Origin: an uncultured Alphaproteobacteria bacterium
GTDB lineage: Bacteria; Pseudomonadota; Alphaproteobacteria; RF32; CAG-239
Assembly: GCA_944390035.1 (NCBI GenBank)
Contig: CALXOP010000026.1
Span: forward strand, 1-40,034
DNA length: 40,034 nucleotides
Direction: 5' to 3'
Shown one piece after another: positions 1 through 40,034 of the stretch. A program made the position numbers and the translations under genes. Positions within the stretch are counted from its first letter, which is position 1; every line of letters starts with the position of its first letter. Below the pieces are notes generated by a model. That model was not told the DNA's origin, searched no databases, and worked only from the letters and a program-made list of their open reading frames with translations.

Positions 1-57
1 TTTTTTTGCGGTTGCTTACTCAACCTCAAAAAACTAACAAAACTTCGCCTCTTGCGG

Positions 58-112
58 TAAAATCAACCGGAGCAACGGTTGATTTTATCCTCGAGCTCGC
101 GACCGAGGTCGC
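58..112. repeat. Two adjacent hairpins downstream of tRNA-Asp
   Basis: A perfect 12-bp inverted repeat (TAAAATCAACCG at 58-69 against 76-87, 6-nt loop) is followed by a 6-bp hairpin (GCGACC 99-104 / GGTCGC 107-112). Positions 90-104 match the T-arm part of the neighbouring tRNA-Asp (188-202) with one mismatch, in the same orientation. No gene is seen in 1-140. The function is unknown; this may be terminators of a gene left of the window or the relic of an element inserted at the tRNA. Confidence 0.55.
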
Positions 113-140
113 TCCTTCTCGCCTCTTTTCACAAAAAACT

Positions 141-168
141 AAAAGCCGTCTTGCGACGGCTTTTTTTT
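141..168. terminator. Bidirectional intrinsic terminator beside tRNA-Asp
   Basis: A 10-bp stem (AAAAGCCGTC 141-150 with GACGGCTTTT 155-164, loop TTGC) is followed by a T run to 168 on the plus strand. On the minus strand it lies directly behind the tRNA-Asp 3' end and is also followed by a T-rich stretch, so it can end the tRNA transcript. Confidence 0.75.
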
Positions 169-170
169 AA

Positions 171-247
171 TGGCGGGAGTGACGAGGCTCGAACTCGCGA
201 CCTCCTGCGTGACAGGCAGGCGCTCTAACCAACTGAGCTACACCCCC
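171..247 (-). tRNA. tRNA-Asp (GTC)
   Basis: The minus strand reads a 77-nt tRNA. The 7-bp acceptor stem (GGGGGTG with CACTCCC, one G-U pair) is closed by a G discriminator base and an encoded CCA at 171-173. The D-arm sequence AGCTCAGTTGGTTAGAGC is present, the anticodon loop CCTGTCACG carries GTC, and the T-loop is GTTCGAG. It decodes aspartate codons GAC/GAU. A promoter lies 15 nt upstream and a terminator directly downstream, so it is a single-gene unit. Confidence 0.97.
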
Positions 248-261
248 ATGGGACGTTTTCT

Positions 262-290
262 CTTATAAACAACTCTCAAAATAAAAGCAA
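262..290 (-). promoter_or_regulatory. Promoter of tRNA-Asp
   Basis: On the minus strand a -35 box TTGCTT (290-285) and a -10 box TATAAG (267-262) are separated by 17 bp. The -10 ends 14 nt before the tRNA 5' end at 247, consistent with sigma70-type transcription of a very short leader. Confidence 0.7.
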
Positions 291-383
291 GTACTTTTTT
301 CAACTTTTTTATTAATTTTTTCTTAATCCTTCCTAAGCTACTGTTTTATATACGTACTTATGCACATTATAACTAGAAAAAAC

Positions 384-412
384 TTGGCGTTTGTGCTAAT
401 ATTGAATATATT
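384..412 (+). promoter_or_regulatory. Candidate promoter of the M23 peptidase gene
   Basis: TTGGCG (384-389) and TATATT (407-412) are spaced by 17 bp, 60 nt upstream of the ATG at 473. The leader contains a small hairpin GTTGCG/CGCAAC (422-427 / 438-443). Confidence 0.5.
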
Positions 413-472
413 CGTGTCATTGTTGCGGTTTTTTAGGCGCAACGGCTTGTGTAACTTTAATGGTATTATACT

Positions 473-1963
473 ATGAATTTGTTTCAAAAATATAAAAACA
501 TTGATTTTCAAGGAATCGCAACACAGCTCAAAAATCGAGTCAGCCAGTTGCGCTATGTTCGCTTGGTCGTTAAACGCCGCAATAAACACAAAGTTATTGC
601 TCTGGGCTATGCCGGCGCAATCGCCATTGCTTTTATTTTGTCTTTGACAAATAACTCAAACGTTAATGCCTCCATCGCTCCGACCGATTCGATTAATTAT
701 ATTATTCTTGAAAATACCTTGGATGACAGCCTCCAACAAGAAACCTCCCCTTCCCTTTATCCTGCAAAATCTATTGAAAATATCCGCTCTCTCCAAGATA
801 TGGTGGAAGTTGAAGAAAAAGAACAACATTTAGAAAAAGAACTCACCGTACAAAAAGGTGATACCTTTATTTCTCTTTTAACCGATTTGGGGATGACTTA
901 TAATGATGCTCACGCCCTGTTCACAACACTGAAAAAAGTTTACAATCCCGCAAATTTGAGAATCGGCCAAAAAATTCATGTTTCTTTGACCCAAGACACA
1001 CAAACAAATGCCTTAATTTCGTTAGATTCTTTGGTGATTGAGCCCAAAGTCGGACATCGCTATATTTTGGAAAAAAATGATCAAAATCAATATATTGCCA
1101 AAGCCGAAAAAGATGAACTGTTGGAAGAAGTCAACAGTGCTACCGGTAAAATTTCAGGCTCTCTTTCGGTTTCTATGCGCAAGCAAGGCGTTCCAGGAAA
1201 AATTGTGGCAAAATTCAGTAATTTGTTCGGTGCGGCTGTTGATTTCAGACGCGATGTCAGAAACGGTGATAAATTTGAAGTGATTTATGAAAATCATATT
1301 ACTCCCAGCGGTGAAGTCGTTAAAACCGGAAATATCATTTATGCCGGCTTAATCTTAAGAAAAGACAAGTTAGAACTCTATCGTTTTACCGACTCCAAGG
1401 GAAATGTTGATTATTATAACGAAAAAGGCTTGGCAATGAAACGCACCTTGCACCGTAAACCTTTGGCTTTTCAAAAGGCACGCATTTCTTCGCCGTTCGG
1501 CAAGAGAAGACACCCCATTTTAAAACGTGTGATTATTCACTGGGGTGTGGATTATGCCGCTCCTAAAGGAACAGCGATTTATGCCGGAGGCGATGGTGTG
1601 GTTCAAGTTGCTAAATATAACGGCGGTTATGGTAACTACATTAAGATTCGTCACAACTCGGAATACTCTACCGCCTATGGACATATGCAAAAATTTGCCA
1701 AAGGAATTCGTCCGGGGGTTCGCGTTAAACAGGGTCAGGTTATCGGTTATGTCGGCAGCACGGGACGTTCAACCGGTCCGCACCTGCACTATGAAGTGGT
1801 TAAAAACGGCCGACGCGTTAATCCGCTTAAGATTAAAGCCGCAGCCGGTGAAAATCTGAAGGGCAATAACTTAAAGAAGTTTAAGACCCAAGTTGCAGAA
1901 ATTAAGAAAACATATTCTACTATGTTTGCCCAAAACTCCTCTGCCAAAGTGGCTAAAAAATAA
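473..1963 (+). CDS. LysM/M23 murein endopeptidase (MepM/NlpD-like)
   Basis: This is a predicted inner-membrane-anchored or exported peptidoglycan endopeptidase of 496 residues. A basic N-terminus is followed by one membrane segment at about 41-59. A LysM/OapA-like module (about 123-171, with the typical VQKGDTFISLL start) should bind glycan. A C-terminal Peptidase_M23 domain (about 338-455) carries the zinc and catalytic residues in HWGVD (H356, D360) and HLH (437-439). M23 family enzymes cut cross-linked stem peptides, or activate amidases when the zinc ligands are lost; here the ligands look intact, so an active endopeptidase is expected. The gene has its own promoter and ends at a bidirectional terminator, so it is monocistronic. 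The family is clear; which paralogue it matches is not. Confidence 0.9.
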   Translation: MNLFQKYKNIDFQGIATQLKNRVSQLRYVRLVVKRRNKHKVIALGYAGAIAIAFILSLTNNSNVNASIAPTDSINYIILENTLDDSLQQETSPSLYPAKSIENIRSLQDMVEVEEKEQHLEKELTVQKGDTFISLLTDLGMTYNDAHALFTTLKKVYNPANLRIGQKIHVSLTQDTQTNALISLDSLVIEPKVGHRYILEKNDQNQYIAKAEKDELLEEVNSATGKISGSLSVSMRKQGVPGKIVAKFSNLFGAAVDFRRDVRNGDKFEVIYENHITPSGEVVKTGNIIYAGLILRKDKLELYRFTDSKGNVDYYNEKGLAMKRTLHRKPLAFQKARISSPFGKRRHPILKRVIIHWGVDYAAPKGTAIYAGGDGVVQVAKYNGGYGNYIKIRHNSEYSTAYGHMQKFAKGIRPGVRVKQGQVIGYVGSTGRSTGPHLHYEVVKNGRRVNPLKIKAAAGENLKGNNLKKFKTQVAEIKKTYSTMFAQNSSAKVAKK

Positions 1964-1977
1964 ATATATTGCCTAAA

Positions 1978-2013
1978 AAAAAACACTCCTCAGAGAACTG
2001 AGGAGTGTTTTTT
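1978..2013. terminator. Bidirectional terminator between convergent genes
   Basis: A perfect 15-bp inverted repeat (1978-1992 with 1999-2013, 6-nt loop GAGAAC) has A-rich and T-rich flanks on both sides. It lies between the convergent M23 peptidase and MlaC-like genes and touches the stop codon of the latter. Confidence 0.9.
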
Positions 2014-2690
2014 TAGAGATACTGTTGTTCTTCTAATTTTTGACTATTTTGGTTTTCGGTGGATTGCGTAATTGTTTCTAAATCTTCCAAAAACCACTCC
2101 ATATCATCATCACTTTGTGCAATCATCTCATAAAAACGGCTACGATAAGAAAGAATTAAACTACTTTCGCCCAACTTCAAATCAACAATTCTTAATTTGC
2201 CATTGGTTTTATTTAGACGAAATTCAACTATAATATTTTGCAATTCTTGCCTGGAAGATGTATTCGACGGTTGATTAAGATGAATATTGGCACGCACATT
2301 GGCATAGTTTGGCTCAAGTCGAACCGACAAAATATCAAAACTAATCTGTGAGGTATCAAAATCCAGAGGAAAACTCTTATAAACACTCAAAGCATAACGT
2401 TGAAAAATTTGCTGATAACGTGTTTGTTGCTCCGGGGTCATTTGCCGCCAATATTTGCCGACAACAAATTTGGAGATATAGTCTAAATCAATATCCTCCA
2501 AAAACATTTTATCTAAGGCTTGGTAACGCTTAGCCAAATCAGTTTGACCAAAGGTGTCTAACAGCTCCTCTCCTTTGCTTTGGGTCCACATTTTTGCCTC
2601 ATTGGAAGTGATTGCGGCCGCATGAGCCTGCAGACTTAAGATTAAGCATAAACTCAATGTGATAAGTCGCAAAAAAATCTTACTTTTCAT
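2013..2690 (-). CDS. mlaC: MlaC/Ttg2D-family periplasmic phospholipid carrier
   Basis: This 225-residue protein has a Sec signal peptide (basic start, hydrophobic core, AHA-A cleavage region near residue 25). The mature part follows the MlaC/Ttg2D pattern: an early LAKRY segment, GKYWRQMTPEQQTRYQQIF at about 78-96, then a beta-rich half with YANVRANI and a LRIVDLKLGESSL segment. MlaC family members ferry phospholipids between outer and inner membrane complexes in the periplasm. No mlaA, mlaB, mlaD, mlaE or mlaF is present in the window, so it is separated from the usual operon here. The C-terminus has an acidic, Gln/Glu-rich tail. The divergent neighbour starts 59 nt away, so the two share a short promoter region. 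Confidence 0.85.
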   Translation of the reverse strand: MKSKIFLRLITLSLCLILSLQAHAAAITSNEAKMWTQSKGEELLDTFGQTDLAKRYQALDKMFLEDIDLDYISKFVVGKYWRQMTPEQQTRYQQIFQRYALSVYKSFPLDFDTSQISFDILSVRLEPNYANVRANIHLNQPSNTSSRQELQNIIVEFRLNKTNGKLRIVDLKLGESSLILSYRSRFYEMIAQSDDDMEWFLEDLETITQSTENQNSQKLEEQQYL

Positions 2691-2749
2691 AAAATTTGCC
2701 TTATATTAATTTTGTATTGTCGGTAGTTTAACAAAAATTGGTTAATAAA

Positions 2750-3775
2750 ATGAAACTTTTTCGCTTGTTGGTCGGTTTAGGGGTGTTGATGAGCTCAGCC
2801 AATGGTGCATTGGCCGCAGAAGATGACGGTTTGCGCTATATTCAAACACGTGGATTGGTGCGTTGTGGAACGGACTTACAAACCAAGGCCTTTGCCAAGA
2901 AAGACGAAGATGGGTTTTGGCACGGGTTTGACGTGGATATTTGTAAGGCTATTTCTTATGGGGTGTTTAACCGCGGAGATCGCTTTCAGATGGTTGATGT
3001 CGCTCCCGAAAATGCAGCCAAGGCTCTGGCAAACAACAAAATAGATGTTATGCTTAGCGGTAGCAACTTCTCGGCTAAAGACGAAATCTCGTTGAAATTT
3101 ATGCCGGTGGATATTCTCTATTACGAGCAACAAACATTTATTGCAAAAAAAATTCCTGATGCTAAATCGATGGAAGCCTACCGCGGCGCAAAAGTTTGTG
3201 TGGTTGCAGATAGTGTTGATTATCACAATCTCTTAAATTACAGTGATACTTACAAACTTGACTTTAACCTGTTGTCTTTTAAAACAAAAAAACGTGCCGA
3301 AGAAGCATTTTTGCTTAACCGCTGCCAACTGCTCACAGGTAATGCTATTGTTTTACAAGCTCTGAAAGAAAAGCGTTTCAGCTCAAAAGATGATGTTGTT
3401 TTGTTGCCCGAACCGATTGCCGTTAAGCCGATTTATGCATTAGTCGATAAAAACAACAATAGTTTGCGCATTATCATTAAATGGATTTTTAATGCCTTAA
3501 AACTATCTGAAGAACACAATATTTCCTCACAAAATGTCAATATTTTTATCGGAGCAAAGGATTTGTCTTTGCAAAATCTGTTAGGAGACAATCCTGAACT
3601 TTGGGGAAAATTCGGGCTCTCGCCGAACTGGCTCAGAAATGCTCTTGCCGACATTGGCAACTATGGGGAAATTTATGAAAGAAATTTTGGCTCCGGTTCC
3701 GTGCTCAAAATTGAACGCAGAGGAAATAATCTAATGGGAAACGGCGGATTAATTATTGCCGAGCCCTTTATTTAA
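2750..3775 (+). CDS. AapJ-type amino-acid ABC transporter binding protein
   Basis: This is a periplasmic solute-binding protein (SBP_bac_3 family) of 341 residues from the ATG at 2750. An in-frame TTG at 2738 would add four residues but leaves the signal peptide less well placed. A signal peptide runs to an ALA-AED junction near residue 23. Features typical of AapJ/general amino-acid binding proteins are an early RGLVRCGT, a GFDVDICKAI ligand-pocket stretch, and a C-terminal NFGSGSVLKIERRGNNLMGNGGL extension. The likely role is capture of polar amino acids for an AapQMP-like importer, but no permease or ATPase gene is nearby, so it is an orphan here. No clear Shine-Dalgarno sequence precedes the start. 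The 3' end overlaps the convergent hydrolase gene by 8 nt. Confidence 0.88.
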   Translation: MKLFRLLVGLGVLMSSANGALAAEDDGLRYIQTRGLVRCGTDLQTKAFAKKDEDGFWHGFDVDICKAISYGVFNRGDRFQMVDVAPENAAKALANNKIDVMLSGSNFSAKDEISLKFMPVDILYYEQQTFIAKKIPDAKSMEAYRGAKVCVVADSVDYHNLLNYSDTYKLDFNLLSFKTKKRAEEAFLLNRCQLLTGNAIVLQALKEKRFSSKDDVVLLPEPIAVKPIYALVDKNNNSLRIIIKWIFNALKLSEEHNISSQNVNIFIGAKDLSLQNLLGDNPELWGKFGLSPNWLRNALADIGNYGEIYERNFGSGSVLKIERRGNNLMGNGGLIIAEPFI

Positions 3776-4466
3776 AACACCGGGTGATAAATTGAGTGGC
3801 TGCTTGCAAACCATCTTCGGTGATACGGTGTTGGCCGTCGGCAACAGTGTAGGTTTGGACCTGACAACCCAATTTTTCTAATTGTTCTTTTGAATATTCC
3901 ATAACCGAATAACGGACCAGATTATCGGCCGTGCCGTGAATCAGCAAAAACGGCGGCGTACTGGGCTTGTGTTTGGTGAAAAATTTGGCCGAAGTCAGCA
4001 ACCCGCTAAAACTAACACAACCGGCAATTTTTTCCTTCATCCGCAGAGCCGTATATATGGCCAGCATTGCACCTTGCGAAAACCCGCATAAGCACAAATC
4101 TTTACTTTCTAACTCATAAAGGTTGAGGCAATTCTCAATATAGCGTTGTACGATTGTGCTGCTTTCTTCAAAGCCGGGGGTCATTCTGTCATAAAAATCC
4201 AGACATTCCTCCAGACTTGGAACGGTTTTACGATCATCATTAGGATCAAAGCGATGCATTGAAAACCATTGACGCTTGTTTTCGTGAATTTCACACAACA
4301 GCGGTGCTTCCGGAATATGGAATGCCGTGTTATCAAAGCTGTTGGCAAAGGCTTCAATACGATGATTCAGGCATTCACAGTTATCAATATAACCATGCAA
4401 AAAAACTATCACTTTTTGCGGAATTCCGCGAACGTGAACGATTTCTTCCGTAATATCGCCTTTCAT
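3768..4466 (-). CDS. Phospholipase/carboxylesterase-family hydrolase
   Basis: This 232-residue cytosolic alpha/beta hydrolase belongs to the Abhydrolase_2 (phospholipase/carboxylesterase, YpfH-like) family. Visible motifs are the oxyanion-hole region VFLHGYIDN (21-29), the nucleophile elbow GFSQGA with Ser130, the acid Asp181 in IHGTADNLV, and His213 in DGQHRI. Family members cleave short-chain esters or thioesters; the substrate cannot be told from sequence. It has no signal peptide. It is convergent with, and overlaps, the binding-protein gene, so the last codons of both share DNA. It sits immediately left of the phage cluster and seems to be ordinary host flank. Confidence 0.85.
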   Translation of the reverse strand: MKGDITEEIVHVRGIPQKVIVFLHGYIDNCECLNHRIEAFANSFDNTAFHIPEAPLLCEIHENKRQWFSMHRFDPNDDRKTVPSLEECLDFYDRMTPGFEESSTIVQRYIENCLNLYELESKDLCLCGFSQGAMLAIYTALRMKEKIAGCVSFSGLLTSAKFFTKHKPSTPPFLLIHGTADNLVRYSVMEYSKEQLEKLGCQVQTYTVADGQHRITEDGLQAATQFITRCFK

Positions 4467-4537
4467 CTTATGCCCTTTGTTTTATTTTTTTAGAAGTTAC
4501 CCCCTTTTTTTTAAAATTATCTTAACGCACAAAAAAA

Positions 4538-4570
4538 ATGACTCCGCCGCTAGGTGCGACGGAGTTTTGG
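4538..4570 (-). terminator. Terminator ending the phage cluster transcript
   Basis: On the minus strand an ACTCCG...CGGAGT stem (4561-4566 with 4542-4547, plus inner GC pairs) is followed by CATTTTTTTT. It lies directly after the stop codon of the last cluster gene. The remaining gap 4467-4537 shows nothing else. Confidence 0.8.
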
Positions 4571-4571
4571 T

Positions 4572-4970
4572 TTATTTCAGTAGGCTTTGTGTGGCATTAA
4601 AAATACCATTGACCGTATTGCTGCGAATTTTATATTTGGTATTCGTCCGGTTGGTCTTATATTGCTGATAGTAATCATAGTCATCTTCGGCAATATCTTT
4701 ATAGCCTTCATAAGCCTCTCGGTTTTGTTCGGCAAGAGCTGAGCCATCTCCGCTCATGCCCATTGCAGCTACGCGGGCACGGCGTTTGGCCAGATTTTCT
4801 TCCAAAATATTTTGTTTGGCCTGGTGATTGGCATATTGTTTATGCACCAAATCATATTGTTTGAGTTCATAATTATCACGAAGATTTTTATTATCTTCAA
4901 CCATATTATAAAGATCTTGTGTGGCGCTGGTTCCCTTGCTGGTGTTTTGTGCCGTCATTAAGTCTCCCAT
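4572..4970 (-). CDS. Small phage virion protein, possibly gp14-like
   Basis: This 132-residue, highly helical, charged protein is the last gene of the particle cluster, 12 nt after tail tubular protein B. A good ribosome site AAGGAG sits 7 nt before the ATG at 4970. The stretch LAKRRARVAAMGMSGDGSA (about 80-98) between long helices recalls short internal virion proteins of the T7 gp14 type, which often carry an RA.....G..GSG turn in the same place; this is pattern memory, not a proven match. T7-like phages continue here with large internal core proteins (gp15, gp16) and fibres, all missing. It could instead be a tail-assembly protein. Assignment as phage-related is firm by position; the exact role is not. 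Confidence 0.6.
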   Translation of the reverse strand: MGDLMTAQNTSKGTSATQDLYNMVEDNKNLRDNYELKQYDLVHKQYANHQAKQNILEENLAKRRARVAAMGMSGDGSALAEQNREAYEGYKDIAEDDYDYYQQYKTNRTNTKYKIRSNTVNGIFNATQSLLK

Positions 4971-4982
4971 TTGTTTCTCCTT

Positions 4983-6887
4983 TTATTCTTTGAGTTTTAT
5001 TTCTGCCACTGCGGAAAGCAACGTAAAAGCAAGCGGTTCATTGCTTTTAATGCTCCACATCGGCTTGTTCATATCCCTTATCCACCCTAAAGAGCGCATT
5101 TGGACATCTCCGGAATAGGTCATCGGCGGTGCATCAAAAATCTGATCTTGATGAATCCTTTTTAAGGGATACTGAAAATATCCACCCCCAATGTCTATAC
5201 ACAAAGATTTTGAATTAATGATACGGAAACGAGCATTAATCACTCTCAGGGCCTTTGGCGCATAAGGATTTGTACTTTCAACCATATAAGGCAGCGGTTC
5301 TATCCAATGCTCATAAGGAATTCCGACCAAAAGTTCGGTTGCTTCATCTAAAAGGTGAATTTCGCCCTCTTCGACCAGAAATTCGCCTAAGCTAAAGCCA
5401 TTAGCCAGGACGACAACCTTTTCACCTTCCAGATTTTCTAATCCGCCCCAATCTCTTTGTGCCACATCCGAAGTCAGCCGGACGGCACAATCGGAATAAT
5501 AATCATCCGCTAACTTTTCCAGAAAATAGCCGTTATTCCGTTGTACACAAAAATAAATTTCGGTACCGATTATCGCTACGGATAAAAATTTTCCGGCAGT
5601 GGTTAATTTGCTCCAAGCCGTTACTTCCTCGGTCCGATATGTGGTCAGACAAGAAATGGTGCCATCTTCCAACACAATGTATAAGACGCAGGCATCTTGG
5701 TCAAAGCCCATATCTCGCGGGGCTTGGATAATATCATTTGCAAGGATTGTTAAATCCTTGGCTTGATAGGCTTGCTCAACATCGGTATAGAGAAACTCTC
5801 TTAATTGGCGGCCGCTTCTGGAGATAAAGACCGTTGCACCGTCAATTTGTTGCGGAGATAGTATCTTTTCCGAATATATTCCTACATTGGTTTGGCGTTT
5901 GAGTTGGATATTTTCAGGCGTTAGAGGTTCGCCCGTTACCATCCACTCGGCTCCGGTGGTAAACACCAACAGGTGTCTGGAGGAGACCACCGACTTAATG
6001 GCATTGACCTGGTCGGATAAAATACCAAACTCGATTGCCTCATCATCCAGCGCCGTTCCTAAGTCAAAATTGAACAAGTCAGATGATTTGGAAAACCATA
6101 AACGGTTGGGTAAATCTCTGGAGCCCCCGATGACCATGCGGTTTTGGTGAAAAGTTACTGATACCGGCCAACCTCTGGCATTAGAAAATGCCGATTCAGA
6201 CCAATCGTTGGTTTGCCCAGATGAGCTGAAATTTTTGATAACTTGCGCCTTAACCACTTTTGAATCAGTTACTTCAGTTATTTTAGCTAAGCCTTTTTGA
6301 AAGTTAATATAACTGCCGACATGGCTTGACATCCAAACGTCCGTATCGCAAGTCATGGTTACCGTTCCGCTGCTGCCGCTTGATTTCAGTTTGGGCTTTT
6401 TTTGATAGAAATTATAAAACGGCATAAAAATCATGCCATCATCATCCGTATAATATTCCCAATCTTCAATCTTCCAAACCTCATTATTGTTACGCGTGAT
6501 TTGTTTGGGCGGAACATCGGGATGAACAATTAAAAACGTATCGGCACTTTGAGTGTAGTTGAGCTGAAATAATTGTTCTCCGGTCCATGGGGTTTCTAAT
6601 TCGGCAATGACTTTGTCGTCTTTGAGCACTTGCAATTTATTATCCGTCAAACACAATAAATATATTTGCTCGGTATTAAACTCAAAAGGCAACAAGCGCA
6701 TGGGCTTTTCGATTTTGCTAATAAATTTGAGACCTCGGCGGCGGGAAACTCCGCCGGTGGGGTGAATAATGACATTTTCAAGATGTCTGGCACCGTTGGC
6801 ATAAATGCGCAAATCACCGCGGCCCAATAAATCCATTGAAACTTGGCCTGCCGTAAAATTGGTTTTTACTGACCCTAAGTTGCTCAT
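4983..6887 (-). CDS. Tail tubular protein B (T7 gp12-like nozzle)
   Basis: This 634-residue protein has the T7 gp12 / tail tubular protein B signature. The N-terminus reads NFTAGQVSMDLLGRGDLRIYANGARHLEN, followed by HPTGGVSRRRGLKFI and a long beta-rich propeller-like body with FHQNRMVIGGSRDLPNRLWFSKSSDLFNF and RQTNVGIYSEKI, all hallmarks of podoviral tail nozzle proteins. It forms the hexameric lower part of a short tail that attaches below tail tubular protein A. T7 gp12 is nearer 800 residues, but many relatives are shorter; both ends look natural. The start codon overlaps the upstream tail tubular A gene by 4 nt (ATGA), showing translational coupling. Confidence 0.92.
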   Translation of the reverse strand: MSNLGSVKTNFTAGQVSMDLLGRGDLRIYANGARHLENVIIHPTGGVSRRRGLKFISKIEKPMRLLPFEFNTEQIYLLCLTDNKLQVLKDDKVIAELETPWTGEQLFQLNYTQSADTFLIVHPDVPPKQITRNNNEVWKIEDWEYYTDDDGMIFMPFYNFYQKKPKLKSSGSSGTVTMTCDTDVWMSSHVGSYINFQKGLAKITEVTDSKVVKAQVIKNFSSSGQTNDWSESAFSNARGWPVSVTFHQNRMVIGGSRDLPNRLWFSKSSDLFNFDLGTALDDEAIEFGILSDQVNAIKSVVSSRHLLVFTTGAEWMVTGEPLTPENIQLKRQTNVGIYSEKILSPQQIDGATVFISRSGRQLREFLYTDVEQAYQAKDLTILANDIIQAPRDMGFDQDACVLYIVLEDGTISCLTTYRTEEVTAWSKLTTAGKFLSVAIIGTEIYFCVQRNNGYFLEKLADDYYSDCAVRLTSDVAQRDWGGLENLEGEKVVVLANGFSLGEFLVEEGEIHLLDEATELLVGIPYEHWIEPLPYMVESTNPYAPKALRVINARFRIINSKSLCIDIGGGYFQYPLKRIHQDQIFDAPPMTYSGDVQMRSLGWIRDMNKPMWSIKSNEPLAFTLLSAVAEIKLKE

Positions 6888-7453
6888 AACCTCGCCTCCA
6901 TTAATGAATAGTCTTCCATGGTGCGCGGCGTACCTTGTTGTGCATCCACCAGGCGTGCTTTATTGATGGTTTCTTCGGCCAATTTTTCCAGCAACTCCGC
7001 GCGCGTGGTGCTCTCGGTTAAGGGCAAACAAAATTCCGCCGCCAATTTGGCAATCAAGGCCTCACAGAAAAATGCCGGAAACGTGCTTTCATGCGGACGA
7101 AAGATGTAACTCAGGCTCACGTTTTCGGAATTGGTATGAAGTCTGTTTTCATAAATGCGATATTCTATACCGCGTCCTCGACGTCCGTTACCGGCAGAAA
7201 TTACTCTTAAAAAATCGTTGGGCAATAAGTAGGCATACTGGTAGTCGGCAACGGGAACATCATTTAAGCGCGGTAAAGTTTTTTGCGCTTTGGCAAAGCT
7301 CCACGGATAAGATGACAGCAAGCTATCACGAATCAGAGGATACAAGCTGTAGGCTATCTCTGCTTCCGCCGTACCGTCTTCAAACGAGGTGATGCCTTCC
7401 GCACCAATTTTTAATAATGCGTTGGAACAGATTCCTATGTTGGTGTAACTCAT
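6884..7453 (-). CDS. Tail tubular protein A (T7 gp11-like adaptor)
   Basis: This 189-residue protein from the ATG at 7453 has GGAG 7 nt upstream; an ATG four codons earlier (7465) is in frame but has no ribosome site of its own. The helical N-terminal part (NIGICSNALLKIGAEGITSF, then a YPLIRDSLLSSYPWSFA segment) and the LPNDFLRVI stretch are typical of podoviral gp11 / adaptor proteins. These form the dodecameric ring joining portal to nozzle. It follows an intrinsic terminator (7471-7507), so it begins the tail transcription segment, and it overlaps tail tubular B by 4 nt. Confidence 0.9.
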   Translation of the reverse strand: MSYTNIGICSNALLKIGAEGITSFEDGTAEAEIAYSLYPLIRDSLLSSYPWSFAKAQKTLPRLNDVPVADYQYAYLLPNDFLRVISAGNGRRGRGIEYRIYENRLHTNSENVSLSYIFRPHESTFPAFFCEALIAKLAAEFCLPLTESTTRAELLEKLAEETINKARLVDAQQGTPRTMEDYSLMEARL

Positions 7454-7470
7454 GAATTTCTCCATTGATA

Positions 7471-7507
7471 AAAAAGGAGAAACCTTTAATGCATAAAGGT
7501 TTCTCCT
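7471..7507 (-). terminator. Terminator between head and tail genes
   Basis: A perfect 14-bp inverted repeat (7475-7488 with 7494-7507, 5-nt loop) is followed on the minus strand by a T tract. It lies between the head accessory gene and tail tubular protein A, the same place as the T-phi terminator after the capsid gene in T7. Confidence 0.88.
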
Positions 7508-7534
7508 GCCTTTGCTATTAATGTGTGTATTTTT

Positions 7535-7792
7535 TTATGCCGCGGCAGAGCCTAACTCTGATACACTAACGGCGCCGTCTGCAATTGATGTGACAGCCAA
7601 AATTGCCGGCGAAATCGTGGTTTGATTATCGGCAATGGTCAAAATCATATCGCCAACACGGGCAAAAGGTGCAATATCATCAAAGTAATTTGCTCCCTTG
7701 ACGGTGTCTAAGGAATCCGATGAGGTGTAATTCCAAAGTGTAAAACCATTGGCATAGGCCATAACACTAAAATCTTTTGACATAAACGACAT
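7535..7792 (-). CDS. Small head accessory/decoration-type phage protein
   Basis: This 85-residue protein is encoded directly after the capsid gene (11-nt gap) with AAGGAG 7 nt before the ATG at 7792. The part from residue 11 (MAYANGFTLWNYTS) through ANYFDDIAPFARVGDMILTIAD matches a very common small family next to capsid genes in tailed phages, which I recall as uncharacterised. Its beta-rich sequence and position suggest a capsid decoration or stabilising protein; that role is inferred. A terminator follows at 7471-7507. Confidence 0.75.
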   Translation of the reverse strand: MSFMSKDFSVMAYANGFTLWNYTSSDSLDTVKGANYFDDIAPFARVGDMILTIADNQTTISPAILAVTSIADGAVSVSELGSAAA

Positions 7793-7803
7793 GTTCTTTC
7801 TCC

Positions 7804-8643
7804 TTATTCACTGATTGAAGATTCTTCTTTGCACTTAATCCGAACAACACCGGTCGGGTCAATTAAGCATGCGCCTTGGCTCATCATATTATTGACAAAG
7901 TGAGCGGCATGGTCGCCGTGCCAAGTGATGTCGCTTTGGACATCTTGTCCGCAAGCGTGTCCGACTGCCGTTTTGTGGAAGATAAAGCATTGACGCTCCG
8001 TGCCGTTTAAGGGCAAACCGGTATGCATAATCCAGTTGATACCTAACCATTTGCGGCTTTCGGTCCCTTTCAAAAACGGCAGATTGTCGCCGGCATAGTC
8101 AGAATTTGAGAACTCGGCAATGTTGAGCAATGCATTCCATTGGTAAGGGCCTACCAAACCAAAACGTTGTCCGTCATCGGGAACATCGTTTGAGTTTAAT
8201 TTGGCAAAGGCATCCAAAATGTCTTTTTTGCTCATCGGCAGGCTATAATCCCCAACATCATTATCTGCCGGGGCTTTGCTCAAGGCATCAATAATCAATT
8301 CATCGGTTTTGCGACCCAAGGCATAAGCACCGGAATTGGCAATGACACGGCGCTCATCAATGCTGACTTTTAATTCATCCAAAGCATCTACCCAATCGCC
8401 GGCATAGTAGTCTTGAAGTTCGCACTCAATCGGGGTGTGGTCCAAAGACATTACCGGAACCAAGCCGTGGCGTGCCTTTTGTGAGGCCATGCCTTTACCG
8501 ACTTTTTGGAAGACGGTGGATGAGCCTTTGACATTGTTTTTGGTACGAACCGCATTTCTCAATTTGGAACCGTTTTGTTGGTAAGCCAAGTGAACATCGG
8601 CTTCAAATTGTTTGATAAAGGATTCGGTTATTTGTGTTGACAT
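7804..8643 (-). CDS. Major capsid protein (podoviral HK97-like)
   Basis: This 279-residue protein starts at 8643 with a strong AGGAGG ribosome site. The sequence follows the podoviral capsid family containing BPP-1 Bbp17: an N-terminal helix (ESFIKQFEADVHLAYQQ), the E-loop-like area rich in Lys/Val, PIECELQDYYAGDWVDALDELK at about 70-91, and a C-terminal WHGDHAAHFVNNMMSQGACLIDPTGVVRI. It should build the procapsid shell with the scaffold encoded upstream. There is no protease gene. Intrinsic terminators stand on both sides of the capsid and accessory pair, so this pair is a separately tunable expression unit. Confidence 0.92.
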   Translation of the reverse strand: MSTQITESFIKQFEADVHLAYQQNGSKLRNAVRTKNNVKGSSTVFQKVGKGMASQKARHGLVPVMSLDHTPIECELQDYYAGDWVDALDELKVSIDERRVIANSGAYALGRKTDELIIDALSKAPADNDVGDYSLPMSKKDILDAFAKLNSNDVPDDGQRFGLVGPYQWNALLNIAEFSNSDYAGDNLPFLKGTESRKWLGINWIMHTGLPLNGTERQCFIFHKTAVGHACGQDVQSDITWHGDHAAHFVNNMMSQGACLIDPTGVVRIKCKEESSISE

Positions 8644-8673
8644 ATTTTCCTCCTATTTGTGATTAACCTATAT

Positions 8674-8705
8674 AAAAAAAGCCCTGAAAGGTTTATTTTT
8701 CAGGG
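8674..8705 (-). terminator. Terminator between scaffold and capsid genes
   Basis: On the minus strand a CCCTGAAA / TTTCAGGG hairpin (8705-8698 with 8689-8682, 8-nt loop) runs straight into a seven-T tract. The left arm lies within the last codons of the scaffold gene. Transcripts reading towards the capsid gene must pass it. Confidence 0.82.
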
Positions 8706-9415
8706 TAGAGTTTTTCAAATCCGCGCGTAATCTTATTGATATAAGCACTGTCTTTGTCTCGCCAGTAACGCGGATCTTCCATCATCTTGCGTAAGGTCTG
8801 TTCGCTTAACTCGCCTTCATAGCCGTTATCTTTGCTAAGCATCGGTTCGTTAGACGACATCATCTTATACAAGGCTATTACGCCTTCGGCCGTTGAGCCC
8901 AAAGCGTCATAGACGTCCCCGCTCAAATTTTGTTTTGCCCAAGCTGAAATTTGGCGAGAGACTTCATCAAATCTTTCTCTGCCGCCAAAGTAATTTATCA
9001 GTTTGGCAAGCTGTTTTTGAGCCTCAAAGTTTACGGTCAACTGGTCTAAAACCGGAATGACACGTTCATTGGCCAAGTCATAAACAAATTGCGCCTGGTC
9101 GTTGGTGAAACCATGTTCATAAAACTGTTTGAACAATTCTTCATCGCGGTCCAACAATTCGTTTGGGATTTTTATCTGATATTGGTCGTAGCTTGCCGGC
9201 ATATTGCGGTTGTGCGTTTCTATCAGATTTTCATCTCTCATGGCCATAGAGTTATAGTCATCAATCAATTCTTGAAGTTTTACCGTTTGTGTGGCTTCAT
9301 CCCAGAATTTGGCCGACAAATTTTCCGGTTTTCCTTGTTTTGGGGCTGAAGGACCTGCACTCTGCGGTGCTGCAAGATTCATTGTGTTGAGATTTTCAAC
9401 TGGTCTTTCTTTCAT
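8693..9415 (-). CDS. Capsid assembly scaffolding protein
   Basis: This 240-residue acidic, mostly helical protein is encoded between portal/Bbp19-like and capsid genes, the usual place of the podoviral scaffold. It has a disordered Pro/Ala/Ser N-terminus (1-32), a central NFEAQKQLAKLINYFGGRERFDEVSRQISAWAK helix segment and a basic-acidic C-terminus (DPRYWRDKDSAYINKITRGFEKLYP). The sequence RYWRDKDPAYINKVTAGFQ-like ending is characteristic of T7-like capsid assembly proteins. It should fill the procapsid during assembly and leave later. AAAGGAAAAG precedes the ATG. Confidence 0.87.
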   Translation of the reverse strand: MKERPVENLNTMNLAAPQSAGPSAPKQGKPENLSAKFWDEATQTVKLQELIDDYNSMAMRDENLIETHNRNMPASYDQYQIKIPNELLDRDEELFKQFYEHGFTNDQAQFVYDLANERVIPVLDQLTVNFEAQKQLAKLINYFGGRERFDEVSRQISAWAKQNLSGDVYDALGSTAEGVIALYKMMSSNEPMLSKDNGYEGELSEQTLRKMMEDPRYWRDKDSAYINKITRGFEKLYPEK

Positions 9416-9433
9416 GTCTTTTCCTTTCTTTGG

Positions 9434-9655
9434 TTAATTGTCGTCTGATATCTTGTTTTGGATTATGGCAACCAAGTGTCTTTGCCCTTCCAGATGACGC
9501 AACGCATCAGAAGAACTTTCGGGTCCCAAATATCGCTCCTGTGTCAGACGTTTTAGGTAAGAGAGGACTATTCTCCCTTCCCTGCTCGAAAAGCATTTTA
9601 CAAATGCTTCACGAATTTGTGCTTCCGACATTTGTCGGGTATCATACGGCTGCAT
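9434..9655 (-). CDS. Bbp19-like small phage protein
   Basis: This 73-residue protein overlaps the 3' end of the portal gene by 14 nt. The pattern (AFVKCFSSREGRIVLSYLKRLT at about 17-38, then a Gly-Pro-Glu-Ser turn and a HLEGQRHLVAIIQNKI helix) matches the short family typified by Bbp19 of Bordetella phage BPP-1, found between portal and scaffold genes. Its function is not established; a role in head assembly is likely from position. Confidence 0.72.
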   Translation of the reverse strand: MQPYDTRQMSEAQIREAFVKCFSSREGRIVLSYLKRLTQERYLGPESSSDALRHLEGQRHLVAIIQNKISDDN

Positions 9656-11168
9656 TGTCGCTCTCTTGGTTTTCCGGTGTAGGAGTGGGCTGTGTTTCCC
9701 TGATTAACTGCGTTGGAACGCAAAGGGTTTTGCCCAGCCATCTTGAGGCTTCTTCCACATTGACGGCACTCAAGGCATCTTGTCCGAAGGTGGCAAGCAT
9801 TGACACCCACTCGCTGACATTGGTGATGTCTTTTCGGGTTTGGGCCAATGCCAGAGGCGATTTATACTGCAAGTCAACAATCTTTCCATCCAAGTCAAAA
9901 TTCGGAATATCACCGCGGCGGCGCAGAATATGAAAGGCGCGTTTTAAGAGCGGGGTCAGCAGCTCTGATTGCAGACGTCCAAATGTGGCGCCTAAGATTC
10001 TTGCAACTTCTGCCGAACGCTCCAAAACTTCCGTTGCGGTCATGTTCGGGGTGGCAATTTGTGCCAGCCTGTCGGCCAGCAACGCATGGTTTATTCTTTG
10101 ACGCAAATCAGAAAGAATAAGCTGCGAAACATCAAAATTACCGGGGGCACTCAGCGGCGTTAGGCCTTTTGAGCCCACCGCTTTGGGAATAATGGCACCC
10201 GGCACGAGTTTGATATTGTCGGGATTTAAGATGCCGTCATCATCCGCTTGCCAGATACCGGTTACCGAAATAGAGGCATTTTTCAAAATCAATTCCACAA
10301 CTTTGTTGGCGGTCTTAATATCCGGCAGAGCTTTCATGACCGGAGAACGGCCATAGACTTCTCCCGGCGCCTTGAGCCAACGAAAGTTGATAAACGGCGA
10401 AGTTTCAAAGATGCCTTCTTTTAAGATACAACTCTCTTCATAACCGCTGTTTTCATCCCAAGCAAAGGCAATATAATTATAACCACATGCTCCGGCATTG
10501 TAATTTCGCGGCAGAACGGCTTCAATGATACTGAGTTTATAGTCTCGGTCTTGCTCCAAACGCTCCTGCAAAAAGGGCGGAATTTCTGCTTCGGGAAAAC
10601 GGGTCCGTATGCCTTCCAAATTGAGTTTTGAGCAACGAAACGTGGTATCAATTTTGCCATCCGAACTTTCCTCTATGGCAATTTCGCGCAAAGGAACTGC
10701 ATAAAAATGAAATGCCGTGGCCTCTCCGACAGCGGCTTCTTCAAACATTAAACAAGCCGTACCGACGGTTACCAAATCAAGATAACATTGGTGAACTTCG
10801 ACGGCAAAATTAGAATGCTCAAAATTTTGCAGCATAATCTCCGATGATTTATCCAAAATCGGGGCGACTTGTTCTTGCTCGGTCGGACTTAACTCATTGC
10901 CCGGTTTGAGCCCAAACCACTTGGCCCACGGCGGCGTTAATTCCGACAATAAAGATGAGGCCAACTGGTCAACCGCATCAGGTGCCGTGCCATCAAACAA
11001 ACATAGATTTTTCTTGGAGCCTTGCGGAGTATCTCTACCAAAAGAACTCACGTTTTCTCTTAGCGGAAAAGCATATTCGTAGCATTCACGCCAGTGCTCC
11101 TCCCAATTTTGTTTGCGTTCGGCTGCCTTTTTATAGCGGCTGACCAATTTTTCAATTTGCTGCTCCAT
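9642..11168 (-). CDS. Portal protein (T7-like head-tail connector)
   Basis: This 508-residue protein is of the podoviral head-tail connector family. The N-terminus has SRYKKAAERKQNWEEHWRECYEYAFP, then LFDGTAPDAVDQLASSLLSELTPPWAKWFGL (about 46-76), the classic start of T7 gp8-type portals. Later NFRWLKAPGEVYGRSPVMKALPDIKTAN and MTATEVLERSAEVARILGATFGRLQSELL are also diagnostic. The dodecamer forms the DNA gate at one capsid vertex and binds TerL during packaging. Full-length and intact. GGGAGAA lies before the ATG, and the small gene 11171-11392 ends 2 nt upstream. Confidence 0.95.
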   Translation of the reverse strand: MEQQIEKLVSRYKKAAERKQNWEEHWRECYEYAFPLRENVSSFGRDTPQGSKKNLCLFDGTAPDAVDQLASSLLSELTPPWAKWFGLKPGNELSPTEQEQVAPILDKSSEIMLQNFEHSNFAVEVHQCYLDLVTVGTACLMFEEAAVGEATAFHFYAVPLREIAIEESSDGKIDTTFRCSKLNLEGIRTRFPEAEIPPFLQERLEQDRDYKLSIIEAVLPRNYNAGACGYNYIAFAWDENSGYEESCILKEGIFETSPFINFRWLKAPGEVYGRSPVMKALPDIKTANKVVELILKNASISVTGIWQADDDGILNPDNIKLVPGAIIPKAVGSKGLTPLSAPGNFDVSQLILSDLRQRINHALLADRLAQIATPNMTATEVLERSAEVARILGATFGRLQSELLTPLLKRAFHILRRRGDIPNFDLDGKIVDLQYKSPLALAQTRKDITNVSEWVSMLATFGQDALSAVNVEEASRWLGKTLCVPTQLIRETQPTPTPENQESDNAAV

Positions 11169-11170
11169 GG

Positions 11171-11392
11171 TTATTCTCCCAAGAGGTTCTTACGTTTGAG
11201 GGTGTCTTCTTTTTCTCCCAAAATGCCATTATATGAGGTGCGAATTGTGCTTTCTTGACCGCGGCGTTGGCGCGCTAAATTTTCTTGTTTTTCTTGTTCG
11301 GCTTGCCTTTTGGCTTCTGCATCCGTATCTTCAACCGGCATAATCGGTTGTTTTATTTTGGGTGTGCTGAATACCTTAAATACTCCTCCCAT
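11171..11392 (-). CDS. Short basic phage protein preceding portal
   Basis: This 73-residue protein begins MGGVFKVFSTPK and continues with a charged Glu/Gln/Arg helix ending RQRRGQESTIRTSYNGILG. Such short proteins, with an MGG...F start and a RRG..STI segment, commonly sit just before podoviral portal genes. I know no proven function; an analogy to T7 gp7.3 (a small virion/tail assembly factor) is inference from position only. It has a ribosome site (AAAGGAAAAAC) and is 11 nt from the holin gene. Confidence 0.65.
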   Translation of the reverse strand: MGGVFKVFSTPKIKQPIMPVEDTDAEAKRQAEQEKQENLARQRRGQESTIRTSYNGILGEKEDTLKRKNLLGE

Positions 11393-11403
11393 TGTTTTTC
11401 CTT

Positions 11404-11763
11404 TCAGTTGTTGGGTGTTTGATTGGACTTTGAAGATGGCTTGGGTGTTTTGGGTTTGGGCTCGGTTAGGCTTGTGCTTTTAACGACCGAGATGCCCATC
11501 ACGCCCAATGCCATACTCCAAAGTGATGTTGTTTCAACAAATGCCATAATAATTTTTTCCGCTCTGGGATGATTTATCCAGACAACCCAGCATATCGTGC
11601 TCATTTGCAAAACCCATGTCAGGCATACCGAATAGCCAAAGAGCGGACGCCAATTACGCTCCCAAGACGAAGCATGCCTTTTTCGTCCTAAAAGCGTGTT
11701 GCCACAAAAAAATTGACGCATGATTTTCATCAGCGTCATTGGTGCTTTTGTTTTAAAAATCAT
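11404..11763 (-). CDS. 3TM holin (GTA_holin_3TM family)
   Basis: This 119-residue protein matches the family named for holins of gene-transfer-agent release. After a basic N-terminus, NWRPLFGYSVCLTWVLQMSTICWVVW starts the hydrophobic part, with membrane segments near 42-62 and 75-95, and a hydrophilic Lys/Pro/Ser tail follows. The NWRP..GY opening of the membrane region is diagnostic of this family, which occurs in both phages and GTAs. The holin should permeabilise the inner membrane so that the endolysin encoded upstream reaches peptidoglycan. The ATG directly follows the endolysin TAA, so the two are coupled. Confidence 0.82.
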   Translation of the reverse strand: MIFKTKAPMTLMKIMRQFFCGNTLLGRKRHASSWERNWRPLFGYSVCLTWVLQMSTICWVVWINHPRAEKIIMAFVETTSLWSMALGVMGISVVKSTSLTEPKPKTPKPSSKSNQTPNN

Positions 11764-12180
11764 TTATTTCTCTATGTCATTATAGAAAAGATGACGACCT
11801 ATTTCGGCACAGGGAATTTTTCCTCTGGCCCAAGCAGGATTGGTGCTTTTGGTGTGATAATGCGTGGCATGCGACGTATTATCCTCCAAAAGTCCCGAAA
11901 TGGCTCTGCCGGCAATGCGTTTGCAAATACAAAAAATGATATCCGTATCCGAAACTTTTTGGAGCAAAGCATAGTTGGAATCAGACTTGTTCCAACACGA
12001 AAATTGGTAAGGATAACGACAAATCTCTTTTATCGTATTGCCCCACCAATAACGTCCTTTCTTTTGGCTAAATGCCAAGCGATTTAAAACAACTGAGGCG
12101 ACAGCTTCCATACCGGATATGCTCTCGCCTCGTGCCTCCCCATAAATCGTGCGGGCTAATGTGTCTAAATCTTCACTCAT
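11764..12180 (-). CDS. SleB-type cell wall hydrolase (endolysin)
   Basis: This 138-residue protein is a compact Hydrolase_2 (SleB) domain. It starts LARTIYGEARGESISGMEAVASVVLNRL (about 6-33), with the conserved Glu in YGEARGE as probable catalytic residue, and continues WGNTIKEICRYPYQFSCWN, the family's W....VC..P.QFSCW motif. SleB-like enzymes are lytic transglycosylases or related glycan cleavers. There is no signal peptide, so export needs the adjacent holin. It overlaps the upstream coiled-coil gene by 4 nt (ATGA) and abuts the holin: a three-gene lysis cassette. Confidence 0.9.
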   Translation of the reverse strand: MSEDLDTLARTIYGEARGESISGMEAVASVVLNRLAFSQKKGRYWWGNTIKEICRYPYQFSCWNKSDSNYALLQKVSDTDIIFCICKRIAGRAISGLLEDNTSHATHYHTKSTNPAWARGKIPCAEIGRHLFYNDIEK

Positions 12181-12464
12181 CTTGACCTCCCGACTTCATC
12201 AAGTTTTTTCTCAATACGCAATAAGTGATTGGTTAAGCGATTTTCAACATCTTTCAGGTAGCCGGTGGAAACATAGTTTCTGGCAACGTGTAATTTGAAG
12301 TCGGCCAGTGATTCCTTGCAAATATCAACCCTGCCCTCAGTATGTGTTTGGGTGGCCAGAAGCTGTTCCTCGATTTCTTTTCTTTGTTTGACCAACATTC
12401 GAAAAACCGCAACAAACAACGGTATTTCAATCATTGCTATCCAATTTATCAATTCATTAAACAT
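12177..12464 (-). CDS. Small membrane coiled-coil phage protein
   Basis: This 95-residue protein has an N-terminal membrane segment (about 4-23), a basic KQRKE junction, and a long coiled coil (about 25-90) containing DFKLHVARNYVSTGYLKDVENRLTNHLLRIEKKLDEV. Proteins of this type are common beside endolysins in alphaproteobacterial phages. It may be a second holin, a spanin-like or a holin-associated protein; I cannot decide. The 3' end overlaps the endolysin start by 4 nt; AAGGAAG precedes its ATG. Confidence 0.68.
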   Translation of the reverse strand: MFNELINWIAMIEIPLFVAVFRMLVKQRKEIEEQLLATQTHTEGRVDICKESLADFKLHVARNYVSTGYLKDVENRLTNHLLRIEKKLDEVGRSR

Positions 12465-12475
12465 GGTTTTCTTCC

Positions 12476-13963
12476 TTATATGCTAAAATTGGTTTGCGCC
12501 TTAAACTGGCCGGAATTTCCCTGCCAAGAAAAGCGTTTGTAGTCGCTCATATCAACATAAGCTTGCGTGAAACGTATCGGCTCTGAGGACAAGCAACCGG
12601 CAACCGCGTCTAACCCGTCATCATGCACACTGCCTTCGGTGTTCCACTCCCGCATTTCCTCAATAAACGGTGTGTTCCATATTCGGCGGTGAGCATTTAG
12701 CGCTCGCTCTGCCAACAAAACCTCAAAGGCCTCCAAAATGCGTGCGGCTTTGTTGGTAGATGAATACATCTCTAAAACTGCCGTACGAATTTTACGCCTT
12801 TGCAGGGTTTGCTTTAAGATTCCCGGTAAAAACTTACCAATACCGTTAGCCTCAACGCGAATGGACGGCAGGTGATTACGCTCAATAAAATCTGCGACCT
12901 TTTCACATTGGAGCGAGGCTTGATTGTCTTGTGACTGCGCCGTCAATTTGATATATTCAACATCATGGAGCCAAAACTTGCCATCCTCATCGGTAAAGAC
13001 ACAAGCAATGACGCTGTTATCTCCCGACGCGGAAGCAAAAGACGGGTCCCACCAGCAAGATGCCGACAGCAATTTTTTGTCACCTAAGTGCAAAACCTCA
13101 CGACCGTTGGCATAAGTTTGGGTCAGTTCCAAATTGTAAACACACAATCTTTCCGGATTGAGGATGCAATCTCTGAAATTGACCGGTTGCAACATCATCT
13201 GCGACAAGAACTTATTTTCTCCCGAACGCTGCCGTAAAGAGGCAATTTTTTCTACTGAAAAACGCTCAGGCCAACTGCTTTGATTTTTCTTATCCAAAAT
13301 CGGAATTTCCAATTTTTTGAAATTGAGCAAAAACGGCTCAATCTCCGGACGCGAATTATCATAATCCACCTGATAGATGGTATAAAACGTATGCGGTGTT
13401 CCGATATATAACTGCATGCCTTCAGGCGTTAGAATATAGTCCAACTCCTCGAGTTTTTCCCTGAGCTCAATTCGTTTGAGCGGAGTATCGCAGTTTTTTG
13501 GAACCTCAACGTCATCACAAATAATCAAGTCGGCGCGCAAGCCCGTGATATTTGCCCCAACGCCTTTGGCCAACATGGATGGGTCTCGCAACTCCATATC
13601 CCGCCTAATGGTGAACTGGTCTGAGGCCCATTGTTCCAGCTTTTCGGGCTTGAGCTGCCGTGTTAAAGGGTGCTGTTCTATAATGCGTTTGACATTACGC
13701 ACCATCTTTTTGGCCAGAGCATGATCGGCAGCCATGACCAAAATTCTGGTTGAGGGCTTGGTGTACAAAACCCAGGCACAAAAAAGACCGACAATGGTGG
13801 ATTTGCCTGAATTGCGAAATGCCATCAAGAGTCCTTGTCGGTCTTGCTCGCTTTGCCAAAGAGTGCTCAGCCACTTGGCAATTTTGCGTTGGTGTTTCGG
13901 GACTTTCAGATTTTGCAGTTTGAACCAGATGTATATAAACTCATAAAAACTAATCTTGTTCAT
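12476..13963 (-). CDS. Terminase large subunit
   Basis: This 495-residue DNA-packaging motor starts at the ATG at 13963, 14 nt inside the end of the upstream gene; an in-frame TTG at 13999 would give 12 more basic residues but is a poorer start. The ATPase domain shows a Walker-A-like AFRNSGKST (about 48-56) and Walker B LIICDDVE (about 146-153). The RNase H-like nuclease domain has WWDPSFASASGDNS (motif I Asp) and HDDGLDAV near the end (motif III Asp). All catalytic motifs look intact, so it could package DNA. It resembles the podoviral T7 gp19/BPP-1 group more than siphoviral terminases. Confidence 0.93.
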   Translation of the reverse strand: MNKISFYEFIYIWFKLQNLKVPKHQRKIAKWLSTLWQSEQDRQGLLMAFRNSGKSTIVGLFCAWVLYTKPSTRILVMAADHALAKKMVRNVKRIIEQHPLTRQLKPEKLEQWASDQFTIRRDMELRDPSMLAKGVGANITGLRADLIICDDVEVPKNCDTPLKRIELREKLEELDYILTPEGMQLYIGTPHTFYTIYQVDYDNSRPEIEPFLLNFKKLEIPILDKKNQSSWPERFSVEKIASLRQRSGENKFLSQMMLQPVNFRDCILNPERLCVYNLELTQTYANGREVLHLGDKKLLSASCWWDPSFASASGDNSVIACVFTDEDGKFWLHDVEYIKLTAQSQDNQASLQCEKVADFIERNHLPSIRVEANGIGKFLPGILKQTLQRRKIRTAVLEMYSSTNKAARILEAFEVLLAERALNAHRRIWNTPFIEEMREWNTEGSVHDDGLDAVAGCLSSEPIRFTQAYVDMSDYKRFSWQGNSGQFKAQTNFSI

Positions 13964-14267
13964 CTTCCGCGTCGTCCAAATCCGCCCTTGCTTCCGCAAG
14001 CAATTTCAGAATATCTTCCGTGCCTGATGAGGTTGTGCTTTCAGACGTTCCGTCTTCGGTCCACTTGGCCAACTTTAACAAAGTTTCGGCATGCGTCACC
14101 GCTGATTTGCAGGCGCTGTGGTGTGCACTAAAGCCTTTGGCATCTTCGGGAATAGGTCTTTCCGAAAATGTTTCATAACTCTCTAACACCTGTGAAACCT
14201 TTTCGGGAAGAGTCTTTTGCAAGTTTTTCTTTAAGGACTTTAAGGTCTTGGCCTTTTTGAAATGCAT
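13950..14267 (-). CDS. Phage protein upstream of TerL, possible small terminase
   Basis: This 105-residue protein has a very basic N-terminus (KKAKTLKSLKKNLQKTLPEKV), a central helical part and an acidic tail (LLAEARADLDDAEDEQD). It is encoded directly before, and overlapping, terL, where a small terminase subunit normally lies. Size and helical content fit; no recognisable HTH is seen, so the call rests on position. A strong AAAGGAG ribosome site precedes the ATG, and an intrinsic terminator lies only about 32 nt upstream of it, so this is the first gene of the particle transcript proper. Confidence 0.5.
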   Translation of the reverse strand: MHFKKAKTLKSLKKNLQKTLPEKVSQVLESYETFSERPIPEDAKGFSAHHSACKSAVTHAETLLKLAKWTEDGTSESTTSSGTEDILKLLAEARADLDDAEDEQD

Positions 14268-14298
14268 TTTAACTCCTTTTCTTACAGGTTTTGGGTAT

Positions 14299-14331
14299 AA
14301 AAAAATTCGCTAAGGCAAAATGCCTTGCGAA
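14299..14331 (-). terminator. Leader terminator before the particle operon
   Basis: On the minus strand TTCGC-AAGGC-ATTTT-GCCTT-A-GCGAA (14331-14306, one unpaired A) is followed by seven Ts. It stands between the upstream pair of genes and the first particle gene, leaving only about 32 nt before that ATG. A promoter placed upstream of it would be attenuated unless antiterminated. No convincing promoter fits after it. Confidence 0.8.
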
Positions 14332-14399
14332 TCTGACTTTGTTTTGGGCACACTAATAGCAAGTGGCGTTTTTGTATGTAGCAAATTTTTTTTCGTTTG

Positions 14400-14813
14400 T
14401 CAAGAACTTTTTCCTACAATTTTTAATATTTTTTTATAAAGCTGCCACGGCGTATGGATGAAACAATCGTGCAACCCTATAACACGCTTAACAAATTCAA
14501 CACAGGTAAAAAAAGATAACGGCGCGCATTTGAGCGGTGCTTGTGCAATTTCTATCGGACACAAAATCACATTGCGACTTCTGCGAATATAATCGGCAAA
14601 ATCAAAATTTTCGGGATAATCATAAACAAAAACCGCTGTTTGATTAGACAGAGGATTAAGCTCGACCCAGAGCCCGCATCCTCTGAGTTTTAGCAAAACA
14701 TAACAATGCCTAAATCCGGGTTTGAGGAGCCTTAGCCACCACAAAGTTGTATTGTCGGCAAAGACAACATAACATTGCTCGCAAGCCTTGGGCGCAAATA
14801 CATCTAACCTCAT
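14400..14813 (-). CDS. Permuted papain-like (NlpC/P60-type) phage protein
   Basis: This 137-residue protein has a His-containing strand GFRHCYVLLKL (about 32-42) followed by WVELNPLSN, and later FTCVEFVKRVIGL (about 103-115) and a TPWQLYKKIL tail. His before Cys is the order of circularly permuted papain-like/NlpC-P60 folds; C105 is the likely nucleophile and H35 the base. Similar short proteins occur in alphaproteobacterial phage regions. The substrate is unknown; peptidoglycan peptides or an acyl amide are possible. It overlaps the upstream gene by one base and is cut off from the particle genes by the terminator at 14299-14331. Confidence 0.6.
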   Translation of the reverse strand: MRLDVFAPKACEQCYVVFADNTTLWWLRLLKPGFRHCYVLLKLRGCGLWVELNPLSNQTAVFVYDYPENFDFADYIRRSRNVILCPIEIAQAPLKCAPLSFFTCVEFVKRVIGLHDCFIHTPWQLYKKILKIVGKSS

Positions 14814-15145
14814 TATGCCAGTATTCCCAAGGCTAAAAGCCAGCCTTCAAGCGCATGTAAGCCTTCATCCCAGAGTCTGATTTCGCTCCTTTTGGCGCGA
14901 TAGTGATAATAAGGGGAACATTCTAACTTGCCCCACTTGACCATAACCCGCAGGTGGCGATTGGTGATTTGATGATTTAACTTCATCTTTTTGATGATGC
15001 GATAAATATCTGCAACCTCACAATTTCTGATTTTTCCTTTGAAATCGTTGCAGGAGCGTAATCCGCCGTCTCTTGCCATAATGCAACCGCAAAACCAAAA
15101 CCAAACCTCTTCGGCATTATCAAAAGGCTCATAATCCTCTCGCAT
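14813..15145 (-). CDS. Phage-associated 110-aa protein, possible late regulator
   Basis: First leftward gene after the divergent promoter region; AGGGGG precedes the ATG at 15145. The protein starts with a Trp-rich helix (EEVWFWFCGCIMARDGGLRS, about 12-31), then a CEVADIYRIIKKMKLNHQITNRHLRVMVKWG segment resembling a short DNA-binding helix pair, and ends LWDEGLHALEGWLLALGIL. I recognise the general pattern (W..W...R..G, DV...V..L, H..VL..YG, W..A...L) from alphaproteobacterial phage regions but know no function. Its place just before a leader terminator and the late genes would suit an antiterminator or late activator; that is inference. Confidence 0.6.
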   Translation of the reverse strand: MREDYEPFDNAEEVWFWFCGCIMARDGGLRSCNDFKGKIRNCEVADIYRIIKKMKLNHQITNRHLRVMVKWGKLECSPYYHYRAKRSEIRLWDEGLHALEGWLLALGILA

Positions 15146-15161
15146 TTAGTTACCCCCTGTT

Positions 15162-15189
15162 TTAAGATTCTATCTTAACTAATCGTTAA
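15162..15189. promoter_or_regulatory. Two overlapping palindromes, candidate operators
   Basis: TTAAGAT-tct-ATCTTAA (15162-15178) is a perfect 7-3-7 palindrome; it shares bases with TTAAC-taatc-GTTAA (15175-15189), a perfect 5-5-5 palindrome that also reads TTAA-N7-TTAA, the form of a CtrA site. They lie between the leftward -10 box and the ribosome site of the gene starting at 15145, where bound protein would block the leftward transcript. Confidence 0.5.
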
Positions 15190-15197
15190 TTGTTATT

Positions 15198-15225
15198 GTT
15201 ATATATTAGGTTGTAGGAATTTCAA
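15198..15225 (-). promoter_or_regulatory. Leftward promoter of the phage cluster
   Basis: On the minus strand TTGAAA (15225-15220) and TATAAC (15203-15198) are spaced by 16 bp, upstream of the gene starting at 15145. The -35 abuts one arm of the TAGGAAT/ATTCCTA repeat (15214-15220 and 15241-15247). Confidence 0.55.
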
Positions 15226-15266
15226 CATAAAAAAGAATTGATTCCTAAAATTTTTTGGTGTATATT
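15214..15266 (+). promoter_or_regulatory. Rightward promoter of the S24 regulator with inverted repeat
   Basis: TTGATT (15238-15243) and TATATT (15261-15266) are spaced by exactly 17 bp. Arms TAGGAAT (15214-15220) and ATTCCTA (15241-15247), 20 bp apart, touch the -35 boxes of both divergent promoters. A repressor bound here could control both, including its own gene. The ribosome site AAGGAGG at 15297-15303 is very strong. Confidence 0.6.
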
Positions 15267-15307
15267 ACTTTTATTCTTATAAAAATCTAAGAAAACAAGG
15301 AGGCACA

Positions 15308-15928
15308 ATGCAATACGAACAAGTTTGGGATGCTGTTGATAAGTTGGCAAAGTTACACGGTTTGTCCCCTTCCGGTTTGGCTAAAAAAGCCGGTTTGGAT
15401 GCTACAACCTTTAATAAGAGCAAACGAATTCGACATGACGGCAAACAACGTTGGCCTTCCCTTGACAGCATTAATAAAATATTGGAAGCCTGCAATATTT
15501 CTTTTGAGCAATTCTATCAACTCATTGATGATGATTTAGCCCTCAAACCGGCGGGAATCCCCTTTATCTCTTATTCGGAGTTGGCAGGTATGGCCGTGGT
15601 TAAGGCCTCTAAACTTGTTACCGATAAATGGGACAACACTCAATTTCCGGAAAGTTCCGTTAATTTGTATGCCATTAATTTGGACTCGGCTGATTTTGAA
15701 CCGATGTATCGCAAGGGTTATACCTTAATTGCCACCAAAGACCCTGAAGTGCGTAAAGGTGACCGGGTGATTGTGTTGCGAAACAAAGGTCTGCCTTTAA
15801 TCAAAGAATTTAAGCACCGCACGACTTCTACCATTGTCTTTGGCGACATTTTTAACCCCAAGCAAGATGAGCAAGTCAAAATTGATGATATTAAACTCAT
15901 TAATCGAATCGTGTGGGCAGAACAATAA
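15308..15928 (+). CDS. LexA/CI-type HTH-S24 phage repressor
   Basis: This 206-residue protein has an N-terminal XRE-type HTH (about 5-72; helix pair around SPSGLAKKAGLDATTFNKSKR) and a C-terminal S24/LexA-like domain. All self-cleavage elements are in place: an Ala-Gly bond at 93-94 (ELAGMAVV), Ser127 (LDSADFEPM) and Lys166 (LPLIKEF). Their spacings (34 and 39 residues) are close to LexA. Such repressors cleave themselves when stimulated by RecA-ssDNA, so DNA damage could induce the divergent particle genes. It has a strong promoter, AAGGAGG ribosome site, and palindromic candidate operators upstream. Similar regulators also exist as ordinary chromosomal genes in Alphaproteobacteria, so a phage-only role is not certain. 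Confidence 0.85.
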   Translation: MQYEQVWDAVDKLAKLHGLSPSGLAKKAGLDATTFNKSKRIRHDGKQRWPSLDSINKILEACNISFEQFYQLIDDDLALKPAGIPFISYSELAGMAVVKASKLVTDKWDNTQFPESSVNLYAINLDSADFEPMYRKGYTLIATKDPEVRKGDRVIVLRNKGLPLIKEFKHRTTSTIVFGDIFNPKQDEQVKIDDIKLINRIVWAEQ

Positions 15929-16155
15929 TGGAAAATTTACAGTATTATTTACACTCTTCTTCATGTGATTTATCTGCAACAGAACTCAGATTCGACGTTC
16001 TACCGCACATTGAATCTGAGTTCTCCTTTTCTATTGATAAAGTCTGTTTTACATTAACTAAAGATTTGGCTAAGCGAAGATACGCCCCTGCGGGGTGTCA
16101 AAAATTAGAAAAATATCTGCGCTTGTATCGAGATTATGCTGTGGCTTGTAAGTAA
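15928..16155 (+). CDS. Small protein coupled to the repressor
   Basis: This 75-residue protein starts at an ATG that overlaps the repressor stop (TAATG at 15926-15930); an in-frame GTG at 15913 is a less likely start. I do not recognise it. It contains LSATELRFDVLPHIESEFSF, a Cys-containing middle and a basic, Tyr-rich C-terminal helix. Coupling to the repressor suggests a partner or modulator of the switch, which is inference. The gene holds a perfect 13-bp inverted repeat at 15981-16024. Confidence 0.6.
   Translation: MENLQYYLHSSSCDLSATELRFDVLPHIESEFSFSIDKVCFTLTKDLAKRRYAPAGCQKLEKYLRLYRDYAVACK
15981..16024. repeat. 13-bp perfect inverted repeat inside small gene
   Basis: AGAACTCAGATTC (15981-15993) is the exact reverse complement of 16012-16024, with an 18-nt loop. 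It lies within coding sequence and has no T tract, so it is not a normal terminator. It could be an mRNA hairpin, a recombinase or regulator site. Confidence 0.75.
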
Positions 16156-16161
16156 TGTTAT

Positions 16162-16650
16162 TTAACTGGAGGACCTTAACAGTATTCTCTCCAGTTGTGT
16201 GACAGCTTCTTCCGGCGGCAGCGACAAGTTAATGCGGTAGTGATTATCAAGCAGGCAACTGCAAGATACTTCATCATAGCGACAATAAGGCGTGGAAAAA
16301 CTTTTTCCGTATATATCCGAATCATCTATATGGATATCTATTTGATATTTTTGGCAAAATTTGGCCTTGGCCGTGTTCCATAATTTATCATCAATATGAA
16401 AGCTGCCATCGGGAAAAAGTTGAATTTCGCCTTTGGCGGCGTAGTAATCCATTATGGCAAATAATTCATGATAGCAGATTCCCCAACCTTTCAAAAAGCA
16501 GGCTATCTTTTGCGCAGGGCCGCCGGTGATGATATAAATTTCGTGCCCGCGAGAGGTGGCTGCGGCTGTAAAATCCTTAAAATAAGAGGGATGGCGGTTA
16601 ATAACGCCATGAAAGTCCAATCCGATTTTTAAGTATTGCTTAGTTGTCAT
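16162..16650 (-). CDS. HAD-superfamily phosphatase-like protein
   Basis: This protein of 162 residues starts at the ATG at 16650 (GGAAGTGAG upstream); an ATG at 16671 would add seven. HAD motifs are visible: motif I IGLDFHGVI (nucleophile Asp with a His in place of the usual second Asp neighbour), motif II YIITGG, and a motif IV-like HIDDSDIYG. The second catalytic Asp position of motif I reads His-Gly-Val, so the chemistry may differ from standard phosphatases. Family members remove phosphate from small molecules or nucleotides; the substrate is unknown. It is the last gene of the prfB operon, overlapping the AsmA-like gene by 11 nt. The 3' end carries an 8-bp inverted repeat (16164-16171 / 16189-16196) without a T tract. 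Confidence 0.75.
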   Translation of the reverse strand: MTTKQYLKIGLDFHGVINRHPSYFKDFTAAATSRGHEIYIITGGPAQKIACFLKGWGICYHELFAIMDYYAAKGEIQLFPDGSFHIDDKLWNTAKAKFCQKYQIDIHIDDSDIYGKSFSTPYCRYDEVSCSCLLDNHYRINLSLPPEEAVTQLERILLRSSS

Positions 16651-19600
16651 TCTCACTTCCAAACAATTCATTTAATTTGTCTTTGAGAGAGCTTGGGCTT
16701 AAAGCCGATAAAGGATTGATGTTAATGTCGGCATCTTCCAGATTACCGGTTACCGTATAGTTGGCGGCAAATACCGTACCGTCTTTGCCGACCAGTAAAC
16801 CTCCCACCAACGGAATTCGTCCCAACATGGTATTCAGGCTATAGGCCGGCGCAATGACGCCATTGACATTTACTTCATCAAAGCGGCGGTCATAGGTTCC
16901 GGTGGCCGTAATACCGACAACATCACCAAAGGCCTTGGCTTCTTTAAGACGCAGTTGTTTGTTTTGGTATTCAAAAGGTGCATCCAGATGCGAGAATTTC
17001 AACCCCTCTCCTTTCAGTAAATCTACCATACCGCTAAAGGAGGCAACAGTCAGCAATTTGGCTATAACCGGAGTGTTATAAATGCTAAAGTTGCGAATTT
17101 TGGCATGGCCGATAAAGGTTTTGTCTTTGGCGCGGCGTGCCTCAATTTGAATAATGCCGTTTTCCATATTATCATAGAGTCTCAAGGCTTTGAGCGTGGC
17201 TCCGGCATCATTACTATCAACTGAAAGCAAAAATTCATTATTGGGACGCGGTACATAATCAAACTTAATACGTTTTTGTTGATTGTTGCTGAAATTGCCG
17301 ATTAAGTGAATTTCGTTGACGCCAATACCGTTTCTGAGCTGAGCGGAGCCGGCAAAATTGGTTATCGGCATTTTGGGATTGGTCCACAAATTATTCACCG
17401 CAATAAAAATATCGGTATCGGTGACTTTTTCCAGTTCATCATCCTCTTCCGTGGAGGCAACAACCGTGTTTTTATCTATCTTGATTTTGTTTTCGTTCTT
17501 TTCAAAGAAAGGCGTTAAATCATAGCTCGTTCCAGATACGTTGATTTTGACCTTTTTCTTTGGGGTATAACTAAACTCTATACGTGCCTTGGCTGAAGTC
17601 TTCGGACCTTTGATTTCGTTGATGTCAACCGAGGTCATATTGCCTTGCTTATCCAGTTCGACTTTGCCGGAGAGGCGAAAATCATCCTTAAACAAAGCAA
17701 ATTGCGGAATCGAAACCAGCTTATTGTTATAAAGATTTAGGTTCATGGTGAGATTGCCCGGAACATCCAAATCTTTTTTGAAGCCTAAAAATGAAAAATC
17801 AACCGCCATTTTGCTTAACTGGGCATTAAGGCTAACCGAGGTTCTGGCATCATCATAAATCGTGATTTCCGAATCTATCATGGCATAGCCATCCACATAC
17901 GGCGGATTCAAAATTGAGGCATCTATCCCTAACTCTTGTTTGGCGGCATTGTTCAATTTGAAGGATAATTTATAACGGCTTTGATAGTTTTTGGCGGAGA
18001 AATTTTCATTCCATACCAGTTGCAAAGGAATATTTTCCAACTTGGCATCTCCGGTTAGCGACAGACCTTGGTTATTGACCTCGAGTGTGAGCGAATCCGC
18101 CGATAGTGTTTTGTCTTTAAAGGCTTTGGGGAAGCGAACATTTTTTAAATCAGACAAGACTTTGACTTTCACTTCATCCGTATTTAAATCATTTTTTAGT
18201 TCAAAGTCTAATTTTAATTTGGTATCGGCTTCGCCGATGATGGCATCGGGTTTCAGCCCCATTTCCGTGGTATAGCCCAACGGCGGATTATCTATCAGGC
18301 GCAGAGCATCACTCACGCTGGAATTTAACTCCAAATCAATATCGGCGTAATTATTATATTTATCCAAATCATAAAGGCGGACATAGCCCCCCGTTAAAAT
18401 CACGCCTTTGGATGCGCCTTTATCCACATCAATTTTAATGGTATCGGTACTAAAATGTGCCTTACCGTACAAATTGGTAATATCAGGCATTCCGCGCAGA
18501 TAGTTTAAATTGGTGTCTATAATATCACCTTGTCCGTCTAAGTCGGTTAAGCCGAACGCCTTGGATTTTTCATTCCATCCGAAGGTAAAGGTAAATTGCG
18601 CGTTGGTGATTTTTCCGCCATACAGACTATCCTCACACCAACTCCAAGCATCTTCCGAGATATATTTCGGCCAATATTGATAAAGGTCATCAAACTTCAT
18701 TTCTTTGATGGAAGTGGAGAGTTTGACCTGCAAATTTTTGAGAGAATCTTCTAACAGGTATTGCTTGAATCCGGAGACGGCAACGTTGATTTTGGCTTTT
18801 TGCTCGCCTAAATCAAAACTGGCATTATTAATGTGAATATTGTTTAGTCCCCCGATAATGTCGCCTTCCAACAAAAATGCCGAAACATTATAGTTATAAT
18901 CGGGATTGTTATTAAAAATGACATTGCCCTGCCCGCCTTCAAACTGAAATGCGATTTTTTCAAATGCCGTATCAACACTCGTCATAATATCGTCTTGGTG
19001 TTTTAGGACTTCATTAAAATTGATTAAGGTGGAAATGCGTCCGTTGACGGGCAAATTAATTTTATATAATTCTTGCGCGGTTTGCGGCTCCAAAAAAGTT
19101 TCAGCCAGGGCATCAGGCACTAAGTCGGAAAAGTAAAAATCCAGCGCCAACTTATTGTTTAAGGTGCGATATTCGCCTTCCAATCCGACAGAGGCAATTT
19201 GATTGCGCAACTTTATCAGCGCATTAACTTCGGTTGAAATATTCGTCAAATTGCGCTCCAGATGATAATTCACATCCGAAAAAGCCCATTTGCGGCCTAA
19301 GTCAACTTCGTGCAATTCTACCGTGGCGTTGCGAATCGAAACTTCATTTATGTAGCTTTCCGGATAAAGATTATCGTGTGAATTAAAGCGGTCGATAAAC
19401 TCCTCAAACGCATCAAAGTAGTAAGCGATTTTCTTTTTATTGATTTCTTCGGTTTTGTTTTTATCAACCCCGTAAGTATTAAAAATATAGACGCTTGGGT
19501 TATTGATTTCCATTGAGCTTGGGGCAATCACACCTCTGAGCAAAGCCCGAATACTGAAAGAGACCGATGTTTTCGGTGCATTAATCACAAAGCTGTCATC

Positions 19601-19864
19601 AGTCTTTTTATAGACAACATTATTGGCAATAATTTTGATAGGTTGGATGGAACGCACCAACTCAATATTGACACTGTCAACACTCACTTGGTACTGCGAT
19701 TCATCATGATTAAGGGCGCGGATGATATAGGGTTTTAAAAACGGTAATTCGATTGGCCCGCGATATAGTTGCCAGATAAACAGCAACAGCAGGCTTAAAA
19801 ATACCACCCCGATATAATCAATGATTTTTTGGGTGATGTATAATTTAGTCGATACTTTCTTCAT
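16640..19864 (-). CDS. AsmA/YhdP-like inner membrane protein
   Basis: This 1074-residue protein has an N-terminal membrane anchor (about 14-34) followed by the typical opening PFLKPYIIRALN and a very long beta-rich periplasmic body. The C-terminal AsmA-like part (about 880-1060) includes NFSIYNTPVIAKLLTVASFSGMVDLLKGEGLKFSHLDAPF and the IAPAYSLNTMLGRIPLVGGLLVGKDGTVFAANYTVTG ending that is diagnostic of YhdP/DUF3971-type proteins. AsmA-like proteins bridge the periplasm and are implicated in phospholipid transport to the outer membrane, which would complement the MlaC-like protein at 2013-2690. The start overlaps the upstream hydrolase gene by 20 nt. Confidence 0.9.
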   Translation of the reverse strand: MKKVSTKLYITQKIIDYIGVVFLSLLLLFIWQLYRGPIELPFLKPYIIRALNHDESQYQVSVDSVNIELVRSIQPIKIIANNVVYKKTDDSFVINAPKTSVSFSIRALLRGVIAPSSMEINNPSVYIFNTYGVDKNKTEEINKKKIAYYFDAFEEFIDRFNSHDNLYPESYINEVSIRNATVELHEVDLGRKWAFSDVNYHLERNLTNISTEVNALIKLRNQIASVGLEGEYRTLNNKLALDFYFSDLVPDALAETFLEPQTAQELYKINLPVNGRISTLINFNEVLKHQDDIMTSVDTAFEKIAFQFEGGQGNVIFNNNPDYNYNVSAFLLEGDIIGGLNNIHINNASFDLGEQKAKINVAVSGFKQYLLEDSLKNLQVKLSTSIKEMKFDDLYQYWPKYISEDAWSWCEDSLYGGKITNAQFTFTFGWNEKSKAFGLTDLDGQGDIIDTNLNYLRGMPDITNLYGKAHFSTDTIKIDVDKGASKGVILTGGYVRLYDLDKYNNYADIDLELNSSVSDALRLIDNPPLGYTTEMGLKPDAIIGEADTKLKLDFELKNDLNTDEVKVKVLSDLKNVRFPKAFKDKTLSADSLTLEVNNQGLSLTGDAKLENIPLQLVWNENFSAKNYQSRYKLSFKLNNAAKQELGIDASILNPPYVDGYAMIDSEITIYDDARTSVSLNAQLSKMAVDFSFLGFKKDLDVPGNLTMNLNLYNNKLVSIPQFALFKDDFRLSGKVELDKQGNMTSVDINEIKGPKTSAKARIEFSYTPKKKVKINVSGTSYDLTPFFEKNENKIKIDKNTVVASTEEDDELEKVTDTDIFIAVNNLWTNPKMPITNFAGSAQLRNGIGVNEIHLIGNFSNNQQKRIKFDYVPRPNNEFLLSVDSNDAGATLKALRLYDNMENGIIQIEARRAKDKTFIGHAKIRNFSIYNTPVIAKLLTVASFSGMVDLLKGEGLKFSHLDAPFEYQNKQLRLKEAKAFGDVVGITATGTYDRRFDEVNVNGVIAPAYSLNTMLGRIPLVGGLLVGKDGTVFAANYTVTGNLEDADININPLSALSPSSLKDKLNELFGSENDN

Positions 19865-20723
19865 TGACCTTTAACCACCCTTTTTCATTGGCTTGCATCC
19901 ATCCCAAAATATCTAAATCATTACGGAAGTTAAACAAATTGCTGTGTTTGCCGTTTTCATAAATAATTATTTGCTTTGGTTCAGAGGCGTAATTATATAA
20001 ATTTTGCGCCAAGGCAACGGGAACCGTAGTATCAATGCTGCCGCCCATAATTAGAATCGGCGAATTAATATCACCTATCATGGATAAGTTGTCATATTTA
20101 TCCCGCATGATGGCTTCAAAAGGCATCGGGACCGGAACCACTAATTGCGCAACATTAAGCAAACTATCAAACGGAACTTCCAATATCAGACCGGCAAAAG
20201 GATGCTTTTTGGTTTGTAATTTATAGACGCTGTTGACGGCCATGTGGGAGCCCAAAGACATGCCATAGACATATATATCTTCATTTTTATAGCCTTGGGA
20301 GTGCAAATATTGAATTGCCGATAAGGCATCGTTTTCCAAATTGGTTTGATTGATGGTACCGGGGAGACCGCCAAAGCCTCGATATTCGGGCAAAAATGTT
20401 CCGTATCCGGCTTGTTCAAAGGTTTTGAGTTTATAGTAAAATTCTTCAATATTATAGGAATTTCCATGCATAAATACGACGATTTTCTTTTGGTTTGAAT
20501 GCGGCTTGGTGTACCATGCAAAAAGCGGTGTTCCGTCCGTGGAATTATAGGTGACTTCTCGCGCGGGATAGTCATATTTATGAGCGTGCGTTATATCGGA
20601 CGGTGTCGAAGAGGGATTGTAAAAAAACAGCTGCGGTACGGCCATAACCAATCCGCAAGTCAGAAGATAAGCTCCGGCAACAAGACCTAACAGCCAACAG
20701 CCGATTTTTTTTAATAATTCCAT
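19845..20723 (-). CDS. Membrane-anchored alpha/beta hydrolase (Bem46-like)
   Basis: This 292-residue protein has one N-terminal membrane segment (about 9-31) and a complete alpha/beta hydrolase domain: oxyanion region VVFMHGNS (82-89), nucleophile elbow YGMSLGSH with Ser156, acid Asp231 in MGGSIDTTVP, and His260 in NGKHSNL. The domain should face the periplasm or the membrane surface. Bem46/YfhR-like relatives are esterase or peptidase-like with poorly known substrates. Translation is coupled to prfB by a TAATG overlap, and its end overlaps the AsmA-like gene, suggesting co-expression in an envelope-linked operon. Confidence 0.87.
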   Translation of the reverse strand: MELLKKIGCWLLGLVAGAYLLTCGLVMAVPQLFFYNPSSTPSDITHAHKYDYPAREVTYNSTDGTPLFAWYTKPHSNQKKIVVFMHGNSYNIEEFYYKLKTFEQAGYGTFLPEYRGFGGLPGTINQTNLENDALSAIQYLHSQGYKNEDIYVYGMSLGSHMAVNSVYKLQTKKHPFAGLILEVPFDSLLNVAQLVVPVPMPFEAIMRDKYDNLSMIGDINSPILIMGGSIDTTVPVALAQNLYNYASEPKQIIIYENGKHSNLFNFRNDLDILGWMQANEKGWLKVNEESID

Positions 20724-21824
20724 TATTTCCCCACTTTGGCTGCCAATGCCGCCGATAAAAATAAATCAATATCCCCGTCCAAAACCGCTTTGGTATCTGA
20801 GGTTTCCGCGTCGGTACGTAAATCCTTGACCATCTTATAGGGTTGCAAAACATAAGAACGGATTTGATTGCCCCACCCGTTATCACCTTGAGCATCTCGT
20901 ATGCCTTGTGCTTCGGCTTCGCGTTTTTTCAGCTCAATTTCATAGAGGCGCGCCTTTAACATTTTCCATGCGGCATCACGGTTTTGAAATTGTGAGCGCT
21001 GGGTTTGGCAAGAAACAACAATGCCGGTCGGAATATGTGTAATGCGGACGGCAGAATCGGTTTTGTTAATATGTTGACCGCCGGCTCCGGATGAACGATA
21101 CGTATCTATGCGGCAATCGGCTTCATTAATTTCAATATGAATTTCATCATCAATCACCGGATAAACTCCTACCGAAGCAAAGCTGGTATGGCGGCGGGCA
21201 TTGCTGTCAAACGGTGAAATACGCACCAAACGATGTACCCCGCTTTCGGATTTGAGCCAGCCATAAGCATTGTGGCCGCAAATTTTGATTGTGGCCGATT
21301 TTAGACCGGCAACATCGCCTTCGGTTTCTTCAATATATTCAACTTTATAATGATGATCTTCTGCCCAACGCGTGTACATTCTGAGCAACATTTCTGCCCA
21401 ATCTTGCGCCTCAGTTCCGCCACTGCCGGCATGGACTTCCAAGAAGGCATCATTGGCATCAACTTCGCCGCAAAGGAGTGCTTCCAGCTCTCCTCTTTTG
21501 GTTTGGTCTTTTAGATGGGTAAGTTGTTGCAGGCATTCTTGCAGAGTGGCTTCATCATTTTCAGCTTCGGCCATCTCGGCCAAATCCGATAAATCTTGCA
21601 AAGATTTTTCCATCTCTTGGAAATTGTGCAAATTTTCTTCCAAAGTGTTTTTTTCGCTCATCAGCTTTTGGGCTTTGGCGGCATCATTCCACAAATTCGG
21701 ATCAGAGCTGAGGGCGGTTAATTCATCCAACCGAATAAGAGCGTTATCATAGTCAAAGAGACCTCCTCAGCAGTTCCAAGGACTGCTTTATCTCATCAAT
21801 TACTTCTAGTACTTCTGCTCGCAT
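20723..21824 (-). CDS. prfB: Peptide chain release factor 2, with +1 frameshift
   Basis: RF2 reads UGA and UAA stop codons and releases the nascent chain. The start is ATG at 21824, followed by 23 codons ([20 protein letters not shown]...) to an in-frame TGA at 21755-21753. Skipping one T continues as [20 protein letters not shown] to the end, giving about 366 residues, the normal RF2 length. The stop-recognition tripeptide SPF, the catalytic GGQ ([18 protein letters not shown]) and the full domain 2-3-4 order are present. PBP1A ends 8 nt upstream, and the downstream hydrolase overlaps by one base. Gene finders that ignore frameshifting would call only the part after the TGA. Confidence 0.97.
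21753..21767 (-). other. Programmed +1 frameshift site of prfB
   Basis: The minus strand reads AGGAGG TCT CTT TGA C: a Shine-Dalgarno-like element (21767-21762), the slippery codon CTT, in-frame stop TGA (21755-21753) and a following C. Arrangement and spacing match the autoregulatory site known from E. coli prfB, so low RF2 favours the shift. Confidence 0.95.
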
Positions 21825-21832
21825 TTTATATC

Positions 21833-24295
21833 CTAATACTCCGTTCCCATCTGAAAATCATTGTTTTCATCAACACCAAACATTTTGGCCGTATCTTCCA
21901 AGGAATGAGCCGGCTTTCCGCTCTCGCCAATGATTCTTTGTTTGTTTTTGTTAAAGTCAAAATCCGGCTTTAAGGCCTCAAAAATTACCGAAGTATCGCT
22001 CGGCGTTGCCGGTTTGCCGGTTTTGCTGTTGATACGAACCAGTTTGATGCCTTTGGGAATACGGAAAGGAATGTCCGGTTGGCCTTGAAGAGCTTCGGCC
22101 ATATAGTCATAGAATATCGGCAAGGCAACCGATGCACCGGTTTCTCTGCGGCCAAGTGAACGCGGATTATCAAACCCGACATAAGTGCCGACGACTAAAT
22201 CCGGTGAGAATCCCATAAACCAACCGTCTTTATTGTCATTGGTGGTTCCGGTTTTTCCGGCCAAGTGGCGGTTGAGCTGACGCAGGCGTGCACCGGTTCC
22301 GCGAATGGCGACACCTTCCAAAATCGAGGTCATTTGATAAGCTGACAGCGGGTCAACAATTTGCTCTCTGGTGTCGGCAATTTCAGGAATCGGTTGATTA
22401 TCCCATTTGTCGGCCGTGCACCCTTTGCACTCTCTTTGGTCATGCTTGTAAATGGTTTTGCCGTTGCGATCTTGTATGCGTTCAATAAAATACGGTTCAA
22501 CCTTTTTGCCGCCGTTGACCAAAACCGAATAAGCACTGGCCATATCTATCAAACGTGTGTCACCTGCTCCCAAAGACATAGACAACAACTCGGGCAAATT
22601 CTTGTTTACGCCTATGCGTTTTGCCATTTCGGAGACTTTATCCATCCCGACATCTTGTGCCAGACGCACGGTCATCAGGTTACGGGATTTTTCTATTCCC
22701 TCACGCAAGGTCATCAGGCCATAAAATTTCTTGGAATAGTTTTCCGGTTTCCAGCGCTTTTGGCCAGCACCTTGGTCCAGTACAAAAGGCGCATCCAAAA
22801 TCAGGTCTGTCGGAGAATATCCGTTTTCCAACGCCGTTAAATATACAAAAGGCTTGAAAGACGAACCTGTTTGGCGATAGGCCTGAGTGGCACGGTTAAA
22901 CTGCGACTTGGCAAAAGAATAGCCCCCCACAACAGCCAAAACTTTGCCGGTGTGCGGATCCATGACAATTAAGGCACCTTCAACATTTGGAATCTGGCGT
23001 AATTCGTAGCTGTTTTGTGCCAAATTTTTTGAAGTTTTGACTTTGTCAGATGACGGTTCAACAAAGATAACATCGCCCTCTTTTAAGACTTCCGTTACTG
23101 CCTTAGGGGCATAGCCTATCCCTTGTTTGGGCAAATTTTTACGGGCCCAGGACAAGAGCTGGAGCGGGATGATGCCTTGTTGGCCGTCAACAGTTTCGAT
23201 TGAGGCTTGATTTGGCTCAACCTTTAGCACAATCGCCTTTTGCCAGGTTTTATCGGCCCCGGCGGGTGCTTTAAAGTCCTTCAGGGCTTGGAGGTAATCT
23301 TCGTTTAGGGTAATATTGGTCAGAGGGCCGCGCCAACCGTGTCTTAAATCATAATTTTTAATTTGTTTCTGGAAGACTTTGGTGGCAAGCTCTTGAAGTT
23401 TCGGATTAATGGTGGTTCGTACAATCAATCCTCCTTCATAGAGGGCATCGGAGCCGAATTTGTCGCTGATCTCGCGTCTGACTTCTTCACTGAAATATTG
23501 TGCACTTTTGATAAATTCAGCATTTCGATTGATGGTCACCAGCGGTTTTTGCTTGGCAGCGGCGCCTTCATCAGGGGTGATATATTCATCTTCGACCATA
23601 CGGTCAATTACCCAGTTGCGGCGGGCAACGGCAGCATCATATTTGGTTTTTGGATTATAGTTATTCGGACCTTTGGGCAAAGCAGCCAAATAAGCCATTT
23701 CTTCAATCGTAAGCTCATTCAATGATTTACCGAAATAATTTAACGCGGCGGCCGCTACACCATAAGAACGATTGCCCAGATAGATTTCGTTTAGGTATAA
23801 TTCCAAAATATGGTCTTTGGTGAAGGCTTGCTCCATACGGGTGGCCAAGATGGCTTCTTTGAGTTTGCGCACATAAGACAACTCAGAGCTCAGCAAAAAG
23901 TTTTTGGCTACTTGTTGCGTGATGGTTGAGGCTCCGGCCGGACGACGCCCGGTTCCAATGTTTTTAATATTGCCGATTATGGCACGGATAATGCCGACAT
24001 AGTCAATACCGGAGTGGGAATAAAACTTTTTATCTTCAGCGGCAATAAAGGCATTTTTTACTTGATCGGGAATCTTATCAACGGGAACGAAAATTCTCTT
24101 TTCGGCAGCATATTCCATCAAAAGCTGACCATCACCGGCATAAAGACGCGTGGTTACGGCCGGTTCATATTTTGCCAGTTGATGATAGTCCGGAAGTTGT
24201 TCGGAATATTCCCATAAGGTTGTAATAACCAAGACTACGGCAATCACCGCAAAAAAGAAAAACGTGCTGAGCAGAGATGATAACGTCTTAAACAT
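21833..24295 (-). CDS. mrcA: Penicillin-binding protein 1A
   Basis: This is a bifunctional class A PBP of 820 residues. An N-terminal membrane anchor (about 6-27) is followed by a GT51 glycosyltransferase domain with AEDKKFYSHSGID, RRPAGASTITQQVAKNF and EQAFTKDHILELYLNEIYLG (about 87-180). A PBP1A-type OB insertion (about 330-420) precedes the transpeptidase domain with SxxK (Ser478, Lys481 in TGSSFKP), SRN and KTGT near residue 680. It polymerises and cross-links peptidoglycan in the periplasm. It lies between amidase and prfB; a terminator-like hairpin separates it from the amidase gene, so it may have its own promoter in the gap 24296-24351. Confidence 0.96.
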   Translation of the reverse strand: MFKTLSSLLSTFFFFAVIAVVLVITTLWEYSEQLPDYHQLAKYEPAVTTRLYAGDGQLLMEYAAEKRIFVPVDKIPDQVKNAFIAAEDKKFYSHSGIDYVGIIRAIIGNIKNIGTGRRPAGASTITQQVAKNFLLSSELSYVRKLKEAILATRMEQAFTKDHILELYLNEIYLGNRSYGVAAAALNYFGKSLNELTIEEMAYLAALPKGPNNYNPKTKYDAAVARRNWVIDRMVEDEYITPDEGAAAKQKPLVTINRNAEFIKSAQYFSEEVRREISDKFGSDALYEGGLIVRTTINPKLQELATKVFQKQIKNYDLRHGWRGPLTNITLNEDYLQALKDFKAPAGADKTWQKAIVLKVEPNQASIETVDGQQGIIPLQLLSWARKNLPKQGIGYAPKAVTEVLKEGDVIFVEPSSDKVKTSKNLAQNSYELRQIPNVEGALIVMDPHTGKVLAVVGGYSFAKSQFNRATQAYRQTGSSFKPFVYLTALENGYSPTDLILDAPFVLDQGAGQKRWKPENYSKKFYGLMTLREGIEKSRNLMTVRLAQDVGMDKVSEMAKRIGVNKNLPELLSMSLGAGDTRLIDMASAYSVLVNGGKKVEPYFIERIQDRNGKTIYKHDQRECKGCTADKWDNQPIPEIADTREQIVDPLSAYQMTSILEGVAIRGTGARLRQLNRHLAGKTGTTNDNKDGWFMGFSPDLVVGTYVGFDNPRSLGRRETGASVALPIFYDYMAEALQGQPDIPFRIPKGIKLVRINSKTGKPATPSDTSVIFEALKPDFDFNKNKQRIIGESGKPAHSLEDTAKMFGVDENNDFQMGTEY

Positions 24296-24351
24296 GAATT
24301 ATTCCACTTTTCTTTATAACTTCACAAAATTAGCTCTAATCTATTACAATT

Positions 24352-24381
24352 TATAAAAAAAGCAAAAAGAAAATTGCTTTT
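24352..24381 (-). terminator. Terminator behind the amidase gene
   Basis: On the minus strand AAAAGCAA (24381-24374) and TTGCTTTT (24365-24358) form a stem followed by more Ts. It is A/T-rich and hence weak. It stands 33 nt after the amidase stop and before PBP1A. Confidence 0.55.
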
Positions 24382-24414
24382 AACAGGTAAAACTTGAATT
24401 TATGTTAATTGTTT

Positions 24415-25671
24415 TCAAAATACGGAGGCGTGTTGCATATTGTCAAAATATTTTTCAACCGCTTTGCTGGTGGATACCGCTAATTTTTTGCGGTAGCTTT
24501 TTTGCTTTAAGAGGCGTTCTTCGGTACGATTGGAAAGGTATCCCATCTCCAACAATACCGACGGGACATCCGGTGCCTTCAAAACGGCAAAGCCGGCAAA
24601 ACGATGAGTATTGTCTTTGAGTTGAACCGACTTACGCATTTCTTGTACCATAAAGCCCGCAAATTCAGACGAGCGGTTCATGGTTTCTCTTTGCGCCAGG
24701 TTGATTAAAATATCGGAAACTTCTTTGGAGTGCTCCAGCAGGTTTAATCCGGCAACAATATCCACTTTGTTTTCACGTTCGGCCAAGGCCTCGGCTTCTT
24801 TGTCGGAGGCCGTTTCGGACAAAGTATAAACCGACAAGCCCTTGGCACTGCGATTAACGGCACTATCGGCGTGCAAAGACATGAACAAGTCGGCATTGTG
24901 CTTGCGAGCAATTTTTACGCGGTCACGCAAAGGAATAAACACGTCCGTACTTCTGGTGAGGTAAACTTTGTAGCCTTCTTTTTCGAGAATCGTCTTAAGC
25001 TCTTTGGCCATGGCCAGTGTGATATTTTTTTCATAGACACCGGAATAACCAATCGCGCCAGGGTCTTTTCCGCCATGTCCGGGGTCCAGAACAACAACTT
25101 TCTTTTTGTTGACAGGACGGGCTTTTTCGCTTTTGCCTGAATTGGAAGAAGAGTAGCTGCCGGCAAAAGAATTTTCGGTGCTGAGTGCATATTTTGAGCC
25201 GACTTTAGAGGCAAACTCTCGCTCAGAAGCAATGGCCACGTCAATCACAAAACGCCAACCGAAATTGCTTTGCGGTGCCAACATAAATGCTTTTTTAACA
25301 ATGACCGGCTTTTTCAAATCAAAAACTATGCGGGTGCCGTTGACACCAACCGTGCCCAAACGAGGAGAGGCAAGCAAATTATTGCCGTCTTGCTGTTTTT
25401 CTATTTTAGAACTGACCGGGACATCAAACGTATCAATCACCAATCTTTTAGGACTGCTTAACAAAAATACCTGATAGTCAAACTTTCGGTCGGCATCAAA
25501 AACAATGCGCACATTGCCGACGCCCTGACCAATACGCATGGAACTTATTCCCGCCGCTTGTGCCGAATTTATGCCAGAAAGCCCCAGTGCGGCTAAAAGC
25601 ATTAGCTTAGCCGTAAATGTTGTCATCTTTTTGAAAAAGCTGACAATATGTGGCAAAATGTCCGTCACCAT
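24415..25671 (-). CDS. N-acetylmuramoyl-L-alanine amidase with AMIN domain
   Basis: This AmiC-type periplasmic amidase cleaves the bond between MurNAc and L-Ala in septal peptidoglycan. Length is 418 residues from the ATG at 25671, but a second ATG at 25626 gives a cleaner signal peptide (MTTFTAKLMLLAALGL, cleavage near AQA); neither has a strong ribosome site. An AMIN domain (about 40-140) is followed by a Ser-rich linker and Amidase_3 (about 190-405). Zinc and catalytic residues are visible in DPGHGGKDPGA, VYEKN, SLHAD and LLEMGYLSN. No autoinhibitory insertion is obvious. It is divergent from rne, an arrangement I recall from other Alphaproteobacteria. Confidence 0.93.
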   Translation of the reverse strand: MVTDILPHIVSFFKKMTTFTAKLMLLAALGLSGINSAQAAGISSMRIGQGVGNVRIVFDADRKFDYQVFLLSSPKRLVIDTFDVPVSSKIEKQQDGNNLLASPRLGTVGVNGTRIVFDLKKPVIVKKAFMLAPQSNFGWRFVIDVAIASEREFASKVGSKYALSTENSFAGSYSSSNSGKSEKARPVNKKKVVVLDPGHGGKDPGAIGYSGVYEKNITLAMAKELKTILEKEGYKVYLTRSTDVFIPLRDRVKIARKHNADLFMSLHADSAVNRSAKGLSVYTLSETASDKEAEALAERENKVDIVAGLNLLEHSKEVSDILINLAQRETMNRSSEFAGFMVQEMRKSVQLKDNTHRFAGFAVLKAPDVPSVLLEMGYLSNRTEERLLKQKSYRKKLAVSTSKAVEKYFDNMQHASVF

Positions 25672-26206
25672 AAAAAAAATCCACTCAGTCCATTATGGGA
25701 ATAGTATAAATGATTACTTCTTACCAATCGGTTAAAGTTTTTTAAATTCCTCTGCAATTTACATTTCTTCTCCCAAACTGGCAAGCAGATTTTTGCAATG
25801 AGCTTGAAAAAACTTATTGTGTTTTATGCAAAAATGTATATGCTAACTTTAATTATATGCGCTATGCATCGGAATTTTGTTCATTTGTGAGCGTTTGCTC
25901 TCTGAACCACGTTGACAGGTGCGGTCGGTTTTGCCGACGCCATATAAGGGAAAGATTTATACCGGAAGGTTTTACCTGCAAACCCACAAATAATAAAGCA
26001 AACAATAAGCGGTTTGTCGGATACAAAAGAAAGATGATATATAAATTGGGGATTTGTGCCCCAAGTTGGATTTTATGATTAGGGTGCGTTTTAGTCTTTT
26101 GGGGACTTTTGTTTTGCGTGCCGAGAAACATATACTTTCGCCTAACTCTTCCGGATTGTGACAATCGTTTCACAAATGCAAATTTGTGATAAAGGGAGAA
26201 TTATTT
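25672..26206 (+). promoter_or_regulatory. Long hairpin-rich 5' leader of rne
   Basis: No credible gene lies in this 535-nt gap between the divergent amidase and rne. A possible rne promoter is TTATTG (25814-25819), 17 bp, TATATG (25837-25842), giving a leader of about 350 nt. Hairpins in it are GTCGG/CCGAC (25924-25928 / 25934-25938), TTGGGG/CCCCAA (26046-26051 / 26059-26064), GATTG/CAATC (26154-26158 / 26162-26166) and TCACAAAT/ATTTGTGA (26170-26177 / 26182-26189). The last touches the ribosome site AAAGGGAG. E. coli rne is autoregulated through a similarly long structured leader; the same here is inference. Confidence 0.5.
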
Positions 26207-28951
26207 ATGACTAAAAGAATGCTGATTGATGACACTTGTGCCGAAGAAACTCGTGTCGTCATCGTTAACGGCAATAAAGTTGAAGACGTTGAATTCGAAT
26301 CGACAACACGCAAACAAATTAAAGGAAATATTTATCTCGCTAAAGTTATGAGGGTCGAACCCTCCTTGCAAGCCGCATTTGTTGATTACGGCGGGAATAA
26401 GCACGGTTTTTTGGCTTTTGGCGAAATTCACCCGGACTACTATAATCTCAGCAAAGAAGAATTGGCTGAAATTGATAAGGAAGTCGATGATATTATTGAG
26501 GCTAAACGCCAAGCCTTGAAAGAGCGCGAGTTGGAAAGAGAAAGATACCGTGCCGAAAAAGCTGCCCGTGAAGAAGAGCGCCGTGCTAGAGAAGCTGAAG
26601 AAAAAGCTAGGCTTGAAGCTGAAGCCTTGCAGGCTGAACAAGAAAAACAAACGCAAGAGACAACAGAAGCCAACAGTGCAGAAGTTGAGACTGCCTTAAA
26701 CAGCGCGGAAGAAAAAACTTCTGACGAAGAAGCTCAAATGACACAAGAGCAACCTGCCGCTGAGGCTACTGCAGAAGGTAGCGTGGAAGCTGAGGTTGCC
26801 GAAGAGCCGATTAATGACCGCAAACATCCGCGCAAAAAGAGAATCTTAAAAAAACGTGCCCGCAAGGCGTTGGAGGCCTCTCACAAAGAAGAAAACGCTC
26901 CGCAGGCGGTTGAAAAGGCACAAGCTGCAGCAACAGAGGAAAAAGCCGAAGTTTCTGCCAGCGAAGATACTCCTTCCGAAAATAAGGAAAAGCTCGTCGT
27001 GATGTCGGCCGAAGTTGAAAATCATGATGAAGTCGTATCGGGCGAAGTTGAGGCCCCGGCAACGCAATCCACAACTTCACAACATTTGGCTGAAGAAGAT
27101 GTGGCTGAAGAAGGCGATGACGACGACGATGATGATGTTGAAACCGATTTTGAGATTCAACGCAAATTGCTCAGAATCCGCAAGATGTTCCACCGCAGCA
27201 AGATTCAAGACGTTATTAAAGAAGGTCAGACGTTGTTGGTTCAGGTGGTTAAAGAAGAAAGAGGCAACAAAGGCGCCGCTTTGACGACTTATTTATCTTT
27301 GGCCGGAAGATATTGCGTTTTAATGCCGAACCGCATTAAAAGCGGCGGTGTTTCTCGAAAGATTACCAATGTGGCTGACAGAAAACGTTTGAAAGGCATT
27401 GTTAAAGAGTTGCCGCTTAATGACGAAATGTCAATGATTGTTCGTACCGCCGGCGAAGAAAAAACTAAGGCCGATATTGTTCGCGACTATAATTATCTCA
27501 TCAGAAGTTGGAACCAAATTCGCCTGGATGCCTTAAAGGCAAAGGCTCCGGCTTTGATTCATGAAGAAGGAAACTTAATCAGACGCGCTTTGCGTGATAT
27601 GTACACCAAAGATATTTCCGAAATTATCGTAGACGGAGAACAAGCCTACAAGGCCGCTAAAGAATTTGTGAAGATTTTATCGCCGAATAATTTGAAAAAA
27701 ATTAAAGAAAACAAAAAAGGCGACCTGCCCTTGTTCCAAAAATTTCAAGTTGAATCACAACTGGATAAGTTGCACGACACAAATGTTCAACTGGAATCGG
27801 GCGGTTATCTCGTCATTAATCCGACAGAGGCACTCGTTTCTATCGATGTGAACTCCGGACGTGCTACCAAGGAAAAAGACTTGGAAGAGACTGCGCTTAA
27901 AACCAATTTGGAAGCTGCCGATGAAATTGCCAAACAACTCAGAATGCGTAATTTGGCCGGTTTGGTTGTGGTTGACTTTATTGATATGGAAGACCCGAAA
28001 AATAATCAAGCCGTTGAAAAGCGCATGAAAGAGGCAATGAAAAAAGATCGTGCCAGAATTCAAATTGCAAAAATGAGTTGCTTCGGTTTGCTTGAAATTT
28101 CAAGACAGAGAATGCATTCTTCTTTCTTTGAAAGCAATTATCAGGTTTGTCCGCATTGCCATGGCAAAGGTATTGTCAGGACGATTGAATCAGGCGCAAT
28201 GTATATTTTACGTTGCATTGAAGAAGAAGGAATTAAAAATAAATCTTCCAGAATTAATCTGTATCTGCCGAGTGAATTTGTCGTTTATCTCTTGAATCAA
28301 AAACGCAAAAATCTATCGGCCTTAGAAGATAAGTATAATATGGAAGTTATTATTTGTGCCGATGATTCAATTAAGAACATTGCCGATTATCGCATTGAGA
28401 GAGTTAAAGCTCAGGCAAAGCCGCAAAGCGAAGAAGTCAAAACCGAGGAGGCTGTTATTACCGAAGCCGACAATACTGCCCCTGCTCCGTCTGCCAAACA
28501 AGACAGAAAATCTAAGAGAGGACGGCGCAAAAAAGATGAAGCTCCGGAAAAAGCTGAGAAAGTTATGCCGGCCGAGCTGAACGAGGAAGCAGAACAACTC
28601 AATCAGGATGAAGAAACTTCTACCGAAGTTGTCAGAGAAGAAAACAGCGAGCCTGAAAATGCTGGAAATGAATCTCATGACAACGAATCTCATGACAGAG
28701 AACGTCGTTTTAACAATCGCCGCAGAGACAGAAGAAATCGTTTTGACAGGCGCGGCAGAAACAGAGGTCGCAGAAATCGGGATAATGATAACGAACATTC
28801 GGCTTCCGTAGAGCACAAAAAAGAAAAAAGCGAAGCAATTATCTTGTACAACAGTCATGAAGATATTGCCCCGCAGCCGCAAGCTGAGGCGAAGGAAGAA
28901 AACGAACCGAAGGAAAAATCAACTTGGTGGAGAAAACTCATCAAAAGTTAG
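26207..28951 (+). CDS. rne: Ribonuclease E
   Basis: This is the endonuclease for mRNA decay and rRNA/tRNA processing, 914 residues from ATG 26207 (AAAGGGAG upstream; an in-frame GTG at 26186 overlaps that site and is rejected). The S1 domain is split: QIKGNIYLAKVMRVEPSLQAAFVDYG and the later LLVQVVKEERGNKGAALTTYLSLAGRY are separated by about 240 acidic and Lys/Glu-rich residues (about 85-325). The catalytic DNase I-like part has Asp547 (SIDVNSG) and a second Asp near 590 (DFIDMEDP); the zinc-link is CPHC (648-651). The C-terminal scaffold is disordered with an Arg/Asn-rich RNA-binding patch (about 835-865). The 3' end overlaps the M48 gene. Confidence 0.97.
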   Translation: MTKRMLIDDTCAEETRVVIVNGNKVEDVEFESTTRKQIKGNIYLAKVMRVEPSLQAAFVDYGGNKHGFLAFGEIHPDYYNLSKEELAEIDKEVDDIIEAKRQALKERELERERYRAEKAAREEERRAREAEEKARLEAEALQAEQEKQTQETTEANSAEVETALNSAEEKTSDEEAQMTQEQPAAEATAEGSVEAEVAEEPINDRKHPRKKRILKKRARKALEASHKEENAPQAVEKAQAAATEEKAEVSASEDTPSENKEKLVVMSAEVENHDEVVSGEVEAPATQSTTSQHLAEEDVAEEGDDDDDDDVETDFEIQRKLLRIRKMFHRSKIQDVIKEGQTLLVQVVKEERGNKGAALTTYLSLAGRYCVLMPNRIKSGGVSRKITNVADRKRLKGIVKELPLNDEMSMIVRTAGEEKTKADIVRDYNYLIRSWNQIRLDALKAKAPALIHEEGNLIRRALRDMYTKDISEIIVDGEQAYKAAKEFVKILSPNNLKKIKENKKGDLPLFQKFQVESQLDKLHDTNVQLESGGYLVINPTEALVSIDVNSGRATKEKDLEETALKTNLEAADEIAKQLRMRNLAGLVVVDFIDMEDPKNNQAVEKRMKEAMKKDRARIQIAKMSCFGLLEISRQRMHSSFFESNYQVCPHCHGKGIVRTIESGAMYILRCIEEEGIKNKSSRINLYLPSEFVVYLLNQKRKNLSALEDKYNMEVIICADDSIKNIADYRIERVKAQAKPQSEEVKTEEAVITEADNTAPAPSAKQDRKSKRGRRKKDEAPEKAEKVMPAELNEEAEQLNQDEETSTEVVREENSEPENAGNESHDNESHDRERRFNNRRRDRRNRFDRRGRNRGRRNRDNDNEHSASVEHKKEKSEAIILYNSHEDIAPQPQAEAKEENEPKEKSTWWRKLIKS

Positions 28952-30324
28952 ATTTGCTCATTCGCTTAGGGCAAAATTGCAAAAGGCTAATTATCGGTAT
29001 GATACCGATATTAGCCTTTTTGGCGTTGTCTCTACCAGCACAAGCGCAAATCAGCATTATTTCCGATGAAGAGACAGAGCTCTATTTGAGCAAACTTATT
29101 CAACCAATTTTTAAGTCAGCCGGACTTCCTTTTAATCGCAACAAAATTTACATTGTGAACGATGACAGTCTCAATGCTTTTGTGGCGGACGGAAATAACT
29201 TATTTGTACACACGGGAACACTTATTAAGGCCGACAATGCCGAGCAACTCAAAGGTGTTTTGGCACACGAAGTCGGACATATCACAGGTGGGCATATTTT
29301 ACGCCAAAAGCTCAAAATACAAGATATGCAAGAGGCCTCTTTGGCTTCGATGGTATTGGCCGGAGCCTTGGGGGCGGCCAGCGGACGCGGTGATGTCGCC
29401 ATGGCGGTGATGATGGGGTCGCAAAGCTCTTTACTTTCACATTATCTGGCTTATCGCGTGGAGGAAGAAAGAAGTGCCGATGAAGCCGCTATTGTCTTCC
29501 TAAAAAAAGACAATACTTCGCCGCAAGGGCTTTTAGACTTTATGAAAAAATTGCAAAAACAAAATACGCTGAACGGGGTGGAAGAAAATGTATATTTTAG
29601 AACACACCCGCTGACCTCAGAGAGAATCACTTTTTTGCAACAGGCAGTTAAAGCCTCGCCTTTTAAGCACGAGGCGCAGGCCGATGAGGCTTATTTGCGC
29701 ATTAAAGCCAAGCTCAGTGCTTTTCTATATGACCCGAAACAAACCTTTTTGCGCTATCCTTTAACCAATGGCTCAATTCCCGCGCGCTATGCTCAAGCGA
29801 TAGCTTTTATGAAAAAGTTGGATTTTGCCAATGCTCATAATATTATTGATGCTTTGATAAAAGTTGAGCCAAACAATCCTTATTTTCACGAAGTTAAGGC
29901 GCAAATTTATCTGGAGCAAGGGCAAATTGCGCAGGCCAAACAAGAATATGCACTGATTTTGAAACTTCGTCCGAATACGGCACTTTTTCAACTTGACTGG
30001 GCGCAAATTGTGCTGGCCGGGACGCCGAGTGCAACCGAACTTCAAGGTGTTATTAAGGCGCTTAATCAAGCCTTGATTAAACGACCGACGACCCAGGGGT
30101 GGCTTCTGCTCTCGCAAGCCTATTACCAAGCAGGGCAAGCTGACTATGCCGATTATGCTGCGGCAGAGTATTCTTTGAGGATGGGTGAGCCGGAAGTGGC
30201 TTTACGACAAATACAAAATGCCAAGCGAACACAGACGAATCCAAATCTTGCCCTCAAACTTGAGGATATTAAACAAAGAATAAAAAACCTTTATCCTCAG
30301 ATTGATGAGAAAAAATTTAAGTAA
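28924..30324 (+). CDS. M48 metalloprotease with TPR repeats (BepA-like)
   Basis: This periplasmic zinc protease of the BepA/YfgC type has up to 466 residues. The exact start is unclear: TTG at 28924 overlaps rne by 28 nt and supplies a basic n-region before the hydrophobic signal (MIPILAFLALSLPAQAQ); the first ATG (28999) lacks that region. The catalytic motif HEVGH is at 116-120, and EERSADEAA supplies the third ligand. The C-terminal half (about 270-466) is built of TPR-like helix pairs (YHEVKAQIYLEQGQIAQAKQEY). BepA-type proteins assist or degrade outer membrane proteins. It is convergent with cheR with only 6 nt between the stops. Confidence 0.9.
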   Translation: MVEKTHQKLDLLIRLGQNCKRLIIGMIPILAFLALSLPAQAQISIISDEETELYLSKLIQPIFKSAGLPFNRNKIYIVNDDSLNAFVADGNNLFVHTGTLIKADNAEQLKGVLAHEVGHITGGHILRQKLKIQDMQEASLASMVLAGALGAASGRGDVAMAVMMGSQSSLLSHYLAYRVEEERSADEAAIVFLKKDNTSPQGLLDFMKKLQKQNTLNGVEENVYFRTHPLTSERITFLQQAVKASPFKHEAQADEAYLRIKAKLSAFLYDPKQTFLRYPLTNGSIPARYAQAIAFMKKLDFANAHNIIDALIKVEPNNPYFHEVKAQIYLEQGQIAQAKQEYALILKLRPNTALFQLDWAQIVLAGTPSATELQGVIKALNQALIKRPTTQGWLLLSQAYYQAGQADYADYAAAEYSLRMGEPEVALRQIQNAKRTQTNPNLALKLEDIKQRIKNLYPQIDEKKFK

Positions 30325-30330
30325 AAGCGG

Positions 30331-31296
30331 CTAATCTCTTTTTTTGAGTTCGTTGACCATCTCGGCCGTCGGGGCGCCGTAGGACACATTGCTCGGGCGG
30401 ACAAAGCTCGGTATATTATCTTCATCTCGCTCCAAAGTATCCTCCGCAGCGGTCACTTTTTCAATTTCCAGATTAGGAATTTCAACATCCGGTTTGGCTT
30501 GGAACAAGCACTCCATTCCACCGACCGGTTCATAAAAATGATCCAATCCGGCAACCTTGGCTCCGCGCCCTAAATACAAGAATCCTCCCGGAACTTGGCG
30601 ACTATATATTTTGGCAATTAATTTTTGTTGAACTTCGGAATTGAAATATCTTAAGACATAGCGACAGAAAATCACATCATACAGCTCGCCATGGGTGAGT
30701 TCATCCAACAAATTATAGCGGCGAAATTCGACCATTGACGCAATATCATCATTGACAACCCACTGCCCGTTCTCTTGGTGAAAATTTCCCAAGATTTGGC
30801 GCATATTCAGCCCTCTTTGCACATCAAATTGGCTATATATTCCTTTTTGGGCTTTGGTGACGGCATAGTTGGAAATATCCGTACCGATAATGTCAACTTT
30901 CCAATCGCCTATGCCTTTCAGATTGTGCTTGACGGCCATGGCGATGGAATAAGTTTCTTGTCCGGTTGAACACCCAAGACTCCATATCCGTAGTTTTTTG
31001 GAACTTCGATTGATTTCGCGCAGTTGCGGCAGCATATAAGTCTCGAATCCGCGAAAGACCGGATAGTCCCGATAAAAATAAGTATCAGAAAGTGTGAGCG
31101 CTTCCACAACCTGCCAGATAAGCGCTTTTTGCCCGAGTTTTAACTCGGCAATCAATTCTTCAACCGAGGGATAGCCTTTTTCGCAAATAAAATTATACAG
31201 TTTTTTATCAATAATGAAATATTTGTCGTTGGACAAATCCCAACCGGCATATTGTCTGAGAAGGCTTAATATATATTCAAAATCACTTTTCTTCAT
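30331..31296 (-). CDS. cheR: CheR-type protein-glutamate methyltransferase
   Basis: This 321-residue SAM-dependent methyltransferase methylates glutamates on chemoreceptors. The N-terminal helical CheR domain ends with LSDTYFYRDYPVFRGFETYMLP (about 69-90); the SAM-binding motif is WSLGCSTGQETYSIAM (about 105-120), followed by IIGTDISNYAV and the YDVIFCRYVLRYF active-site strand. A C-terminal tail of about 50 residues is probably disordered, without a pentapeptide-binding TPR part. It is the last gene of a four-gene operon, 4 nt after a CheY-like receiver. No receptor, CheA, CheW or CheB gene is in the window. Confidence 0.92.
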   Translation of the reverse strand: MKKSDFEYILSLLRQYAGWDLSNDKYFIIDKKLYNFICEKGYPSVEELIAELKLGQKALIWQVVEALTLSDTYFYRDYPVFRGFETYMLPQLREINRSSKKLRIWSLGCSTGQETYSIAMAVKHNLKGIGDWKVDIIGTDISNYAVTKAQKGIYSQFDVQRGLNMRQILGNFHQENGQWVVNDDIASMVEFRRYNLLDELTHGELYDVIFCRYVLRYFNSEVQQKLIAKIYSRQVPGGFLYLGRGAKVAGLDHFYEPVGGMECLFQAKPDVEIPNLEIEKVTAAEDTLERDEDNIPSFVRPSNVSYGAPTAEMVNELKKRD

Positions 31297-31300
31297 GTTG

Positions 31301-31666
31301 CTAGACCAATCCCAGAATTGCTAATTTTGAGGTAATTATTTCTTCATCAAAAGGCTTTAAGACATAGTCATCGGCACCACTGTCCAGAGCCTCTTTAATG
31401 GTATCTATATCATTTAATGATGAACAAAAGATTATTTTTGGTTGTTTGGCGATGCGCAAACTCCGAATTTTATACATGGCATCAATGCCATCTAAAACCG
31501 GCAGGCGATAATCCATAATGATGACATCGGGTTCATTGAGCTGGCAAAGTTCAACAACTTCTTCACCGTCTTCGGCCTCAATTACGTCAAAACCTAAATT
31601 GCCCATAATTTTATCGAACAACATGCGGATGATTTTAGAATCGTCGGCAACTAAACATTTTGACAT
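31301..31666 (-). CDS. CheY-like single-domain response regulator
   Basis: This 121-residue stand-alone receiver domain has acidic pocket Asp8-Asp9, phospho-acceptor Asp52 (IIMDYRLP), Ser in FCSS (82-83) and Lys104 (LKPFD), all as in active receivers. It has no output domain, so it acts by protein contact like CheY, DivK or CpdR. Lying 7 nt after chpT and 4 nt before cheR, it may receive phosphate from ChpT or a CheA encoded elsewhere. Confidence 0.93.
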   Translation of the reverse strand: MSKCLVADDSKIIRMLFDKIMGNLGFDVIEAEDGEEVVELCQLNEPDVIIMDYRLPVLDGIDAMYKIRSLRIAKQPKIIFCSSLNDIDTIKEALDSGADDYVLKPFDEEIITSKLAILGLV

Positions 31667-31673
31667 CTTTATC

Positions 31674-32291
31674 TTACTCCATAATCAAGCCCAAAGTAGG
31701 CTCTTCTATCAACGTGAGATGCTTGTTTTGATTGGCTAGCAAAGTTTGCAGGTAAAAAACCGGGGCATATTGCGCAATGTTGTTTTCAGGCTTGTTGCCG
31801 GCCAGAACCAATTTGATGTTTTTGATTTTTTCGGCAGACAAAGGTGTCGGCGTATTGACAATGACGGCCAGTTTTCCGCCAATTTCGCGGGCTTCAAGTT
31901 GACCACCTTTGATGAGCGTATCGGCCACAATCATAATCGCTATCATTGCAATGCGGGCAAACTGCGTTGTATGCAATTCCAAAGTTAACGAAGTGGGATG
32001 ACTTTGTGAGCCAAGGGTTTTGAGGTAGTTTTCGGTTGTGGTTTGAATTGTGGCAAAATCTTCCAAATTGGCATTATTCAAACCAAAAGCCATCCGAAAA
32101 AATTTGAGTCTTGCGGATAGAACAGAGGAACTGACCTTGAGAATCGAACGAATATCATCTAAAAAATCCATATCCCCTTCTTCCAACAATTCAACTGCGT
32201 TGGATACGGCCCCAATATTGCCGATAATATCGTGACTGATACGGGTACAGATTAATTCCGTTAGCTCCGTTTGTGTTACTATTGCACTCAT
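31674..32291 (-). CDS. chpT: Histidine phosphotransferase ChpT
   Basis: This 205-residue ChpT-family protein forms a dimeric helical hairpin plus a degenerate HATPase-like domain. The phospho-accepting His20 lies in ELICTRISHDIIGNIGAVSNAVELL, the hallmark of the family. In Caulobacter, ChpT carries phosphate from CckA to CtrA and CpdR, coupling cell cycle, motility and, in some Alphaproteobacteria, gene transfer agent production. The C-terminal domain lacks ATP-binding boxes, as expected. It is second in the operon, 9 nt after a secreted-protein gene and 7 nt before the receiver. Confidence 0.9.
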   Translation of the reverse strand: MSAIVTQTELTELICTRISHDIIGNIGAVSNAVELLEEGDMDFLDDIRSILKVSSSVLSARLKFFRMAFGLNNANLEDFATIQTTTENYLKTLGSQSHPTSLTLELHTTQFARIAMIAIMIVADTLIKGGQLEAREIGGKLAVIVNTPTPLSAEKIKNIKLVLAGNKPENNIAQYAPVFYLQTLLANQNKHLTLIEEPTLGLIME

Positions 32292-32300
32292 TTCACCCTC

Positions 32301-33473
32301 TTAAAAACTATATAAATCCGTATTCATAAACTTTTGGTCTTCACGGGACATGCGCGTATAATCCAGCTCTCGCAGCATCGGATCTTCCAATACCAAACGT
32401 CCCGTGCCGGCTTGAAGATAAGGTTTGTTTCCGCCTAATCCCCAAATCACATCGTCTTTATTGTCAGGTGTACCATACTTTTGGTTAATTTTTTTCCAAA
32501 AATCGTAAACTTTTATGTTTCGCAGATAAATATGTTTCTGGCTGTTACCGCTGATGTTTGTGGCGGCCTCACTTTTATAAGAGATTCGATAGGCTTTATT
32601 ATTGGTAAACGTACTGGTAAAGCGAACTTCTATTTCCTCACGGGTTTTGAATTTTGAATAAGTCGCCCGTTCAATAAACTGGTAGCCGTCTTTTTTGGCC
32701 ATTTGAATCACACAGTTTTCCAACCGTTCGTAGCCTACGACTCCTGATGCACGGCATTTGTCTTCATTGCGCCAACGAATAAAATTCGGAATATCCATTT
32801 TTTGCATGGTGCGACGGAATCCGCGACGCGTTAAGGCTTCATCAATTTGCGCAAAAGACATACGCAGCATGGCGCCCGAAATATCAAATACGGAGGCATT
32901 TGAGCGTTTGACCGTTCTTTTGGATTTTTCCATCAGACTACTTAAATTGACTTTGCCTTGCTCGTTGTTCGGAGCTACGGCCGTCGGCTCTTCGGAAGAC
33001 GAACTCTCACTAAGCAAAGGTTCTTTGATTTTGGCCAGCCAAGTACCCTCCACTTTGGGAACAGGCACCACCGAATCCTCATTTGAGGTTGATTTGGCCT
33101 CCAAATTATCGGTCAGGGTTTTATTTTTATCAACCTTTGGCGGCGTGGCAGATTGAGATTGCGAAGTTTGCGATGCTACAGGAGCTGTTTGCGGAAGAGG
33201 TGTTTGGGCAACTTCTTCGGTTGAAGTTTTTTGAGGTGTGGGCTCGGCATCCAAAGAATCAAAGTCCATATTCTCAAAATTTAAATCTTCATCAGACATT
33301 ACTTTGGGCAAAGCCAAAGTTTGGCTCTCATTATATGGTCTGGGCTCTGAGAGCGGGACGGCCTCTTCTTGAGCCAAATCAGGATAAAGCAGCGGGTCAT
33401 ATTCCTCACTACTCCAACAAACTGACGGCACCAGAATCGCCGTGGCGGCACAAAGTAAAATCCTCAATTTCAT
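32301..33473 (-). CDS. Secreted protein of unknown function
   Basis: This 390-residue protein heads the chpT operon. It has a signal peptide (about 1-21, ending CWSS), a long low-complexity Pro/Thr/Ser/Glu-rich linker (about 25-185), and a C-terminal folded part (about 195-390) rich in basic and aromatic residues, with FDISGAMLRMSFAQIDEALTRRGFRR, two Cys that could pair (KCRASG, NCVIQ), and YDFWKKINQKYGTPD. I do not recognise the domain. It is probably a periplasmic protein with a flexible tether. Co-transcription with phosphorelay and chemotaxis genes suggests an envelope or sensory link, but this is inference. Confidence 0.75.
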   Translation of the reverse strand: MKLRILLCAATAILVPSVCWSSEEYDPLLYPDLAQEEAVPLSEPRPYNESQTLALPKVMSDEDLNFENMDFDSLDAEPTPQKTSTEEVAQTPLPQTAPVASQTSQSQSATPPKVDKNKTLTDNLEAKSTSNEDSVVPVPKVEGTWLAKIKEPLLSESSSSEEPTAVAPNNEQGKVNLSSLMEKSKRTVKRSNASVFDISGAMLRMSFAQIDEALTRRGFRRTMQKMDIPNFIRWRNEDKCRASGVVGYERLENCVIQMAKKDGYQFIERATYSKFKTREEIEVRFTSTFTNNKAYRISYKSEAATNISGNSQKHIYLRNIKVYDFWKKINQKYGTPDNKDDVIWGLGGNKPYLQAGTGRLVLEDPMLRELDYTRMSREDQKFMNTDLYSF

Positions 33474-33509
33474 TTTTCAGTACTGATATTTTCTTAAAAA
33501 ATTTTTTTT

Positions 33510-33537
33510 AGTATAACCTGTTTTTCTGATATTTCAA
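33510..33537 (-). promoter_or_regulatory. Promoter of the secreted protein-chpT-cheY-cheR operon
   Basis: On the minus strand TTGAAA (33537-33532) and TATACT (33515-33510) are spaced by 16 bp, 37 nt before the ATG at 33473. Confidence 0.6.
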
Positions 33538-33571
33538 ATTTTAAGCAAAGTTATCCGCCTGTTTTCGGGGG

Positions 33572-33599
33572 TTTACTTTTTTGTGAATATTGATATAAA
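33572..33599 (+). promoter_or_regulatory. Promoter of trmFO-hpnCDE
   Basis: TTTACT (33572-33577), 16 bp, TATAAA (33594-33599), with an extended -10 TG at 33591-33592. It lies 31 nt before the trmFO ATG; TTTAGGAAA serves as ribosome site. Confidence 0.6.
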
Positions 33600-33630
33600 G
33601 AAACTCAACTGAATTCTTTTAGGAAAAACA

Positions 33631-34974
33631 ATGAAACCTGTTCATATTATCGGTGCCGGTCTGGCAGGCTCTGAAGCCGCTTGGCAAATTGCTCAAGCCG
33701 GAATTGAAGTCATTATTCACGAGATGAAACCTAAACGCTTTTCTCCGGCACACAAAAATCCCGATTGTGCCGAGTTGGTCTGCTCAAACTCTTTGCGCTC
33801 GGATGACCATGAACATAATGCCGTCGGTTTGCTGCATGAAGAATTGCGCCGTACCGGTTCGCTCATTATGGCTTGCGCCGATGAAACAAAAGTGCCTGCC
33901 GGCGGAGCTTTGGCCGTTGACAGAGAAGGTTTTGCCCGTTTGGTAACGCAAAAACTCTCCTCTCATCCGCTTATTCAATTCAGGCATGAAGAAATTACGA
34001 CTTTGCCAGATGAGAGTTGGGACGACGTGATTATTGCCACCGGTCCCTTGACCAGTGAAACATTAGCGCACGCCATTTTGGACGAGGTTAACGCCCAATC
34101 TCTTTCTTTTTATGATGCGATTGCACCGGTCGTTTATAAAGACAGCATTAATTTTGATAAGGCTTGGTATCAATCCCGCTATGACAAGGGCGATAAATTT
34201 GACTACATTAACTGCCCGCTTTCCAAAGAAGAGTATTATCATTTTGTTGATGAGCTCTTAAAAGCCGAAAAAGCCGAATTTCACGATTGGGAAGAAGTCA
34301 ACTATTTTGACGGGTGTTTGCCTATTGAAGTGATGGCCGAACGAGGTATCGAAACGCTTGTGTTCGGGCCGATGAAACCGGTTGGTTTGACCAATCCGCA
34401 TAGCTCAGAAAAACCTTATGCCGTGGTGCAACTCCGCCAAGACAATAAAGAAGACACTTTGCGCAATATTGTCGGTTTTCAAACCAAGATGAAATACGGT
34501 GAGCAAAAGAGAATCTTTCAGATGATTCCGGGGCTGGAAAATGCCGAATTTGCCCGCTTTGGCGGAATTCACAAAAATACCTTTATTAAAAGTCCGATTT
34601 TGCTTGATTCCACATTACGCCTGAAATCAAAGCCATATATCAGCTTTGCAGGGCAGATTACCGGTTGCGAGGGCTATGTGGAAAGTACAGCCATCGGGCT
34701 GTTGGCCGGATATTTTGCCACTTGTCGCGCGCTTGGCAAAGATGCTCTTTTGCCACCCCAAACAACCGCTCTGGGCGCAATGCTCAATCATTTGATTGAT
34801 GATACCGATATTGATAATTTTCAGCCGATGAATATTAATTTTGGAATTTTTCCGACAATTAGGGGCGAAACTACCGTTAACGGTAAGTTCAAAAAGCTCA
34901 AAGGTATGGAGCGCAAAGAAGCCTATTGCCGCCGTGCACTTGAGGACCTTAAAACTTGGTTGGAGAACAGATAA
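33631..34974 (+). CDS. trmFO: Folate/FAD-dependent tRNA U54 methyltransferase TrmFO
   Basis: This 447-residue enzyme makes m5U54 (ribothymidine) in the tRNA T-loop using methylene-tetrahydrofolate and FADH2. The N-terminal FAD-binding fold ([17 protein letters not shown], 5-21) is followed by the family motif [14 protein letters not shown] with Cys51, and [21 protein letters not shown]. Further family blocks are [24 protein letters not shown] and [19 protein letters not shown]. The length is normal. It opens a rightward operon, and hpnC starts at the base after its stop. Confidence 0.96.
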
Positions 34975-35832
34975 ATGCCCAACATGCGCCACAAACAACA
35001 AAAAGACGAAAATTTTCCGGTTGCCTCTTTTTTGTTTGACAAAGACACGCAAAAAGTCGTGACCGCTTATTATGATTTTGCCAGATATTGTGATGACGTG
35101 GCTGATAACCCTGCCCTGACTTCTCAACAAAAGTTAGACCGTTTGGAGGCTGCCGAACAAGCTCTCTTTAATGAAAAAGAAGCGAAAAAGAACAAGCAAG
35201 CCGCTCTTTTACGCAAAGTTTTCTTACAAGAGAATTTGAGCTTTTCTTTGGCCGATGATTTGCTCAAAGCCTTCCGCCAAGATGCTGAGGGATTTTTTTA
35301 TCAGACTTGGGGACAATTGATTGATTATTGTCGCAATTCGGCAGCACCGGTGGGACGGTTTATGTTGGCAATTCATAACGAAAATCCATCTACTTATTTG
35401 CCGGCAGATGCTTTGTGTGCCGCTTTGCAAATTGTCAACCATATTCAAGACGTGAAATATGACTTTCAACTGCTTAAACGGATTTATATTCCTGAAGACT
35501 TATGGCAACAATTTCGTCTCTCCAAAGATGTGTTGGCGCAAAATAAAAGCCCAGTTGCCTTTCAAGATATGGTCGGCGAAATGCTGAAAAGAGTTAAAGG
35601 TTTACTTAAAGATGCCGAAATTTTACCTTGCATTGTCAAGAGCTTAAGGTTAAGATTGGTGCTCTGCGTTATCTTTTCCTTAACCAATATTATGATATAT
35701 AAACTCTTAAATGGAGATGTTTTGGCCTCGCAAATTAAGCTCAACAAATTTGATTGGGCGAGAGCTGTGCTCCTCGGCGTTGGAAAGGGATTGTTTATCC
35801 GCCGAAAAACTTTGACTAATAAAGGGTTGTAG
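34975..35832 (+). CDS. hpnC: Hydroxysqualene synthase HpnC
   Basis: This squalene/phytoene-synthase-fold protein has 285 residues. In the HpnCDE route HpnC turns presqualene diphosphate into hydroxysqualene. Diphosphate-binding Asp motifs are DFARYCDDVADNP (Asp40, Asp41, Asp44) and HIQDVKYDFQLLKRIYIPEDL (Asp158, Asp162). The early ENFPVASFLF and the DAEGFFYQTWGQLIDYCRNSAAPVGR segments separate it from HpnD. The C-terminal helix is more hydrophobic and may touch the membrane. It lies directly behind trmFO and directly before hpnD with no gap, so the three are co-translated. Confidence 0.88.
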   Translation: MPNMRHKQQKDENFPVASFLFDKDTQKVVTAYYDFARYCDDVADNPALTSQQKLDRLEAAEQALFNEKEAKKNKQAALLRKVFLQENLSFSLADDLLKAFRQDAEGFFYQTWGQLIDYCRNSAAPVGRFMLAIHNENPSTYLPADALCAALQIVNHIQDVKYDFQLLKRIYIPEDLWQQFRLSKDVLAQNKSPVAFQDMVGEMLKRVKGLLKDAEILPCIVKSLRLRLVLCVIFSLTNIMIYKLLNGDVLASQIKLNKFDWARAVLLGVGKGLFIRRKTLTNKGL

Positions 35833-36666
35833 ATGAACGACATTAAACAAATTGTAAAAAAATCCGGCACTTCTTTTTTCTGGAGTATGCGTATGCTTCC
35901 TAAAGCCCAACGCGAGGCAATGTACACAATTTATGCCTTTTGTCGGCATATTGATGATATTGTTGACGGTGATGCCGACATGGCTGAAAAGCAAGAGCTG
36001 CTCAATGCTTGGCGCGAGGAAATGAACAATATTTACGATAAAAAAGTTCCGGCTACCGAAATCGGGCGTCGTATCTACAAAAATTGTATGCGTTTTAAGT
36101 TGCCGAAGGAAGAATTTTTACGCCTTATCAATAGTATTTCTATGGATATTCCCAATCCTTTACAAGCTCCGTCATTGGATAAATTTTTGGAATATTGCCG
36201 CGGGGTGGCCGGTGTTCCGGGAAATCTGTCTTTACGCATTTTTGGCTGCCAAGACGAAAAAATTATCAATGAATTAGCAACAAATCTCGGAAACGCGTTG
36301 CAAATTACAAATATATTGCGAGATGTGAAGGAAGATGCCATGAGTAATCGCCTTTATATTCCGAAAGAATTTTTGCTCCAGGCCAACATTACTTCAACCG
36401 ACCCGAAAACCGTAGTGGTCGATAAAAATTTAGCCACGGCCAGAGAAGAGCTGGCGAAGTTGGCTGATGATTATTTCATTAAATCGGAATTTTTGATTCA
36501 AAAGCTGGATAAAAAGACGGCGCGTCCGGTTAAGATGATTGCCGCAATTTATCGTAAATATTTTAAGATTATGAAAAACAGAGGTTGGGAAATTATTTCA
36601 CCTAAACCGCAAATCAGCAAAATGAAAAAACTCACACTTGCGTTGCGGGCTTATTTTGGAAAATAA
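35833..36666 (+). CDS. hpnD: Presqualene diphosphate synthase HpnD
   Basis: This 277-residue protein joins two farnesyl diphosphates to presqualene diphosphate, the first step of the HpnCDE squalene route. The family opening SGTSFFWSMRMLPKAQREAMYTIYAFCRHIDDIVD gives the first Asp motif (41-45); the second is NILRDVKEDAMSNRLYIPKE (Asp164, Asp168). YCRGVAGVPG at about 121-130 is also typical. The ATG follows the hpnC stop immediately. Intact and of normal length. Confidence 0.92.
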   Translation: MNDIKQIVKKSGTSFFWSMRMLPKAQREAMYTIYAFCRHIDDIVDGDADMAEKQELLNAWREEMNNIYDKKVPATEIGRRIYKNCMRFKLPKEEFLRLINSISMDIPNPLQAPSLDKFLEYCRGVAGVPGNLSLRIFGCQDEKIINELATNLGNALQITNILRDVKEDAMSNRLYIPKEFLLQANITSTDPKTVVVDKNLATAREELAKLADDYFIKSEFLIQKLDKKTARPVKMIAAIYRKYFKIMKNRGWEIISPKPQISKMKKLTLALRAYFGK

Positions 36667-36669
36667 GCC

Positions 36670-37722
36670 ATGGCGCGTCAGGCATATCATATTATCGGCG
36701 CCGGCGTGGCCGGTTTGAGTGCCGCCAAGTTTATCAAACAAAAATTTCCTCAAGCGACAATTTATCTTTATGAAGCGGCTCATCACATCGGCGGAAGAGC
36801 TTATTCTTTTGTTGACAAGGATTGGCAATTAAGTCTTGATAATGCAACGCATGTTTTGCTCAAAGCTAACCAAAATGCTTGGCGTGTCTTTCACTCTTTT
36901 CAGGAGTGGCAAAAAATTTATTTTTTGGAAAAAGGGCAAACCGCGCCGCAACCAACTAAGTGGAAATTCAGAAATGAAATTGCCGAGGCGGTTTTTAACA
37001 CCTCTTTTGCAGAAGTGGGGTACAAACAATGGCTCAATATTGCTTGGCAGCTTTTTCCATTTTTTCCGAAGCAATTTCTGGCCGCATTTTCGCAAGGAAA
37101 TTTAACCAAAGACCTTACGCAAATTTTGCAACTGCCTGATATTCATATTAATTACGGCTGCAAGCTCTTAAGCATAGAACAACAAGGAGAGCTTATCTCC
37201 AAGCTCATTTTTAACCAACAAAGCATTACCCTTACAGAAAATGAGCAAGTGATTTCGGCGCTGGATAGCTATAATTACGGCAAAATATTTGAACCGACAC
37301 ATTTTGAATATAACGCAATCATCAATATTTATTTTCACACCAGCATGGCAATCACTTTGCCACAAGGATTGCACTTTATCGGCCTAAAGGGCTCTTTGGC
37401 GCAATGGGTATTTTCTTTTCCTAATATCTTAGCGATTACAATCAGCAATGCTAATGCTTGCTCTTTAAGTGACGAAGAATTAGCTCGGCAGATTTGGGCT
37501 GAGATTTGTGTTTTGAGAGGAAGAGCCGCCGCCTTTATGCCGGAATATAGAGTGTTGCGTCACAAGAGGGCCACCATAAAACAAGACAAACTAAACAATG
37601 CCTTACGCCCCTCTTCGGCGCAAACAAAATGGGCAAACTTGCAAATTTGCGGCGACTGGACAATGAAAAATTATCCCTGCTGTATCGAGAGCGCCATACT
37701 TTCTGCTCGAAGACTCTTATAA
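36670..37722 (+). CDS. hpnE: Hydroxysqualene dehydroxylase HpnE (short)
   Basis: This FAD-dependent amine-oxidase-fold protein of 350 residues removes the hydroxyl of hydroxysqualene to yield squalene. The FAD-binding N-terminus (HIIGAGVAGLSAAKFI, then YLYEAAHHIGGRAYSF) and the FAD-closing C-terminus (LQICGDWTMKNYPCCIESAILSARRLL) are clear. HpnE proteins I recall are nearer 420 residues, so the middle is short by about 60-70; both ends are intact, so it is a compact form rather than a truncation. It is 3 nt behind hpnD. No squalene-hopene cyclase gene is seen downstream. Confidence 0.87.
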   Translation: MARQAYHIIGAGVAGLSAAKFIKQKFPQATIYLYEAAHHIGGRAYSFVDKDWQLSLDNATHVLLKANQNAWRVFHSFQEWQKIYFLEKGQTAPQPTKWKFRNEIAEAVFNTSFAEVGYKQWLNIAWQLFPFFPKQFLAAFSQGNLTKDLTQILQLPDIHINYGCKLLSIEQQGELISKLIFNQQSITLTENEQVISALDSYNYGKIFEPTHFEYNAIINIYFHTSMAITLPQGLHFIGLKGSLAQWVFSFPNILAITISNANACSLSDEELARQIWAEICVLRGRAAAFMPEYRVLRHKRATIKQDKLNNALRPSSAQTKWANLQICGDWTMKNYPCCIESAILSARRLL

Positions 37723-37772
37723 AAATCGATTTATCCTCTTTAGCCAAAATAAAACTGCTCAAATAAAAATAT

Positions 37773-37801
37773 TTGACATCGTTTTCACAATATGCTAAAT
37801 T
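37773..37801 (+). promoter_or_regulatory. Promoter of the Cys-rich protein gene
   Basis: A perfect -35 TTGACA (37773-37778) is followed after 17 bp by TAAATT (37796-37801), 36 nt before the ATG at 37838. The consensus -35 suggests strong expression. Confidence 0.65.
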
Positions 37802-37837
37802 ATAAAGTGACAAAGTTCAGTTATAATGAGGTGTATT

Positions 37838-39253
37838 ATGAGAAAGCAGCTTGTGATAGGAGTATCAATTCTTGCACTAACCGGATTGGGCGGTGTAAGT
37901 GAAAATTATGTTTCAACCAAATTACAAGGTGCAAGTCCACAATACACGCACTTCGTAAGAACCAGTCTAAACCAAACCTTTGAATCTTTGTCAGGGGCAA
38001 GCCTGAATGAGGGCTTGCCCTATCGTACAAACTATCAAACAGCCGGTGTCTATTTTATCACCGGAAATAAAGATATGGACTTTAATAATGAAGACGCTAA
38101 AAACAATGACTTTTCTGATCCTACTGGAGATAATTGTAAGCGCCTAGGCTATAGTATTGCATCTTGTGCATCCGGTTTATTTAATCGAGCGTGCCCTTAT
38201 AATGATAAATTATATGACAGATGTTGTGATGCAATCTATAAATATACAGCAGCTCAATGTTCTAGTCCTAAAAGATTAAGTTCTGATAGTTGTGGCGGAA
38301 AATACCGTTGTTACTGCGATACTGCCGCTTATCCTTATCCGGCATGTAATTCCCCTCAAATAAAAGGAAATTCTTGTAGCGATGATACTGGTACAAGATA
38401 TGCTACTTGTGTCTGTCCTAATGCCAATAACGGACAATGGGGGTGCAAAGAATATTATGCTGCACCTTGCAATAATATATGTAAAACTCCATATCCTGAC
38501 AATTGTCACAATAGAACTTCAGTACAAACTCCTTATGGATGTGAGACATATTTTTCTGATTGCAAATCTAAATGTCAAAAAGCATACGCTGATAATTGTC
38601 GAAATCGTACAGCTGTTTCTGCTCCTTATGGTTGCAAGCAAGCATTTGGTGATTGTCAATCAAAATGCGAAATAGCTTATACTGATAATTGTCATAATCG
38701 CTCTGCCGTCATTAGTTCTTGTCCTAGTAACGCTAGCTGCTCTTATTTTTCTGATTGCCAATCTAAAATTCAATCTTGGAGTTGTAATTCTGGATATACT
38801 AAGTTGGGAAATAGTTGTGTGGCAGACTGTTCCGCAGGCTCTATTTTATATTCCGATAAAACTTGTTCAATTTCTTCCGTTAACTATAACAAAACTGCAG
38901 TAGCTGTTGTTTTTGATCCTGTGGCAAAATTAGCAATTAGTTTAGATGAAAGTTCAGGTTCATCGCTTAAATATCCTAGACGTGTTTCCTCCTTCAGTGC
39001 AGATTGTTCTTGGTGTTCTGCAGGGAAATGGACAGTATTAACTCCAACTGCATTTTCCTCATTATATAAAGTTCGTGGAGATGTCAATGTAGCTTTAATG
39101 AGATTATCTAAACCACAATTATATAGTGCGAATGGAGGTCTCTGCGTACAAAAAGATGATAAAGATTTTGCTGATTGGGGTAGCCAATCAGGTGGAATTG
39201 AATCAATAGGTAGGACCCTTCCATGTGGTGCTAGATATGTTATAAAATATTAA
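37838..39253 (+). CDS. Secreted Cys-rich repeat protein
   Basis: This 471-residue protein starts at the ATG at 37838, with GAGGTG four bases upstream; an ATG at 37826 overlaps that site. A signal-type N-terminus (MRKQLVIGVSILALTGLGG) is followed by a region with a GVYFITG motif, then a Cys-rich part (about 90-345) with 36 cysteines by my count in the whole protein. Three tandem 31-residue units each hold DNC(H/R)NR(T/S)(A/S)V and (S/G)DC(K/Q)SK. The C-terminal domain (about 350-471) has VVFDPVAKLAISLDES and a Trp-Cys pair. Function unknown; a disulphide-rich surface protein is likely. Codons are more A/T-ending than in neighbouring genes. I recall similar Cys-rich proteins in gut alphaproteobacteria, without a known role. 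Confidence 0.8.
   Translation: MRKQLVIGVSILALTGLGGVSENYVSTKLQGASPQYTHFVRTSLNQTFESLSGASLNEGLPYRTNYQTAGVYFITGNKDMDFNNEDAKNNDFSDPTGDNCKRLGYSIASCASGLFNRACPYNDKLYDRCCDAIYKYTAAQCSSPKRLSSDSCGGKYRCYCDTAAYPYPACNSPQIKGNSCSDDTGTRYATCVCPNANNGQWGCKEYYAAPCNNICKTPYPDNCHNRTSVQTPYGCETYFSDCKSKCQKAYADNCRNRTAVSAPYGCKQAFGDCQSKCEIAYTDNCHNRSAVISSCPSNASCSYFSDCQSKIQSWSCNSGYTKLGNSCVADCSAGSILYSDKTCSISSVNYNKTAVAVVFDPVAKLAISLDESSGSSLKYPRRVSSFSADCSWCSAGKWTVLTPTAFSSLYKVRGDVNVALMRLSKPQLYSANGGLCVQKDDKDFADWGSQSGGIESIGRTLPCGARYVIKY
38489..38790 (+). repeat. Three tandem 93-bp coding repeats
   Basis: Units begin at 38489, 38582 and 38675, an exact 93-bp (31-codon) period. Each encodes Tyr-x-Asp-Asn-Cys, an Asn-Arg-Thr/Ser pair and an Asp-Cys-x-Ser-Lys end; the third is slightly longer with extra Ser/Cys. 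DNA similarity between units is still visible, so the duplication is fairly recent or homogenised. Confidence 0.8.
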
Positions 39254-39275
39254 TTTTCTCAAATTGCATGATACG

Positions 39276-39306
39276 CAAAATCCGAAGAGTTAATCTTCGG
39301 ATTTTG
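39276..39306. terminator. Bidirectional terminator between convergent genes
   Basis: A perfect 13-bp inverted repeat CAAAATCCGAAGA / TCTTCGGATTTTG (39276-39288 / 39294-39306, 5-nt loop) lies between the Cys-rich gene and the convergent gene ending at 39313. Confidence 0.82.
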
Positions 39307-39312
39307 TGTCTT

Positions 39313-39891
39313 TTAATGAAGCCAAGATAAAAGCTTGTGTTTTAATTTTTGTCCTGTAGAAACGGGGACGGAATCGCAATATAAATCCCAATAGAGTTGG
39401 TATTCTTTGCGGCTTAACAATGATAAAGTTGTATTTTTGAGGCCTTGGGTTTGAAAATACACCCTCATAAATTCGTCCGGCTCTTCTGTCGAGATTTTAC
39501 CATGCTCCAGACGATAGGCTAAGAGTTGTTTTTCATCTTCGGCATTTAGAGAATAAATCTCTAAGAAAGCTCGTAACAAACTTTCATTGCCGGAGGCTAT
39601 GAGTTGCCGCTTAAACTCCGGCAAATTGGCATTGCGTTGCAAGAGCTGGTTTTGGGACATTACCAAATAGGGTTTACACAAACAAGCATCACGTTTGATG
39701 AGCTCCGTAATCACGGCCGGTGTGTACAACTTCTTAAACAACAGGACTTGAACTTTCATTACGGCATCTTTGCCACCTATCAGATAAGGGGCATAAAACT
39801 CTCTTTCTGACGAAGAAAGTACATTTAACTGCTTAACTGCCGGTAGCACAACACCTTGCAGAATTTTTACAATTTCAGAATTTGCTTCCAT
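39313..39891 (-). CDS. Helical protein of unknown function
   Basis: This 192-residue leucine-rich, almost wholly helical cytosolic protein has no signal peptide or membrane segment. It contains repeated-looking helices (AVKQLNVLSSSEREFYAPYLIGG, ELIKRDACLCKPYLVMSQNQ, AFLEIYSLNAEDEKQLLAYRLEHG). I do not recognise a family; an alpha-solenoid or DUF2336-like fold is possible. The ATG at 39891 lacks a clear ribosome site. It is convergent with the Cys-rich gene, and its upstream region holds three stacked hairpins. Confidence 0.6.
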   Translation of the reverse strand: MEANSEIVKILQGVVLPAVKQLNVLSSSEREFYAPYLIGGKDAVMKVQVLLFKKLYTPAVITELIKRDACLCKPYLVMSQNQLLQRNANLPEFKRQLIASGNESLLRAFLEIYSLNAEDEKQLLAYRLEHGKISTEEPDEFMRVYFQTQGLKNTTLSLLSRKEYQLYWDLYCDSVPVSTGQKLKHKLLSWLH

Positions 39892-39917
39892 AAATTTTTT
39901 GATTTTAAAATAGATAT

Positions 39918-39988
39918 CCCCGGGTAAACCCGGGGTTCTTGGAAAGGCACCATTAAGGTGCCTTTCTTTACAACTCCAAATGGAGTTG
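39918..39988. repeat. Three consecutive perfect hairpins
   Basis: CCCCGGGT/ACCCGGGG (39918-39925 / 39928-39935), AAAGGCACC/GGTGCCTTT (39943-39951 / 39957-39965) and CAACTCCA/TGGAGTTG (39971-39978 / 39981-39988) stand in a row. The middle one is followed by a T-rich stretch on the plus strand and could be a terminator. No gene is seen in 39892-40034. The set may be the leader of the gene at 39313-39891 read leftwards, or part of a structured RNA that continues beyond the window. Confidence 0.6.
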
Positions 39989-40034
39989 ACCTAAATCCCT
40001 TTGTCCTTGATACTTTACATAATTTTTAATTACT

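Follow-up and report, generated by a model that had tools for sequence, protein, structure and literature searches.

The divergent promoter region described here appears to be the control point of a RogA-type repressor circuit which keeps a domesticated podovirus cluster, a candidate gene transfer agent (GTA), silent; we place the probability of this reading at roughly 0.7. The computational analysis started from a 40-kb window (the whole stretch of 40,034 nucleotides), a single contig from a MAG of 1.52 Mb that is 75% complete. The features of the promoter region and of the genes on either side of it are as follows.

15308–15928, forward strand: RogA-like regulator of 206 amino acids with an HTH_26 and a degenerate S24 domain (Pfam S24 4.8e-5, HTH_26 2.6e-4)
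15238–15266, forward strand: promoter P_R of the regulator gene, TTGATT (15238–15243), 17-bp spacer, TATATT (15261–15266)
15232–15247, forward strand: predicted operator O_R, AAAGAATTGATTCCTA, which encloses the rightward −35 box
15214–15229, forward strand: predicted operator O_L, TAGGAATTTCAACATA, which encloses the leftward −35 box
15198–15225, reverse strand: promoter P_L, TTGAAA (15225–15220), 16-bp spacer, TATAAC (15203–15198), serving the g110–g137 operon
15175–15189, no strand assigned: CtrA box TTAA-N7-TTAA, at about +2 to +16 of P_L
14813–15145, reverse strand: g110, the first gene from P_L, with a predicted Q21-like antiterminator fold
14400–14813, reverse strand: g137, a conserved partner gene which adjoins g110 in most loci class-wide

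Back-to-back promoters had been proposed in the earlier note, and both can be read in the sequence at these positions. The hexamer matches alone are at chance level, with seven promoter-like sites compared with 7.4 expected, and conservation was therefore examined instead. In an alignment of 27 intergenic regions from relatives both hexamer pairs are kept: the −35 box of P_L is invariant and its −10 box is conserved, as are the −35 and −10 columns of P_R. The segments GTTGTAGGA[A/T]TTTCAA, the A-tract and GA[A/T]TTGATTCCTA are almost invariant in the same alignment. Judged by this conservation, the divergent promoter region is real and functional. We also note a GANTC (CcrM) site at 15240–15244, within O_R, which is present in 27/27 relatives, including loci in which neighbouring operator bases have changed (L004 and L020). 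The overlap of the −35 box and the operator could force this conservation.

The arms of the inverted repeat that was said to touch both −35 boxes, TAGGAAT (15214–15220) and ATTCCTA (15241–15247), are indeed present, and the arm region is almost unchanged across the 27 genomes, but a pair of 16-bp operators, each containing one −35 box, accounts better for the repeat. Two results lead to this reading. The palindromic motif TAGGAATATATTCCTA was learned de novo from 36 regions upstream of regulator genes in other families, with the present family left out, and its PWM ranks O_R fourth of 40,019 positions and O_L fifth in the window, the first rank being taken by a third site, O3, which is described below. 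Furthermore, two sites as good as O_L and O_R within 162 bp arise in only 0.06% of dinucleotide shuffles. Both sites belong to the TAGGAA-N4-TTCCTA family with one strong half-site apiece, and O_R is conserved in the family. Their centres lie 18–20 bp apart, or about two helical turns, the distance varying with the A-tract. Ten genomes with the cluster were tested, and every one has a single exact copy of the core O_L sequence; two further genomes tested, in which the regulator has been retained and the cluster lost, do not have it.

Two overlapping perfect palindromes had also been noted downstream of P_L. Both TTAAGAT-TCT-ATCTTAA (15162–15178) and TTAAC-N5-GTTAA (15175–15189) are present and share the bases TTAA, but they do not form a pair of operators. 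The first was considered as an operator and rejected: it is seen in the window alone, not even elsewhere in the same genus, and a palindrome with 7-bp arms occurs in 27% of shuffles, so that it is best regarded as a chance occurrence. The second is, by its sequence, a canonical CtrA box and would bring the operon under host cell-cycle control; it is the one palindrome that is conserved in homologous loci. Its TTAA-N7-TTAA pattern is invariant in 27/27 relatives and stands 20–22 bp from the operator block, at a near-constant distance from O_L. The pattern itself arises in 9% of shuffles. The genome encodes GcrA as well as a CtrA orthologue, the latter 67% identical to a Caulobacter CtrA query sequence. 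The box is confined to the family, being found in none of 30 upstream regions from elsewhere in the class, and TTAACY-N5-TTAAC shows no genome-wide enrichment over the reversed control. The CtrA assignment therefore draws on local conservation and the presence of the orthologue.

CtrA may act on P_L with either sign. In Rhodobacter capsulatus the CtrA site coincides with the gafA start and its mutation lowers gene transfer (PMC6363796), and there is perhaps slightly less than an even chance that CtrA activates P_L in the same manner rather than repressing it. The position of the box, at about +2 to +16, is the one usual for a block. Activation of an alternative leftward promoter was considered and discarded, as no second promoter fits between the box and the start codon.

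As judged from sequence and model comparisons, the regulator and its motif probably belong with RogA, which represses gene transfer agents in Caulobacter. RogA is a LexA-like repressor which lacks key autocleavage residues, and Gozzi et al. found that it binds the gafYZ core promoter, which carries two GGAA-N4-TTCC inverted repeats (PMC9632790). The same features are found here: a protein of about 210 residues with an HTH and a C-terminal domain like those of LexA and CI, a missing serine, and two sites of the GGAA-N4-TTCC type in a core promoter. The structure predicted for the regulator by AF2 resembles LexA and CI repressors; a sequence search of the PDB gave no match. In aligned members the nucleophilic serine has been lost in this family (ADFEP, compared with GDSMEP in other families), which makes RecA/SOS autocleavage unlikely. 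The core of TAGGAATATATTCCTA, which was found independently, is GGAA-N4-TTCC as at the Caulobacter RogA sites.

Genomes outside the family point the same way. In genome G128 the best PWM match in 7.5 kb (L401, 3578–3593) is located just upstream of a gafYZ-like gene pair, of which the gafY-like gene was read as DnaA-like from sequence and the gafZ-like gene is a DUF6456 (PF20057) gene; matches to this family are also found in Caulobacter. At 3610–3640 of the same locus the gafYZ-like promoter contains TTAACGAAATACGTTAA (TTAA-N9-TTAA), which resembles a canonical CtrA box without being one. Family f60 is probably Caulobacteraceae, given a CtrA identity of 87–91%, and in two of its genomes the top PWM match is directly upstream of the regulator gene. 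The regulator is only 34–35% identical to single f60 homologues, which served as the comparison for RogA (CCNA_00080). Class-wide, 118 of 386 genomes have an orthologue of the regulator; within the family the figure is 34 of 126.

The leftward side of the switch faces a cluster of phage genes, which read away from it as listed.

13950–14267, reverse strand: g105 (phrog_31793)
12476–13999, reverse strand: terminase large subunit (terL), T7 type (NF033889, 5.7e-123)
11404–12180, reverse strand: cell-wall hydrolase and GTA-holin-like gene, for lysis (PF07486, 3.5e-20; PF11351, 6e-4)
9642–11168, reverse strand: portal or head–tail connector (PF12236, 7e-139)
8693–9415, reverse strand: T7-type scaffold (PF05396, 2.5e-19)
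7804–8643, reverse strand: major capsid protein (PF19821, 1.7e-75)
4572–7792, reverse strand: tail tube, nozzle and the small genes at the end of the cluster (phrog_394, phrog_376; PF25675)

The earlier statement that this cluster is without replication genes is borne out by profile searches, which found neither replication nor integration genes in the cluster region; nor was a tail-fibre gene recognised there. The arrangement had been described as a lysogeny-type switch, and what stands of this description is a predicted repressor-controlled divergent switch with an S24-type regulator. It is not a CI/Cro toggle, g110 not being Cro-like. Divergent promoters, a regulator of CI/LexA fold, phage structural genes and an antitermination logic would all suit the lysogeny switch of a classical temperate podovirus whose prophage is intact or recently defective. 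We consider this unlikely and disfavour it. The cluster has no integrase, replication or Cro-like gene, the S24 nucleophile has been lost, and the capsid of the nearest isolated phage is only 43% identical. The fixed locus and the congruent trees presented below weigh against it further.

A third operator and a second promoter at 14375–14416 were missed in the earlier note. With the elements downstream of them they are as follows.

14401–14416, reverse strand: predicted operator O3, TAGGAAAAAGTTCTTG, first in PWM rank in the window and present in 17/17 clusters, overlapping P2
14375–14403, reverse strand: late promoter P2, TTGACA, 17-bp spacer, TACATA, upstream of g105–terL, with its −35 box conserved in most of the 17 clusters
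14351–14365, reverse strand: leader element CACTTGCTATTAGTG, at about +4 to +18 of P2, present in 17/17 clusters with one variant
14299–14332, reverse strand: intrinsic terminator, located in the leader of P2 ahead of g105–terL

When further strong operators were sought as pointers to particle genes elsewhere in the genome, O3 proved to be one of only two exact matches genome-wide, and the leader element keeps a near-constant spacing from it. A terminator hairpin followed by a T-run is found in 17/17 clusters, with ΔG values of −9.6 to −16.8; the stems diverge in sequence, yet all 17 fold. The P2 transcript thus meets a terminator before it reaches its genes, which suggests antitermination. 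An antiterminator was expected on this basis before the fold of g110 was searched, and a Q21-like fold was then predicted. The AF2 model (pLDDT 85) matches six Q21 entries with Z scores of 5.9–7.3, the best unrelated entry scoring 2.7; all of these values lie below 8, the safe level of the tool. By Foldseek alone the match to Q21 is weak (E above 1), so that the resemblance is a lead and not proof. No HTH family was matched by g110, and Pfam and NCBIfam gave nothing useful for either g110 or g137. We regard g110 as a candidate Q21-like antiterminator, with the model as the lead.

The cluster is at one fixed locus, is vertically inherited and is under purifying selection. The portal gene was found at high identity in 23 of the 126 family genomes, and where regulator and portal lie on one contig the gene order and the host flanks (MlaC-SBP-esterase on one side and g169-yhdP-prfB on the other) are the same; among the loci with a name are those of Azospirillum sp. 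CAG:239 and of further uncultured Alphaproteobacteria from the gut. Trees of host genes and of the cluster have 11 of 13 splits in common, with a patristic correlation of r = 0.96. No well supported host split is contradicted, and one cluster split (96%) is missing from the host tree. The dN/dS values of the compared clusters are mostly 0.01–0.2 and the reading frames are intact. We note that synonymous divergence in same-genus comparisons is 0.3–0.8 in the capsid, scaffold and lysis genes (7804–9415 and 11764–12464), compared with more than 1.1 in the flanks, which may reflect codon constraint or recombination within the cluster.

The association extends beyond the family. Among the 386 class genomes the capsid was found in 59, the regulator in 118 and both in 50 (Fisher p = 4e-21, a value which is only indicative as related genomes are not independent). 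In 33 cases the regulator and capsid genes lie within 16 kb of one another, and 31 of these pairs are divergent; in other families, too, regulator genes adjoin a related capsid cluster. Some rumen and gut relatives from other families (L122–L176, for example L125:5507 and L130:2774) instead have an HTH-only regulator of about 80 residues, co-directional with the cluster. A perfect TTTCCTAGGAAA palindrome, in which the operator halves abut, is often found upstream of this short regulator. One 829-kb contig with this alphaproteobacterial cluster (L115, JAISVX010000003.1) carries the title ‘Lactobacillaceae bacterium’ and is a mislabelled MAG.

Exceptions to this pattern of retention bear on a second alternative, in which the cluster is a decaying cryptic prophage and the promoter region is conserved only through some other host function of the regulator. 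In one genus (L085–L093) the regulator directly follows the esterase gene and the whole cluster has been lost. In another genome (L084, G027) the terL-to-capsid part is missing while the switch, g110, g137, tail tube and nozzle are kept and a distant portal gene is found on another contig; this is a decaying copy or one with relocated genes. The cluster is moreover patchy in the family. We find decay improbable as a general account, given the purifying selection and intact frames of the compared clusters. The operators are gone from the upstream regions of the regulator-only genomes examined, and both O3 and the terminator are conserved although they serve the cluster alone.

Many matches in the viral collection are contigs of about 10 kb which resemble the chromosomal clusters (L177, L178 and many of L179–L256), and presence there was for this reason not counted as evidence for a free virus. 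Contigs of this kind, of which L177 and L178 include the host flank g169, are unlikely to be free viruses. A 5-kb clone from human faecal samples, titled ‘Bacteriophage sp.’ (L403, MT838907.1), has a capsid gene which is 80% identical.

The circuit might instead control a particle that transfers nothing, either a tailocin-like killer or one kept for lysis or release of cells' contents. The lysis genes would be in keeping with this. Tailocins have neither heads nor terminase, and here the terminase, portal, scaffold and capsid genes are all conserved, a full set for DNA packaging. We hold such a function to be improbable as well. Phage structural and packaging genes that stand without replication or integration genes, are inherited vertically and are under purifying selection are features of a GTA, and the cluster is a candidate gene transfer agent, possibly of an undescribed kind.

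In the RogA-type circuit that we infer, dimers of the regulator would bind O_L and O_R and cover both −35 boxes, so repressing the early operon g110–g137 and the regulator's own gene, while a further dimer on O3 would block P2, the late promoter. Gating by the host, through the cell cycle or nutrition, would be added by CtrA at the P_L start, with either sign. Once repression is lifted, g110 would allow polymerase from P2 to pass the leader terminator, and read-through would extend transcription into the genes for terminase, capsid, tail and lysis, the products of which may form particles that transfer DNA.

Comparison with known systems indicates that the closest is RogA–gafYZ of the Caulobacter crescentus GTA (PMC9632790, PMC11150451). 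Both have a repressor of similar size consisting of an HTH and a catalytically defective LexA-like domain, and in both a core promoter carries a pair of GGAA-N4-TTCC sites. In each, a terminator lies within the phage-like cluster, and the controlled genes switch the cluster on through activation and antitermination; for the present system this is predicted from sequence and fold. In contrast to Caulobacter, the repressor gene here is divergent from the cluster, its predicted sites lie on the early, the late and its own promoter and would act directly, the particle genes are of podovirus rather than RcGTA type, and none of the family genomes searched gave a GafZ-type (DUF6456) gene. The R. capsulatus gafA promoter (PMC6363796) likewise has a CtrA site at the start of an operon, which here would encode an activator, but P_L has RogA-type operators in addition and g110 is not GafA-like by sequence. 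Phage 21 offers a parallel for a late promoter with a leader terminator and a Q antiterminator, the predicted fold of g110 being Q21-like, although the sequence identity is only about 6%. TTAA-N7-TTAA sites are also found at the genes of the CtrA-controlled phages that show ‘lytic deferment’ (PMC9437464), whereas here there is one box at a chromosomal, vertically inherited cluster and no lytic phage. The λ-type CI/Cro switch differs in having an opposing Cro-type repressor and a regulator which undergoes RecA-dependent autocleavage. FpGTA of Faecalibacterium, which was put forward as the first podovirus-like GTA-like element (PMC12946183), is similarly of podovirus type and from gut bacteria, but its host is a Firmicute, and the present cluster is alphaproteobacterial and would package DNA by prediction. 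We did not find such a cluster in Alphaproteobacteria described in the open-access literature, which does not prove priority.

Tentatively, and with odds that we would put somewhat below even, these observations could be extended to a second, class-wide kind of GTA in Alphaproteobacteria that is built from a podovirus. RogA would originally have been its own repressor, as suggested by the divergent placement of the repressor gene across many families, and would later have been recruited to the RcGTA-type cluster through gafYZ, with the gut lineage being wired to CtrA and a Q-like antiterminator.

Homologues of RogA are present in 819 of 1,331 alphaproteobacterial genomes and their targets are mostly unknown (PMC9632790); a class-wide operator motif together with an adjacent, probably direct target provides a testable map of their roles. 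The switch is a compact case in which host cell-cycle control, phage-type repression and antitermination would be joined. Should the podovirus cluster give rise to transducing particles, GTAs would have evolved at least twice in the class under one repressor family, and gut bacteria with reduced genomes would be retaining a GTA under strong selection.
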